The notes under the pieces are model-generated. The model saw nothing but the letters and a program-made list of their open reading frames with translations. It had not been told where the DNA came from and did no database searches. Of a DNA stretch of 64,000 bases, positions 1 through 64,000 are shown piece by piece. Made by a program: the position numbers and the translations under genes. The stretch covers positions 4,216,001 through 4,280,000 of the forward strand of contig NZ_CP077291.1 of the NCBI RefSeq assembly GCF_019048065.1, written 5' to 3'. Origin of the DNA: Citrobacter farmeri (GTDB taxonomy: Bacteria > Pseudomonadota > Gammaproteobacteria > Enterobacterales > Enterobacteriaceae). Numbering within the stretch: the stretch's first letter is position 1; every line of letters begins with the position of its first letter.

Positions 1-1900
1 ACAGATGCAGCAAAGCGCAAATGATAGCAAGACCAACTGGCAATTACTCGCCATTCGTGCACTGCTGAAAGAAGGCAAAAGCCAGCAGGCTATCGACCTG
101 TTTAACCAACTGCCGCAGGATCTGAATGATACCCAGCGCCGGGAACAGTCGCTGCTGGCCGTGGAAAGTAAACTGGCCCAGAAAGATTTCGCCGGAGCAC
201 AGGCCCTGCTGGAAAAGCTTACCCCATCTGATTTTGAGAAAAATCAGCAGGCCCGCTACTGGCAGGCGCAGATTGACGCCAGCCAGGGCCGCCCGTCACT
301 CTCGCTGCTGCGCGCCCTGATTGCGCAGGAACCCCTGCTTGGCGAGAAGGATAAGCAGAAAAATATGGACGCCACCTGGCAAGCGTTGTCTGCAATGACG
401 CAGGAGCAGGCACAGGCGCTGGTGATCAATGCGGATGAAAACGTACTGCAGGGCTGGCTGGATCTACAACGCGTCTGGTTTGATAATCGCAGCGATCCGG
501 ACATGATGAAAGCAGGCATTGCCGACTGGCAAAAACGCTACCCGCAAAATCCGGGTGCGAAACTGCTGCCAACCCAACTGGTCAACGTGCAGAGCTTTAA
601 ACCCGCCTCGACCAGTAAAATCGCCCTGCTGCTGCCGCTGAACGGTCAGGCGGCCGTATTTGGTCGCACCATTCAACAGGGCTTTGAAGCAGCCAAAAAT
701 CTTGGTACGCAACCTGTCGACGCGCAGCCCGCCGCACAACCGGCAAACGTCGCCGCTCCAACGCCAACAGACCCGCAGCCGCAGACGACTGATGGCGTCG
801 CCAGTCCTTCCCAGGCATCAGTGAGCGATTTAACCCACGACGAGCAGGCCGAACAGCCAGCCGCCGTCAGCACGTCGCAGGCAACGCCTGTGCAACCAGC
901 CGCAACCAGCGCGGCGGCAAATCCTTCCGCGGAGCTGAAAATTTATGATACCAGCGCCCAACCGCTCGATCAGATCCTGACGCAGGTTCAGCAGGACGGC
1001 GCGAGTATCGTGGTCGGTCCGCTGCTGAAAAACAACGTCGACGAACTGGTCAAAAGCAACACTCCGCTGAACGTACTGGCGCTTAACCAGCCGGAATCGG
1101 TGCAGAGCCGGGCAAACATCTGTTACTTCGCCCTCTCACCGGAAGATGAAGCGCGTGATGCGGCGCGCCATATCCGTGAACAGGGTAAACAGTCGCCGCT
1201 GCTGCTGATCCCACGTAGCGCGCTGGGCGATCGTGTTGCTAACGCCTTTGCCCAGGAGTGGCAAAAACTGGGTGGCAGTACAGTGCTGCAACAGAAATTT
1301 GGCTCGACGGCGGAACTGCGTATGGGCGTCAACGGCGGTTCCGGGATAGCGTTAACCGGTAGCCCTATTGCTGCCAGCACACCGTCTCAACCCGGCGTTA
1401 CCATTGGCAATTTAACCATTCCGGCACCGCCAACGGATGCCCAGATTAGCGGCAACGGTGGTCGCGTGGATGCCGTGTATATTCTGGCAACACCGAATGA
1501 GATCGCCTTCATCAAGCCGATGATCGCCATGCGCAACGGTAGCCAGAGTGGTGCAACGCTGTACGCGAGTTCGCGTAGCGCGCAGGGGAATGCTGGCCCG
1601 GACTTCCGTCTGGAAATGGATGGCCTGCAGTACAGCGAGATCCCTATGCTGGCAGGCGCGAATCCGTCGCTGATGCAACAGGCGCTGGCTGCAGTGCATA
1701 ACGACTACTCGCTGGCGCGCATGTACGCAATGGGCGTGGACGCCTGGTCGCTGGCGAACCATTTCTCCCAGATGCGTCAGGTGCAGGGCTTCGAAATTAA
1801 TGGGAATACCGGCGCGCTGACCGCCAGTCAGGACTGTGTGATTAACAGGAAGTTATCATGGCTCCAGTACCAACAAGGGCAGATTGTCCCCGCCAGTTAA
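1..1900 (+). CDS. lpoA: LpoA, outer-membrane lipoprotein activator of PBP1A (5' end outside window)
   Basis: LpoA (formerly YraM) is an outer-membrane lipoprotein that reaches through the periplasm and activates the peptidoglycan synthase PBP1A. The reading frame is already open at base 2, so the lipoprotein signal and roughly the first 45-50 residues lie outside the window; about 632 residues are visible against about 680 for the whole family member. The first ~200 visible residues are helical and TPR-like. A low-complexity stretch rich in Pro, Ala, Gln and Thr follows (bases ~715-935), and the rest matches the periplasmic-binding-protein-like C-terminal domain. It is followed by yraN, which overlaps its 3' end by 43 nt, as in E. 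coli. Confidence 0.95.
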
Positions 1901-2253
1901 CGAGCAAACAGGCCGGTGACGCGTGGGAAACCACCGCACGTCGCTGGCTGGAGCGCAAGGGACTGCATTTTATCGCCGCCAACGTGCATGAACGCGGCGG
2001 CGAGATCGATCTGATCATGCGTGATGGCAAGTCGACCGTCTTCATTGAGGTCCGCTACCGACGCTCTGCAACGTTTGGTAGTGCCGCTGCCAGTGTGACA
2101 CGCAGCAAGCAGCGTAAATTATTACAGGCTGCCCGCTTGTGGCTCGCGCGCCACAATGGGAGTTTTGATACTGTGGATTGCCGGTTCGATGTGTTAGCCT
2201 TCACCGGAAATGATGTTGAGTGGTTCAGGAACGCTTTTACCGACTGCTCATAA
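1858..2253 (+). CDS. yraN: YraN, UPF0102 family endonuclease-like protein
   Basis: A 131-residue member of the UPF0102 (YraN) family, whose fold resembles Holliday-junction resolvases and restriction-type nucleases. The nuclease-like core is visible as GGEIDLIM around residues 47-54 and FIEVRYR around 62-68, giving the E...D...E-x-(K/R) pattern. The exact cellular role of the family is not settled. The start lies inside the last 43 nt of lpoA and has an AGGAAG ribosome-binding site 6-7 nt upstream, so translation is probably coupled to lpoA. It is followed by diaA. Confidence 0.9.
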
Positions 2254-2273
2254 TTGAAGATTTAAGGATTAGC

Positions 2274-2864
2274 GTGTTAGACAGAATTAAAGTCTGCTTT
2301 ACCGAAAGCATTCAAACTCAAATTGCAGCGGCAGAAGCCCTCCCGGATGCTATCTCTCGCGCCGCCGTGACGCTGGTTCATTCACTGCTCAATGGCAACA
2401 AAATTCTCTGTTGTGGTAATGGGACATCCGCCGCCAACGCACAGCATTTTGCTGCCAGCATGATCAACCGCTTTGAAACAGAACGCCCCAGTTTACCTGC
2501 GATTGCACTAAATACGGATAATGTGGTCTTAACAGCGATTGCTAACGACCGTCTGCATGATGAAGTGTATGCAAAACAGGTTCGGGCGTTAGGTCATGCG
2601 GGCGATGTCTTACTGGCCATCTCGACGCGCGGCAACAGCCGCGATATTGTTAAGGCCGTGGAAGCCGCCGTCACGCGAGATATGACGATTGTGGCATTGA
2701 CCGGGTATGACGGGGGGGAACTGGCTGGACTATTAGGGCCACAGGATGTTGAGATCCGTATCCCTTCGCATCATAGCGCGCGCATTCAGGAAATGCATAT
2801 GCTGACGGTAAACTGCCTGTGCGATCTGATCGATAACACGCTTTTCCCTCACCAGGATGATTAA
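2274..2864 (+). CDS. diaA: DiaA, DnaA-binding replication initiator-associated protein
   Basis: DiaA is a SIS-domain protein that forms tetramers, binds several DnaA molecules and promotes timely initiation at oriC. The GTG at 2274 is chosen because it gives the family length of 196 residues and has TAAGGA about 6 nt upstream; an in-frame start at 2220 would add 18 residues unlike the family. The SIS core is visible as [14 protein letters not shown] (residues ~44-57) and [12 protein letters not shown]. It is close to the GmhA sedoheptulose-7-phosphate isomerase family, but the context with yraN and dolP fits DiaA. It lies 20 nt after yraN and 9 nt before dolP. Confidence 0.93.
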
Positions 2865-2873
2865 GGAGTACAC

Positions 2874-3449
2874 ATGAAGGCTTTATCGCCAATCGCAGTC
2901 CTTATTTCTGCTCTGCTGTTGCAAGGTTGTGTGGCCGCTGCTGTTGTGGGTACCGCCGCCGTTGGCACCAAAGCAGCAACAGACCCACGTAGCGTAGGCA
3001 CTCAGGTAGACGATGGAACCCTGGAAGTGCGCGTCAACAGCGCGCTGTCGAAAGATGCACAGATCAAGAAAGAAACACGCATTAACGTGACGGCTTATCA
3101 GGGTAAAGTGTTACTGGTCGGTCAGTCGCCGAATAGTGAGCTCTCCTCACGGGCTAAACAAATTGCAATGGGTGTCGATGGCGCCACCGAGGTCTATAAC
3201 GAGATCCGTCAGGGTCAGCCGATTGGCATGGGCACCGCGTCAAATGACACCTGGATCACCACCAAAGTGCGCTCTCAGCTACTGACCAGCGACCAGGTTA
3301 AATCATCAAACGTGAAAGTGACGACCGAAAACGGCGAAGTGTTCCTGTTAGGTCTGGTGACCGAACGTGAAGCGAAAGCGGCTGCGGATATCGCCAGCCG
3401 GGTCAGCGGCGTGAAGCGCGTGACCACGGCGTTTACCTTCATCAAGTAA
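2874..3449 (+). CDS. dolP: DolP, dual BON-domain outer-membrane lipoprotein
   Basis: DolP (YraP) is an outer-membrane lipoprotein that binds anionic phospholipid, localises to the division site and helps keep the outer membrane and BAM complex sound. The 191-residue product has a signal peptide with lipobox LLQGC and lipidated Cys19. Two BON domains follow, at about residues 46-115 and 124-190. A TAAGGAG ribosome-binding site precedes the ATG, and the gene sits 9 nt after diaA, so it is probably co-transcribed with lpoA-yraN-diaA. In E. coli it belongs to the sigma-E regulon; I did not identify a sigma-E promoter here. Confidence 0.95.
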   Translation: MKALSPIAVLISALLLQGCVAAAVVGTAAVGTKAATDPRSVGTQVDDGTLEVRVNSALSKDAQIKKETRINVTAYQGKVLLVGQSPNSELSSRAKQIAMGVDGATEVYNEIRQGQPIGMGTASNDTWITTKVRSQLLTSDQVKSSNVKVTTENGEVFLLGLVTEREAKAAADIASRVSGVKRVTTAFTFIK

Positions 3450-3467
3450 TCCCCCAAGGCCTGATTA

Positions 3468-3578
3468 GGCGCTTTAGCGTCGACATCAGGCCATATGTGC
3501 CGGATGGCGGCGTGACCGCCTTATCCGGCCTACAGAGTGTATTATTGTAGGCCGGGCAAGCGAAGCGCCCCCGGCATT
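3468..3578. repeat. REP/BIME-type repeat cluster
   Basis: Three successive inverted repeats fill the gap between dolP and the convergent yraQ. The first is GGCCTGAT...ATCAGGCC-like (3468-3492). The second is GCCGGATGGCGG...TTATCCGGCC (3499-3530). The third is GTAGGCCGGGCAAGCG...CCCCGGCAT (3548-3578). They have the palindromic form typical of enterobacterial REP units, which lie outside genes and can protect mRNA 3' ends or bind gyrase and IHF. Confidence 0.85.
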
Positions 3579-3583
3579 CCTTT

Positions 3584-4621
3584 TTATACCAGCGCAATAC
3601 TTCCTACTATCACGCCAGAGACCACCACCAGCACTGCCGTTAACCACAATGCTTTTGCCGGGAACGCTTTACGCAGCATAATGAGCGACGGCAGGCTAAC
3701 CGCGGGTAAGGTCATCAGCAGTGCAAGCGCAGGCGCAGTGCCCATCCCTGCCAGCATCATTGTCTGCACAATCGGGATTTCTGCCGCCGTCGGGATCACA
3801 AACAAACAACCCGCTACCGCCAGCGCAATCACCCACAGCAGGCTATTATCGATCGCACCATCCGCATGCGGAAACAGCCAGACGCGCGCAGCGCCCAGTA
3901 CCAGCACCGCCAGGATGTAGACCGGAATAGTACTCCAGAACAGCGTCCACAGCGCACGCCCCCAGCGGACAAAGAACCCGTCCTGCGCATCTGGTTGCGT
4001 GATTTCTACCGGCAACTCAGTTTGTGGAGGCTCTTTCACCCATTTTTGCACCAGCGTCGCCACCACCAGCACCATTGCCAGTCCGGCAACCAGACGAATC
4101 GCCGCGAAATGCCAGCCGAGGACAAAGCCCATAAATACCAGCGTCGCCGGGTTTAACAGGGGATTCCCCATCCAGAATGCCAGCGCCCCACCCATCGAAA
4201 CCTGCTGGCGACGCATCCCCGCCGCCACCGGTGCGGCGCAGCAGGTACACATCATGCCGGGCAGAGAGAAAAGCGTGCCAAATAACGTGCCGCGAAAACG
4301 CGCTTGCCCGAGCGTACGTAACAGCCAGTCGCGCGGGATCAGAACCTGAATCAGCGAGCCAAGGATCACCCCCAATACTGCGGCCTTCCAGACTGCAATG
4401 AAATAGACCATCGCATAGTCCCAGGCCGCCTGCCACGGGTTCGCATCGGCCTGCGCCAGAATGGATTTACCGATACTGTGAGTATCTGCGGCAATGAAGG
4501 CTTTCCCGTAATAAGGCTGCCATTTCACGTACCAGAGACCGACGATGACAACAAGAAAGAAAAGAGCGGGCTTCCACCATTGAAACGGTGTTGCCGCCTG
4601 AGATGAAGACTGACCAGCCAT
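3584..4621 (-). CDS. yraQ: YraQ, UPF0718 (DUF318) family permease
   Basis: A 345-residue integral membrane protein of the UPF0718/DUF318 permease family. About eight to ten hydrophobic segments are visible. A central loop carries MCTCCAAPVAAG followed by MGNPLLNPATLVF; the cysteine-containing motif is typical of the family, some distant members of which export organoarsenicals (ArsP). The transported substrate of YraQ is not established. It is convergent with dolP across a REP cluster and stands 69 nt upstream of the end of yraR on the same strand. Confidence 0.85.
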   Translation of the reverse strand: MAGQSSSQAATPFQWWKPALFFLVVIVGLWYVKWQPYYGKAFIAADTHSIGKSILAQADANPWQAAWDYAMVYFIAVWKAAVLGVILGSLIQVLIPRDWLLRTLGQARFRGTLFGTLFSLPGMMCTCCAAPVAAGMRRQQVSMGGALAFWMGNPLLNPATLVFMGFVLGWHFAAIRLVAGLAMVLVVATLVQKWVKEPPQTELPVEITQPDAQDGFFVRWGRALWTLFWSTIPVYILAVLVLGAARVWLFPHADGAIDNSLLWVIALAVAGCLFVIPTAAEIPIVQTMMLAGMGTAPALALLMTLPAVSLPSLIMLRKAFPAKALWLTAVLVVVSGVIVGSIALV

Positions 4622-4690
4622 AGCATTCCCCAGGGAGTGTAAGAGTAATAAGCCGGAGAATACTACGCCTTTGGGAAATGTTTGGAAATG

Positions 4691-5332
4691 CTATATTGAC
4701 GCCGCCTTCTCCCGCAGCTGAGACGAGGTCAGGATCGTCACACCTTCATGTTCAGGTGACAGCGCATCAGCCAGCATTGCGCGCGCTACGTCCCGCGCGT
4801 CAATCGACTTCCAGTTGCCTGGCAACAACCGGAAAAACGGCGCAAAAAGAGTTTCAGTGAACCGATGTCTGTTGCGGTCACCAAGCAGCATCGACGGACG
4901 CGCAATCGTCAACTTCGGCCACGCTTGCGCGATCAGCGCCTCTTCCATTTCCCCTTTTACACGATTGTAGAAAAACGGCGAACGGGCGTTGGCCCCCATC
5001 GAACTCACCACCAGCATATGCTGAGCGCCCAGACGGCGGCCGGTCAAGGCGGTGTCGACCACCAGCGTATAGTCGGCATGAATAAATGCCTCTTTGCTGC
5101 CAGCTTCGCGCCGGGTCGTACCCAGACAGCAAAAAACGATATCGACAGGATCGGTAACCTGCGCCAGCGCATCGCTCAATTGCGGATCGTAGGGATTATA
5201 GACGCCAGGCATGTCCGCCAGCGGACGTCGCGTCGGGGCTGCAATTGAATGGATCTTCGGTTCATTAAGCAGCATCCGCAGCAAATGCCCGCCAACCAAC
5301 CCGGTCGCCCCGGTAATCAGTACCTGATTCAT
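4691..5332 (-). CDS. yraR: YraR, NAD(P)-binding Rossmann-fold protein
   Basis: A 213-residue short-chain/atypical epimerase-like protein. The N-terminus holds the dinucleotide-binding motif [11 protein letters not shown] (residues ~8-18), and a serine-rich VVSSMGAN segment follows near residue 110. No reaction is established. The ATG at 5332 is chosen over upstream in-frame starts because it follows an AAGGAGTGAGG ribosome-binding site and the product then begins with the Rossmann beta-strand. It is transcribed away from yhbO. Confidence 0.85.
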
Positions 5333-5460
5333 CCTCACTCCTTTCCAGAATAGTCCGCCTTGCGCCCTCAGTCTCATCGACCAGGCTTATTAGTTCACAG
5401 TGTAATTATCCATCATCATGGAAAAATTGCCTTATCCAATGCCACTATCGCGGAGGACGT

Positions 5461-5979
5461 ATGAGTAAGAAGATTGCCGTTTTGATCACTGACGAGTTTG
5501 AGGATTCAGAATTCACCTCACCTGCAGCAGAATTTCGCCAGGCCGGGCATGAGGTCATTACGATTGAAAAACAGGCAGGTAAAACGGTGAAAGGCAAAAA
5601 AGGCGAGGCCAGCGTCACCATAGATAAAGCGATTGATGAGGTCCGGCCTGCTGATTTTGATGCCCTGCTGTTACCGGGAGGTCATTCACCGGATTACCTG
5701 CGCGGTGACGATCGCTTCGTCACCTTTACACGCGACTTCGTGAATACGGGTAAACCCGTCTTCGCCATCTGCCACGGGCCACAGTTGCTGATCAGTGCCG
5801 ATGTTATTCGCGGTCGTAAACTCACAGCGGTGAAACCGATCATTATCGATGTGAAAAATGCGGGTGCGGAATTTTACGATCAGGAGGTGGTGGTTGATAA
5901 AGACCAACTGGTTACCAGTCGTACCCCCGACGATCTGCCAGCGTTCAATCGGGAAGCATTACGTATCCTTGGTGCCTGA
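5461..5979 (+). CDS. yhbO: YhbO, DJ-1/PfpI family stress protein (deglycase-like)
   Basis: A 172-residue DJ-1/PfpI superfamily protein. The nucleophile elbow is [10 protein letters not shown] with Cys104-His105, and the acidic partner region DEFEDSEF lies at residues 11-18. E. coli YhbO protects against oxidative, heat and pH stress and has been described as a protein/nucleotide deglycase acting on methylglyoxal adducts. A strong CGGAGG ribosome-binding site lies just before the ATG. Its last 21 nt overlap the convergent yhbP. Confidence 0.93.
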
Positions 5980-6402
5980 CTGACGTAGCCACACCAGCTT
6001 TTTGCCAAAGCCCAGGGTATTGTCGGTGAACTTGAGTTCATCCAGGCGGATTTCCCATACCGGCGCGGACAGCATCCTGGCGACTGGAAAGCGGCGAAGA
6101 TAGGCCTGTCGCGCCGCGTCGCTTTCTTCGCCTGCCAGTTGACGGATCTCGCCTGTAAACTGCACACCGCGAATCAATGCGACCGTTTTTGGTTGGCCGT
6201 TTACTGTTCCGGCAACGGGCGCTCGCGGGCCTGACATCTGCGCATGACGCGTTTTCTCTTCCGTCAGCAGATAAAAAACCACCTTTTTGGCGTCGAAGAG
6301 ATAAAACGCATTTGCACACCACAGTTCGCCTTCACGGTGCACGCACCAGGTCACAACATGTTGTTTCGCCAGCCAACGACTGATTGCAGTGAGTGTTTCC
6401 AT
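5959..6402 (-). CDS. yhbP: YhbP, UPF0306 pyridoxamine-phosphate-oxidase-like protein
   Basis: A 147-residue UPF0306 protein with the split-barrel fold of the pyridoxamine 5'-phosphate oxidase/flavin-binding group. Visible family segments are [10 protein letters not shown] near the N-terminus and [11 protein letters not shown] in the middle. No reaction has been assigned with certainty. The 3' end runs 21 nt into yhbO on the other strand, so both genes share their last codons. Confidence 0.85.
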
Positions 6403-6454
6403 CTCGGTTCTCTTTTATACTGGATGCCAGAAACGTAACACGCCGAAGGCCATG

Positions 6455-6757
6455 ATGACACCCTGGTATCTTTATCTGATCCGCACCGCCGATAACGCCC
6501 TGTATACCGGGATCACGACCGACGTGGCGCGCCGCTACCAACAGCATCAAAGTGGTAAAGGCGCGAAGGCGCTACGGGGAAAAGGGGAGTTGACGCTGGC
6601 GTTTTCCGCACCGGTTGGCGATCGTTCACTGGCGCTACGCGCTGAATACCGGGTTAAAAGACTCACCAAGCGGCAGAAAGAACGGCTTGTCGCAGAAGGC
6701 GAAGGGTTTGCAGCGTTACTGAACGACCTGCAAACCACGGCGCTTAAAAACGATTAA
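6455..6757 (+). CDS. yhbQ: YhbQ, GIY-YIG nuclease-fold protein (UPF0213)
   Basis: A 100-residue stand-alone GIY-YIG domain. The core reads [28 protein letters not shown] at residues ~4-31 (written in E. coli in nearly the same form), with the LYTG strand and Arg of the active site present. E. coli YhbQ has been reported to cut DNA. The ATG at 6455 gives the family length; an adjacent ATG at 6452 and a longer frame from 6389 also exist, but only the shorter form starts at the conserved MTPW. Its 3' end overlaps the convergent yhbS by 14 nt. Confidence 0.88.
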
Positions 6758-7247
6758 AGTGATCGTGATACTCGACCAGTCCCGTGACGCCGTTTAGCGC
6801 GTCTTCCGCTAAACGATGTACCTGGAACGCACTTTCGGTGCCCGGCCAGCGGCAATGCAGATCGTAATGGGCGGCCAGCTCGAAACCAAAGCGGCTGTAC
6901 AGTGCCGGATCGCCCAGGGTGACCACGGCGGCATAGCCAAATTCGTTGAGTGAATCCAGTCCTTCGTAGACCAACTGGCGCGCCAGGCCTTGCCCACGGT
7001 AGTTTTCATCAACTGCCAGCGGTGCCATGCCGACCCACTGCAAATCTTCACCCTGCACGTCAACAGGACTGAATGCCACGTAGCCCACCACCTGACCTTC
7101 ATCGTCGGTGGCGACCAGACCGAGCGTCAGAAAACCATCTTCACGCAGGGAGTGTACCAGTTCCGCTTCCGCATCGCTTTCGAATGAACGACGCAGCAGG
7201 GCATCAATACCGGGTGCATCAATGGGAATTTCTACTCGAATCAGCAT
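6744..7247 (-). CDS. yhbS: YhbS, GNAT family N-acetyltransferase
   Basis: A 167-residue GNAT-fold acetyltransferase. The acetyl-CoA pyrophosphate-binding motif is visible as [15 protein letters not shown] around residues 79-93, and a conserved LYSRFGFE lies near residue 116. The substrate is not known from the sequence. Its ATG overlaps the stop of ubiT (7 nt shared), so the two are likely translated from one message. The 3' end overlaps yhbQ on the other strand. Confidence 0.88.
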
Positions 7248-7765
7248 GGTTCACCTACCGATGTCTGTTTGGTTTCTGGCGAGTATTTCATGCCCGCCTC
7301 AACAAAATCCGCCAGTTGCAGCAGCATAACGCGCAACGCTTTGGGCATCTGCTCCAGCTCAATGGCATCCATCAGGTTCTTCACATACAACCCTAACTCC
7401 GTATCCCCTTCAATCACCAGGCGGCGCTGGAAGAAGAGCGTATCCGGATCCTGCTTACGCGCGGCGATCATCAGCAGATCGCTGGCGTCGGCGCTAAAAC
7501 TCACGTCGGCTTGCGCGTCCTCGCTGACGATCAGTTTGTCATTCTCAACCGAGGTATACCACTTCAGGCCGATATCACGAACCGTAATGCTTAACCAACG
7601 GCCTTCAAGGAACTCCAGCTCCCCGTCAGCGAGGGCCTGGCGAAATTGCCAGCTCAGAACCTGTTCCAGAACCTGGCGTTGCAGTGCAAAGGGCGTCAAT
7701 TTAACTGGCACACTCATCAGAGAAGGACCGAAATGTACTAAGCGTGAACGCAGCTTATCTAACAC
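7241..7765 (-). CDS. ubiT: UbiT, SCP2-domain factor for O2-independent ubiquinone synthesis
   Basis: UbiT (YhbT) is an SCP2-domain accessory protein, probably binding isoprenoid quinone precursors, needed with UbiU and UbiV to make ubiquinone without oxygen. The product is 174 residues from a GTG at 7765; this start matches the family N-terminus LDKLRSR and follows GGGAGT. A TTG seven codons upstream is the alternative. It is divergent from ubiUV, as in E. coli, and overlaps yhbS. Confidence 0.92.
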   Translation of the reverse strand: MLDKLRSRLVHFGPSLMSVPVKLTPFALQRQVLEQVLSWQFRQALADGELEFLEGRWLSITVRDIGLKWYTSVENDKLIVSEDAQADVSFSADASDLLMIAARKQDPDTLFFQRRLVIEGDTELGLYVKNLMDAIELEQMPKALRVMLLQLADFVEAGMKYSPETKQTSVGEPC

Positions 7766-7985
7766 GAGCTTTACTCCCTGTTTCAATTATCCTGCTATTT
7801 TGCCATATCAGATAAACGACATAGCGGCGTAAATCAACAATTACGTGCGAAATCCCTACCTCTTTATTACTGATATCAATACGACTTTAACTGCCTTAAA
7901 TCAAAAATTGTCGCAGCAAGGTTAACTAAAATCCTTGTTCGTTAACAATTATGCGTCCCAGGCGGCGCAATCTTCAGGATAAATT
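7766..7985. promoter_or_regulatory. Divergent ubiT / ubiUV promoter region
   Basis: A 220-bp AT-rich gap between two divergent genes of the anaerobic ubiquinone pathway. E. coli ubiUV is activated by FNR under anoxia. Two ATCAA half-sites of the FNR consensus are present (7874-7878 and 7897-7901), but neither has a good partner half-site on the left, so an FNR site is only suggested. Two GTTAAC hexamers lie nearer ubiU. Confidence 0.4.
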
Positions 7986-8981
7986 ATGGAGCTGCTCTGC
8001 CCTGCCGGAAATCTCCCGGCGCTTAAGGCGGCCATCGAAAACGGCGCTGATGCCGTTTATATCGGGCTTAAAGATGATACTAACGCCCGCCACTTCGCCG
8101 GCCTTAACTTTACCGAGAAGAAATTGCAGGAAGCGGTGAGTTTTGTCCATCAACACCGCCGTAAATTACACATCGCAATTAACACATTTGCGCATCCGGA
8201 TGGTTATGCCCGCTGGCAGCGTGCGGTGGATATGGCTGCGCAACTGGGAGCGGATGCGCTGATCCTCGCCGATCTCGCCATGCTTGAGTATGCCGCAGTT
8301 CGTTACCCGCATATTGAGCGCCATGTCTCTGTTCAGGCTTCGGCTACCAATGAAGAAGCGATCAACTTTTATCACCGCAATTTCGATGTTGCTCGCGTCG
8401 TCCTGCCGCGCGTGCTCTCGATCCATCAGGTGAAACAGCTTGCCCGCGCAACGCCGGTGCCGCTGGAGGTTTTTGCTTTCGGCAGTCTGTGCATTATGGC
8501 CGAAGGCCGCTGTTACCTCTCGTCCTGGCTGACCGGTGAATCCCCCAATACGGTAGGGGCCTGTTCCCCTGCCCGCTTTGTGCGCTGGCAACAGACGCCG
8601 CAGGGACTGGAATCACGCCTCAATGAAGTACTGATCGACCGCTATCAGGACGGGGAAAACGCGGGCTATCCGACGCTGTGTAAAGGTCGCTATCTGGTCG
8701 ACGGCGAGCGTTATCACGTGCTGGAAGAACCCACCAGCCTGAACACGCTGGAACTCCTGCCGGAACTGCTGGCGGCGAATATTGCCTCGGTGAAAATCGA
8801 AGGCCGTCAACGCAGCCCAGCCTATGTCAGCCAGGTCGCAAAAGTGTGGCGTCAGGCGATCGACCGCTGTATGGCCGACCCGCAGAACTATGCGCCGCAG
8901 GCCGCCTGGATGGAGACGCTCGGCGCGATGTCCGAAGGCACTCAGACGACGCTTGGCGCGTATCACCGTAAATGGCAGTGA
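7986..8981 (+). CDS. ubiU: UbiU, U32-family [4Fe-4S] protein for O2-independent ubiquinone hydroxylation
   Basis: UbiU (YhbU) pairs with UbiV to hydroxylate ubiquinone precursors without O2, using prephenate as the oxygen donor. The 331-residue protein has the U32 'peptidase' fold. The four cluster-binding cysteines fall at exactly the family positions: Cys169, Cys176, Cys193 and Cys232. The start GCTGATGCC... region and LCPAGN N-terminus are typical. The TGA is followed within 9 nt by the ubiV ATG, so the two subunits are made from one message. Confidence 0.96.
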   Translation: MELLCPAGNLPALKAAIENGADAVYIGLKDDTNARHFAGLNFTEKKLQEAVSFVHQHRRKLHIAINTFAHPDGYARWQRAVDMAAQLGADALILADLAMLEYAAVRYPHIERHVSVQASATNEEAINFYHRNFDVARVVLPRVLSIHQVKQLARATPVPLEVFAFGSLCIMAEGRCYLSSWLTGESPNTVGACSPARFVRWQQTPQGLESRLNEVLIDRYQDGENAGYPTLCKGRYLVDGERYHVLEEPTSLNTLELLPELLAANIASVKIEGRQRSPAYVSQVAKVWRQAIDRCMADPQNYAPQAAWMETLGAMSEGTQTTLGAYHRKWQ

Positions 8982-8989
8982 GAAAAGCA

Positions 8990-9868
8990 ATGAAATACTC
9001 CTTAGGGCCGGTGCTTTACTACTGGCCGAAAGAAACGCTGGAAGACTTTTATCAGCAGGCTGCCACCAGCAGCGCTGATGTCATCTATCTCGGCGAAGCG
9101 GTATGTAGCAAACGCCGCGCCACCAAAGTCGGCGACTGGCTGGATATGGCTAAATCGCTCGCCGGTAGCGGTAAGCAGGTGGTGCTTTCGACGCTGGCGC
9201 TGGTGCAAGCCTCTTCTGAGCTGAACGAACTGAAGCGCTATGTCGAAAACGGAGACTTTCTGCTGGAGGCCAGCGATCTTGGCGTGGTGAATATGTGCGC
9301 CGACCGCAAGCTACCGTTCGTCGCCGGACACGCGCTGAACTGCTACAACGCAGTCACGCTGCGCCTGCTGCTCAAGCAGGGGATGGTGCGCTGGTGCATG
9401 CCGGTGGAGCTTTCCCGCGACTGGCTGGCGAACCTGCTCAATCAGTGTGATGAACTGGGGATTCGTCAGCAGTTTGAAGTGGAAGTCCTGAGCTATGGGC
9501 ACCTGCCGCTGGCTTACTCCGCACGCTGCTTTACCGCCCGCTCGGAAGATCGTCCGAAAGATGAGTGCGAAACCTGCTGCATCAAGTACCCTAATGGCCG
9601 CGACGTGCTCTCCCAGGAAAATCAACAGGTGTTCGTCCTCAATGGCATTCAGACCATGAGCGGCTATATCTACAACCTCGGCAATGAACTGACGTCAATG
9701 CAGGGGCTGGTGGATATCGTGCGCCTGTCACCGCTGGGAACGGAGACATTCGCGATGCTCGACGCCTTCCGCGCCAATGAAACGGGATGCGCCCCACTGC
9801 CACTCACCGCGCACAGCGACTGCAATGGCTACTGGAAACGCCTGGCCGGACTCGAGCTGCAGTTCTGA
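8990..9868 (+). CDS. ubiV: UbiV, U32-family [4Fe-4S] partner of UbiU
   Basis: UbiV (YhbV) forms the heterodimer with UbiU in oxygen-independent ubiquinone synthesis. The 292-residue product begins at the ATG at 8990 (MKYSLGPV), which matches the family; an upstream in-frame GTG-type start at 8972 would overlap ubiU. Cluster ligands Cys39, Cys180, Cys193 and Cys197 are present, with an extra Cys196 next to the last. A stable hairpin follows 6 nt after the stop. Confidence 0.95.
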   Translation: MKYSLGPVLYYWPKETLEDFYQQAATSSADVIYLGEAVCSKRRATKVGDWLDMAKSLAGSGKQVVLSTLALVQASSELNELKRYVENGDFLLEASDLGVVNMCADRKLPFVAGHALNCYNAVTLRLLLKQGMVRWCMPVELSRDWLANLLNQCDELGIRQQFEVEVLSYGHLPLAYSARCFTARSEDRPKDECETCCIKYPNGRDVLSQENQQVFVLNGIQTMSGYIYNLGNELTSMQGLVDIVRLSPLGTETFAMLDAFRANETGCAPLPLTAHSDCNGYWKRLAGLELQF

Positions 9869-9874
9869 TAAATA

Positions 9875-9944
9875 GCTCACTTTGTTAACAACATTAACTA
9901 ATCTTTAATGCAGTATGAAAAGATTAACTGGTAACAAAGTGAGC
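9875..9944. repeat. 70-nt inverted repeat between ubiV and yhbW
   Basis: The outer arms are perfect: GCTCACTTTGTTA (9875-9887) and TAACAAAGTGAGC (9932-9944), 13 bp. Inside them is a second perfect stem of 8 bp, TAATCTTT (9899-9906) with AAAGATTA (9919-9926), closing a 12-nt loop. There is an asymmetric internal loop of 11 and 5 nt between the stems. No T-run follows, so it is not a canonical terminator. It ends 4 nt before the yhbW ATG and takes in the only Shine-Dalgarno-like GTGAG. Confidence 0.85.
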
Positions 9945-9948
9945 CGTT

Positions 9949-10956
9949 ATGACTGACAAAACCATTCCTTTCTCGGTGCTGGATCTGGCACCGATTCCTG
10001 ACGGATCCTCAGCTAAAGAGGCGTTCACGCACTCGCTGGATCTCGCGCGCCTCGCGGAAAAACGAGGCTATCACCGCTACTGGCTGGCGGAACATCACAA
10101 CATGACCGGTATCGCCAGCGCGGCCACCTCAGTGCTGATTGGCTATCTCGCCGCGAACACCCGGACTTTACATCTCGGTTCCGGCGGCGTCATGCTCCCC
10201 AACCACTCACCGCTGGTGATCGCCGAACAGTTCGGTACGCTGAATACGCTCTATCCCGGACGTATCGATCTCGGCTTAGGACGCGCGCCGGGCAGCGACC
10301 AGCCGACGATGCGGGCGCTGCGCCGCCATATGGGCAGCGATATCGATAACTTCCCTCGCGACGTCGCTGAACTGGTGGACTGGTTTGATGCGCGCGATCC
10401 CAATCCGCAGGTACGCCCGGTGCCTGGCTACGGCGAGAAGATCCCGGTCTGGCTGTTAGGCTCCAGCCTCTATAGCGCGCAGTTAGCCGCACAGCTTGGC
10501 CTGCCGTTCGCTTTTGCCTCCCACTTCGCGCCGGATATGCTGTTCCAGGCGCTACATCTGTACCGCACTCAGTTCAGGCCGTCAACGCGGCTGGAAAAAC
10601 CGTACGCAATGGTGTGTATCAATATCATTGCCGCCGACAGTAACCGTGATGCGGAGTATCTGTTCACCTCGATGCAGCAAGCGTTCGTGAAGTTGCGGCG
10701 TGGCGAAACAGGCCAACTCCCGGCGCCGATTCAAAATATAGAGCAGTTCTGGTCGCCGTCAGAACAGTACGGCGTACAACAGGCACTCAGTATGTCGTTG
10801 GTCGGGGATAAAGCGAAAGTACGCCACGGGCTGGAGTCTATTCTGCGTGAAACCCAGGCCGACGAGATCATGGTTAACGGGCAGATTTTTGACCATCAGG
10901 CGCGTTTGCATTCGTTTGAACTGGCGATGCAGGTGAAAGAAGAGTTGGTGGGGTAG
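9949..10956 (+). CDS. yhbW: YhbW, luciferase-like flavin-dependent monooxygenase
   Basis: A 335-residue member of the bacterial luciferase-like (LLM) flavin-dependent oxidoreductase family. Visible features include the N-terminal [12 protein letters not shown], the active-site-type WLAEHHN (residues ~45-51), and [14 protein letters not shown] (~104-117). The substrate is unknown. The ribosome-binding site is poor (only GTGAG) and sits inside the strong upstream hairpin, so translation may be low or conditional. It is followed by a REP pair and the convergent mtr. Confidence 0.9.
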
Positions 10957-10963
10957 CCTTTTT

Positions 10964-11035
10964 GCCGGATGGCGGCTTCGCCTTATCCGGCCTACGCGAT
11001 CCCTGTAGGCCCGGTAAGCGTAGCGCCACCGGGCC
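10964..11035. repeat. REP pair (BIME) between yhbW and mtr
   Basis: Two facing REP units separated by a short spacer: GCCGGATGGCGG...TTATCCGGCC and GTAGGCCCGGTAAGCG...CCACCGGGCC. They fill the space between two convergent genes and end just before the mtr stop codon. Confidence 0.88.
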
Positions 11036-11041
11036 ACAAGG

Positions 11042-12286
11042 TTACTGGTATACAGGCAGCAAATTAAAACTCGACAGGATGTGTACCAGCGCGTTACCCA
11101 CACCGAAAACCAGAATCAGGACAATCATCGGCTTACCACCCCAGACACGGAATTTCGGGCTACCGAAGCGCTGGCGTGATTTGCGTGCCAACAGCGCCGG
11201 TACAATCGCGGCCCAGATAGTCGCCGCCAGTCCTGCGTAGCCAATGGCATACAGGAATCCGTTCGGCCACAACAGCCCCCCGACGATCGGCGGAGCAAAG
11301 GTGAGCAGCGCGGTTTTGAAGCGTCCCTGCGCCGAATCGTCAAAACTAAACAGATCCGCCAGATAGTCAAACAGTCCCAGCGTGACGCCAAGGAACGAAC
11401 TCGCCACCGCGAAGTTAGAGAACACCACCAGCAGTAGATCCAGACTACGGCTGTTCAGCACACCGCTCAGCGCCTGTACCAGCACATCAATATTGCCGCC
11501 CTTCTGCGCAATGCCGATAAACGCCGGACGTGGAATGTTCCCCATCGTCCCCAGCAACCAGACGGTGTAAAGCACTAGCGCCAGCAGCGTCCCGTAAACC
11601 AGGCACTTCACAATAGTACGAGGGTCTTTACCGTAGTATTTCATCAGGCTCGGGACGTTACCGTGATAGCCAAATGACGCCAGACAGAACGGCAGTGTCA
11701 TCAGCAGGTACGGCGTATAAGAGGCGTTACTTTCCGCGACGTTAAACAGCGTTGTCGGCGCAACGTGTCCAAGCAGACTGCCAAAGGTCAGGAAGAAAGT
11801 AATCACCTTCGCACCCAGCACGATCGCCGTCATACGGCTCACCGCTTTGGTACTCAGCCACACCACAAACGCCACCAACAGCGCAAAACCAAAACCGGCC
11901 GCACGGGCAGGCACGTTCAGCGACATCTCGCTGAACGTATGGTGCAGAATCGAACCGCTCGCCGAAATATAGGCGTAGGTCAGGATATAGAGCACAAAGG
12001 CAATAGAGATACCGTTGACCACGTTCCAGCCTTTGCCCAGCAGGTCTTTGGTGATGGTGTCGAAGCTTGAGCCAATCCGGTAGTTAAGGTTTGCTTCAAG
12101 AATCATCAAACCGGAATGCAGCATGCAGAACCAGGTAAAGACCAGCGCCGCCATTGACCAGAAAAACCAGCTACCTGCCATAACCACCGGCAGAGAGAAC
12201 ATCCCTGCGCCAATAATGGTGCCGCCGATAATCACCACGCCGCCGAGCAGCGAAGGTGATGTCTGGGTGGTGGTTAGTGTTGCCAT
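11042..12286 (-). CDS. mtr: Mtr, high-affinity tryptophan permease
   Basis: A 414-residue inner-membrane permease of the hydroxy/aromatic amino acid family, with about 11 hydrophobic segments, importing tryptophan (and indole) with protons. The N-terminus carries [23 protein letters not shown] residues (~15-33) that start the first membrane helix, as in Mtr, TnaB and TyrP. The upstream TrpR-type operator favours Mtr over TnaB or TyrP. It lies after deaD on the minus strand and is separated from it by a terminator. Confidence 0.94.
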
Positions 12287-12339
12287 TTAGCGATTTCTCC
12301 AGCGAATAATATTGTGACCGCATTTTAGTGTGTTGCACT

Positions 12340-12357
12340 GTACCAGTACAATAGTAC
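12340..12357. promoter_or_regulatory. TrpR operator of mtr
   Basis: The sequence GTACCAGTACAATAGTAC matches the TrpR operator consensus GTACTAGTTAACTAGTAC at 14 of 18 positions, including both outer GTAC arms. It lies 54 bp before the mtr start codon. In E. coli mtr is repressed by TrpR with tryptophan and activated by TyrR; I did not find a convincing TyrR box. Confidence 0.75.
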
Positions 12358-12365
12358 AAATGAAA

Positions 12366-12396
12366 TAAAAAAAGCCCCGATGATTTTATCGGGGCT
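12366..12396 (-). terminator. Rho-independent terminator of deaD
   Basis: On the minus strand a 9-bp stem AGCCCCGAT / ATCGGGGCT with a 6-nt loop is followed by a run of T. It lies 34 nt after the deaD stop codon and upstream of the mtr promoter. Confidence 0.93.
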
Positions 12397-12429
12397 GTAT
12401 CTATTACTTTACGTCAGTAAACGAAAGGT

Positions 12430-14307
12430 TTACGCGTCACGACGACGGCTGGTACCGTCTTCACGACGTGGCGCACGGCTACCTTCACGACGTTCACCGC
12501 TGAAACGACGACCATCACCACGGCCACCTTCACGACGCTCACCGCCGAAACCGCGACCACCTTCACGACGCTCACCGCCGAAGCTACGACCACCGCCACG
12601 ACGTTCAGTGTGCGGCTGTGCATCGCCCACCAACTGCATATTCATCGGTTTGTTGAGGATGCGGGTACGCGTAAAGTGCTGCAATACTTCACCCGGCATA
12701 CCTTTCGGCAGTTCGATGGTGGAGTGCGAAGCGAACAGCTTGATGTTACCAATGTAACGGCTGCTGATGTCGCCTTCGTTGGCGATCGCGCCAACGATAT
12801 GACGAACTTCAACACCGTCATCGCGGCCCACTTCAATGCGATACAGCTGCATATCGCCAACATCGCGACGTTCACGACGCGGACGGTCTTCACGGTCGCC
12901 ACGCGGAGCGCGATCGTTGCGGTCACGAGGACCACGATCGTCACGATCGCGGAATTCACGCTTCGGACGCATCGGCGCATCTGGCGGCAGAATCAGCGGA
13001 CGTTCGCCCTGGGCCATCTTCAGCAGAGCGGCAGCCAGGGTTTCGATATCCAGCTCTTCGTCTTCCGCAGTCGGCTGCAGTTTAGCCAGCAGCGCACGGT
13101 ACTGATCCAGATCGCTGCTTTCCAACTGCTGCTGTACTTTGGCCGCAAATTTTTCCAGACGGCGTTTGCCCAGCAGTTCTGCGTTCGGCAGTTCAACTTC
13201 CGGAATGGTCAGCTTCATGGTGCGTTCGATGTTACGCAGCAGACGACGCTCGCGGTTCTCAACGAACAGCAGCGCACGGCCTGCACGACCCGCACGACCG
13301 GTACGACCGATACGGTGAACGTAAGACTCTGAATCCATCGGGATATCGTAGTTTACTACCAGGCTGATACGCTCAACGTCCAGGCCACGGGCCGCAACGT
13401 CGGTGGCAATCAGGATATCCAGACGACCATCTTTCAGACGCTCCAGGGTCTGCTCACGCAGCGCCTGGTTCATGTCGCCGTTCAGCGCGGCACTGTTATA
13501 GCCGCTACGCTCCAGCGCTTCAGCCACTTCCAGCGTCGCGTTTTTGGTACGAACGAAGATAATCGCCGCATCAAAATCTTCCGCTTCCAGGAAACGCACC
13601 AGCGCTTCATTCTTACGCATGCCCCAGACAGTCCAGTAGCTCTGGCTGATGTCCGGACGGGTAGTGACGCTGGACTGAATGCGCACTTCCTGCGGTTCTT
13701 TCATGAAACGACGGGTAATGCGACGAATCGCTTCCGGCATGGTGGCAGAGAACAGAGCGGTCTGATGACCCTCCGGGATCTGCGCCATGATGGTTTCAAC
13801 GTCTTCGATGAAGCCCATACGCAGCATTTCATCGGCTTCGTCCAGTACCAGACCGCTCAGGCGAGACAGGTCCAGGGTACCGCGTTTTAAGTGATCAAGC
13901 AGACGACCCGGCGTACCGACGACGATCTGCGGCCCTTGACGCAGGGCGCGTAACTGCACGTCATAACGCTGGCCGCCGTAAAGGGCAACCACGTTCACGC
14001 CGCGCATGTGTTTAGAGAAATCCGTCATGGCTTCGGCTACCTGAACCGCCAGTTCGCGGGTCGGTGCCAGCACCAGAATCTGAGGTGCCTTCAGCTCAGG
14101 ATCAAGATTGTTGAGCAGCGGTAAAGAGAACGCTGCGGTTTTGCCGCTACCGGTCTGGGCCATACCCAGAACATCGCGACCGCCCAGCAGATGCGGAATG
14201 CACTCTGCCTGGATTGGAGATGGTTTTTCGTAACCCAGATCGTTAAGGGCTTCAAGGATAGGAGCCTTCAGGCCCAGATCTGCAAAAGTGGTTTCGAATT
14301 CAGCCAT
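12430..14307 (-). CDS. deaD: DeaD (CsdA), cold-shock DEAD-box RNA helicase
   Basis: A 625-residue ATP-dependent RNA helicase used in ribosome assembly and mRNA decay at low temperature. Motif I AQTGSGKT is at residues 50-57, DEAD at 156-159, SAT at 187-189, and [11 protein letters not shown] is the C-terminal helicase motif. After the RNA-binding DbpA-like region comes an Arg/Gly-rich tail with repeats of the form [11 protein letters not shown]. The ATG at 14307 (MAEFETTF) is the family start. Its first codons overlap the stop of the small gene yrbN, so translation is probably coupled. It lies downstream of nlpI, as in E. coli. Confidence 0.96.
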
Positions 14308-14380
14308 GTAGTACGTGTGCCTCAAAATTAATGGCGGCCAGTCTACATAACTCATCATGAAATTGATCTGCAATTTTCAT
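14300..14380 (-). CDS. yrbN: YrbN, 26-residue leader-like peptide overlapping deaD
   Basis: A short frame beginning [10 protein letters not shown] encodes 26 residues and ends in TGA at 14302-14300, overlapping the deaD ATG (14307) by 8 nt in another frame. This matches the E. coli small protein YrbN in place, length and, as I recall it, sequence. No domain or function can be read from it. The arrangement suggests that ribosomes finishing yrbN feed into deaD, whose own start has no obvious strong ribosome-binding site. Confidence 0.85.
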
Positions 14381-14486
14381 TGAAAAGTGTGAACCGGCTC
14401 AAAGTAGGTGTATTAACGAACAACAACGCCCTCACCCGTGAAGGTGATGGCAATCAAAAAAGATTACGGGCTGATGTGTACGTCAG

Positions 14487-15371
14487 CTATTGCTGGTCCG
14501 ATTCTGCCAGGTCATCTTGGTCCTGGCCCAGGAGCGATAATTCCAACAATGCATATCGGTGCTCAACAAAGTTATGAACGTTGTTAGCCACCGCCAGTTT
14601 GAACAATGCCGTAGCGTTGTCCAAATCCCCCAGACTTAGGTAGTACTTACCTAAATAGAAGTTGGTTTCACTGAGATGCTCAGCGAGCGAGGTGTTATCC
14701 GTTGCGTCCGCCTTGAGCTTTTCCATTAGCGTTGCTTCGCTAATGTTGCCCAGGTAGAACTCGACAATGTTCCATCCCCATTGTTCTTTATCCGATTTCT
14801 CGAAGCGCTGTTTCAGCGCAACTTTCGCCTGCTTCTCATCGAGCTTCTGCTCAGCGAGATAAAGCCACAGGCTGCGGAAAGGATCATTGGGATCGTCTTG
14901 ATAAAACGCCAGCAGATCATCTTGCGCTAACTTGTCGCGACCGCCGTAATACAATGCGATACCGCGATTTAAGTGCGCGTAGTTGTAAGTTGGATCAAGC
15001 TCAAGTACAGAATCAAACGCTTCATAGGCAGCATCAAAATTGCCTGCCTGCGTTAAATAAATGCCTAAGTAATTGAATACTTCAGGCATATCAGGTCGGA
15101 TTGCCAACGCTTGTGAAAAATCATTTCGCGCTAATGCCCTCAGACCGAGACTATCATACAACACTCCGCGCTCATATAAAAGCTGTGCGCGTTCGTCATC
15201 GGTTAAAGCCCGACTGGCAAGAATTTGTTCCATGCGTGCCAGAATCACTTCCTGCTGCAAAGTCGGTTGCAATGGTACTGCGAGGACTTCACTCTTACGC
15301 CAGGCGGAATTACTGCATCCAGCCAGCGTGAGTGCTGTTGCCACGAAACACCAGCGCAAAAAAGGCTTCAT
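14487..15371 (-). CDS. nlpI: NlpI, TPR lipoprotein adaptor for peptidoglycan hydrolases and Prc
   Basis: NlpI is an outer-membrane lipoprotein of 294 residues that scaffolds murein endopeptidases and presents substrates such as MepS to the Prc protease. The signal peptide ends in lipobox LAGC with Cys19. TPR-like helical repeats follow, for example [15 protein letters not shown] and [12 protein letters not shown] segments. The ATG at 15371 (MKPFLRW) has GGGAGTGGG upstream; in-frame starts farther upstream would run into the pnp terminator. It lies between pnp and yrbN-deaD. Confidence 0.95.
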
Positions 15372-15443
15372 TTCCCACTCCCGAAGACAACGATTAATTG
15401 AACGTCCTGTTCCCCGGTTGCTAACAAGGCGTCCTGCCAGGTT

Positions 15444-15468
15444 AAAAGCCCTCCGCAACGCGGAGGGC
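15444..15468 (-). terminator. Terminator-like hairpin after pnp
   Basis: A perfect 9-bp GC-rich stem (GCCCTCCGC / GCGGAGGGC) with a 3-nt loop is followed on the minus strand by TTTTAA. The T-run is short, so read-through into nlpI is likely, consistent with reports of pnp-nlpI co-transcription in E. coli. Confidence 0.7.
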
Positions 15469-15479
15469 AAATGGCAACC

Positions 15480-17615
15480 TTACTCGCCCTGCTGGCTAGC
15501 CGGAGCTTCCGGTGCAGCCGCTGGCTGAGATTGTTCAGTTGCTTCTTTAATGCTCAGACGTACGCGGCCCTGGCGATCAACTTCCAGAACTTTAACCGGT
15601 ACTTCCTGGCCCATCTGCAGGTAATCGGTCACTTTCTCTACGCGCTTATCCGCGATCTGCGAGATGTGAACCAGACCTTCTTTACCGCCGCCGATGGCAA
15701 CAAATGCGCCAAAGTCAACGATACGGGTCACTTTACCATTGTAGATACGACCAACTTCGATTTCTGCCGTGATCTCTTCGATACGACGGATAGCGTGTTT
15801 CGCTTTCTCACCGTCGGTCGCCGCGATCTTCACAGTACCGTCATCTTCGATTTCGATGGTGGTGCCGGTTTCTTCGGTCAACGCACGGATCACAGAACCA
15901 CCCTTGCCGATCACGTCTTTGATCTTGTCCGGGTTGATCTTGATGGTGTGGATACGCGGAGCAAACTGAGAAATGTCGCCGCGCGGCGCGTTGATCGCCT
16001 GTTCCATCACGCCCAGGATGTGCAGACGCGCACCTTTAGCCTGGTTCAGTGCAACCTGCATGATCTCTTTGGTGATACCTTCAATTTTGATATCCATCTG
16101 CAGAGCAGAGATACCGTCGCGGGAACCCGCCACTTTGAAGTCCATATCGCCGAGGTGGTCTTCGTCGCCCAAGATGTCAGACAGTACGACAAAGTTGTCG
16201 CCTTCTTTCACCAGACCCATTGCGATACCCGCAACGGCGGCTTTGATCGGCACACCTGCGTCCATCAGCGCCAGAGAAGCGCCACAGACGGAAGCCATGG
16301 AAGAAGAACCGTTAGATTCGGTGATTTCAGACACCACACGTACGGTGTACGGGAATTTGTCCATTTCTGGCATAACAGCCAGAACGCCGCGCTTCGCCAG
16401 ACGACCGTGACCAATTTCACGACGCTTCGGAGAACCGACCATGCCGGTTTCGCCAACGGAGTACGGAGGGAAGTTGTAGTGGAACAGGAAGCTGTCAGTA
16501 CGCTCGCCCATCAGTTCATCAAGAACCTGTGCGTCACGTGCAGTTCCCAGCGTTGCAGTAACCAGCGCCTGAGTTTCACCACGGGTGAACAGTGCAGAAC
16601 CGTGAGTACGCGGCAGTACGCCAGTGCGCACGTCCAGACCACGGATCATGTCTTTTTCACGGCCATCGATGCGCGGCTCGCCAGCCAGTACACGGCTACG
16701 AACAACGTTTTTCTCGATTGCGTGCAGGATTTCACCCAGTTCATTAGCGTCCAGGGTTTCGTCTTCAGCAACCAGCGTCGCGATGGTTTCAGATTTGATC
16801 ACGTCAACCTGAGCATAACGCTCTTGTTTATCGGTGATACGGTAAGCATCGCTCAGGCGAGATTCAGCAAGCGCAGCAACGCGCGCGTTCAGCGCTTCGT
16901 TTACAGCTTCCGGCTGCCAGTCCCAACGCGGTTTACCGGCTTCTTTCACCAGATCGTTGATCGCCTGGATAACCACCTGCTGCTGATCGTGACCGAACAC
17001 CACGGCGCCCAGCATTTGATCTTCACTCAGCAGTTCCGCTTCGGATTCAACCATCAGTACGGCAGCTTCGGTACCAGCTACCACCAGATCCAGCTTGCTC
17101 TCTTTCAGCTCGTCCTGAGTCGGGTTCAGTACGTACTGGTCATTGATATAACCAACACGTGCCGCACCGATTGGGCCGTTGAACGGAATACCAGACAGAG
17201 ACAGTGCAGCAGAGGCACCGATCATCGCCACGATATCCGGGTTAACCTGTGGGTTAACGGAAACGACGGTTGCGATAACCTGAACTTCGTTCACGAAACC
17301 TTCCGGAAACAGCGGACGAACCGGGCGGTCAATCAGACGCGCGATCAGGGTTTCGCCTTCGCTTGGACGGCCTTCACGACGGAAGAAGCTACCTGGGATA
17401 CGGCCAGCAGCGTAGGTACGCTCCTGATAGTTAACGGTCAGCGGGAAGAAGTCCTGACCCGGCTTCGCTTTTTTCTGGCCAACAACGGTAACGAATACCG
17501 CGGTGTCGTCCATGCTAACCATAACAGCGGCAGTAGCCTGACGGGCCATCATGCCGGTTTCCAGCGTGACGGTATGCTGACCGTACTGGAATTTACGAAC
17601 GATCGGATTAAGCAA
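15480..17615 (-). CDS. pnp: Polynucleotide phosphorylase (PNPase)
   Basis: A 711-residue 3'-5' exoribonuclease that uses phosphate to degrade RNA and is a core part of the degradosome. Two RNase PH-type domains span about residues 1-220 and 310-545, followed by a KH domain ([16 protein letters not shown], ~562-577) and an S1 domain (~620-690). The start codon is TTG at 17615 with AAAGGA upstream, as in E. coli. A long leader hairpin precedes it, the known site of RNase III cutting and PNPase autocontrol. The last ~20 residues are the usual Ala/Pro/Gln-rich tail. Confidence 0.97.
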
Positions 17616-17685
17616 AATAATATCCTTTCAAATTTTTGGCGACACAGACTGAATCGCCGTTAATACCCGATCTTCTGCGCATCCT

Positions 17686-17743
17686 CGCGACTAATGACAA
17701 CCCTAACCCATACGATATTGGGTAAAGCCTCTCATTAGCCGCG
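17686..17743 (-). promoter_or_regulatory. pnp leader stem-loop (RNase III site)
   Basis: The arms CGCGACTAATGA (17686-17697) and TCATTAGCCGCG (17732-17743) pair over 12 bp with one mismatch, and ACCCA/TGGGT pair inside. It lies 70-130 nt upstream of the pnp start codon, where E. coli has the duplex cleaved by RNase III before PNPase removes the remaining strand and represses its own translation. Confidence 0.75.
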
Positions 17744-17815
17744 CGAACCTCTGCAACGGAAGATCATTCATAGCAACAATACAATAGTTTCCAGTGAATT
17801 GCTGCCATCTGCTTG

Positions 17816-17844
17816 AAAAAAGGGGCCATGAAGGCCCCCTTTTA
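17816..17844 (-). terminator. Terminator between rpsO and pnp
   Basis: On the minus strand GGGGGCC-TTCAT-GGCCCC is followed by TTTTTT, 15 nt after the rpsO stop. It is symmetric enough to work in both directions. Confidence 0.9.
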
Positions 17845-17859
17845 CGAAACTCGCAAGAA

Positions 17860-18225
<366 letters not shown>

Positions 18226-18278
18226 TTAAGCGGCAGTATTCTACTCGTAGCGCCTTCTTATCGCAAGACGAACCCGCG

Positions 18279-19223
18279 CTACGCCGGATACTCCACCACT
18301 AATCGGCGAGGCGCTACGCGACCTTCGTCGTCGATCTCGCCCATACCGATAAATTTACCATCATCACCTTCCGTAACACGAACCAGTCCCTCCAGCGGTG
18401 CGCCGTTCGTGCGAACTGGGTTACCGTTTTTGAAGTAAACTGAAGAGGTTAACGGCAAATTAACAATGGGATAGTCCGAAGCCGGACTGTCCATTGGCAT
18501 CAGCAGCGGATCAAGCAACTGTGCTGCTGGTATCCCCTGTTGTTCCGCCTGTTCGACCAATTCACGCAGATGTTCCAGCGTGACCATACGATCCACCGGA
18601 TATTTGCTAACCGTCAGACGACGAAGGAAGATCACATGGGCGCCACATCCCAGCTTCTCACCTAAATCGTCAATAATGGTGCGAATATAAGTGCCTTTCG
18701 AGCAGTGAACTTCCAGCTCCAGCTCATCTCCTTCATGGCGGATGAACAGCAGCTCGTAAACGGTAATTGGTCGGGCTTCGCGCGGCACGTCAATGCCCTG
18801 ACGCGCGTATTCGTACAGTTTTTTACCCTGATACTTTAGCGCCGAATACATCGACGGCACCTGCTCAATATCGCCGCGGAAAGTATCCAGCGCGGCAGCC
18901 AACTGTTCAGGGGTGAAGGTGACCGGGCGCTCCTGCACGATTTGCCCATCGGCATCGGAGGTGTCTGTACGCTGCCCCAGACGGGCAATCACCCGATAAC
19001 GCTTATCGGAATCCAACAGATACTGCGAAAACTTGGTCGCTTCCCCGAGGCAGATCGGCAGCATACCCGTCGCTAACGGATCCAGCGCCCCGGTATGCCC
19101 GGCGCGGTTGGCGTTATAGATGCGTTTCACTTTTTGCAGTACGTCATTGCTGGACATGCCCTGCGGCTTATCCAGCAGCAGGACACCGTGAATGTCGCGA
19201 CCACGACGACGAGGACGACTCAT
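18279..19223 (-). CDS. truB: tRNA pseudouridine-55 synthase TruB
   Basis: A 314-residue enzyme that converts U55 in the T-loop of tRNAs to pseudouridine and also acts as a tRNA chaperone. The catalytic aspartate is Asp48 in [12 protein letters not shown]. The PUA domain occupies about residues 250-314. The ATG shares one base with the rbfA stop (TAATG), so translation is coupled. It belongs to the rimP-nusA-infB-rbfA-truB-rpsO-pnp transcription unit. Confidence 0.97.
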
Positions 19224-19624
19224 TAGTCCTCCTTGCTGTCGTCCGGGTTTACACGACGTTCTTCATCATGTTTAACCACGTTGGTCACCAGGTTGGACAT
19301 GCGCATCCCTTCCACCAGCGAGTTATCGTAGAAGAAGGTCAGTTCCGGCACGATACGCAGACGCATCGCTTTACCCAGCAGGCTTCGGATGAAGCCAGAC
19401 GCTTCCTGTAACGCTTTGATGCCCGCTTTGATCGCGTTTTCATCTTTGTCATTCAGGAAGGTGACATACACTTTGGCATACGCCAGATCGCGTGACATTT
19501 CGACACCCGAAACGGTGGTCATCATGCCCAGACGCGGGTCTTTAATTTCGCGCTGCAGGATGATTGCGATCTCTTTTTGCATCTCCTGTCCCACGCGCTG
19601 CGGGCGACCAAATTCTTTCGCCAT
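19223..19624 (-). CDS. rbfA: Ribosome-binding factor A
   Basis: A 133-residue single KH-like domain protein needed for late 30S maturation and 16S 5'-end processing, especially in the cold. Visible family segments are [11 protein letters not shown] and [19 protein letters not shown]. The ATG at 19624 (MAKEFGRP) follows a GGAG box. An intrinsic-terminator-like hairpin lies just upstream between infB and rbfA. The acidic C-terminal tail is typical. Confidence 0.97.
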
Positions 19625-19640
19625 AATAAATTCTCCAGAC

Positions 19641-19670
19641 AAAAAAGGGGCCCTAAGCCCCTTTTAAAAA
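19641..19670 (-). terminator. Terminator-like hairpin between infB and rbfA
   Basis: On the minus strand the stem GGGGC...GCCCC, flanked by A and T pairs, is followed by TTTTTT, 10 nt before the rbfA ribosome-binding site. It sits inside the operon, so it probably acts as a partial terminator that lowers rbfA-truB transcription relative to infB. Confidence 0.75.
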
Positions 19671-19675
19671 TTATT

Positions 19676-19764
19676 GCCGGGTGGCGCTTTGAAGCCTGAT
19701 GACGCTTCGCTTATCAGACCTACAACCCGGACGTAGGCCCGGTAAACGCAGTGCCACCGGGCAT
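19676..19764. repeat. REP pair in the infB-rbfA gap
   Basis: Two REP-like palindromes, GCCGGGTGGCGC... and GTAGGCCCGGTAAACG...CCACCGGGCAT, separated by a short sequence. They are somewhat diverged from the copies elsewhere in the window. They lie immediately after the infB stop codon. Confidence 0.8.
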
Positions 19765-19771
19765 ACGAAGA

Positions 19772-22462
19772 TTATGCGATGGTACGCTGAATCTCGATGA
19801 TCTCGAACACTTCGATCATATCGCCAACGCGAACGTCGTTGTAGTTCTTCACGCCGATACCACATTCCATACCGTTACGGACTTCGTTAACGTCATCTTT
19901 GAAGCGGCGCAGGGATTCCAGCTCGCCTTCATAGATAACCACGTTGTCACGCAGTACGCGGATTGGGTTGTGACGCTTAATCGTCCCTTCGGTAACCATA
20001 CAGCCCGCGATGGCACCAAATTTCGGCGATTTAAACACATCACGTACTTCAGCCAGACCGATGATCTGCTGTTTCAGTTCCGGAGACAGCATACCGCTCA
20101 TCGCCGCTTTCACTTCGTCGATCAGGTTATAGATGACGGAGTAGTAACGCAGATCCAGGCTTTCAGATTCAATCACTTTACGTGCAGAGGCATCCGCACG
20201 AACGTTGAAGCCAACCAGAATTGCGTTGGACGCCGCAGCCAGGGTCGCGTCGGTTTCGGTGATACCACCGACACCAGAACCGATGATCTTCACTTTCACT
20301 TCGTCAGTAGACAGTTTCAGCAAGGAGTCGGAGATCGCTTCCACAGAACCCTGAACGTCGGCCTTCAGCACGATGTTCACTTCGTGAACTTCGCCTTCGG
20401 TCATGTTGGCGAACATGTTCTCGAGTTTAGATTTCTGCTGACGTGCCAGTTTCACTTCACGGAATTTGCCCTGACGATACAGTGCAACTTCACGTGCTTT
20501 CTTCTCGTCACGTACCACGGTCACTTCGTCACCGGCTGCCGGAACACCGGACAGACCCAGGATTTCCACCGGAATGGACGGACCCGCTTCCAGCACTTCC
20601 TGACCCAGTTCGTTACGCATCGCACGAACGCGACCGTATTCGAAGCCGCACAGTACGATGTCGCCTTTATGCAGCGTGCCTTCACGCACCAGTACGGTGG
20701 CAACCGGGCCACGACCTTTATCCAGGAAGGATTCGATGACCGCACCGCTTGCCATCCCTTTACGTACGGCTTTCAGTTCCAGAACTTCGGCCTGCAGCAG
20801 GATTGCATCCAGCAGGTCGTCGATACCGGTACCTGCTTTTGCAGACACGTGCACGAACTGGCTCTCACCGCCCCACTCTTCCGGCAGGATGCCGTACTGG
20901 GACAGCTCGTTTTTAACGCGATCCGGATCGGCTTCCGGCTTATCGATTTTGTTCACTGCAACCACAACCGGCACACCCGCCGCTTTCGCGTGCTGGATAG
21001 CTTCGATGGTCTGCGGCATCACGCCGTCGTCTGCTGCAACAACCAGAACCACGATATCCGTTGCCTGCGCACCACGAGCACGCATAGAGGTAAACGCGGC
21101 GTGACCCGGGGTGTCCAGGAAGGTGATCATACCGTTGTCGGTTTCAACATGGTAAGCACCGATGTGCTGGGTAATGCCGCCCGCTTCACCAGAGGCCACT
21201 TTCGTTGAACGAATGTAGTCCAGCAGAGACGTTTTACCGTGGTCAACGTGACCCATGATGGTCACGACCGGTGCGCGCGGTTCAGCCGCAGCACCTGTGT
21301 CACGGTCGCTCATTACCGCTTCTTCCAGCTCGTTCTCACGACGCAGGATGACTTTGTGGCCCATCTCTTCGGCAACCAGTTGTGCGGTTTCCTGGTCGAT
21401 CACCTGGTTGATGGTCGCCATTGCGCCCAGCTTCATCATCGCTTTGATGACCTGAGAGCCTTTAACCGCCATCTTGTTCGCCAGATCGCCAACGGTGATG
21501 GTTTCGCCAATCACAACGTCACGGTTAACCGCCTGCGCTGGCTTCTGGAAGCCCTGCTGTAGTGCGGAACCTTTACGCTGTTTGCCACCTTTACCACCGC
21601 GAACCGCAGCACGTGCTTCTTCACGGTCGGCTTTAGATTCAGCGTGCTTGTTGCCTTTCTTCGCCGGACGCGCCGCTTTCGTGTTGCGGCCACGGCCACG
21701 GCCGCCTTCCACTTCACGATCGTTTTCGTCTTCGGCCTGGCGAGCGTGCTGAGAAGTGGTGACGTGATAATCGCTCTTATCTTCTTCCACTTTTTCCTGC
21801 TCGGCCCACACGCCTGCGTTCTCTTCCGCCATACGGCGAGCTTCTTCCGCAACGCGGCGCGCTTCTTCTTCAAGCTTGCGACGTGCTTCTTCTTCCGCTT
21901 TACGCTTCAGCTCTGCAGCTTCATTCTCACGGCGGGCTTTCTCGGCCTGGGCGGTTTTGGTCATATCGTCAGTCTGTTGATTGCTCACTTTGTCTTTTTC
22001 CGCAGCTTCACGTTTCGCTTTATCAGCGGCGTCACGCTTAGCTTGTTCTGCGGCCTCACGGTCAGCTTTTTGTTGCGCCTCGCGTTTGGCCATTTCTTCT
22101 GCCTCACGACGGGCTTGCTCTTCCGCTTCACGCTGCGCTTGCTCTTCCGCAGCAAGGCGTTCGGCCTCTTGCGGATCACGTTTCACAAAGGTGCGCTTCT
22201 TGCGGACTTCGATTTGTACCGATTTGCTTTTTCCACCGGTACCTGGAATGTTCAGGGTGCTACGCGTTTTACGCTGCAGCGTCAGCTTATCCGGGCCAGA
22301 ACCATTTTCACGGTTCAGGTGCGCCAGTAAAGTCTGTTTTTCTTGCGCGGACACAGAGTCATCAGCAGACTTCGGGATACCGGCATCAGCAAATTGCTGT
22401 ACCAGGCGATCCACGGAGGTCTGTATCTCTGCGGCCAGCGTTTTTACGGTTACATCTGTCAT
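19772..22462 (-). CDS. infB: Translation initiation factor IF-2
   Basis: An 896-residue GTPase that brings initiator fMet-tRNA to the 30S subunit and promotes subunit joining. The N-terminal ~50 residues form the IF2-N domain. They are followed by a long charged stretch (residues ~105-220) of Ala/Glu/Arg/Lys heptad-like repeats. The G domain starts near residue 400 with [12 protein letters not shown] and includes DTPGHAAF and NKIDKPEAD. Domains III and IV complete the protein. Internal starts giving shorter IF2 forms are known in E. coli and may exist here. It lies 24 nt after nusA. Confidence 0.97.
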
Positions 22463-22486
22463 GCTGTTCCTTCCTGCTACAGTTTA

Positions 22487-23974
22487 TTACGCTTCGTCGC
22501 CGAACCAGCAAATATTACGGGCAGCCATAATCAGCTCACCGGCTTTTTCGTCGGTCAACCCTTCGATATCAGCCAGATCATCAATGCCCTGTTCGGCGAG
22601 ATCTTCCAGCGTACAAACACCACGGGCAGCCAGTTTGAATGCCATATCGCGATCTAATCCTTCCAGATTCAGCAGATCGTCAGCCGGTTTGTTATCACCG
22701 AGGCTTTCTTCCTGGGCCAGTGCCAGAGTGGTCAGTGCGTTTTTAGCACGCTCGCGCAGTGCTTCAACGGTTGGCTCATCAAGGCCGTCGATTTCCAGCA
22801 GCTCTTTCATTGGCACATAGGCCAGTTCTTCCAGGGTTGCGAACCCTTCTTCAACCAGAACTGTGGCGAACTCTTCATCAATATCGAGATATTTGGTGAA
22901 GGTATCGATCGCGGCATGGGCTTCAGCCTGATGTTTAGCCTGGAGGTCATCAACGGTCATCACGTTGAGTTCCCAGCCGCTTAATTGCGAAGCCAGGCGG
23001 ACGTTCTGACCATTACGTCCAATTGCTTGCGCCAGGTTACCGGCTTCAACGGCGATATCCATGGTGTGCTTATCTTCATCCACCACGATAGACGCAACGT
23101 CAGCAGGCGCCATAGCGTTAATCACGAACTGCGCCGGGTTGTCATCCCACAGGACGATATCGATGCGCTCACCGCCCAGTTCGGTCGAGACCGCCTGCAC
23201 GCGCGCGCCGCGCATACCAACACACGCACCGACCGGGTCGATTCGCTTGTCGTTGGTTTTCACCGCGATTTTCGCACGAGAACCAGGATCACGAGCAGCG
23301 GCTTTAATTTCAATGACTTCTTCGCCAATTTCCGGCACTTCAATGCGGAACAGTTCGATCAGCATTTCCGGTTTAGAACGGGTGACGAACAGTTGCGCAC
23401 CGCGCGCTTCCGGACGAACAGAGTAGAGAACGCCACGGATACGGTCACCAGGGCGGAAGTTTTCACGCGGCAGCATATCTTCACGCAGGATCACAGCTTC
23501 AGCATTGCTGCCCAGATCCAGAGAGATGTTGTCGCGATTCACTTTCTTCACCACGCCAGTGATGATTTCACCTTCGTGTTCACGGAACTGATCGACAACC
23601 ATCGCGCGTTCAGCTTCACGAACCTTCTGCACGATAACCTGTTTTGCCGTCTGGGTAGTGATACGGTCAAAGGTCACAGATTCAATCTGATCTTCAACGT
23701 AATCGCCCAGGTTCAGGCTTTCATCTTCAAAACGTGCGGCTTCCAGCGTGATTTCTTTCGTCGGCTGGGTCACTTCTTCAACGATCACCCAGCGACGGAA
23801 GGTGTCAAAATCACCGCTTTTACGATCGATTTCTACGCGAACGTCAATCTCTTGTTCATATTTTTTCTTTGTCGCTGTAGCCAGCGCACTTTCCAACGCT
23901 TCAAAAATTTTCTCGCGTGGCAGCGCTTTCTCATTGGATACGGCTTCAACAACAGCCAAAATTTCTTTGTTCAT
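22487..23974 (-). CDS. nusA: Transcription elongation/termination factor NusA
   Basis: A 495-residue RNA polymerase-binding protein that modulates pausing, intrinsic termination and antitermination. The polymerase-binding N-terminal domain covers about residues 1-130, then S1 (~135-200), two KH domains (~230-345; the [17 protein letters not shown] motif lies near 310-326), and two acidic repeats AR1 and AR2 (~360-495) that contact the alpha subunit and lambda N. It follows rimP by 27 nt and precedes infB. Confidence 0.97.
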
Positions 23975-24001
23975 CGCGGGCTTTTCACCTCATCCAGACT
24001 G

Positions 24002-24454
24002 TTAAAAGTGGGGAACCAGGTTCGCCTTCTGGATATTACTCAGCGCGAACACTTCATCTTTTCCTTCGACTGTGACAGTGATCATTTCACCATCTACCGC
24101 TTTGATAACGCCCTGCCATTTACGGCGGTTCTGTACCGCCATGCGGAGTACCAGCGAAACTTCTTCACCCAGGAAACGCACATAGTGTTCAGCAGTGAAC
24201 ATTGGGCGGTCGAGACCCGGTGAGGAGACTTCCAGGTTGTAAGCCACAGTAATAGGATCTTCGACGTCCAGTACTGCGCTCACCTGATGGCTCACATCAG
24301 CACAATCATCAACATTGATGCCATCTTCACTATCAATATAGATGCGCAGTGTGGATGTGCGACCGCGAATAAATTCGATGCCGACCAGCTCATAACCTAA
24401 GGCTTCAACTGGTGCTGTAATCATCTCTGTTAATTTTTGCTCTAATGTGGACAA
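24002..24454 (-). CDS. rimP: Ribosome maturation factor RimP
   Basis: A 150-residue protein required for 30S subunit maturation. The family segments [27 protein letters not shown] and [10 protein letters not shown] are present. The start is taken as the TTG at 24454 (reading TCC-ACA-TTA next), which gives the E. coli length and has GGGGGTGGG upstream; an in-frame TTG four codons earlier and a GTG between them are alternatives. It is the first protein gene after the tRNA metY and two terminators. Confidence 0.95.
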
Positions 24455-24471
24455 GCCCACCCCCAAGACAT

Positions 24472-24491
24472 AAAAAAAGGGCCTAAAGCCC
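24472..24491 (-). terminator. Second terminator between metY and rimP
   Basis: A short GC stem (GGGCTTTAGGCCC on the minus strand) is followed by seven T. It lies 17 nt before the rimP start. Transcripts that pass both terminators express rimP-nusA-infB. Confidence 0.85.
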
Positions 24492-24513
24492 AGTTATTCT
24501 GTAGTCAGATAAC

Positions 24514-24535
24514 AAAAAACCCCGATAAATCGGGG
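24514..24535 (-). terminator. First terminator between metY and rimP
   Basis: On the minus strand a stem CCCCGAT / ATCGGGG is followed by TTTTTT, about 125 nt after the 3' end of metY. With the second terminator it would separate tRNA output from the protein genes unless antitermination or read-through occurs. Confidence 0.9.
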
Positions 24536-24661
24536 CTTTAGATAACTGAACCCTATAACCGCAACTGCGGTCTGGAGAACCTTCCGAAAGAATTTTTTTC
24601 AAATCCAGCTACGAAGGCCATAGTCTTCACAGTATATTTGAAAAAGAACTCTAAGGGAAAG

Positions 24662-24738
<77 letters not shown>

Positions 24739-24753
24739 CCTGAAACGTGGCAA

Positions 24754-24782
24754 ATTTTACTCGTTTTGGGTAAAAGATGCAA
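24754..24782 (-). promoter_or_regulatory. Proximal promoter of metY
   Basis: On the minus strand TTGCAT (24782-24777), a 17-bp spacer and TAAAAT (24759-24754). Transcription would begin about 9 nt before the mature tRNA 5' end. Confidence 0.6.
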
Positions 24783-24795
24783 ATACTGTTGGGAT

Positions 24796-24814
24796 TTGGT
24801 ACCGAGGACGGGAC
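24796..24814. repeat. 19-bp copy of the leuU tRNA 3' end
   Basis: TTGGTACCGAGGACGGGAC is identical to 33341-33359, the 3' end of the tRNA-Leu gene leuU including the CCA. It has the same orientation there. No other part of a tRNA-Leu is recognisable next to it. It lies between the two metY promoters and would be part of the leader RNA. Confidence 0.85.
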
Positions 24815-24822
24815 GTAAAATC

Positions 24823-24859
24823 TGCGCGTATTATATTGATTAACTCCCCATTGTGTCAA
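24823..24859 (-). promoter_or_regulatory. Distal strong promoter of metY-rimP-nusA-infB
   Basis: On the minus strand a perfect TTGACA (24859-24854), an 18-bp spacer and a perfect TATAAT (24835-24830). A GC-rich ACGCGC discriminator follows, of the kind seen at stringently controlled stable-RNA promoters. Confidence 0.8.
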
Positions 24860-24949
24860 CCTTGTTAACAACATAACCTGATGCGTCGTCATCTGCGTTA
24901 TTTGTGGAAAAAAACACGAAACTCTTCCTGTCTCCGTAAAAAGATGATT

Positions 24950-26380
<1,431 letters not shown>

Positions 26381-26394
26381 TGGGTTGAAAATCT

Positions 26395-26422
26395 AAAAAG
26401 GCCGCGAAAGCGGCCTTTTTTT
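26395..26422 (+). terminator. Terminator of argG (probably bidirectional)
   Basis: A perfect 6-bp stem GGCCGC / GCGGCC with a GAAA tetraloop is followed by seven T; five A precede it, so it can also stop transcripts of the facing porin gene. Confidence 0.95.
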
Positions 26423-26439
26423 GGGTCGTGTCACCGACA

Positions 26440-27120
26440 TCAGAATGTATATTGCAACCCTAAGCGATATCGACTTTCGCGATCGTCTCGTAGCGGAGAT
26501 ACCGAAACATTTCCCACCTCGACATAAGGCGTCCATTGCGCAGAGGCTTTCCATGCAATCCGCCCATTATATTCATAATCCTCTTTCTTATTATCATACT
26601 TGATTGCGTCGCTGTGCTTATAGACGTAATTGGTTTCAAAGGTGAGCGTGTTCCACCGATATCCCAGCCAGATATCACCACGGTTAATATGTTCATCATC
26701 TTTGCCCGCGCTGGTATCCCGCGCATACTCATAACGATAACGTGCGGAAAGATATAACCCCGAATCAAAGTTATACCAGCCACGTAAGTACGGTTTATAG
26801 ATTGTTTTAGATGATGTCGTTTCGAATTCTACCCCAGGCTGTAAATCGATCACCGGGGTCAATTTGTACGTGTAGTTGAGCGAATATTCACTACCGTTAT
26901 CGACAATATCTGAGAACGGTTTATCCGTTGAATCTCCACCCGATTTAAATTTCCCTTCAACAAAGAATCCCACACCATTCGCAAACCGATGCGAAACCTG
27001 AATCCTGTCGCGGTGAACTTTATTGTCGTCGAGATACTCATGCCTGAAATCAAGCATGAGCGCAGTTGAAGAAAATGCTGTCGAGAATAAAAAGAGGCTT
27101 AATACAATATTCCTTTTCAT
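26440..27120 (-). CDS. KdgM/NanC-family outer-membrane porin
   Basis: A 226-residue outer-membrane beta-barrel of the oligogalacturonate-specific porin (KdgM) family. A signal peptide covers about residues 1-20. The mature start LDFRHEYLDD carries the DxRHE motif of the family, and many alternating aromatic strands follow. The last residue is Phe (GLQYTF), the usual barrel signal for BAM. Family members are 12-stranded channels for acidic oligosaccharides. Here it is the last gene of a cluster for a di/tricarboxylate, so it may pass that anion, but this is inference. It lies 183 nt after the aldolase gene, with a weak hairpin between, and is visibly AT-richer than its neighbours. Confidence 0.85.
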   Translation of the reverse strand: MKRNIVLSLFLFSTAFSSTALMLDFRHEYLDDNKVHRDRIQVSHRFANGVGFFVEGKFKSGGDSTDKPFSDIVDNGSEYSLNYTYKLTPVIDLQPGVEFETTSSKTIYKPYLRGWYNFDSGLYLSARYRYEYARDTSAGKDDEHINRGDIWLGYRWNTLTFETNYVYKHSDAIKYDNKKEDYEYNGRIAWKASAQWTPYVEVGNVSVSPLRDDRESRYRLGLQYTF

Positions 27121-27144
27121 AATATTACCCTGTGATATTTATTT

Positions 27145-27169
27145 TAAAAAATCCCAATTTCTGAATTGG
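27145..27169 (-). terminator. Weak terminator-like hairpin before the porin gene
   Basis: The 6-bp stem CCAATT / AATTGG with a 4-nt loop is followed on the minus strand by GGATTTTTT. The low GC content makes it weak; it may reduce porin expression relative to the enzymes. Confidence 0.35.
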
Positions 27170-27303
27170 TTGCAGGGGAAATACGCAGCCGTAATGAAAC
27201 CGTTGCCAGATAACATCAATAACGCTATTGACTCACGTTCTTAAACGAGCAGACGTATTAATCTTTATTCTATAAGGAGACGTTTCCTTTACAGCAATAA
27301 CCA

Positions 27304-27999
27304 CTAATGCCAGATATCTTCAATAATTTCACATTGCTTATTGGCAAGCTCCCTATCCACCCAACTGCGGTCAGCATTACCCGCTCGGGTTGCCAGCAGT
27401 TTTTTACTGTCAAACAACTGATATTTTTCAGCTTCTGCCAGAAGTGCTTGCGCATCCTGTCGGGCAATGACAATAACGCCATCACCATCGCCAACAATGA
27501 CATCTCCCGGCATGACTGACATACCGCCGCAGGATATCGGCACATTAATCTCCCCCGGTCCGTCCTTAAAGGGTCCCGCAGGTGTACTTCCCGTCGCGTA
27601 AACCGGAAATTCCATCGCCTGAATACTGTACAAATCACGGACAGGGCCATCCAGAACGATCCCGCAAGCCTTGCGCGTGTGGGCATACGTAATCATGATT
27701 TCCCCCATCAATGCCTGGCTATTACCGCCATCATTGGAGACGACCAGCACATCGCCAGGTGTAAGGATATTTAATGCCTTATGAATCATTAAGTTATCAC
27801 CAGCACGGACTTTCACTGTCAATGCCACGCCAACCATGTTGTCTTTACATGGCAAAGACAGTCGACGGATAGTACTGTTCATTGCGCTGAGTCTTCCCAT
27901 GCAGTCGGCAATATTCGCTGTCGGGATGGCTTTAAATGCAGCAATCAGCTCCGGGTCCGGAAGACGACGCTGAGTAAAGACTCTGAATCCATTGCTCAT
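27304..27999 (-). CDS. RraA-fold aldolase, GalC/LigK-like (4-carboxy-4-hydroxy-2-oxoadipate aldolase)
   Basis: A 231-residue protein of the RraA fold. This group includes both RNase E inhibitors and class II pyruvate aldolases. The aldolase signature is present: LDGPVRD with Arg121 and Asp122, which bind substrate and metal in HMG/CHA aldolases, plus GGNSQALMGE (91-100), where the loop binds pyruvate. The length fits HMG/CHA aldolases rather than RraA (about 160). CHA aldolase splits 4-carboxy-4-hydroxy-2-oxoadipate into pyruvate and oxaloacetate. AAGGAGG lies 9 nt before the ATG, and the symporter stop is 14 nt upstream. The assignment rests on motif and neighbours, and substrate is inferred. 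Confidence 0.8.
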   Translation of the reverse strand: MSNGFRVFTQRRLPDPELIAAFKAIPTANIADCMGRLSAMNSTIRRLSLPCKDNMVGVALTVKVRAGDNLMIHKALNILTPGDVLVVSNDGGNSQALMGEIMITYAHTRKACGIVLDGPVRDLYSIQAMEFPVYATGSTPAGPFKDGPGEINVPISCGGMSVMPGDVIVGDGDGVIVIARQDAQALLAEAEKYQLFDSKKLLATRAGNADRSWVDRELANKQCEIIEDIWH

Positions 28000-28013
28000 A
28001 CTATTTCCTCCTT

Positions 28014-29312
28014 TTATTTGAGTGTCTCAGAGCGATATTCCACCGCTGTATTTTTTGACTGTGTAGTAAGCGTCTGACGCATTTGTTCTTTATCAAGAAC
28101 GCCGTCCCATGCAGACACCACGATGGCGGCAATACCGTTGCCGATCAGGTTGACAATCGCCAGTCCGGTTCCGACAAAACGATGGATACCCAGAATAAGA
28201 ACCATCCCCGCGACAGGCACGACGGGCAAAACAATCAGGGTACTGGTTAACATGACAAATGCCGCTCCCGTTACGCCTGCTGCGCCTTTCGAGGTCAACA
28301 TCGCGACAAGGATCAAGATCATCTGGCTGGAGAAGGAAAGCTCCGTATTCGTCGCCTGCGCGATAAACAGGATGGCCATCGTCATATACAGGTTGGTACC
28401 ATTAAGATTGAACGAATATCCTGACGGTACGACCAGCGCCACCACCGGTTTTGGGCATCCCATTCGCTCTACTTTTTCCATCAGGTGAGGCAAGACGACC
28501 GATGAAGAGCCCGTCCCCAGAATGATCAACAGTTCTTCTTTGATATACCGGAGATAAGCAAACAGGCTGAAACGGCAGACGCTGGCGACAGCACCATAAA
28601 TGACTATCACAAAAATAATCAGCAGCAGATAGAAGCCGAAGACCATTTTGACCAGCGGAATCAATGACGCAAGTCCATAGGCGCCGATGGTATACGCAAT
28701 GGCACCAAATGCTCCAATTGACGACAGTTTGGAGATCAGATGCACATTATGGAAAAAGACGCGGGACGCACTTTCAACAAACTGAAATACCGGACGCCCT
28801 TTATCACCGATGGCTGACAAAGAATAACCAAACAGAATAGATACCATCAGAATTGCCAGCACATTACCCGTAGAGAAGGCGCTAACAAAGGTTGATGGGA
28901 TAATATTCATCACGAAAGTCACCACGTTCACATTTTTGGCGCTCTCGGTATATTTGTTTATCGCTGAGGTATCCAGAGTGGAAAGCTCAACATTAAATCC
29001 GGCGCCAGGCTGGATAATATGACCGCCAATCAGACCGATAATTAAGGCGACAATCGACATGACCGCAAAATAGATCAATGCCTTACCACCCACCCGGCCC
29101 AGCTCTTTCATATCGCGCATCCCGGCAATGCCGGTGACGACGGTACAAAAAATGATCGGGCCAATGATCATTGCTATCAACTTAATAAAACCATCACCTA
29201 ATGGCTTCATTTCCACTGCCAGATCCGGAAAGAAATAGCCAAGAGACACACCAATCACAATCCCTACTATTACCTGAAAATAAAGTTCTTTATAAAATGG
29301 TTTACTAGTCAT
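28014..29312 (-). CDS. DctA-type dicarboxylate:cation symporter
   Basis: A 432-residue inner-membrane transporter of the DAACS family (DctA, GltP). The serine-rich re-entrant loop GTGSSSVVLPHL and the helix GYSFNLNGTNLYMTMA with the family NLNGT motif are both present, as is the second hairpin region KGAAGVTGAAF. DctA imports C4-dicarboxylates with protons. It is about as long as DctA, but the real dctA lies elsewhere in enterobacteria, so this is a paralogue dedicated to the cluster. Likely substrates are the di/tricarboxylic acids its neighbours process. The ATG at 29312 is chosen for its GGAGGTG box; an upstream in-frame start at 29363 lacks one. Confidence 0.88.
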   Translation of the reverse strand: MTSKPFYKELYFQVIVGIVIGVSLGYFFPDLAVEMKPLGDGFIKLIAMIIGPIIFCTVVTGIAGMRDMKELGRVGGKALIYFAVMSIVALIIGLIGGHIIQPGAGFNVELSTLDTSAINKYTESAKNVNVVTFVMNIIPSTFVSAFSTGNVLAILMVSILFGYSLSAIGDKGRPVFQFVESASRVFFHNVHLISKLSSIGAFGAIAYTIGAYGLASLIPLVKMVFGFYLLLIIFVIVIYGAVASVCRFSLFAYLRYIKEELLIILGTGSSSVVLPHLMEKVERMGCPKPVVALVVPSGYSFNLNGTNLYMTMAILFIAQATNTELSFSSQMILILVAMLTSKGAAGVTGAAFVMLTSTLIVLPVVPVAGMVLILGIHRFVGTGLAIVNLIGNGIAAIVVSAWDGVLDKEQMRQTLTTQSKNTAVEYRSETLK

Positions 29313-29396
29313 TTTATTCACCTCCACATTTCGATGTGGCTTCAGTAACCTCTGAACACTCAATCCGTATAAAAAGTCAAAGGCCTCAGGTCGAGC

Positions 29397-30278
29397 TTAT
29401 GCTTCCACAGGCGCAAATCCATAGAGACGGACGGGGTTTTCGACAAGCAGTTTGCGGCGCATGTGCTCATCCTCACAGAAATCCAGCATCAGATTGACCA
29501 GTTCACCGTCGTTAGGCATGTCGTTACTGATATTGGGATGGGGCCAGTCGGTTCCCCATAGCACCCGATCCGGAGCGGTTTCAATCAATGCGCGGGCAAA
29601 AGGAATGGCATCATTGAACGGTCGCACACCGGCAGATATACGCTCCGAGCCGCTGACTTTCACCCATGCAAACGGATTGTCTCGCATGAGATGCAGTAAC
29701 TGCTGGAAGGGCTTTTGCTCAAGACCTGATGCGGTTTTTGCGCGCCCCATGTGATCGATAATGAACGGGATATCAATTTTGCTAATCACGTCGGAATAGG
29801 TAACGATATCCTGCGCGTCCAGATGCAGCACGACATGCCAGCCCAGGTCTTTAACACGGTGCAGAACCGAGAAAAAACGAGGGAGATCGGGGGCCCCACC
29901 AAGGTGCTGAACGAAGTTAAAACGAACCCCTCGCACCCCACCAGTATGGAGCCGCTCCAGTTCGGCATCACTTTCATCGCCATTGACCATGGCAACGCCG
30001 AGATAACGTCCTTCACTTCGGGCGATAGCATCCAGCATCGCGCGGTTATCAGTACCATGGCAACTGGCCTGGACAATCACGGCCCGGCTGATACCCAGCC
30101 AGTCATGCAGCGCCATCAGCTTTTCGAACGGCGCATCTTCCGGGGTGTATTTTCGGTTCGGCCCGTAAGGGAAGATGCTACCAGGACCAAAAACATGGCA
30201 ATGTGCATCACACGCACCGGGCGGTAATATCTCCCGCGGTTTAATCGGATTGGGATCGGGTGATTTGCAGCTTTTCAT
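29397..30278 (-). CDS. Amidohydrolase, 2-pyrone-4,6-dicarboxylate hydrolase (LigI)-like
   Basis: A 293-residue TIM-barrel metal-dependent hydrolase of the amidohydrolase_2 family. The N-terminal HxH is DAHCHVFGP with His26 and His28, and the C-terminal barrel aspartate lies in GTDWPHPN near residue 248. LigI opens the lactone ring of 2-pyrone-4,6-dicarboxylate to give 4-oxalomesaconate and needs no metal although it keeps these residues. The ATG at 30278 has AAGGAGG just upstream; in-frame alternatives at 30305 and a TTG at 30308 overlap the previous gene and lack such a site. It lies 26 nt after the GalB-like gene. Other lactonases of the family cannot be excluded. Confidence 0.78.
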   Translation of the reverse strand: MKSCKSPDPNPIKPREILPPGACDAHCHVFGPGSIFPYGPNRKYTPEDAPFEKLMALHDWLGISRAVIVQASCHGTDNRAMLDAIARSEGRYLGVAMVNGDESDAELERLHTGGVRGVRFNFVQHLGGAPDLPRFFSVLHRVKDLGWHVVLHLDAQDIVTYSDVISKIDIPFIIDHMGRAKTASGLEQKPFQQLLHLMRDNPFAWVKVSGSERISAGVRPFNDAIPFARALIETAPDRVLWGTDWPHPNISNDMPNDGELVNLMLDFCEDEHMRRKLLVENPVRLYGFAPVEA

Positions 30279-30304
30279 GGGGCCTCCTTGGGCATTATTT
30301 TTCA

Positions 30305-31030
30305 TCAAGAAAACTGAGCGGTAACCTGCGGGAAAATGCGCTGATAACCTTCGGCGTATTTGATTTTCAAATCTGAATTTCTTGACGCCTGCACGCCGCG
30401 CTGCAACGCGACTCGGGTGTAGTACTCCCAGAGGTGTTCCTGCGCTGCCATGGACTCCATCGCTTCACGCTTGGTTTGCCATACTTCGCTGATATCCAAC
30501 AGCACTTCTGGCTTCCATTCACATTGCTCCGGTTGATGGGGCTCAAACAGAAAGACGGGCGGTGCGCCAATCACGGGCTTTTCAGGATCGTGGCCGTGCG
30601 CCTGGGCGACAATTCGGGCTTCCTGAGCGATATGCGTCGCCATTGGGTGGTCGAAGTTGTAGGGATCTTTCAACGAATGTGTCAGCACAAACTCAGGTTT
30701 GAGTTCACGATACAGATCAGCGAGGGCGAACAGAACGTCATCACTGACCCGCATGGGATAGTCACCGACGTCCATAAAATGAATTGTTCTGGCCCCCAGG
30801 ATTTCGGCAGCCTTACGCGCTTCCTTCTCCCTTTCCTGTTTTACGGTGGTCATCTCCATGCCAGGCTGACGCCAGAGTTTGGCGGATTCACCGCGTTCGC
30901 CAAACGACAGACACACAATGTGCATGTCCCAGCCACGAGCGGCATATAGTGCAATGGCACCGCCAGCACGCCAGACAAAATCAGCGGAGTGAGCACTGAC
31001 GATCAACGCCGTTTTAGGTTGCGTATTCAT
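30305..31030 (-). CDS. PIG-L-family hydratase, GalB-like (4-oxalomesaconate hydratase)
   Basis: A 241-residue zinc-dependent PIG-L (LmbE) family protein. The zinc motif appears as SAHSADFVWRAGG with His14 and Asp17, the variant form found in GalB of Pseudomonas putida in place of the usual AHPDDE. A late LTHSLKDPYNFDHP supplies the third ligand. GalB hydrates 4-oxalomesaconate to 4-carboxy-4-hydroxy-2-oxoadipate. The ATG at 31030 (MNTQPKTAL) follows AGAAGGAAG and is preferred to an upstream frame reaching 31081 that would overlap the preceding gene. Neighbours on both sides encode adjacent steps. Confidence 0.82.
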   Translation of the reverse strand: MNTQPKTALIVSAHSADFVWRAGGAIALYAARGWDMHIVCLSFGERGESAKLWRQPGMEMTTVKQEREKEARKAAEILGARTIHFMDVGDYPMRVSDDVLFALADLYRELKPEFVLTHSLKDPYNFDHPMATHIAQEARIVAQAHGHDPEKPVIGAPPVFLFEPHQPEQCEWKPEVLLDISEVWQTKREAMESMAAQEHLWEYYTRVALQRGVQASRNSDLKIKYAEGYQRIFPQVTAQFS

Positions 31031-31058
31031 ATTTCTTCCTTCTGTGAGAGCTAACGAA

Positions 31059-32114
31059 TCAAGGAACCAGCACGTCGCCACGCATGATCAACCGCGCCGT
31101 TCGCATCAATGCGGCCTGCGCCACAGAGCCATCCTCATTCAGGCGCAGATACACCGTTAATTCACCTGAAGGATGCTCGATAGACAGGCGTTGTTCTGTG
31201 CCACCGGAAAGTTGCGATACCGCGTGAGCGACGGAACCCGGCATAACTGCAGCGGTAGCAACGGTGACGGCACCGAGGACACCAATGGCGGCATGGCAGG
31301 TATGAGGGATGAATGTTCTGGTGCAGAGCGCACCGCCAGATTGCGATCTGGCAACCATACTGATTTTAGGCACCGACTTATTGGCGACATCAGAGATCCC
31401 CATCAGCTTGCCGGCTTTTAAGCGCAGGTTTTCAATACGTGTCGCCAGCGCGTTATTCGCATTAAGCTGATCTTTCGTTTCATAGCCCGTTATTCCCATA
31501 TCGCTGGCAGCCACAATAATGACCGGCATGCCGTTATCGATGCAGGTCACCCGGATGCCGTCAATGACATCACACAGTTTGCCCGTGGGGAGTAAGGCAC
31601 CGCAGACCGAACCTTCCGTATCAAGGAAATTCTGCAATACCGGAGCGGAGGTTCCTGGTACGCCGTCAATACTGACATCCCCTTCGTAACAGGGATGTCC
31701 ACCGGGAGTTTGTAGCGTCACTTCAGCGATCATGTTGGTATTGAGTGTACGGATGCGCAGCACCGTTTGATCGCCCTGCGCGGTAATCAGACCCGCCTCC
31801 AGCGCTGCCGGACCAGCCGCGGCCAACATGTTCCCGCAATTGGGCGTGGTATCCACATGTTGTTCGTTGATGGAGACCTGAGCAAACAAAAAGTTGATAT
31901 CGGCCTCAGCATCGGGGGCCAGCGAGATAATGCCGACTTTACTCGTCAGCGTCGTGGCGCCGCCAAGACCATCAATTTGTCTTTCATCAGGGGAGCCCAT
32001 CACTGACAGAATTAAACGATCGCGTTCGGCAATCTCTTCCGGCAGATCTTTCGCCAGGAAAAACGGTCCTCTTGATGTGCCACCGCGCATAAACCAGCAG
32101 GGTAATGTCTTCAT
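31059..32114 (-). CDS. PrpF-family tautomerase, GalD-like (4-oxalomesaconate tautomerase)
   Basis: A 351-residue protein of the PrpF/diaminopimelate-epimerase fold, made of two similar halves. The N-terminus MKTLPCWFMRGGTSRGPFF is the PrpF signature with the MRGGTS(R/K)G loop, and TPNCGNML and VTVATAAVMPG carry further conserved residues. GalD converts the keto and enol tautomers of 4-oxalomesaconate; PrpF itself isomerises 2-methylaconitate. With GalB-, LigI- and aldolase-like genes directly downstream, the GalD role fits better. It is the first enzyme gene of the cluster, 160 nt after the regulator gene on the same strand. Confidence 0.82.
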   Translation of the reverse strand: MKTLPCWFMRGGTSRGPFFLAKDLPEEIAERDRLILSVMGSPDERQIDGLGGATTLTSKVGIISLAPDAEADINFLFAQVSINEQHVDTTPNCGNMLAAAGPAALEAGLITAQGDQTVLRIRTLNTNMIAEVTLQTPGGHPCYEGDVSIDGVPGTSAPVLQNFLDTEGSVCGALLPTGKLCDVIDGIRVTCIDNGMPVIIVAASDMGITGYETKDQLNANNALATRIENLRLKAGKLMGISDVANKSVPKISMVARSQSGGALCTRTFIPHTCHAAIGVLGAVTVATAAVMPGSVAHAVSQLSGGTEQRLSIEHPSGELTVYLRLNEDGSVAQAALMRTARLIMRGDVLVP

Positions 32115-32185
32115 GATCTTCTCGCTTCGTCATAACCATCAGGTCTGTGAGAACTAAGCTAACAACGAAGATGACTATGAAAAAG

Positions 32186-32221
32186 ATGCAAACGGTCATA
32201 GCTGAATTGCATTTTTTGCAT
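32186..32221. promoter_or_regulatory. Candidate LysR operator upstream of the galD-like gene
   Basis: ATGCAA (32186-32191) and TTGCAT (32207-32212) form an inverted repeat with a 15-bp spacer, and a second TTGCAT follows at 32216-32221. The group lies 72-107 bp before the start codon, a typical place for LysR-family activator sites. Which protein binds is inferred. Confidence 0.4.
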
Positions 32222-32274
32222 AGCAGCAGGAAGAGTGACTTAGTGATACCCGTGCATATCTGGCAAGATAAGAT

Positions 32275-33174
32275 TCAGGACAGACGCTGACTGATAATCC
32301 GTTGCTGCAGGAGCAGTTCCATCGTCCGCTGGGCGAGAGAAGAGAAATGATGCTGGTTTGATGTGGCCAGGATGACCCGGTTCAGAATAGGAGGGGTAAT
32401 GGGGACGGCAGTCAATCCTTCGGGACGGTAATCGACTTCCAGGGAATTCGCGGGTAATACCGCATAGCCAAATCCTCTGGACACCAGTCCCAGCATAGAG
32501 GGAACCGTATCGATTTCAAGGACGACATTCAGACTGACATCATGACGGGCGCATTCTATTTCGACCAGATTGCGCAACATTTGCTGTCGGTTAGGGATAA
32601 TGAGGGGATAGGTGCTGAGTTCACGCAGCGGAATATTCATGTTGCTGGCAACAGGTGAATGACTCGGCGCGATAAGACATAATTTTTCAGTCCAGAGATG
32701 CTGATATTTCAGGCTACGTTCAGGAGAGGGGTTATAAAGTATCGCAATATCCAGTTCCCCCAAAATTAAACGTTTTTGCAGCCAGTACGTCAGGTTCTCG
32801 GTAATCGCCAGGGAACAGTCAGGAAATTCAGCAAGAAAATCGGTGACCAGCCCCACGGTTAAGAGTTTCCCCAATGTAGGAGGCATACCAACCGTCACTT
32901 TGCCCTGGTATATGCCGTCACCGGTACTTAATGCCTGCTCGGCGATTTCAACCTGTCGCAGAATACCTTTACCATGCTCCAGCAGTTGTCGACCTGCTGC
33001 GGTCAGCGTCACGCCGCGACCGTTACGTTTAAGCAATGTTTTCCCCAGTTCCAGTTCTAACTGGCGTACCTGTCGGCTGACCATCGACTGAGACTGGTCA
33101 AGAGTCTGAGCTGCCTGGCTGAAACTGCTTTGCTCCGCTACCCGGATAAAGCTGCGTAATTTCTTTAAATCCAC
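32275..33174 (-). CDS. LysR-family transcriptional regulator of the catabolic cluster
   Basis: A 299-residue LysR-type regulator. The winged helix-turn-helix covers residues ~1-60 (FSQAAQTLDQSQSMVSRQVRQLE), followed by the linker helix and a periplasmic-binding-like effector domain. It probably activates the downstream enzyme genes in response to a pathway acid; GalR plays that role for gallate genes in Pseudomonas. The start is the GTG at 33174, with a strong AGGAGG 5 nt upstream; a nearby ATG is in another frame. Unusually for LysR genes it is not divergent from its likely targets but lies upstream on the same strand. Confidence 0.88.
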   Translation of the reverse strand: MDLKKLRSFIRVAEQSSFSQAAQTLDQSQSMVSRQVRQLELELGKTLLKRNGRGVTLTAAGRQLLEHGKGILRQVEIAEQALSTGDGIYQGKVTVGMPPTLGKLLTVGLVTDFLAEFPDCSLAITENLTYWLQKRLILGELDIAILYNPSPERSLKYQHLWTEKLCLIAPSHSPVASNMNIPLRELSTYPLIIPNRQQMLRNLVEIECARHDVSLNVVLEIDTVPSMLGLVSRGFGYAVLPANSLEVDYRPEGLTAVPITPPILNRVILATSNQHHFSSLAQRTMELLLQQRIISQRLS

Positions 33175-33305
33175 ACATCCCTCCTGGCCGGTATGTCATG
33201 TCATTCTGAACAAGAAGATAAAGACTTAAAGCTAAAAATAAAAACAATAAAATAGAATAATAGAGAGTGCGGGGATAAACAGTCACTACGCGGGTTTTAG
33301 ATACA

Positions 33306-33333
33306 AAAATGGACGTCTGTTGACGTCCATTTT
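33306..33333 (-). terminator. Terminator of secG-leuU
   Basis: A perfect 12-bp stem AAAATGGACGTC / GACGTCCATTTT with a 4-nt loop, followed on the minus strand by TTG. It lies 8 nt after the tRNA 3' end and separates leuU from the LysR gene. Confidence 0.85.
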
Positions 33334-33341
33334 CTAAATAT

Positions 33342-33428
33342 TGGTACCGAGGACGGGACTTGAACCCGTAAGCCCTATTGGGCACTACCACCTCAAGGTA
33401 GCGTGTCTACCAATTCCACCACCTCGGC
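33342..33428 (-). tRNA. leuU: tRNA-Leu (GAG)
   Basis: A complete 87-nt class II tRNA beginning GCCGAGG and ending in an encoded CCA. The anticodon loop is TTGAGGT, anticodon GAG. The long variable arm (TGCCCAATAGGGCT) is normal for leucine tRNAs. It starts 9 nt after the secG stop and is probably co-transcribed with it. Its 3' end faces the accessory cluster. Confidence 0.98.
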
Positions 33429-33437
33429 ACTGAGATC

Positions 33438-33770
33438 TTATTGCGGGATATCGCTGGTCGGCTTAGCCGGAGCAGCTGGCTGAGGCTGTTCGGTTTTCGC
33501 CGGCGCACTCAGATTTTCCCACTCACTTCCTTTATTGGTTTTGTTACTGTTGATATTGCCCAGCACCAGGCTGATGATAAAGAACAACGTCGCCAGCACA
33601 GCCGTCATACGGGTCATGAAGTTACCGGAACCACTTGAACCAAACAACGTCGCGGAAGCGCCTGCTCCGAAGGAGGCTCCCATATCAGCGCCTTTACCTT
33701 GCTGCAGCATGATCAGACCCACAAGGCCAATTGCCACAATAAGGAAAACTACCAAAAGAGCTTCGTACAT
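33438..33770 (-). CDS. secG: SecG, protein-export channel subunit
   Basis: A 110-residue inner-membrane subunit of the SecYEG translocon that aids SecA cycling. Two membrane helices are visible (residues ~4-22 and ~52-72) with GGMGASFGAG-type loop residues between them; the tail is rich in Ala, Pro and Gln. The ATG at 33770 (MYEALLVV) is the family start, with AAGGA upstream. It lies between glmM and leuU, as in E. coli. Confidence 0.96.
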   Translation of the reverse strand: MYEALLVVFLIVAIGLVGLIMLQQGKGADMGASFGAGASATLFGSSGSGNFMTRMTAVLATLFFIISLVLGNINSNKTNKGSEWENLSAPAKTEQPQPAAPAKPTSDIPQ

Positions 33771-33953
33771 AATCAACCTGTTCCTTGCGGAGTTGCCGCA
33801 TACCAATGCTTCTAACCAATAAAGCGGGATTTTTACTGTTTCCCACTGAAGCGGGTGTGAATACTAACCAAAGCGAATGACCTTCGCAAGGGCAATTTTA
33901 GTGCATTGTATCAACTGCGGAAAAAAACAGCAAAAGCCGGGTTTCCCTTTACT

Positions 33954-33979
33954 AAAAAGGCAGCAAATGCCGCCTTTTT
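33954..33979 (-). terminator. Terminator after glmM
   Basis: AAAAAGGC(a)GC with GC(c)GCCTTTTT forms a stem with one mismatch and a short loop, ending in five T on the minus strand. It lies 17 nt after the glmM stop. Confidence 0.88.
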
Positions 33980-33996
33980 ATGCAGTTAAGTCTGCC

Positions 33997-35334
33997 TTAC
34001 ACCGCTTTGACCGCATCCGCGATGCGATGGGCAAACTCGGTCACCTGCGCTTCATCTTCGCCTTCAACCATCACGCGAATTAACGGCTCGGTGCCCGATT
34101 TGCGCAACAATACGCGCCCACGATTCCCCAGCGATGACTCCACTTCCGCAGTCACCGCTTTCACCGTATCATTTTCCAGCGGGTCGCCGCTGCCTGCGGT
34201 GTACCGCACATTCACCAGAATCTGCGGGAACATTTTCATGCCGCTGCACAGATCGTGAAGGCTCATGTGGTTACGTACCATCGCGGCCAACACTTGCAGA
34301 CCAGCAACAATGCCATCACCGGTAGTGGTTTTATCCAGCAGAATGACGTGACCGGAGTTTTCCGCCCCGATACGCCAGCCTTTTTCCTGCATTTTTTCCA
34401 GCACATAGCGATCACCGACTTTCGCGCGGGTAAACGGAATGCCGAGTTGCTTCAGTGCCAGTTCCAGACCCATGTTGCTCATCAGCGTCCCGACAGCACC
34501 ACCGCGCAGTTGTCCCTGACGCAGGGCTTCACGGGCGATGATATACATGATCTGATCGCCATCGACTTTATTACCGTCATGATCAACCATGATCACACGG
34601 TCACCGTCGCCATCCAGCGCGATACCCAGATCGGCTTTTTCCGCGACCACGAGAGCCTGCAAGGCACGCACATCGGTGGCGCCGACCTCTTCGTTAATGT
34701 TCACACCATTTGGCTCACAGCCAATAGTAATCACCTTCGCACCCAGTTCGCGCAGCACGTTCGGCGCAATATGGTAGGTTGCGCCATTGGCGCAATCCAC
34801 CACGATCTTCAATTCGTTCAGGCTCAATTCGTTCGGGAATGTACCTTTGCAAAATTCAATATAGCGCCCTGCCGCATCGACTATACGGCTGGCTTTACCG
34901 AGTTCAGCGGAATCCACACAGGTGATCTCTTTTTCCATCTCGGCCTCAATGGCCTCTTCGACGGCATCGGGCAGTTTGGTCCCGTCGATGGAAAAGAATT
35001 TGATACCGTTGTCATAGAACGGGTTATGCGATGCGGAGATCACAATCCCGGCTTCGGCGCGGAAGGTGCGCGTCAGATAAGCGACCGCAGGCGTTGGCAT
35101 CGGCCCCGTAAACGACGCGGACAACCCTGCTGCCGCCAGACCAGCTTCAAGTGCTGACTCCAGCATGTAACCGGAAATACGGGTGTCTTTGCCGATGATG
35201 ATTTTACGCGAGCCGTGGCGAGCCAGGACCTTACCGGCCGCCCAACCCAGCTTCAGCACAAAATCAGGCGTAATCGGCGCATCGCCCACGCGTCCACGGA
35301 TCCCATCGGTTCCAAAATATTTACGGTTACTCAT
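33997..35334 (-). CDS. glmM: Phosphoglucosamine mutase GlmM
   Basis: A 445-residue enzyme that interconverts glucosamine-6-phosphate and glucosamine-1-phosphate, supplying UDP-GlcNAc for peptidoglycan and LPS. The phosphorylated active serine is Ser102 in [12 protein letters not shown]. The metal loop is [13 protein letters not shown] near 240-246, and the phosphate-binding [12 protein letters not shown] lies near the C-terminus. Its start overlaps the folP stop by 8 nt, so the two are coupled. Confidence 0.97.
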
Positions 35335-36175
35335 AGCGTTTGTTTTCCTTTGCGGACAATGTGGCTTCTACCACACGCATCGCTTCTACGGTTTCTTTGA
35401 CGTCATGCACACGAATGATCTGCGCCCCCTGCATAGCAGCAATGACCGCACAGGCAAGGCTACCGCTCAGACGCTCTGATGGCCCCACATTGAGCAGTTG
35501 GCCCACCATCGATTTACGTGACATTCCCACCAGCACCGGCAGGTTAAAATGGTGAAACTCAGCCAGTCGCGCCAGTAATGTATAGTTGTGGGAGAGATTT
35601 TTACCGAAACCGAATCCCGGGTCGAGCAACAATTTCTCTTTTGCGATGCCGGCCCTTTCACAACGTGCTATTTGCTCAATAAAGTAGCGATTTACATCCG
35701 CAAACACGTCTTCATATTTTGGCGACTCCTGCATGGTCTTCGGCTGCCCCTGCATATGCATCAGACATACCGGCAAACCGGTTTCCGCCGCCGCCTCCAG
35801 CGCACCTGGTTCAGAGAGCGAGCGAATGTCGTTAATGATGTGAGCGCCCACTCTTGCTGACTCGCGGATCACCTCAGGCTTTGAGGTATCGACAGAAATC
35901 CAGACTTCAAAACGTTGGGCTATCGCCTCAACTACCGGGATAACACGCGCCAGTTCCTCTTCCACACTCACATCCGCCGCACCGGGGCGAGTAGACTCAC
36001 CGCCGACATCAATGATGGTCGCTCCAGCATTAATCATCAGATTGGCATGTTTCACCGCTTCAATCAGCGTGTTATGCGCTCCACCATCTGAGAAGGAGTC
36101 CGGCGTGACGTTAAGGATCCCCATCACATGAGGATGGCTGAGATCCAGTGAGGTGCCCTGGGCATAGAGTTTCAT
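35327..36175 (-). CDS. folP: Dihydropteroate synthase FolP
   Basis: A 282-residue TIM-barrel enzyme that condenses 4-aminobenzoate with hydroxymethyldihydropterin diphosphate in folate synthesis; it is the sulfonamide target. Signature motifs are [14 protein letters not shown] (~16-29), [11 protein letters not shown] (~56-66), [11 protein letters not shown] (~180-190) and VGMSRKSM (~217-224). The ATG at 36175 (MKLYAQG) is the family start. No substitution at the usual resistance positions was judged. It follows ftsH in the same direction. Confidence 0.97.
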
Positions 36176-36263
36176 GATGTTATCCCTGGTATGAATTGAT
36201 AAGAAAAAACCCTGGAGCAAGCCCCAGGGTTTTCAATAAAACGCAGTCATCTACAACAGTAAC

Positions 36264-38195
36264 TTATTTGTCGCCTAACTGCTCTGACATGGTATTACCT
36301 GGGTTCGGCGTGCGCGGTTCATCCACCGGGCGCGGCGCACGAGGTGTGCCATTGTTGTCAGAATTGTTAGAGCCCGGTTCTTCCCAGCCAGCTGGCGGGC
36401 GAACATCGCGGCGAGCCATCAGGTCATCAATCTGCGGCGCATCAATGGTCTCATATTTCATGAGCGCATCTTTCATCGCGTGCAGGATGTCCATGTTGTC
36501 ATTCAGGAGCTGACGCGCACGATTGTAGTTACGCTCAATCAGTGCTTTCACTTCCTGGTCGATGATACGCGCGGTTTCATCGGACATATGTTTCGCTTTT
36601 GCCACGCTACGACCGAGGAATACTTCACCCTCTTCTTCCGCGTACAACAGCGGACCGAGTTTGTCGGAGAAGCCCCACTGGGTCACCATGTTACGTGCCA
36701 GGTTGGTTGCAACCTTAATGTCGTTCGACGCACCGGTAGAAACATGTTCAACACCGTAGATGATCTCTTCTGCCAGGCGGCCACCGTACAGCGTGGAGAT
36801 CTGGCTTTCCAGTTTCTGACGGCTGGCGCTGATCGCGTCGCCTTCAGGCAGGAAGAAGGTCACACCCAACGCACGTCCGCGCGGGATAATCGTTACTTTA
36901 TGTACCGGATCGTGTTCCGGCACCAGGCGACCGATAATCGCGTGGCCAGCTTCGTGGTAAGCGGTCGATTCTTTCTGCGCTTCCGTCATCACCATAGAGC
37001 GACGTTCCGCACCCATCATGATTTTGTCTTTCGCTTTTTCGAACTCAACCATCGACACGACACGCTTGTTGCCACGAGCAGCGAACAACGCGGCTTCGTT
37101 CACCAGGTTTGCCAGATCTGCACCGGAGAAACCCGGCGTACCACGAGCAATGATTGCCGCGTCAATATCCGGCGCCAACGGTACACGACGCATATGCACT
37201 TTCAGGATCTGTTCACGACCACGCACATCCGGCAAGCCGACCACAACCTGACGGTCGAAACGGCCTGGACGCAACAGCGCAGGGTCAAGAACGTCCGGAC
37301 GGTTGGTTGCCGCGATAACGATGATACCTTCGTTACCTTCGAAACCATCCATCTCAACCAGCATCTGGTTCAGGGTCTGTTCACGTTCATCGTGACCGCC
37401 ACCCAAACCTGCACCACGTTGGCGACCTACGGCATCGATTTCATCGATGAAGATAATGCATGGTGCTGCTTTCTTGGCCTGTTCGAACATGTCACGCACA
37501 CGAGATGCACCGACACCGACAAACATTTCCACAAAGTCAGAACCAGAAATCGTAAAGAATGGAACCTTCGCTTCACCTGCAATGGCTTTCGCCAGCAAGG
37601 TTTTACCGGTACCCGGAGGACCGACCATCAGGACGCCTTTCGGGATTTTACCGCCCAGCTTCTGGAAGCGGCTCGGCTCGCGCAGGTATTCAACCAGTTC
37701 CGCCACCTCTTCTTTCGCTTCGTCACAGCCTGCGACGTCGGCGAAAGTGGTTTTGATCTGATCTTCCGTCAGCATGCGCGCTTTGCTCTTACCGAACGAC
37801 ATAGCGCCTTTGCCACCGCCGCCCTGCATCTGACGCATAAAGAAGATCCAGACACCGATCAACAGCAGCATCGGGAACCAGGAAATGAAGATAGAAGCCA
37901 GCAGGCTCGGTTCTTCTGGTGGTTCACCAACAACCTTGACGTTCTTAGTCAGCAGGTTATCAAGCAGCTTCGGATCGTTTACCGGAATGTAAGTCGTGTA
38001 ACGGTTACTATCTTTCTTGGTAACGTTGATCTCACGTCCGTTGATACGTGCTTCACGAACCTGGTCGTTGTTGACCTCTTGCAGGAAGGTAGAGTAATCC
38101 ACCTTACGGCCATTAGACTCGCTGGGCCCAAAGCTCTGGAATACTGACATCAGCACAACGGCAATGACCAGCCAGAGTATTAGGTTTTTCGCCAT
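36264..38195 (-). CDS. ftsH: ATP-dependent zinc metalloprotease FtsH
   Basis: A 643-residue hexameric inner-membrane AAA+ protease that degrades LpxC, sigma-32 and misassembled membrane proteins. Two membrane helices flank a periplasmic domain (residues ~4-22 and ~98-120). Walker A GPPGTGKT is at 192-199, Walker B IFIDEID ends at 254, and the zinc site HEAGH is at 414-418. The ATG at 38195 (MAKNLILW) is preferred; an in-frame ATG three codons upstream exists. It lies 99 nt after rlmE, usually in one operon with it. Confidence 0.97.
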
Positions 38196-38294
38196 GTCAC
38201 TCAAGGGATTAACCTCTTATTACAACTGTGTTAAAAACAGCGTCAGGATACTCTATATCCAGCGTCTTTCAAACTTTCGTCTGAAATCGACCAG

Positions 38295-38924
38295 TTATGG
38301 TTTACGCCCGGTCGCTACAATATACACTTCACGCGAACGTGCGCGAGAAGAGTCCGGTTTACGAACTTTCACCTTCGTAAACAGGGAGCGAATTTCCCTT
38401 AGATACTCATCGAAACCTTCGCCCTGGAACACCTTCACAACAAAACTGCCACCCGGCGCTAGCACATCACGACACATTTCTAACGCCAGTTCCACCAGAT
38501 ACATGGCACGGGGGATGTCCACCGCCGGTGTTCCGCTCATGTTTGGTGCCATATCTGACATGACAACCTGGACTTTACTATCACCCACGCGTTCCAGCAG
38601 CGCCTTCATGACAAGTTCATCACGAAAATCGCCCTGAAGAAAGTCCACACCAACGATAGGATCCATAGGTAAAAGATCGCAAGCGATGATACGGCCTTTG
38701 CCGCCAATCTGCGAGACCACATACTGTGACCAGCCTCCTGGCGCGGCACCGAGATCGACTACCGTCATCCCCGGCTTAAAAAGTTTGTCACTTTGCTGTA
38801 TTTCATCAAGTTTAAACCAGGCACGGGAACGCAACCCCTTTTTCTGTGCCTCTTGAACATATTTATCGCTAAAGTGTTCCTGAAGCCAGCGACTTGAGCT
38901 GGCAGAACGCTTCTTACCTGTCAT
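38295..38924 (-). CDS. rlmE: 23S rRNA 2'-O-ribose U2552 methyltransferase RlmE
   Basis: A 209-residue SAM-dependent heat-shock methyltransferase (FtsJ, RrmJ) acting on U2552 of 23S rRNA in the 50S subunit. The catalytic triad residues are in place: Lys38, Asp124 and Lys164. The SAM motif [12 protein letters not shown] is at 56-67. It is divergent from yhbY and upstream of ftsH. Confidence 0.97.
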
Positions 38925-39050
38925 TTAACTTTCCCATCGGGGCAGAACATCGTTGCCATATGGCGTAAATTTCCACGCACTATTTGGCGATATATGGGAG
39001 ATGGCGGTAGAATGACCCGTTTTCAATCCCAACGTAAGCAAAAATATACG

Positions 39051-39344
39051 ATGAATCTGAGTACTAAACAAAAACAGCACCTGAAAGGTCTGGCACATCC
39101 GCTCAAGCCGGTCGTTATGCTTGGCAATAATGGTTTGACCGAAGGGGTACTGGCCGAGATTGAACAAGCGTTAGAGCACCATGAACTTATCAAGGTGAAA
39201 GTCGCGTCTGAAGATCGCGATACAAAAACCTTGATCGTGGACGCTATCGTGCGCGAAACCGGCGCCTGTAATGTACAGGTCATCGGTAAAATGCTGGTGC
39301 TTTATCGCCCGAGTAAAGAACGCAAAATCTCGCTGCCACGCTAA
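39051..39344 (+). CDS. yhbY: YhbY, CRM-domain 50S-associated RNA-binding protein
   Basis: A 97-residue protein made of a single CRM (CRS1-YhbY) domain, which binds pre-50S particles and is implicated in ribosome assembly. The conserved loop appears as VMLGNNGLTEGV (residues ~22-33). The ATG at 39051 gives the family start MNLSTKQ; a longer in-frame reading from 38994 has no family match. It is divergent from rlmE and convergent with greA across a strong terminator. Confidence 0.93.
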   Translation: MNLSTKQKQHLKGLAHPLKPVVMLGNNGLTEGVLAEIEQALEHHELIKVKVASEDRDTKTLIVDAIVRETGACNVQVIGKMLVLYRPSKERKISLPR

Positions 39345-39432
39345 GAATATCCTAAAGTCGAACACAAAACCTGTGTAAAACGAGGGATTTCCTACGAGCA
39401 GGAGAGCAAAATGCCACGCTCTCTTCGTTGAT

Positions 39433-39456
39433 AAAAGGCCGCTATGCGGCCTTTTT
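39433..39456 (+). terminator. Bidirectional terminator between yhbY and greA
   Basis: AAAAGGCCGC and GCGGCCTTTTT form a perfect stem around a 3-nt loop, with T-runs on both strands. It serves both convergent genes. Confidence 0.93.
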
Positions 39457-39489
39457 CCTTTCTTTACAATACATCAACATCTTGAGCAC

Positions 39490-39966
39490 TTACAGGTATT
39501 CTACCTTAGTGACCTCATATTCCACTTCGCCACCCGGGGTTTTGATCACCACGACGTCGTCCTGTTCTTTGCCAATCAGGCCACGTGCAATCGGCGAGTT
39601 AACGGAAATCAGGTTCTGTTTGAAGTCCGCTTCATCATCACCCACAATGCGCCAGGTCTGCTCTTCGTCGTTATCGAGATTCAAAACGGTGACCGTCGCG
39701 CCAAAGACAACGCGACCGTTATTCGGCATTTTGGTGACATCGATGACCTGCGCATTCGACAGCTTCGCTTCGATGTCTTTGATACGACCTTCGCAGAAAC
39801 CCTGCTGTTCACGCGCCGCGTGATATTCCGCATTCTCTTTCAGATCGCCATGCTCACGCGCTTCGGCGATAGAGGCGATAATTTCAGGGCGGCGCACAGA
39901 TTTCAGAAAATCCAGCTCTTCGCGTAATTTTTCTGCACCACGTAAGGTCATCGGAATCGCTTGCAT
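39490..39966 (-). CDS. greA: Transcript cleavage factor GreA
   Basis: A 158-residue protein that enters the secondary channel of RNA polymerase and rescues backtracked complexes by stimulating transcript cleavage. The N-terminal coiled coil carries the catalytic acidic tip residues Asp41 and Glu44 in [14 protein letters not shown]. The C-terminal FKBP-like domain binds polymerase. The start [10 protein letters not shown] is the family start. Its leader region can form an early terminator (GraL). Confidence 0.97.
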
Positions 39967-40059
39967 TTGTTATACCTCTTGAACATTCCTGTAGGGGGCG
40001 ATCGCTCCGCCCCGGCTGTTAAGCCTGCCCCGATATGGTGTCATACCCGGACCAGAAGC

Positions 40060-40112
40060 AAAAAAATACCGACCCGGACGCAAGGTCCAGGTCAGCTACA
40101 ATTCTTAATTTG
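40060..40112 (-). ncRNA. graL: GraL-type leader small RNA of greA
   Basis: In E. coli short GraL RNAs arise from greA promoters by early termination. Here, on the minus strand, a stem GACCTGGAC / GTCCGGGTC (40071-40093) is followed by GGTA and seven T (to 40060), about 95 nt before the greA start. A TAAAAT -10-like box lies at 40124-40119, which would place the 5' end near 40112. The 5' end is an estimate. Confidence 0.6.
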
Positions 40113-40212
40113 ATACTCATTTTACCCTGGAGTTCCCTATGGGTCATCGTTTACTTTCCAGGGCATTGCGCCGTAGTATGACGGCTTGTTTCCAGGTTGT
40201 TAGCGCGAGATT

Positions 40213-41646
40213 ATGCGATTTTCCAGATTTATCATCGGATTGACCACCAGTGTAGCGTTCAGCGTCCAGGCCGCGAACGTTGACGAGTACATCAACCAGC
40301 TCCCTGCCGGAGCTAACCTTGCCCTCATGGTTCAGAAGGTCGGCACCCCGACTCCCGCGATTGATTATCATAGTCAGCAAATGGCCCTTCCTGCCAGTAC
40401 GCAGAAAGTGATTACCGCGCTGGCGGCATTAATTCAACTAGGCCCGGACTTCCGCTTTACCACGACGCTGGAGACCAAAGGCAGCGTTGATGCGGGTGTT
40501 CTGAAAGGTGACTTAGTTGCACGATTTGGTGCCGATCCGACGCTAAAACGCCAGGATATTCGGAATATGGTGGCGAACCTGAAAAAATCAGGCGTCACTA
40601 AAATTAGCGGAAACGTCCTTATTGATACCTCTGTTTTTGCCAGCCACGACAAAGCGCCAGGGTGGCCCTGGAACGACATGACCCAGTGCTTCAGCGCGCC
40701 GCCTGCCGCTGCGATTGTCGACAGGAACTGCTTCTCAATTTCGCTCTACAGTGCGCAAAAAGCGAACGATTTAGCCTATATTCGCGTGGCGTCTTACTAC
40801 CCTGTCACCATGTTCAGCCAGGTTCGCACCCTCGCACGCGGCTCGGCAGAGGCGCAATATTGTGAGCTGGACGTGGTTCCGGGCGATTTAAACCGCTTCA
40901 CGCTGACCGGCTGTCTGCCGCAGCGCGCTGACCCTCTTCCGCTGGCATTTGCCATTCAGGACGGTGCAAGTTATGCCGGCGCGATCCTGAAAGATGAGTT
41001 AAAACAAGCTGGTATCACCTACAGTGGGACATTATTGCGCCAGACGCAGGTCAATGAGCCAGGTACCGTTGTGGCTAGCAAACAGTCTGCACCGCTGCAC
41101 GACCTGCTTAAGATTATGCTGAAAAAGTCGGATAACATGATTGCCGATACCGTCTTCCGGATGATTGGCCATGCGCGGTTCAATGTGCCGGGAACGTGGC
41201 GTGCTGGATCTGATGCCGTACGGCAAATCCTGCGCCAGCAAGCGGGAGTAGATATTGGCAACACGATTATTGCCGACGGCTCCGGCCTGTCGCGCCATAA
41301 CCTGATATCCCCTGCCACGATGATGCAGGTACTGCAATACATCGCGCAGCACGACAACGAACTGAACTTCATCTCAATGCTGCCGCTGGCAGGCTATGAC
41401 GGCTCTCTGCAGTACCGTGCGGGTCTGCATCAGGCGGGCGTCGACGGTAAGGTCTCGGCGAAAACAGGGTCATTGCAGGGTGTATACAACCTGGCGGGCT
41501 TTATTACTACCGCAAGCGGGCAGCGGATGGCGTTTGTGCAGTATCTGTCGGGTTATGCGGTAGAACCTGCCGATCAACGTAACCGTCGCATTCCGCTGGT
41601 TCGCTTTGAAAGCCGGTTGTACAAAGATATTTATCAGAATAACTAG
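40213..41646 (+). CDS. dacB: D-alanyl-D-alanine carboxypeptidase/endopeptidase PBP4
   Basis: A 477-residue periplasmic penicillin-binding protein that trims D-Ala and cuts DD-crosslinks in peptidoglycan. The signal peptide ends at about Ala20 (SVQA-ANVD). The class C-type serine-peptidase motifs are present: Ser62-x-x-Lys65 in ASTQK, SDN near residue 306, and KTG near 417 in SAKTGSL. A large inserted domain lies between the first two motifs, as in the PBP4 family. It is divergent from greA and followed by a REP pair. Confidence 0.96.
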   Translation: MRFSRFIIGLTTSVAFSVQAANVDEYINQLPAGANLALMVQKVGTPTPAIDYHSQQMALPASTQKVITALAALIQLGPDFRFTTTLETKGSVDAGVLKGDLVARFGADPTLKRQDIRNMVANLKKSGVTKISGNVLIDTSVFASHDKAPGWPWNDMTQCFSAPPAAAIVDRNCFSISLYSAQKANDLAYIRVASYYPVTMFSQVRTLARGSAEAQYCELDVVPGDLNRFTLTGCLPQRADPLPLAFAIQDGASYAGAILKDELKQAGITYSGTLLRQTQVNEPGTVVASKQSAPLHDLLKIMLKKSDNMIADTVFRMIGHARFNVPGTWRAGSDAVRQILRQQAGVDIGNTIIADGSGLSRHNLISPATMMQVLQYIAQHDNELNFISMLPLAGYDGSLQYRAGLHQAGVDGKVSAKTGSLQGVYNLAGFITTASGQRMAFVQYLSGYAVEPADQRNRRIPLVRFESRLYKDIYQNN

Positions 41647-41657
41647 GTGGGTATTTT

Positions 41658-41728
41658 GCCGAGTGGCGCTGGCGCTTACCCGGCCTACAGATGATGTATG
41701 CCCGGTAAGCGCTAGTGCCACCGGGCAT
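41658..41728. repeat. REP pair between dacB and obgE
   Basis: Two facing REP units, GCCGAGTGGCGC...TACCCGGCC and ATGCCCGGTAAGCG...CCACCGGGCA, lie between the convergent genes dacB and obgE. They are close relatives of the copies near 11.0 and 19.7 kb. Confidence 0.88.
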
Positions 41729-41739
41729 TGAAACGGAAA

Positions 41740-42927
<1,188 letters not shown>

Positions 42928-43893
42928 TCATTCGCCTGAGCGGGGCTGCGATACCACCGATTCATGCTTACGTAATCCGCCCCAAATACGATGACCAATG
43001 GCGGAGTACATCGCGCCCGCAACCACGACAAACGCACCGAGATAACCCAGAAGGTTTAACATCGGTCTGGCGAAGAAATCGGGCCAGGCCATAGATAAAA
43101 GATCTGAAAATAACAGCGTAAACAGCGGCGTGAGCGTGATTAACGCACTCACCTGAGCTGCCTGCCAACGCGCCATCGCTTCCGCCAGGGCGCCATATCC
43201 TACCAGCGTATTCAGCCCACAGAAAATCAAACAGGCAAGCTGCCAGTGACTGAGCTGAGCTATCACGCCGGGCTTCGCCAGCGGCAATAGCGCTATCGTA
43301 CATAAAGTGTACAGTAAAAACAGGATCTGCGGTGATGCCAGACGCCGCAATAACACCTTTTGCGCGACGCCATAACTCACCCAGACCATCGCCGCACCGA
43401 CGCCAAAAATGACGCCCCAGGTGTAATCAGTCAGTTTGGTAAAAATTTCGATCAGACTGGTGTTGAAGAACATCACCAGCCCGCTCAACAGCATTATCGC
43501 GCCAACAATCTGCGTACCGCGCATTTTCTCTTTAAGGATAAATACGCTCGCGACCATCATACCTACTGGTGACAGTTGGCCGATCACCTGCGAAGCCGTT
43601 GGGCTTAAATACTGCAGGGAAGAGCTGAACAGGATGAAGTTCCCAAAGAGTCCAGCGGTGGCAATCGCCAACAGGATCAGCCAGCGCGACTTACGAAAAA
43701 TTCGCAGCGGCGGAAGCTTGCGCTTCGCGGCCAGAATCGCCCCGAGGCCAACACTGGCGATTAAAAAACGGTAAAACACGATGGTAGGAGGTTCCATCAC
43801 CTCCAGCACCTGCTTCATAGCGATTGGCAAAGCCCCCCAACACACCGCGGTTGTGAGCGCCAAAAGAATACCAATGCCAGCCTGCTGCTTCAT
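42928..43893 (-). CDS. yhbE: YhbE, EamA (DMT) family transporter
   Basis: A 321-residue inner-membrane protein with about ten membrane segments in two EamA repeats (roughly residues 6-140 and 155-295), a typical drug/metabolite transporter topology. The substrate is unknown. It lies between rpmA and obgE, as in E. coli, where the genes belong to one transcription unit; a strong hairpin separates it from rpmA. Confidence 0.88.
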   Translation of the reverse strand: MKQQAGIGILLALTTAVCWGALPIAMKQVLEVMEPPTIVFYRFLIASVGLGAILAAKRKLPPLRIFRKSRWLILLAIATAGLFGNFILFSSSLQYLSPTASQVIGQLSPVGMMVASVFILKEKMRGTQIVGAIMLLSGLVMFFNTSLIEIFTKLTDYTWGVIFGVGAAMVWVSYGVAQKVLLRRLASPQILFLLYTLCTIALLPLAKPGVIAQLSHWQLACLIFCGLNTLVGYGALAEAMARWQAAQVSALITLTPLFTLLFSDLLSMAWPDFFARPMLNLLGYLGAFVVVAGAMYSAIGHRIWGGLRKHESVVSQPRSGE

Positions 43894-43966
43894 GCCCGTT
43901 TTCCCTGCAAGAGCTCGTTATCCGCTGCAAAGCGGTTTCACGAGCATATTTACCGGTCGTCGAATG

Positions 43967-43998
43967 TAAAAAGCCCCGCAACAGGGTGCGGGGCTTTT
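43967..43998 (-). terminator. Terminator after rpmA
   Basis: A 10-bp GC-rich stem AAGCCCCGCA / TGCGGGGCTT ends in TTTTT on the minus strand, 25 nt after the rpmA stop. A fraction of transcripts is likely to read through into yhbE-obgE. Confidence 0.92.
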
Positions 43999-44022
43999 AT
44001 CCGTTACCGGACCACGAAAAAC

Positions 44023-44280
<258 letters not shown>

Positions 44281-44299
44281 TTAAATCTCTCCTCAGGTC

Positions 44300-44647
<348 letters not shown>

Positions 44648-44869
44648 TCAGAGTGCGCTATAAATATTCACAATAGGGCGCGAATATTACGCAAAACGTG
44701 AGCCTTTGACAAGTGCTACAGTCAATACATGAAGAAAAAAAACACAACGTGTATGGTAACGTTTATCTGTGGCGTTTTTTCAGTACAATCAGCATATATT
44801 TCTAACCCTAAACCCTAAGTTACCTTGCCACATGATGAGGTAAACGGGGCGAAAAGCCCGGCTTTTGCG

Positions 44870-45841
44870 ATGAATTTAGAAAAAATCAATGAGTTAACCG
44901 CGCAAGATATGGCGGGTGTCAATGCGACAATCCTTGAACAGCTTAATTCCGACGTTCAACTGATCAATCAGTTAGGCTATTACATAGTGAGTGGGGGCGG
45001 TAAACGCATTCGCCCGATGATTGCCGTACTCGCGGCGCGCGCCGTTGGCTATCAGGGAAATGCCCATGTCACGATCGCGGCATTGATCGAATTTATCCAC
45101 ACCGCCACTCTGCTTCATGACGATGTCGTGGATGAATCTGATATGCGTCGGGGCAAAGCCACGGCGAACGCCGCGTTTGGCAATGCTGCCAGCGTGCTGG
45201 TTGGCGATTTTATCTATACCCGAGCTTTCCAGATGATGACCAGCCTCGGTTCGCTGAAGGTGCTGGAAGTGATGTCTGAAGCCGTGAACGTTATTGCTGA
45301 AGGAGAAGTCCTGCAGTTAATGAACGTTAACGACCCGGACATTACGGAAGAAAGCTATATGCGCGTAATCTACAGTAAGACGGCACGACTGTTTGAAGCG
45401 GCAGCGCAGTGTTCCGGTCTTCTCGCAGGTTGTAGTGAAGCCGAGGAAAAAGGGTTGCAGGACTACGGTCGTTATCTGGGAACGGCTTTCCAGTTGATTG
45501 ACGATCTGTTGGATTACAACGCCGACGGCGAACAGCTTGGTAAAAATGTCGGTGATGACCTGAACGAAGGTAAACCTACGTTACCGCTGCTGCATGCGAT
45601 GCGTAATGGCACACCTGAGCAGGCGAAAATGATTCGTCACGCCATTGAACAAGGAAACGGTCGACACCTCCTGGAGCCAGTACTGGAAGCGATGAACGCC
45701 TGTGGTTCACTGGAATGGACACGCCAGCGCGCAGAAGAAGAGGCTGACAAAGCCATCGCTGCACTGCAGGTACTTCCTGATTCCCTATGGCGCGATGCGC
45801 TGACAGGCCTGGCGCATATTGCCGTACAGCGTGACCGCTAA
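44870..45841 (+). CDS. ispB: Octaprenyl diphosphate synthase IspB
   Basis: A 323-residue trans-prenyltransferase that makes the C40 side chain of ubiquinone and menaquinone from farnesyl diphosphate and IPP. The first aspartate-rich motif is LLHDDVVDESD with Asp84, Asp85 and Asp88; the second is LIDDLLDYNAD near 210-220. The ATG at 44870 (MNLEKINEL) gives the family length; an in-frame reading from 44825 adds residues without family match. Confidence 0.97.
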   Translation: MNLEKINELTAQDMAGVNATILEQLNSDVQLINQLGYYIVSGGGKRIRPMIAVLAARAVGYQGNAHVTIAALIEFIHTATLLHDDVVDESDMRRGKATANAAFGNAASVLVGDFIYTRAFQMMTSLGSLKVLEVMSEAVNVIAEGEVLQLMNVNDPDITEESYMRVIYSKTARLFEAAAQCSGLLAGCSEAEEKGLQDYGRYLGTAFQLIDDLLDYNADGEQLGKNVGDDLNEGKPTLPLLHAMRNGTPEQAKMIRHAIEQGNGRHLLEPVLEAMNACGSLEWTRQRAEEEADKAIAALQVLPDSLWRDALTGLAHIAVQRDR

Positions 45842-45850
45842 TGACGACAC

Positions 45851-45880
45851 AATCATCCCGCCATACCGCGCGGGATGATT
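45851..45880 (+). terminator. Hairpin after ispB
   Basis: A perfect 11-bp stem AATCATCCCGC / GCGGGATGATT with an 8-nt loop lies 10 nt after the ispB stop. There is no T-run, so it is more likely an RNA 3'-end stabiliser or a weak terminator. Confidence 0.5.
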
Positions 45881-46068
45881 CATAAAAATTCCAATAAAAC
45901 CCACACGACCTCTCTATCTCATTGCAATTCATGCAATAAATCTTAATAAATTCCGAATATTTAAACTACTTACACGAACATATTAGAACACTAATTCTCT
46001 GAGCGTATAGTGTCTTCTGCAAGTTGATTGTGCAAATCAACGATGAATGACCATGAGCGAGGGGATAA

Positions 46069-46356
46069 ATGGAGAGCAAACTCATTGACTGGCATCCAGC
46101 CGATATCATTGCTGGATTACGTAAAAAAGGAACATCAATGGCTGCCGAATCGCGCAGACATGGATTAAGTTCCTCCACACTGGCAAACGCCTTAACCCGG
46201 CCATGGCCAAAAGGCGAGCTGATCATAGCGAAAGCGCTCGGAACGGACCCCTGGGTGATCTGGCCGTCACGCTACCATGATGCGAAAACACATGAATTTA
46301 TCGACAGGACGCGTCTGATGCGGGCGGCGCGGCGGGAAAAGCAGGATGTAAAGTAA
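46069..46356 (+). CDS. sfsB: SfsB (Nlp), Ner-like DNA-binding regulator
   Basis: A 95-residue winged helix-turn-helix protein of the Ner/Nlp family, related to the Mu phage Ner repressor. The sequence WHPADIIAGLRKKGTSMAAESRRHGL (residues ~8-33) holds the helix-turn-helix region. E. coli SfsB affects maltose gene expression when overproduced. It lies between ispB and the convergent murA. An AT-rich 190-bp gap upstream carries its promoter, not resolved here. Confidence 0.85.
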   Translation: MESKLIDWHPADIIAGLRKKGTSMAAESRRHGLSSSTLANALTRPWPKGELIIAKALGTDPWVIWPSRYHDAKTHEFIDRTRLMRAARREKQDVK

Positions 46357-46410
46357 CTCGCGAAGCAGTGGCCCCGACATAACGCATCGGGGCTACTCAA
46401 TGGCGCACAA

Positions 46411-47691
<1,281 letters not shown>

Positions 47692-47722
47692 TCATCGTCG
47701 TTACCGGTGTGTCACCCGTAAC

Positions 47723-47977
47723 TCAAAAACCGTTTAGTTTACGATCGCGCGCCCACTCGGCGGGGGTATACGCTTTGATCGACAGGGCATGAATGCGGTT
47801 ATCCGCAATGTATTCCATCAGCGGCGCATAAACCGACTGCTGCTTCTTCACCCGGCTCATGCCGTCAAACATCTCACCCACGGCAATAACCTGAAAGTGA
47901 CTGCCATCGCCAGAGACGTGGACTTCCTGGAGTGAGAGTGCGTTCATCAGCACGCTCTGAATTTCATTATTTTCCAT
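47723..47977 (-). CDS. ibaG: IbaG, BolA-family acid-stress protein
   Basis: An 84-residue BolA-family protein (YrbA) that works with the monothiol glutaredoxin in iron-sulfur handling and in acid resistance. The fold core is [16 protein letters not shown] (residues ~19-34) with the conserved His67-type segment [12 protein letters not shown]. The ATG at 47977 (MENNEIQS) is the family start. It lies downstream of a terminator-like hairpin after mlaB and upstream of murA. Confidence 0.95.
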
Positions 47978-48048
47978 GGGCTCTTCATTCGTCAGATTGT
48001 GAAAACAGCCCAACATCTTAGAGCAAAGTTGCGCTGTCATAAATAAGC

Positions 48049-48079
48049 AAAAAGCCTCGCGGGTAAATCCGGCGAGGCT
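48049..48079 (-). terminator. Terminator after mlaB
   Basis: An 8-bp stem AGCCTCGC / GCGAGGCT with an 11-nt loop ends in TTTTT on the minus strand, 22 nt after the mlaB stop. Confidence 0.85.
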
Positions 48080-48100
48080 GTAGATAATAACGTACTGATA

Positions 48101-48396
48101 TTACTGACGCGGGAGCACGTCAGCAGGCAAGTTATAGAGTTCCGCCAGAGTAAAGACTTTGTCATCCACTCCCTTCAGAGACACGTTGTTGCCCTGTTTT
48201 TTCGCCAGACTAATGAGATGGACCAGCAGCGCCAGTCCCCCCGTATCCACTCGGGAAACCTGACTAAGATCGATACAGGTCACGCCAGTCATCGCTTCAA
48301 CGCGAGCATCCCATAAAGGATTCAGCACGTCCTGGTCCAGTTCGCCAACGAGAGCCAGCCTGTCACCGTCACGAGTCCAGTTAAGTGACTGAGTCA

Positions 48397-48397
<1 letters not shown>
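48101..48397 (-). CDS. mlaB: MlaB, STAS-domain subunit of the phospholipid transporter
   Basis: A 98-residue STAS-domain protein that binds MlaF and is needed for the stability and activity of the MlaFEDB complex, which moves phospholipid between the membranes. The conserved threonine is Thr52 in RVDTGGLALL. Its ATG shares a base with the mlaC stop (TAATG). It is the last gene of mlaFEDCB. Confidence 0.94.
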
Positions 48398-49050
<653 letters not shown>

Positions 49051-49608
49051 TTAATTCGTTGTGCCCGCAGGCCCAGTCGCTTCATTATGGCCTTCGGTCG
49101 GCGCCGACGCATCGCCAGAATTCTTATTGTCATCGCCTTTACTGTTGCTGTTGTAAAGGAACTGACCAATCATATCTTCCAGCACCATCGCGGATTTGGT
49201 GTCCTGGATTGTGCCGCCATCTTTGAGGATAGACGTTCCCAGCTCAGGATCTTCAAAACCGACGTTCAGCGCCAGATACTGTTCCCCCAGCAGACCAGAC
49301 GTCCGGATGCTCAGCGAACTGGTATCCGGGATGTGGTTATAGCGCTCTTCGATGTCCAGCGTCACGCGCGGTAAATAGGTCTTCGGATCCAGGGAGATAT
49401 CCGCCACGCGCCCCACCACGACACCACCGATGCGCACTGGCGAACGCACTTTCAGGCCGCCGATATTATCGAAAGTCGCGTAAATCGTGTAGGTCGGTTC
49501 CGTGCGCATAGAGGTTACGTTGGCCGCCTTCAGGCAGACGAACAGCGCGGCCAGCAACGCAGCTAACAAGAAGATCCCCACCCAAATTTCATTTTTTTTC
49601 GTTTGCAT
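49051..49608 (-). CDS. mlaD: MlaD, MCE-domain phospholipid-binding subunit
   Basis: A 185-residue inner-membrane protein with one N-terminal membrane helix (residues ~7-30) and a periplasmic MCE domain that forms a hexameric ring with a lipid pore. The MCE core is FDNIGGLKVRSPVRIGGVVVGRV. The C-terminal ~40 residues are a low-complexity Asn/Gly/Thr-rich tail. The ATG at 49608 (MQTKKNE) is the family start, 4 nt after the mlaE stop. Confidence 0.95.
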   Translation of the reverse strand: MQTKKNEIWVGIFLLAALLAALFVCLKAANVTSMRTEPTYTIYATFDNIGGLKVRSPVRIGGVVVGRVADISLDPKTYLPRVTLDIEERYNHIPDTSSLSIRTSGLLGEQYLALNVGFEDPELGTSILKDGGTIQDTKSAMVLEDMIGQFLYNSNSKGDDNKNSGDASAPTEGHNEATGPAGTTN

Positions 49609-49612
49609 GAAC

Positions 49613-51215
<1,603 letters not shown>

Positions 51216-51422
51216 TGATTCATCCTTCGTGTTGCTTGTTGATCTCAGCATGGCGTGGAATTTAGCCATGAACCCAACATATTTACAGAATATTACCCGC
51301 GCTGGTTAGCGAAAGCTGGCATTTGTTTTACTTTTTAGCCGCATAAAGTCAAAATTAAGACTTCGTTACGGTTTCCAGACATCCCGGTGGACCGGCGAGT
51401 ATACCTGAAGAAAGGACTTTAG

Positions 51423-52400
51423 ATGCTTTTAGCAACGGCGCTGTTAATTATTGGTTTATTATTGGTCGTCTACGGCGCCGACCGCCTGGTATTTGCCGCG
51501 TCAATCCTCTGCCGAACCTTCGGGATCCCGCCGCTGATTATTGGTATGACGGTAGTCAGTATAGGCACATCTCTGCCAGAAATTATTGTTTCTGTCGCTG
51601 CCTCCCTGCACGGGCAGTTAGATTTAGCCGTCGGCACCGCGCTCGGCTCCAACATTACCAACATTCTGTTGATCCTCGGACTTGCCGCGCTGATCCACCC
51701 TTTTACCGTGCATTCCGATATTCTGCGTCGCGAATTACCGTTAATGTTACTGGTTAGCGTCGTAGCCGGATCCGTACTGTATGACGGACAACTCAGCCGC
51801 AGCGATGGTATCTTTCTTTTACTGTTAGCCGTGTTATGGCTGCTTTTCATTGTTAAAATCGCTCGTCTCGCCGAGCGCCAGGGCAATGACAGCCTCACCC
51901 GGGAACAGGTTGCTGAATTGCCGCGCGAAGGCGGACTGCCGGTGGCGTTTTTATGGCTGGGCATTGCGCTGATTATCATGCCAATGGCCACCCGAATGGT
52001 GGTGGATAACGCCACCGTGATTGCCAATTACTTCGCGATGAGCGAACTGACGATTGGCCTGACGGTGATCGCGATTGGCACCAGTCTGCCTGAACTGGCA
52101 ACCGCTATCGCTGGCGTGCGTAAAGGTGAGAACGATATCGCGGTGGGCAACATCATCGGCGCGAACATTTTTAACCTCACCATAGTCCTCGGCCTCCCCG
52201 CCCTGATTACGCCGGGTGATGTGAACCCGTTGGCGTTCAGCCGTGACTATAGCGTGATGCTGCTGGTGAGCATCATCTTTGCATTACTCTGCTGGCGGCG
52301 TCCCCGCCAGTCCGGTCGCGGCGCGGGCATGCTGTTGACCGGCGGTTTTATCGTATGGCTGGCGATGTTGTATTGGCTATCGCCGCTTCTCGTTGGATAA
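51423..52400 (+). CDS. yrbG: YrbG, Na+/Ca2+ exchanger family membrane protein
   Basis: A 325-residue inner-membrane protein with ten membrane segments and two inverted alpha repeats. The first repeat contains GTSLPEIIVSVAAS and GTALGSNITNILLI; the second has GTSLPELATAIAG and GNIIGANIFNLTIV. The paired GTSLPE and GSN/GAN motifs bind the cations in this family. It overlaps nothing but is followed 14 nt later by kdsD, so it is probably the first gene of the yrbG-kdsD-kdsC-lptCAB operon. Confidence 0.95.
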   Translation: MLLATALLIIGLLLVVYGADRLVFAASILCRTFGIPPLIIGMTVVSIGTSLPEIIVSVAASLHGQLDLAVGTALGSNITNILLILGLAALIHPFTVHSDILRRELPLMLLVSVVAGSVLYDGQLSRSDGIFLLLLAVLWLLFIVKIARLAERQGNDSLTREQVAELPREGGLPVAFLWLGIALIIMPMATRMVVDNATVIANYFAMSELTIGLTVIAIGTSLPELATAIAGVRKGENDIAVGNIIGANIFNLTIVLGLPALITPGDVNPLAFSRDYSVMLLVSIIFALLCWRRPRQSGRGAGMLLTGGFIVWLAMLYWLSPLLVG

Positions 52401-52414
52401 CTGGAAACAGACAT

Positions 52415-53401
52415 ATGTCGCACTTAGCGTTACAACCGGGTTTTGACTTTCAGCAAGCCGGCAAAGAGGTTCTGGCGATTGAACGTGAAGGCCTGGCGGA
52501 GCTCGATCAGTACATCAACCAGGATTTCACTCTCGCCTGTGAAAAAATGTTCAACTGCACCGGCAAAGTGGTGGTGATGGGCATGGGGAAATCGGGGCAT
52601 ATTGGCCGAAAAATGGCCGCGACCTTTGCCAGCACCGGTACCTCTTCGTTCTTCGTTCATCCGGGCGAAGCCGCTCACGGCGATCTGGGGATGGTGACTT
52701 CGCAGGATGTGGTGATAGCCATCTCCAACTCCGGAGAATCCAGCGAGATCGCGGCTCTTATTCCGGTCCTTAAGCGACTGCAGGTTCAGCTTATTTGCAT
52801 CACCGGTCGACCAGAAAGCAGCATGGCACGTGCTGCGGATGTCCATCTGTGTGTTAAAGTACCGCAAGAAGCCTGTCCGCTTGGGCTGGCACCGACAAGC
52901 AGCACCACCGCCACATTAGTGATGGGCGATGCGCTGGCGGTGGCGTTATTAAAGGCACGCGGCTTTACCGCAGAGGATTTTGCCCTGTCGCATCCGGGCG
53001 GTGCGCTGGGACGTAAACTGCTGTTGCGCGTTAACGATATTATGCATACGGGCGATGAAATCCCGCATGTCACCAAAGATGCCAGCCTGCGCGATGCGCT
53101 GCTGGAAATCACCCGCAAGAACCTCGGGATGACCGTGATTTGCGATGATGCGATGAAGATCGACGGTATCTTCACCGACGGTGATTTACGTCGCGTCTTT
53201 GATATGGGCGTTGACGTACGCCAACTCGGCATTGCCGACGTGATGACGCCTGGGGGAATTCGTGTGCGTCCAGGAATTCTGGCGGTTGATGCCCTGAACT
53301 TAATGCAGTCCCGCCACATCACCTCCGTGATGGTTGCCGATGGCGACCAGTTACTCGGTGTGTTACATATGCATGATCTCCTGCGTGCAGGCGTTGTGTA
53401 G
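52415..53401 (+). CDS. kdsD: D-arabinose 5-phosphate isomerase KdsD
   Basis: A 328-residue enzyme that converts ribulose 5-phosphate to arabinose 5-phosphate, the first step of Kdo synthesis for LPS. An N-terminal SIS domain (residues ~40-180, GKSGHIGRKMAATF and SNSGESSEI) is followed by two CBS domains (~210-328). The ATG at 52415 (MSHLALQPG) is the family start; an upstream in-frame start lies in yrbG. kdsC follows 20 nt later. Confidence 0.97.
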   Translation: MSHLALQPGFDFQQAGKEVLAIEREGLAELDQYINQDFTLACEKMFNCTGKVVVMGMGKSGHIGRKMAATFASTGTSSFFVHPGEAAHGDLGMVTSQDVVIAISNSGESSEIAALIPVLKRLQVQLICITGRPESSMARAADVHLCVKVPQEACPLGLAPTSSTTATLVMGDALAVALLKARGFTAEDFALSHPGGALGRKLLLRVNDIMHTGDEIPHVTKDASLRDALLEITRKNLGMTVICDDAMKIDGIFTDGDLRRVFDMGVDVRQLGIADVMTPGGIRVRPGILAVDALNLMQSRHITSVMVADGDQLLGVLHMHDLLRAGVV

Positions 53402-53421
53402 AAATTCAAGGATAAAGAGAA

Positions 53422-53988
53422 ATGAGCAAAGCAGGTGCGTCGCTTGCGACCTGTTATGGACCCGTCAGCGCGGACGTCATCGCCAAAGCAGAGAATATCC
53501 GTCTGCTGATTCTGGATGTCGATGGCGTACTGTCGGATGGCCTGATTTATATGGGCAACAACGGTGAAGAACTGAAGGCTTTCAACGTCCGTGACGGTTA
53601 CGGGATTCGTTGTGCGCTAACGTCTGACATCGACGTCGCCATCATTACCGGACGAAAGGCTAAACTAGTAGAAGATAGGTGTGCCACGCTGGGGATCACG
53701 CATCTGTATCAGGGGCAGTCGGACAAGCTGGTTGCCTTTCACGATCTGCTGGCAAAACTGGCGATTGCGCCAGAAAACGTGGCCTACGTCGGTGACGATC
53801 TGATTGACTGGCCGGTAATGGAAAAAATTGGCCTGAGCATTGCCGTTGCGGATGCGCATCCGTTACTGCTGCCGCGCGCGGATTACGTCACGACAATCGC
53901 GGGCGGACGCGGTGCGGTACGAGAAGTCTGTGATTTATTATTACTGGCGCAGGGTAAGCTTGATGAGGCCAAAGGGCAATCGATATGA
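53422..53988 (+). CDS. kdsC: Kdo 8-phosphate phosphatase KdsC
   Basis: A 188-residue HAD-superfamily phosphatase that removes phosphate from Kdo-8-P. The catalytic motif is LILDVDGVLSDG with Asp32 and Asp34; the later motifs are ITGRKAK and VGDDLIDWPVM. Its stop overlaps the lptC start (ATGA), so translation is coupled. It lies between kdsD and the lpt genes, linking Kdo synthesis to LPS export. Confidence 0.97.
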   Translation: MSKAGASLATCYGPVSADVIAKAENIRLLILDVDGVLSDGLIYMGNNGEELKAFNVRDGYGIRCALTSDIDVAIITGRKAKLVEDRCATLGITHLYQGQSDKLVAFHDLLAKLAIAPENVAYVGDDLIDWPVMEKIGLSIAVADAHPLLLPRADYVTTIAGGRGAVREVCDLLLLAQGKLDEAKGQSI

Positions 53989-54560
53989 GTAAAGCCAGAC
54001 GTTGGGTTATCATTCTACTGTCGTTGGCCGTGCTGGTGCTGATTGGTATTAACCTGGCCGATAAAGACGACACGGCTCAGGTGGTAGTGAATACGAGCGA
54101 TCCGACTTATAAAAGCGAGCACACGGACACCGTTGTCTATAGCCCGGAAGGCGCACTGAGCTATCGCTTGATCGCTCAACATGTTGAATATTATTCCGAT
54201 CAGGCCGTTTCGTGGTTCACGCAACCCGTGTTAACGACGTTTGATAAGGACAAAATCCCGACGTGGTCAATCAAAGCTGATAAAGCCAAGCTGACTGAGG
54301 ATCGGATGCTGTATCTTTATGGTCACGTTGAAGTCAACGCGCTGGTGCCTGACGCTCAACTTCGCAGAATTACCACCGATAACGCGCAGATCAATCTGGT
54401 GACGCAGGATGTTACCTCTGAAGACCTCGTCACGTTATACGGAACAACATTTAACTCCAGCGGACTGAAAATGCGCGGCAACTTACGCAGCAAGAACGCC
54501 GAGCTGATTGAAAAGGTTAGAACCTCCTATGAAATTCAAAACAAACAAACTCAGCCTTAA
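53985..54560 (+). CDS. lptC: LptC, LPS transport bitopic membrane protein
   Basis: A 191-residue inner-membrane protein with one N-terminal membrane helix (residues ~6-23) and a periplasmic beta-jellyroll that receives LPS from LptBFG and passes it to LptA. The start overlaps kdsC by 4 nt, and the end overlaps lptA by 32 nt in another frame. Confidence 0.96.
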   Translation: MSKARRWVIILLSLAVLVLIGINLADKDDTAQVVVNTSDPTYKSEHTDTVVYSPEGALSYRLIAQHVEYYSDQAVSWFTQPVLTTFDKDKIPTWSIKADKAKLTEDRMLYLYGHVEVNALVPDAQLRRITTDNAQINLVTQDVTSEDLVTLYGTTFNSSGLKMRGNLRSKNAELIEKVRTSYEIQNKQTQP

Positions 54561-55083
54561 TCTTGTGCTTGCCAGCTCACTTCTGGCCGCCAGTATTCCG
54601 GCATTCGCCGTCACCGGTGATACCGAACAGCCGATCCACATTGAATCGGACCAGCAGTCTCTGGATATGCAGGGGAACGTCGTGACCTTCACCGGCAATG
54701 TCATTGTGACCCAGGGCACGATCAAAATTAACGCCGATAAAGTGGTCGTTACCCGTCCTGGCGGTGAGGAGGGCAAAGAGGTCATTGACGGCTTCGGCAA
54801 CCCGGCCACCTTCTATCAAATGCAGGACAATGGTAAGCCGGTGAAAGGCCACGCGTCGAAAATGCATTATGAGCTGGCGAAAGACTTTGTCGTGCTCACC
54901 GGTAATGCGTACCTGGAACAGCTCGACAGCAACATCACCGGGGACAAAATTACCTATCTGGTGAAAGAGCAGAAAATGCAGGCCTTCAGTGAGAAAGGCA
55001 AGCGTGTGACGACCGTTCTGGTCCCGTCGCAACTGCAGGACAAAAACAAAAACCAGGCCCCGGCTCAGAAGAAGAGTAACTAA
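54529..55083 (+). CDS. lptA: LptA, periplasmic LPS bridge protein
   Basis: A 184-residue periplasmic beta-jellyroll protein that polymerises into the bridge carrying LPS to LptD. The signal peptide ends at Ala27 (SIPAFA). The OstA-type core includes IHIESDQQSLDMQGN and FTGNVIVTQGTI. The ATG at 54529 (MKFKTNKLS) matches the family; an upstream in-frame reading from 54508 exists. The C-terminal tail is rich in Lys, Asn and Gln. In E. coli a sigma-E promoter lies upstream, not searched for here in detail. Confidence 0.96.
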   Translation: MKFKTNKLSLNLVLASSLLAASIPAFAVTGDTEQPIHIESDQQSLDMQGNVVTFTGNVIVTQGTIKINADKVVVTRPGGEEGKEVIDGFGNPATFYQMQDNGKPVKGHASKMHYELAKDFVVLTGNAYLEQLDSNITGDKITYLVKEQKMQAFSEKGKRVTTVLVPSQLQDKNKNQAPAQKKSN

Positions 55084-55089
55084 TTCGCT

Positions 55090-55815
55090 ATGGCAACATT
55101 AACTGCAAAGAATCTGGCGAAGGCCTACAAAGGCCGCCGCGTCGTGGAAGATGTCAGCCTGACCGTCAACTCGGGCGAGATTGTCGGTCTGCTTGGGCCG
55201 AACGGTGCGGGTAAAACCACCACCTTCTACATGGTCGTCGGTATTGTGCCGCGTGATGCCGGTAACATCATCATTGATGATGAAGACATTAGCCTGTTAC
55301 CGCTGCACGCCCGCGCGCGCCGTGGGATTGGCTATCTGCCGCAGGAGGCGTCGATTTTCCGCCGTCTGAGCGTATTCGATAACCTGATGGCCGTGCTGCA
55401 AATCCGTGACGATCTCTCTAGCGAACAGCGTGAAGACCGTGCAAACGAGCTGATGGAAGAGTTCCACATCGAGCATCTGCGCGACAACATGGGTCAGTCG
55501 CTCTCCGGGGGGGAACGTCGTCGTGTGGAAATCGCCCGCGCGCTGGCGGCCAATCCGAAGTTTATCCTGCTGGATGAACCGTTTGCTGGTGTTGACCCCA
55601 TTTCCGTTATCGATATCAAGCGCATTATTGAGCATCTGCGTGACAGCGGTCTCGGCGTGTTGATTACCGATCATAACGTCCGCGAAACGCTGGCCGTGTG
55701 TGAGCGGGCCTACATCGTGAGCCAGGGACACCTGATCGCGCACGGTACGCCAACAGAAATCCTGCAGGACGAACACGTTAAGCGCGTATACCTTGGGGAA
55801 GACTTCAGACTCTGA
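55090..55815 (+). CDS. lptB: LptB, ATPase of the LPS export transporter
   Basis: A 241-residue ABC ATPase that drives LptFG to extract LPS from the inner membrane. Walker A is GPNGAGKT (36-43), the signature LSGGE is at 138-142, and Walker B ends with catalytic Glu163 in ILLDEPFAG. The switch His is in TDHNVRE. It lies 6 nt after lptA and 47 nt before rpoN. Confidence 0.97.
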
Positions 55816-55862
55816 TAGGGTAGAAGTTTGCGACGTCATAGCGGGAGAAAACGACTCTGAAC

Positions 55863-57296
55863 ATGAAGCAAGGTTTGCAACTCAGGCTGAGCCAACAACT
55901 GGCGATGACGCCGCAACTACAACAGGCGATCCGTCTGTTGCAGTTGTCCACGCTGGAACTGCAGCAGGAACTCCAGCAGGCGCTGGAAAGTAATCCGCTG
56001 CTGGAGCAAACCGATCTTCACGACGAAGTTGATACCCACGAAACGCAGGACAGTGAATCGCTGGATACCGCCGACGCCCTCGAACAAAAAGAGATGCCGG
56101 AAGAGTTACCGCTCGACGCCAGCTGGGATGAAATCTACACCGCCGGGACGCCGTCGGGCACCAGCGGTGATTACATCGACGATGAGCTGCCTGTTTATCA
56201 GGGTGAAACCACGCAGACCCTACAGGATTACCTGATGTGGCAGGTGGAACTCACCCCTTTTTCTGATACCGACCGCGCGATCGCTACCTCTATTGTTGAT
56301 GCCGTTGATGATACCGGCTATCTCACCGTTTCGCTGGATGACATCCTCGAAAGCATGGGCAATGAAGACGTGGGGCTTGATGAGGTCGAAGCCGTTCTCA
56401 AACGTATTCAGCGGTTTGATCCCGTTGGTGTGGCGGCAAAAGATCTGCGTGATTGTCTGCTAATCCAGCTCTCGCAGTTCGACAAAGCGACGCCTTTCCT
56501 TGAAGAAGCCCGGCAGATCATCAGCGATCATCTCGATCTGCTGGCGAACCACGACTTCCGCACCCTGATGCGCGTCACTCGCCTCAAAGAAGAGGTGCTC
56601 AAAGAGGCGGTCAATCTGATTCAGTCGCTCGATCCTCGCCCCGGCCAGTCGATCCAGACCGGTGAACCAGAATACGTGATCCCGGATGTGCTGGTACGTA
56701 AGCATAACGGGCACTGGACGGTCGAGCTCAACGGCGACAGCGTTCCACGCCTGCAGATCAATCAACACTATGCCGCAATGTGCAACGGTGGGCGCAATGA
56801 CGCCGACAGCCAGTACATCCGCAGTAATTTGCAGGACGCGAAATGGCTGATTAAGAGTCTGGAGAGCCGCAACGATACCCTGCTGCGCGTCAGCCGTTGT
56901 ATCGTTGAGCAGCAACAAGCCTTCTTTGAGCAAGGCGAAGAGTTTATGAAACCGATGGTACTGGCGGATATCGCCCAGGCCGTCGAGATGCATGAGTCGA
57001 CCATTTCTCGTGTGACCACGCAGAAGTATCTGCACAGTCCGCGCGGCATTTTTGAACTGAAGTATTTTTTCTCCAGCCATGTGAATACCGAGGGGGGTGG
57101 CGAAGCTTCCTCCACGGCGATCCGCGCACTGGTGAAGAAGTTGATTGCGGCGGAAAACCCCGCGAAGCCCCTGAGCGACAGCAAGCTAACATCGATGCTG
57201 TCGGAACAAGGCATCATGGTGGCACGCCGCACCGTTGCGAAGTACCGAGAGTCTTTATCCATTCCGCCGTCAAACCAGCGCAAACAACTGGTGTGA
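55863..57296 (+). CDS. rpoN: RNA polymerase sigma-54 factor
   Basis: A 477-residue sigma factor for -24/-12 promoters that needs an AAA+ activator, used for nitrogen and other stress genes. The Gln/Leu-rich activator-interaction region is residues ~1-50 ([17 protein letters not shown]), followed by an acidic region, the core-binding domain, a helix-turn-helix, and the RpoN box [10 protein letters not shown] at 454-463. It heads rpoN-hpf-ptsN-rapZ-npr, as in E. coli. Confidence 0.98.
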
Positions 57297-57318
57297 CCCA
57301 ACCGATAAGGAAGACACT

Positions 57319-57606
57319 ATGCAGCTCAACATCACTGGAAACAACGTCGAGATCACAGAAGCCCTGCGTGACTTTTTGAATACCAAGTTCGCCAAACTCG
57401 AACAGTATTTTGACAGGATTAATCAGGTCTATATTGTGTTAAAAGTGGAGAAAGTCACCCACATCTCGGATGCAACACTGCATGTAAACGGTGGCGAAAT
57501 TCACGCCAGCGCGGAAGGTCAGGATATGTACGCGGCCATTGATGGCCTGATTGATAAGCTGGCAAGACAACTCACTAAGCACAAAGATAAATTGAAACAA
57601 CACTAA
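57319..57606 (+). CDS. hpf: Ribosome hibernation-promoting factor HPF (short form)
   Basis: A 95-residue protein that binds the 30S decoding site and helps make 100S ribosome dimers in stationary phase. The short length marks the gammaproteobacterial form. The start MQLNITGNNVEITEAL at 57319 has AAGGAAG upstream. It lies 22 nt after rpoN; a hairpin separates it from ptsN. Confidence 0.96.
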   Translation: MQLNITGNNVEITEALRDFLNTKFAKLEQYFDRINQVYIVLKVEKVTHISDATLHVNGGEIHASAEGQDMYAAIDGLIDKLARQLTKHKDKLKQH

Positions 57607-57634
57607 TTGTCCGGGCAGTTAGCGGGTGCAGGAC

Positions 57635-57659
57635 GGCCTGTTGTGCAGAACAACAGGCC
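57635..57659 (+). other. Stable hairpin between hpf and ptsN
   Basis: A perfect 9-bp stem GGCCTGTTG / CAACAGGCC with a 7-nt loop. ATTTGT follows rather than a T-run, so it is probably an mRNA processing or stability element, or a leaky terminator, inside the rpoN operon. A second weaker GC hairpin lies near 57687-57708. Confidence 0.55.
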
Positions 57660-57721
57660 ATTTGTACAGTTAGCGCTCCGAACTTGTCCCGCCGCTGCGG
57701 GGCAGGTTCTTAGGTGAAATT

Positions 57722-58213
57722 ATGATAAATAACGATACGACTCTACAACTGAGCAGTGTACTTAACCAGGAATGTACGCGCAGTGCCGTTCACTGCCAGA
57801 GTAAAAAACGCGCGCTGGAAATCATCAGTGAACTGGCGGCAAAACAGCTCAGTTTACCGCCGCAGGTTGTTTTTGAAGCGATCCTGACGCGCGAAAAAAT
57901 GGGCAGTACCGGCATCGGCAATGGGATCGCTATTCCGCACGGTAAGCTGGAAGAAGATACCTTGCGCGCCGTCGGCGTGTTTGTGCAACTGGAAACGCCA
58001 ATCGCCTTCGACGCGATTGATAATCAACCCGTTGATCTGCTTTTTGCCCTGCTGGTGCCTGCGGATCAAACCAAAACGCATCTGCATACGTTATCGCTGG
58101 TGGCTAAGCGTCTGGCGGATAAAACTATCTGCCGTCGACTACGCGCCGCACAGAGCGATGAAGAATTGTATCAAATCATCACTGACACTGAAGGCGGTCA
58201 GGATGAAGCGTAA
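57722..58213 (+). CDS. ptsN: PtsN, nitrogen-related PTS enzyme IIA
   Basis: A 163-residue regulatory IIA protein of the nitrogen PTS (PtsP-NPr-PtsN) that controls potassium transport and other processes by its phosphorylation state. The phosphorylated residue is His73 in GIAIPHGKL. It lies between hpf and rapZ. Confidence 0.97.
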   Translation: MINNDTTLQLSSVLNQECTRSAVHCQSKKRALEIISELAAKQLSLPPQVVFEAILTREKMGSTGIGNGIAIPHGKLEEDTLRAVGVFVQLETPIAFDAIDNQPVDLLFALLVPADQTKTHLHTLSLVAKRLADKTICRRLRAAQSDEELYQIITDTEGGQDEA

Positions 58214-58246
58214 CTCCCCTTTTGCCGTGGTGAGGAGAAACAGTAC

Positions 58247-59101
58247 ATGGTACTGATGATCGTCAGCGGTCGTTCAGGGTCAGGTAAATCTGTCGCCCTG
58301 CGCGCGCTGGAAGATATGGGCTTTTACTGCGTGGATAACCTCCCCGTCGTGCTGTTACCCGATCTGGCTCGCACGCTTGCCGAGCGCCAGATTTCGGCAG
58401 CCGTCAGCATTGACGTACGCAACATGCCAGAGTCGCCAGAAATTTTTGAACAGGCAATGAACAACCTGCCCGATGCGTTCTCGCCGCAACTGCTGTTTCT
58501 TGATGCCGATCGCAACACGTTGATTCGTCGCTATAGCGATACGCGTCGTTTGCACCCTCTTTCCAGCAAGAACCTGTCGCTGGAAAGCGCTATCGATCAG
58601 GAGAGCGACCTGCTGGAACCGTTGCGTTCTCGCGCCGACCTGATTGTCGACACCTCTGAAATGTCGGTGCATGAACTGGCAGAAATGCTGCGAACTCGCC
58701 TGTTGGGTAAACGCGAGCGTGAACTGACCATGGTGTTTGAATCCTTCGGCTTTAAGCACGGGATCCCTATCGATGCCGATTACGTCTTCGACGTACGATT
58801 CCTGCCGAACCCGCACTGGGACCCGAAATTACGCCCGATGACGGGTCTCGATAAACCCGTTGCCGCCTTTCTCGACAGACACACAGAAGTACACAATTTT
58901 ATCTACCAGACTCGCAGCTATCTTGAGCTATGGTTACCCATGCTGGAAACCAACAACCGTAGCTATCTGACCGTTGCTATCGGTTGTACCGGCGGGAAAC
59001 ACCGTTCGGTGTATATTGCAGAACAGCTGGCAGACTACTTCCGCTCGCGCGGTAAAAACGTACAGTCACGCCATCGTACGCTGGAAAAACGCAAAACATG
59101 A
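58247..59101 (+). CDS. rapZ: RapZ, RNase adaptor protein for GlmZ decay
   Basis: A 284-residue RNA-binding adaptor that senses glucosamine-6-phosphate and hands the small RNA GlmZ to RNase E. The N-terminal P-loop is GRSGSGKS (8-15), and the C-terminal effector-binding domain contains [16 protein letters not shown]. The last 15 residues are Arg/Lys-rich and bind RNA. Its stop overlaps the npr ATG (ATGA). Confidence 0.97.
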
Positions 59102-59370
59102 CCGTGAAGCAAACTGTTGAAATCACGAACAAGCTGGGCATGCATGCCCGGCCAGCAATGAAGCTCTTTGAATTAATGCAGGGATTTGATGCGGAAGTCC
59201 TGCTACGAAATGATGAAGGCACCGAAGCGGAAGCCAACAGCGTCATCGCATTGCTGATGCTCGACTCCGCCAAAGGCCGACAAATTGAGATCGAAGCCTC
59301 GGGTCCACAAGAGGTTGAAGCGCTGGCCGCCGTCATCGCCCTTTTCAATTCAGGATTCGACGAAGACTAA
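59098..59370 (+). CDS. npr: NPr, HPr-like phosphocarrier of the nitrogen PTS
   Basis: A 90-residue HPr-family protein (PtsO) that passes phosphate from PtsP to PtsN. The phosphorylated residue is His16 in LGMHARPAM. There is no HPr Ser46-type kinase site context as in Firmicutes. It is the last gene of the rpoN operon and is followed by a strong terminator. Confidence 0.97.
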
Positions 59371-59400
59371 GCGTTCACGTCTGACGAGTATCTTCACAGA

Positions 59401-59423
59401 AAACGCCATCCGGCGTTTTTTTT
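59401..59423 (+). terminator. Terminator of the rpoN-npr operon
   Basis: AAACGCC and GGCGTTT form a 7-bp stem with a 4-nt loop, followed by a T-run, 31 nt after the npr stop. Confidence 0.93.
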
Positions 59424-59463
59424 ATTTTTGCCCCCTTAACTGTACAATTCGTGCGCTTTTTCA

Positions 59464-59492
59464 CTTAAGTGTTACCTTAAGAAAACCTTAAG
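59464..59492. promoter_or_regulatory. Triple CTTAAG array, PmrA/BasR-type box, before yrbL
   Basis: Three CTTAAG hexamers lie at 59464-59469, 59476-59481 and 59487-59492. The last two are spaced by 5 bp, giving the PmrA (BasR) box YTTAAK-N5-YTTAAK exactly. They end 76 bp before the yrbL start codon. Confidence 0.55.
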
Positions 59493-59498
59493 ACAAGT

Positions 59499-59515
59499 CG
59501 TTTAGGTTTCATTTA
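59499..59515. promoter_or_regulatory. PhoP-box-like sequence before yrbL
   Basis: CGTTTA-N5-CATTTA resembles the PhoP direct repeat (T/G)GTTTA-N5-(T/G)GTTTA at 9 of 12 positions. It lies 54 bp before the start codon. E. coli yrbL is reported to be PhoP-regulated, which supports this weak match. Confidence 0.4.
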
Positions 59516-59568
59516 ACTTGCGTGTTCATACTGGATTATTGTCAGTAAATATTTCCAGGATATCACTC

Positions 59569-60201
59569 ATGATTCGTTTATCAGCAGAGACTCCCCTGGG
59601 CACCGGACGACATCGTAAGTGTTATGCGCATCCGGATGATGCTCAGCGTTGTATTAAGATTGTTTACAACAGTGGCCAGGGTGGCGATAAAGAGACACAG
59701 CGCGAACTGAAGTACTATGCGCACCTCTCTCGCTACCTGAAAGACTGGAGTGGTATTCCGCGCTATTACGGCACGGTAGAGACCGACTGCGGAACGGGTT
59801 ACGTTTACGATGTGATTGCCGATTACGATGGCAAGCCGTCCATCACTCTCACCGAATTTGCCAAACAATGTCGCTATGAAGATGACTTTACCGTGCTACG
59901 TCAGCTGCTGAAGACGCTAAAACGCTACCTGCGTGACAACCATATCGTCACCATGACGCTGAAACCGCAGAACGTACTCTGTCACCGTATCAGCGAATCG
60001 GAAGTGGTGCCGGTGGTTTGCGATAACATTGGCGAAGGGACGTTAATCCCGCTGGCGACCTGGTCAAAATGGTTCTGCCGTCGTAAGCAGGAAAGATTGT
60101 GGCAGCGTTTTATCGCCCAACCGGTACTCGCCGTCGCGCTGGAAAAAGATGCCCAACCGAAAGAACACGGCGGGTTGTCGCTCTCTTCACGCGAGGCGTA
60201 A
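59569..60201 (+). CDS. yrbL: YrbL, PhoP-regulated kinase-like protein
   Basis: A 210-residue protein of the PhoP regulatory network protein YrbL family. It resembles protein kinases in its middle part (IVTMTLKPQNVLCH around residues ~125-138 recalls the HxDxKxxN loop, but without the Asp). No activity is established. The start is the ATG at 59569 (MIRLSAETP), which gives the family length; an in-frame reading from 59518 runs across the promoter region. It is convergent with mtgA. Confidence 0.88.
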   Translation: MIRLSAETPLGTGRHRKCYAHPDDAQRCIKIVYNSGQGGDKETQRELKYYAHLSRYLKDWSGIPRYYGTVETDCGTGYVYDVIADYDGKPSITLTEFAKQCRYEDDFTVLRQLLKTLKRYLRDNHIVTMTLKPQNVLCHRISESEVVPVVCDNIGEGTLIPLATWSKWFCRRKQERLWQRFIAQPVLAVALEKDAQPKEHGGLSLSSREA

Positions 60202-60208
60202 TGCCGAC

Positions 60209-60928
60209 TTAATGCAGGTGGTGGCGAGTCATAAACGACTCCCCACCCAACTGCCGCATTTGACGCAGTATCCACGCCTGACGGCTACGCACATAGCCCG
60301 AGGGTGCAGCGGCCTTAAAACGCAGAGGATTAGGCAACACGGCAGCAAGCAGGGCCGCTTCTGACTGGGTTAATCGGCTGGCCGGTTTGCCAAAATAGCG
60401 CTGTGCGGCGGCTTCGACGCCAAATACACCCTCACCAAATTCCGCGATGTTCAGGTAAACCGTCAGGATCCGCTTCTTGCTCCAGACAGTCTCGACACCA
60501 ACGGTAAGTCCGGCTTCCAGCCCTTTTCGCAGCCAGCTACGCCCCTCCCAGAGAAAGAGGTTCTTAACGGTTTGCTGTGACAATGTCGACGCGCCGCGAA
60601 TGCGGTTTTCATTACGTTCGTTATGTGACAGCGCCTTCTCAATAGCGGCGACGTCAAAACCCCAGTGATCCGGGAAGGTCTGGTCTTCAGCGGCAATCAC
60701 CGCGAGCCCCATCCACGGTGAGATCTCATCCATACTCACCCAGTCGGAATGCGCAACATAGCCAAAATCGCCCTGTAGCCAGGCACCGATCTGCCGCTCC
60801 ACCATCACCGCCGAAAAGGGAACGGGCACCACGCTGAACAGCGCAATGCCGCCTCCCCAGAACACGGCGAGGATGATGACAACACGCAACATCACCCGCC
60901 GCAGAAAGGCGAAAACCCCTTTTTTCAT
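60209..60928 (-). CDS. mtgA: Monofunctional peptidoglycan glycosyltransferase MtgA
   Basis: A 239-residue inner-membrane enzyme that polymerises lipid II into glycan strands. One N-terminal membrane helix (residues ~13-33) is followed by a GT51 domain with the catalytic motif [12 protein letters not shown] starting at Glu81, and [15 protein letters not shown]. It overlaps the elbB end by 4 nt (ATGA), so the two are coupled. The last residues end 8 nt from yrbL on the other strand. Confidence 0.97.
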
Positions 60929-61578
60929 TCCGCCAGAACCAGCACTCGTGATACCAGTTTTTCGATACCCATTGCAGCCTGAGCGATATCCTGCGCCAGC
61001 ATATAGGCAGGCGTCGTGACGATTTTATTGTCTTCATCAACGACGATATCGTCGACCGGGCACGGCACATGCTCCGCCCCCATCTCTTCCAGCACTTCTG
61101 CCGTATCAATATCGGTCCCGATCGTCAAACGCAGCGGGAAGTCGAAGATTTTCGGTAACATGGCCGGGGCGATACACATAAAACCCAGCGGCTTGCCAGA
61201 CTGGTGCATCGCTAACGCGAGACCCGCTAAATCAGGATCAACCCGGCATTCACTGCCCTGACTGGCAAAGTTGCTTAAATTTTTAGCCGCACCAAAACCC
61301 CCGGGAACAATCAGCGCATCCAGATCTGCTGAGACAGCCTGAGAAAGCGGACGAATATTGCCGCGCGTAATGCGAGCCGCTTCAATCAGTACATTGCGGG
61401 ATTCCGCCATCGGCTCGCCTGTCAGATGATTAATCACATCGGCCTGCGCTTTGTCGGGCGCGAAGCAGACGGCCTGCGCGCCGCTACGCGCAATGGCCAG
61501 CAGTGTCAGTACGGCTTCATGAATTTCAGCACCGTCATACACACCGCATCCACTAAGAACAACGCCAATTTTTTTCAT
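60925..61578 (-). CDS. elbB: ElbB, DJ-1/PfpI-like isoprenoid-biosynthesis-associated protein
   Basis: A 217-residue member of the DJ-1/PfpI superfamily with glyoxalase III-type activity reported in E. coli, where it was first noticed for an effect on lycopene yield. The nucleophile is Cys135 in GFMCIAPAM. The N-terminus [17 protein letters not shown] is typical. It is upstream of mtgA and divergent from arcZ. Confidence 0.92.
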
Positions 61579-61695
61579 TCAAATGTCCTTTTCACCACTG
61601 TATGCAGCACATTAATAATTGTGATTAAAATGCTACGCTTCACACATTTAACTGATTCATGTAACAAAGCATTTAAGATTTGCTATCTTAACTGC

Positions 61696-61816
61696 GTGCG
61701 GCCCGAATTTGAGCGCTGCGCCTTTTCAATGACAATTATAACTTACGGCGCAGCCACGATTTCCCTGGTGTTGGCGCAGTATTCGCGCACCCCGGTCAAA
61801 CCGGGGTCATTTTTTT
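61696..61816 (+). ncRNA. arcZ: ArcZ small regulatory RNA
   Basis: ArcZ is an Hfq-binding sRNA that activates rpoS and represses flhDC and others. The interval starts GTGCGGCC and is 121 nt long, as in E. coli. The processed 3' part begins near ATTTCCCTGGTGTTGG (61759 on), which holds the seed. It ends in the hairpin ACCCCGGTCAAACCGGGGT and a T-run (61810-61816). A -10-like TATCTT lies at 61684-61689. The terminator overlaps the 3' end of arcB on the other strand. In E. coli ArcA represses it, and ArcZ represses arcB. Confidence 0.92.
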
Positions 61817-64000
61817 CCAGCGTTTGCCACCCAGGCTTTCAACACCGCAACGTCGTGTTGCCACTCCTGCTTCATCTCTTCAATCCATTCGCCAACGTTA
61901 TCTTCCCATGCAGGAAGATCGGGTGACTGGATCTGCTGCCCCAGTTGTTGCAGATGACGAAGGCCAACAGAGCCGGCAGCCCCTTTAATTTTGTGCCCTT
62001 CTTCAACCACACCTTTCTTATCACGCGCGGTCAGATTGGATTCCAGAACGCTTAAATAGCCAGGCATCATCTTCTCGAACACTGCCAGCCCATCGGTAAT
62101 CAGTTTCGGCCCCACCAGCTCTATGTACTGTTCCAGCATCGGAATATCTAATAGCGCTTGCGATTTACTGCTCTCTTCAGATTTCACCGTGCACTCCTCT
62201 TCGTCTTGGGTATCCCAGTACTTCTTAATCATGGCGGTTAACGCCGGTACCGACAGCGGCTTGCTCAGCACGTCATCCATACCCGCATCCAGATACTCTT
62301 TTTTATCTTTCAGAACGTTCGCCGTGAGCGCCACCAGCGGCGGCAGATCTTCACGCGCATAGCGCTGGGTGAGTTCGCGCGAAATATCGAGGCCGGTCAT
62401 ATCCGGCAACTGAATATCCAATAACACCAGATCATATTCACCCGGAGTGAACATCTCGAGCGCCGCTTTCCCGGTCATGGCAACATCCACGCTATTGCCG
62501 AGTTTTTCCAGCACCGAGCGTGCCACAATGACGTTCAGTTCGATATCTTCCACCAACAGGACGTTCAACGCCGGTAGTGGCAAATCATCATCTTCAAATG
62601 CATCTTCAACTTCTTCCGCCACCGCGGGTGCATTGACGGTCAGGGTAAAGATCGAGCCTTTGCCGGGCTGACTTGCCACGGTGATATCCCCGCCCATATT
62701 TTTCGCCAGACGACGCGAGACCGCCAGACCGATCCCCGTACCGGTCGCCGGTTTTCCGCCGTGGCTGTCTTTCACCTGATAATACATAGCGAAGATTTTG
62801 TCCTGCTCGTCCTGCGGAATGCCGATGCCGGAGTCTTCCACTTCAAAGTGCAGAATGCTGCCTGCGTCATAACGTACGCGCACGGTTACCTGACCCTGCT
62901 GGGTAAATTTCACCGCGTTGCTAATCAGGTTCCACAGGATCTGCCGCAGGCGCGTTCCGTCAGTCACGACTTTATGCGGTAGCGGCAAGGTCGGGTCGAG
63001 TACAAAACGCAACCCTTTCTGCTGCGCCTGCAGGCCGGAGAGGTTCTCCAGATCGGCCATAAAGCTGGTGAAATCCACCGGCTGATTATCCAGTTGAACC
63101 TTACGCCGTTCCATCTTATCCATGTCAATGATATCGTTAAAGATATTCCCCAGCGTCACCGCGGAAACATGAATAGTTTTCAGGTATTTTTCCTGCTCGG
63201 TCGTCAGGTCAGTGTCCAGCAGAATGCGGCTCAGGCCGACGATTCCGTTCAGTGGCGTACGCAGTTCGTGGCTGATGGTGGAAATAAAGGTGGTTTTATC
63301 GCGACTGGCGCGTTCAAGCGCATCCTGATAGCGCTTGCGCTCGGTAATATCACGACCAAACCCCATCAGGCCATGACGTTTCCCCACGCGATCGTAATAA
63401 GGCACTTTGCGGATTTCAAAACAGGCTTTGCGTCCGTCCGGATAATCGAGCCATTGCTCATAGGTCAGCGACACGTTATGGCGGAAAACTTTTTCGTCAG
63501 TCTCAATGACCTTTTCGGCCGCTTCCGGCGAGTACACATCGGCAGGCTTTAAATGCACCAGTTGTTTTTCGCTTTTGCCGGTGAGCAATTCCATTGCCCG
63601 GTTGCAGCCGGAAAACTCTTTATCTTCATTGCGATAAAAAACCAGATCCGGTGAGGCATCCAGAAAGGAACGTAAGAAGGAGGATTGCTGTTCAAGCTGA
63701 ATCTGCGCCTCTTCGCGCTCTTTGATCTCAACTTTAAGCTGCTCAAACGTTGACTGGCGTTCCGCCTCCGCCTTTTCGCGGTCGGCAATCTCCTGATTCA
63801 GCTGCGAAATATTATCTTTCAGTTGGACATTAAGCTTGAGGTCGCGCTCGCGCATCTCCTCCAGCTTTTGCACCAGTCGGGATAACCGCTGACGGGACTC
63901 TTCCAGTTGCTCCACCACCACCGACAAAAAATAGACCGCCCAGGGAGTGATTAACAAACCAAAGAAAATGGAGCGAATGACATCGATCTGTTCGACCCGA
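61807..64000 (-). CDS. arcB: ArcB, aerobic respiration control sensor kinase (5' end outside window)
   Basis: ArcB is a membrane-bound tripartite kinase that senses quinone redox state and phosphorylates ArcA. The frame is open to the window edge, so about 48 N-terminal residues with the first membrane helix are missing; about 730 of 778 are seen. In order come the end of the second membrane segment, a coiled coil (~75-150), a PAS domain (~155-270), the H-box ISTISHELRTPLNG (His292 in full numbering), the ATPase domain with DSGIGIP and GTGIGLAVSRR, a receiver (LLDIQLPDMTG, Asp576), and the Hpt domain (GHKIKGAAGSVG, His717). It ends inside the arcZ terminator on the other strand. Confidence 0.97.
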   Translation of the reverse strand, partial: RVEQIDVIRSIFFGLLITPWAVYFLSVVVEQLEESRQRLSRLVQKLEEMRERDLKLNVQLKDNISQLNQEIADREKAEAERQSTFEQLKVEIKEREEAQIQLEQQSSFLRSFLDASPDLVFYRNEDKEFSGCNRAMELLTGKSEKQLVHLKPADVYSPEAAEKVIETDEKVFRHNVSLTYEQWLDYPDGRKACFEIRKVPYYDRVGKRHGLMGFGRDITERKRYQDALERASRDKTTFISTISHELRTPLNGIVGLSRILLDTDLTTEQEKYLKTIHVSAVTLGNIFNDIIDMDKMERRKVQLDNQPVDFTSFMADLENLSGLQAQQKGLRFVLDPTLPLPHKVVTDGTRLRQILWNLISNAVKFTQQGQVTVRVRYDAGSILHFEVEDSGIGIPQDEQDKIFAMYYQVKDSHGGKPATGTGIGLAVSRRLAKNMGGDITVASQPGKGSIFTLTVNAPAVAEEVEDAFEDDDLPLPALNVLLVEDIELNVIVARSVLEKLGNSVDVAMTGKAALEMFTPGEYDLVLLDIQLPDMTGLDISRELTQRYAREDLPPLVALTANVLKDKKEYLDAGMDDVLSKPLSVPALTAMIKKYWDTQDEEECTVKSEESSKSQALLDIPMLEQYIELVGPKLITDGLAVFEKMMPGYLSVLESNLTARDKKGVVEEGHKIKGAAGSVGLRHLQQLGQQIQSPDLPAWEDNVGEWIEEMKQEWQHDVAVLKAWVANAGKK

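Follow-up and report, generated by a model that had tools for sequence, protein, structure and literature searches.

The seven-gene cluster that lies between argG and leuU in Citrobacter farmeri appears to vary a known pathway in a new way; in our preferred reading, to which we give a probability of roughly 0.55, it is an operon for the dioxygenase-free uptake and degradation of a lactone dicarboxylate from outside the cell, with 2-pyrone-4,6-dicarboxylate (PDC) as the most likely candidate. According to excerpts of PMC12314914, the known reactions run from PDC to 4-oxalomesaconate (OMA) by LigI, from OMA to KCH by LigU/GalD, from KCH to CHA by LigJ/GalB and from CHA to pyruvate and oxaloacetate by LigK/GalC. 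In C. farmeri, a KdgM porin and a DctA-type symporter would import PDC or a close lactone, the LigI-like enzyme would open the lactone to OMA, the PrpF protein would shift the double bond of OMA, GalB would hydrate KCH to CHA, the RraA-fold enzyme would split CHA into pyruvate and oxaloacetate, and a LysR protein would switch the operon on. The general route from OMA through CHA to pyruvate and oxaloacetate had been proposed in an earlier note on this DNA and finds support in the sequences, the activities being predicted ones.

Gene content and genomic setting

Within the window, i.e., the whole stretch of 64,000 nucleotides that was analysed, the cluster comprises seven open reading frames, all on the minus strand (26440-33174), flanked by argG (25037-26380, plus strand) and by the tRNA-Leu(GAG) gene leuU (33342-33428, minus strand). 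The gene order is lysR, prpF, pigL (galB), the amidohydrolase gene, the symporter gene, rraA and kdgM. The earlier description of seven same-strand genes at this locus is correct: the Pfam families (KdgM 225 bits, RraA-like 155, SDF 340, Amidohydro_2 196, PIG-L 86, PrpF 357, and two LysR domains) and the motifs SAHSADFVW, HCH and GTDWPHPN, and LDGPVRD are all present, a degenerate GTDWPHPN pattern occurring only once genome-wide. The four enzyme genes had been described as adjacent; all four are there, but the symporter gene sits inside the enzyme block, between the amidohydrolase and aldolase genes. Judging from relatives of 293 residues and from the extent of the alignments, three genes likely start downstream of their longest-ORF starts, at ATG 31030 instead of 31081 for galB, ATG 30278 instead of 30308 for ligI and ATG 29312 instead of 29363 for the symporter.

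The cluster is a lineage-specific insertion, as had been suggested: it occupies the same argG-leuU site in two of seven congeners, the gap is bare and about 200 bp long in three congeners, and one E. coli genome carries a phosphoethanolamine transferase gene between argG and tRNA-Leu. The different content expected in E. coli was thus seen in that one genome; in K-12 the gene goes by the name yhbX. An origin through a tRNA integrase found no support, no exact duplicate of the leuU 3' end being present near argG. For one related cluster, padloc returned nothing. In the same genome as the window, ftsH is 90-91% identical to records of Salmonella, E. coli, Klebsiella and Enterobacter (the best eight of ten listed), and plasmids of many enterobacteria match the first 20 kb of contig C2. 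The cluster also occurs, without kdgM, in two other genera (G114 and G048), where no argG, secG or tRNA-Leu lies within 16 kb. Because it recurs at the same site in congeners and, without kdgM, in these two genera, it is no chance assembly. Its patchy presence (LigI at 97-100% in three of the eight species of the genus, its own included) would fit a decayed or partly non-functional import retained by chance; we hold this to be very improbable, given that the seven frames are open and 94-99% identical to the same-site frames of two congeners, and that G114 keeps six of the seven genes in the same order.

The middle steps: OMA tautomerase and GalB

The GalD/OMA tautomerase and GalB assignments, both of which the earlier note had made, are well supported by sequence comparison. 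The product of prpF/galD (31059..32114, minus strand), a predicted OMA tautomerase (1,3-allylic isomerase), scores 505 bits against the NCBIfam model OMA_tautomer (NF033377; cut-off 440), is 52.9% identical to LigU (6p3j) and retains in the alignment both the Lys and the Cys that set the LigU entries 6p3h and 6p3k apart from 6p3j. The product of galB (30305..31030, minus strand), a predicted 4-oxalomesaconate (KCH) hydratase of the PIG-L fold with the SAHSADFVW variant, matches the solved GalB 5cgz at E 3.6e-106 and 66.5% identity. Speaking against the preferred reading, the operon of G048 has no prpF, and no PrpF relative was detected in that genome at E 1e-10.

These two proteins weigh against the idea that an unrelated tricarboxylate or dicarboxylate (aconitate-like or citramalate-like) is the substrate of the operon, its amidohydrolase being promiscuous. 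Methylaconitate and methylitaconate isomerases do occur among the solved PrpF relatives, models of C4-dicarboxylate transporters match the symporter, and Pfam describes KdgM as an oligogalacturonate porin family. However, PrpF scores above the OMA tautomerase cut-off and, with 194 of 440 bits, far below that of the prpF model, and such a substrate is hard to reconcile with a GalB so close to the OMA hydratase, so that we consider this explanation improbable.

A LigI-like amidohydrolase with a distinct signature

The amidohydrolase (29397..30278, minus strand; cog3618), a putative lactone hydrolase probably acting on PDC, matches LigI (4d8l) at E 9.7e-73 and 44.2% identity. It keeps the HxH, His180 and Asp248 of cog3618 as well as the catalytic Asp altered in 4dia and 4di8. 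Arg124 and Arg130 of LigI, which Hobbs is said to have described in 2012 as the carboxylate pocket, fare differently: Arg124 is kept, and both Arg130 and Tyr156 (LigI numbering) are replaced by His. Arg130 of LigI binds one PDC carboxylate, and LigI hydrolyses PDC with a kcat/Km of about 1e7 per M per s. The protein has the signature H130, H156 and D158; among the matches listed, 120 of 120 closest relatives share the two His and differ from LigI at all three positions, and we refer to such proteins as H-type and to classical LigIs as R-type. That this is a classical LigI, the earlier note having placed it in the family of LigI, is therefore not established, and the plain label of PDC hydrolase was dropped after this comparison. 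The label of 4-sulfomuconolactone hydrolase was dropped too, since the score with the only NCBIfam model matched (NF042924) was 290 bits and the cut-off is 500; with this model the H-type clade reaches 237-309 bits (five scored) and R-type LigIs 205-229 (five), all below 500.

We tallied the neighbours of 68 loci (32 H-type, 28 R-type and eight with other signatures, left out), setting aside the window itself and the R-like copies of three tandem loci. Ring-cleavage genes lie at 3 of 32 H-type loci versus 24 of 28 R-type loci, as called by chosen identity thresholds that distant ring-cleavage genes could escape. The Fisher value of 1.5e-9 overstates this difference because the loci are not independent: four of the 32 H-type loci are window-type operons in relatives, and many others belong to one genus-level group (g250). 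Of the 27 loci where a ring-cleavage gene accompanies a LigI of assigned type, 24 carry the classical R-type. A lower-pathway gene was found near 19 of the 32 H-type loci, the four window-type operons included.

It is possible, if doubtful, that the H-type clade is a distinct lactonase for an uncharacterised carboxylated lactone, muconolactone-like or other, derived from plants or microbes and still yielding a product that enters the OMA-CHA route, the operon funnelling an import into the oxalomesaconate pathway without ring cleavage. The changed residues 130, 156 and 158, the rarity of ring-cleavage genes at H-type loci and the closer fit of the clade to the 4-sulfomuconolactone hydrolase model all point this way, as do three loci (L142, L145 and L148, of one genus-level group) where H-type and R-like LigIs stand in tandem, an arrangement that suggests different substrates for the two copies. 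Against it, the H-type gene is the LigI present in the LigA-LigB-LigC-LigJ-aldolase stretch of locus L010 and adjoins LigA-LigB and a CHA aldolase in two Roseomonas loci (L072 and L083); both GalB and the tautomerase closely resemble OMA enzymes, and the obvious lactone of OMA is PDC; and the nearest cluster-borne kin of the symporter include one beside a classical LigI, in Sodalis.

An RraA-fold aldolase of a non-classical subgroup

The last enzyme, a predicted class II aldolase of the RraA fold (27304..27999, minus strand), is probably a CHA aldolase. Its identity to the solved CHA aldolase is 33%, whereas nine cluster-borne CHA aldolases show 53-69%. It passes PRK06201 (263 bits, cut-off 231) and stays below both CHA-aldolase cut-offs (ligK_PcmE, 128 of 304.5 bits; PRK09262, 142 of 179 bits). 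Arg123, Asp124, Asn71, His75 and Lys147 are retained; Thr145, Arg195 and Glu199, present in every one of the nine annotated CHA aldolases from clusters used for comparison, are changed, Glu199 aligning with Asp. In CHA aldolase, Arg123 is catalytic and Asp124 and Glu199 are metal ligands (PMC5065237). The proposed identity with classical GalC/LigK is thus not established. Both end enzymes, amidohydrolase and aldolase, fall outside the groups usual in protocatechuate and gallate clusters and are non-classical variants.

Probable uptake and regulation

The DAACS (DctA-like) symporter (28014..29312, minus strand; Pfam SDF) is a probable lactone-dicarboxylate importer: it forms a 100/100 clade with ligI-adjacent symporters of Sodalis and Paraburkholderia, the host's own 50% paralogue falling outside. 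The KdgM-family outer-membrane porin (26440..27120, minus strand) would provide an acid-permeable pore for the substrate; kdgM accompanies the cluster in G296 and G299, and in G114 and G048 the 16 kb surrounding the operon contain no relative. The probable regulator of the operon, LysR (32275..33174, minus strand; HTH_1 and LysR_substrate), shares 40-44% identity with the LysRs that adjoin H-type ligI at L071, L139 and L140 and 38% with that of the Sodalis cluster, and the cluster has a lysR-ligI-symporter-porin module in common with unrelated bacteria. The lysR-prpF intergenic region (32115..32274, minus strand) is a probable operator/promoter; among five genomes compared, its conserved block TATGCAAAAAATGCAATTCAGCTA is exact in the three congeners, while G114 and G048 have an altered but still recognisable form of it. 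Scans gave no excess of promoter-like sites (nine, against a shuffle mean of 9.0) or of terminator-like sites (three, against 7.4 in shuffles).

Source of the substrate

A gallate or protocatechuate 4,5-cleavage cluster would be expected to come with a ring-cleavage dioxygenase, and the searches described here found none in the cluster or the genome. Gallate-dioxygenase relatives were not detected at E 1e-5 in the window genome, G296, G299 or G114, each of which has one LigB-fold (PF02900) protein, YgiD-like by its neighbours in the window genome and by score and length only in the other three. A search with LigA had no match in the genome, its control likewise matching nowhere. G286, which has a gal-type cluster, also gave no gallate-dioxygenase match, so that the absence of such a match is not peculiar to the window operon. 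With no such relative found and a YgiD-like sole LigB-fold protein, we infer that the substrate is probably imported.

Other bacteria can produce PDC on the side as they open gallate, methylgallate or protocatechuate rings. It can collect outside cells or in cultures: in the excerpts consulted, PDC accumulates in a mutant of Pseudomonas NGC7 and not in the wild type (PMC12314914) and in engineered strains of N. aromaticivorans (PMC8091115), and it was present in a culture of ADP1 whose background could be non-wild-type (PMC12481942). Because accumulation is reported in these excerpts only for mutant or engineered strains, with none in wild-type NGC7, we weighed the PDC reading down and those of another lactone and of decay up.

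Comparison with known systems and implications

Like the window, the gallate (gal) operon of Klebsiella aerogenes plasmid pC9_001 has GalB, an OMA tautomerase, an RraA-fold aldolase, LysR and a transporter; unlike it, pC9_001 combines gallate dioxygenase with a classical aldolase and no LigI beside them, whereas the window lacks a dioxygenase and has instead the LigI-like enzyme, the symporter and the porin. The lig/pmd operons for protocatechuate 4,5-cleavage share a LigI-family hydrolase, OMA tautomerase and RraA-fold aldolase, but bring LigA, LigB and LigC, often LigJ in place of GalB, and mostly an R-type LigI. The cluster on plasmid pHS1 of Sodalis praecaptivus likewise combines LigI, a same-clade DAACS symporter, a porin, LysR, galB, aldolase and tautomerase, with no ring-cleavage dioxygenase annotated in its 25-kb stretch; it differs by a classical R-type LigI, a classical aldolase and a porin from a different family. 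Two PF02900 proteins are encoded elsewhere in genome G004, taken as that of S. praecaptivus, and the score of one of them is that of a YgiD-like protein. The Paraburkholderia module L071 resembles the window in its H-type LigI (70.5%), symporter (58%) and LysR (40%), and differs by another porin and by having no lower-pathway genes annotated in its 18.9-kb stretch.

If the PDC reading is true, these bacteria would live on a ring-cleavage product without the ability to cleave the ring, i.e., by cross-feeding on lignin or tannin breakdown. The porin and symporter would then be candidates for carrying PDC, which is used as a building block of polymers, across the outer and the inner membrane; the excerpts of open-licence literature searched name no PDC carrier among KdgM or DAACS proteins or otherwise. 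The residue signature would divide enzymes now jointly named PDC hydrolases, and the tandem H-type and R-like pairs make the question of their specificity directly testable.

Results

Seven genes on the minus strand (26440-33174), flanked by argG and a tRNA-Leu gene (leuU), form a real and coherent operon which, judged from sequence, probably works. By family assignment and in operon order, these are lysR and prpF, then genes of the PIG-L and Amidohydro_2 families, a DAACS symporter gene, an RraA-fold gene and kdgM. The gene list, motifs and coordinates of the earlier note were correct; its four enzyme genes do not form an uninterrupted block, as the symporter gene lies between the amidohydrolase and RraA-fold genes. 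GC content is 0.50 in the cluster, and 0.43 in kdgM, versus 0.53-0.54 in the flanks. The pathway named earlier, from 2-pyrone-4,6-dicarboxylate (PDC) through 4-oxalomesaconate (OMA) to the aldol CHA, cleaved to pyruvate and oxaloacetate, remains the best reading: the conversion of OMA to CHA is well supported, while we only infer the entry lactone and the final cleavage. The operon encodes a variant of a known pathway.

The predicted assignment of the middle steps is solid. The PIG-L protein matched the OMA hydratase GalB (5cgz) at E 3.6e-106 and 66.5% identity, the remaining PIG-L-fold structures among the matches listed reaching E 2e-8 or worse. PrpF exceeded the curated OMA tautomerase cut-off (505 vs 440 bits) and keeps both the Lys and the Cys that distinguish the LigU entry 6p3j from 6p3h and 6p3k. 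With the methylaconitate isomerase model it stayed below the cut-off, at 194 vs 440 bits. A second PrpF-family protein of the host genome (G000:C1:1126181-1127236), 45% identical, is possibly YbhH, which one paper terms a 4-oxalomesaconate tautomerase homologue. The window-type operon of G048, from another genus (locus L045), lacks prpF, and a search of the entire G048 genome at E 1e-10 found no PrpF relative; either another protein performs the tautomerase step there or the step may be dispensable.

Both outer enzymes are variants in sequence. The best structure match of the amidohydrolase was the PDC hydrolase LigI (4d8l; E 9.7e-73, 44.2% identity), of which it retains HxH, His180, Arg124, Arg217 and Asp248, but Arg130 and Tyr156 are replaced by His, Glu158 by Asp, and VD after residue 131 by GG. 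Arg130 of LigI, as Hobbs reportedly described in 2012, binds one of the two PDC carboxylates. H130, H156 and D158 are common to the best 120 of 8000 scored candidates, the closest relatives listed (hereafter H-type), and a second LigI group (R-type) has Arg130, Asp133 and Tyr156; its members also have Glu158, except L158, where this residue is Val. A score of 263 bits (cut-off 231) places the RraA-fold protein in subfamily PRK06201, whereas it falls under the CHA-aldolase model cut-offs. It shares 33% identity with the solved CHA aldolase 3noj, versus 53-69% for nine annotated cluster-borne aldolases. It retains Arg123, Asp124, Asn71, His75 and Lys147; Thr145, Arg195 and Glu199, present in 9/9 cluster-borne rows of the alignment (a tenth, L049, ends before position 195), are changed. 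In the available text of PMC5065237, Arg123, Asn71 and Lys147 are important in CHA aldolase and Asp124 and Glu199 are metal ligands. Gene position and the active-site Arg/Asp lead us to take this protein as a putative CHA aldolase.

Genomic context distinguishes H-type from R-type LigI. Among 68 loci fetched (32 H-type, 28 R-type, and 8 with other signatures, excluded), a ring-cleavage gene lay nearby in 24/28 R-type versus 3/32 H-type loci. For lower-pathway genes (those for hydratase, CHA aldolase or tautomerase) the figures were 27/28 versus 19/32, for a DAACS symporter 3/28 versus 9/32 and for a TTT binding protein 7/28 versus 22/32. These counts are non-independent: the 32 H-type loci include four window-type operons of relatives, and a single genus-level group contributes many of the others. 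For H-type enzymes too, PDC as substrate is suggested by locus L010, where the H-type enzyme is the LigI of a LigA-LigB-LigC-LigJ-aldolase stretch, by Roseomonas loci L072 and L083, where it occurs together with LigA, LigB and CHA aldolase, and by GalB, its frequent companion. The changed residues argue the other way, as do R-like copies adjoining H-type genes in L142, L145 and L148 and scores with the 4-sulfomuconolactone hydrolase model, which are higher for H-type proteins (290 in the window, 297 in L144, 237-309 in L071-L073) than for five R-type proteins (205-229). The tandem stretches L142, L145 and L148, from genomes G650, G409 and G666 (genus-level group g250, of a class other than that of the window), also hold a DctA-like symporter gene along with galB and a CHA aldolase gene, and two lactones may converge there on one pathway. 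H-type ligI clusters at L144, L147, L150, L151 and L072 also with a catechol 2,3-dioxygenase-like gene, whose product in L144 exceeds the TIGR03211 cut-off (369 vs 320 bits).

The operon symporter forms a clade (100/100) with ligI-adjacent symporters of a Sodalis praecaptivus plasmid (R-type) and of Paraburkholderia (H-type); the host's own 50% paralogue falls outside it, and a second clade holds other ligI-linked symporters. The porin differs per module: KdgM in the window, an annotated carbohydrate porin in Sodalis and an annotated porin in Paraburkholderia, in whose stretch no kdgM relative was found. The Sodalis plasmid pHS1 (L074) carries a parallel cluster in which a classical R-type LigI is joined by a symporter, a porin and gal genes, with no ring-cleavage dioxygenase annotated within the stretch examined, and may represent an independent PDC-import operon. 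The operon LysR is 40-44% identical to LysRs adjoining H-type ligI in L071, L139 and L140, and the block TATGCAAAAAATGCAATTCAGCTA, located between lysR and the first enzyme gene, is identical across three congeners and can still be recognised in G114 (another genus) and G048.

Discussion

The host genome (G000) encodes one PF02900 protein, of 262 residues and YgiD-like, whose neighbours we take to be zupT-like and ygiC-like genes; one PF02900 protein of similar score occurs in each of G296, G299 (congeners with the same cluster) and G114, and three in G048. A gallate dioxygenase query found no match in G000, G296, G299, G114 or G286; its match in G048 was at 27%, and that in G119, a genome with a gallate-degradation (gal-type) cluster, at 76% identity. 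G286 carries a gal-type cluster yet has no match, so this absence extends beyond the window type. A LigA search gave no matches, but its control query matched nowhere either, so this negative carries no weight. Given the sole, YgiD-like PF02900 protein and the lack of a gallate dioxygenase match in the host, the substrate is probably imported. A natural PDC supply is plausible, because, in the available text of PMC12314914 and PMC8091115, a Pseudomonas NGC7 mutant converted syringate almost completely to PDC, which it is unable to convert (the wild type accumulated none), the intermediate CHMOD gives PDC non-enzymatically, and engineered N. aromaticivorans yields extracellular PDC. Our searches of open-licence literature turned up no account of an enterobacterial PDC operon that lacks a dioxygenase, a silence that is weak evidence of novelty.

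The distribution of the cluster is patchy. At E 1e-40, 29/295 family genomes, our own included, have a GalB relative; 20 of the 29 galB places outside the window were fetched, 18 of them belonging to another cluster type and those of G114 and G048 being window-type operons. The 16 kb retrieved around each of these two operons contain no argG, secG or tRNA-Leu. Across eight species of the genus, LigI is present at 97-100% identity in three and as a 32% relative in one; an order-wide sample gave a relative at E 1e-60 or better in 10/394 genomes, the nine others at 45-50% identity, and named relatives at 80-87%, among the matches listed, include those of Serratia fonticola, Edaphovirga cremea, Brenneria roseae and a Citrobacter MAG. 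In congeners (L103, L107, L108, L109), the argG-leuU gap is a site of variable content: bare, at about 200 bp, in G297, G227 and G125, 3-4 kb without cluster genes in G295 and G298, and occupied by the same cluster plus additional DNA in G299 and G296. In these last two, a row of LacI-like, enolase-family and MFS-like genes adjoins the cluster, and in G296 an autotransporter-like gene separates kdgM from argG. The patchy distribution, the gap contents among congeners and the lower GC of the cluster would fit its acquisition into a variable site.
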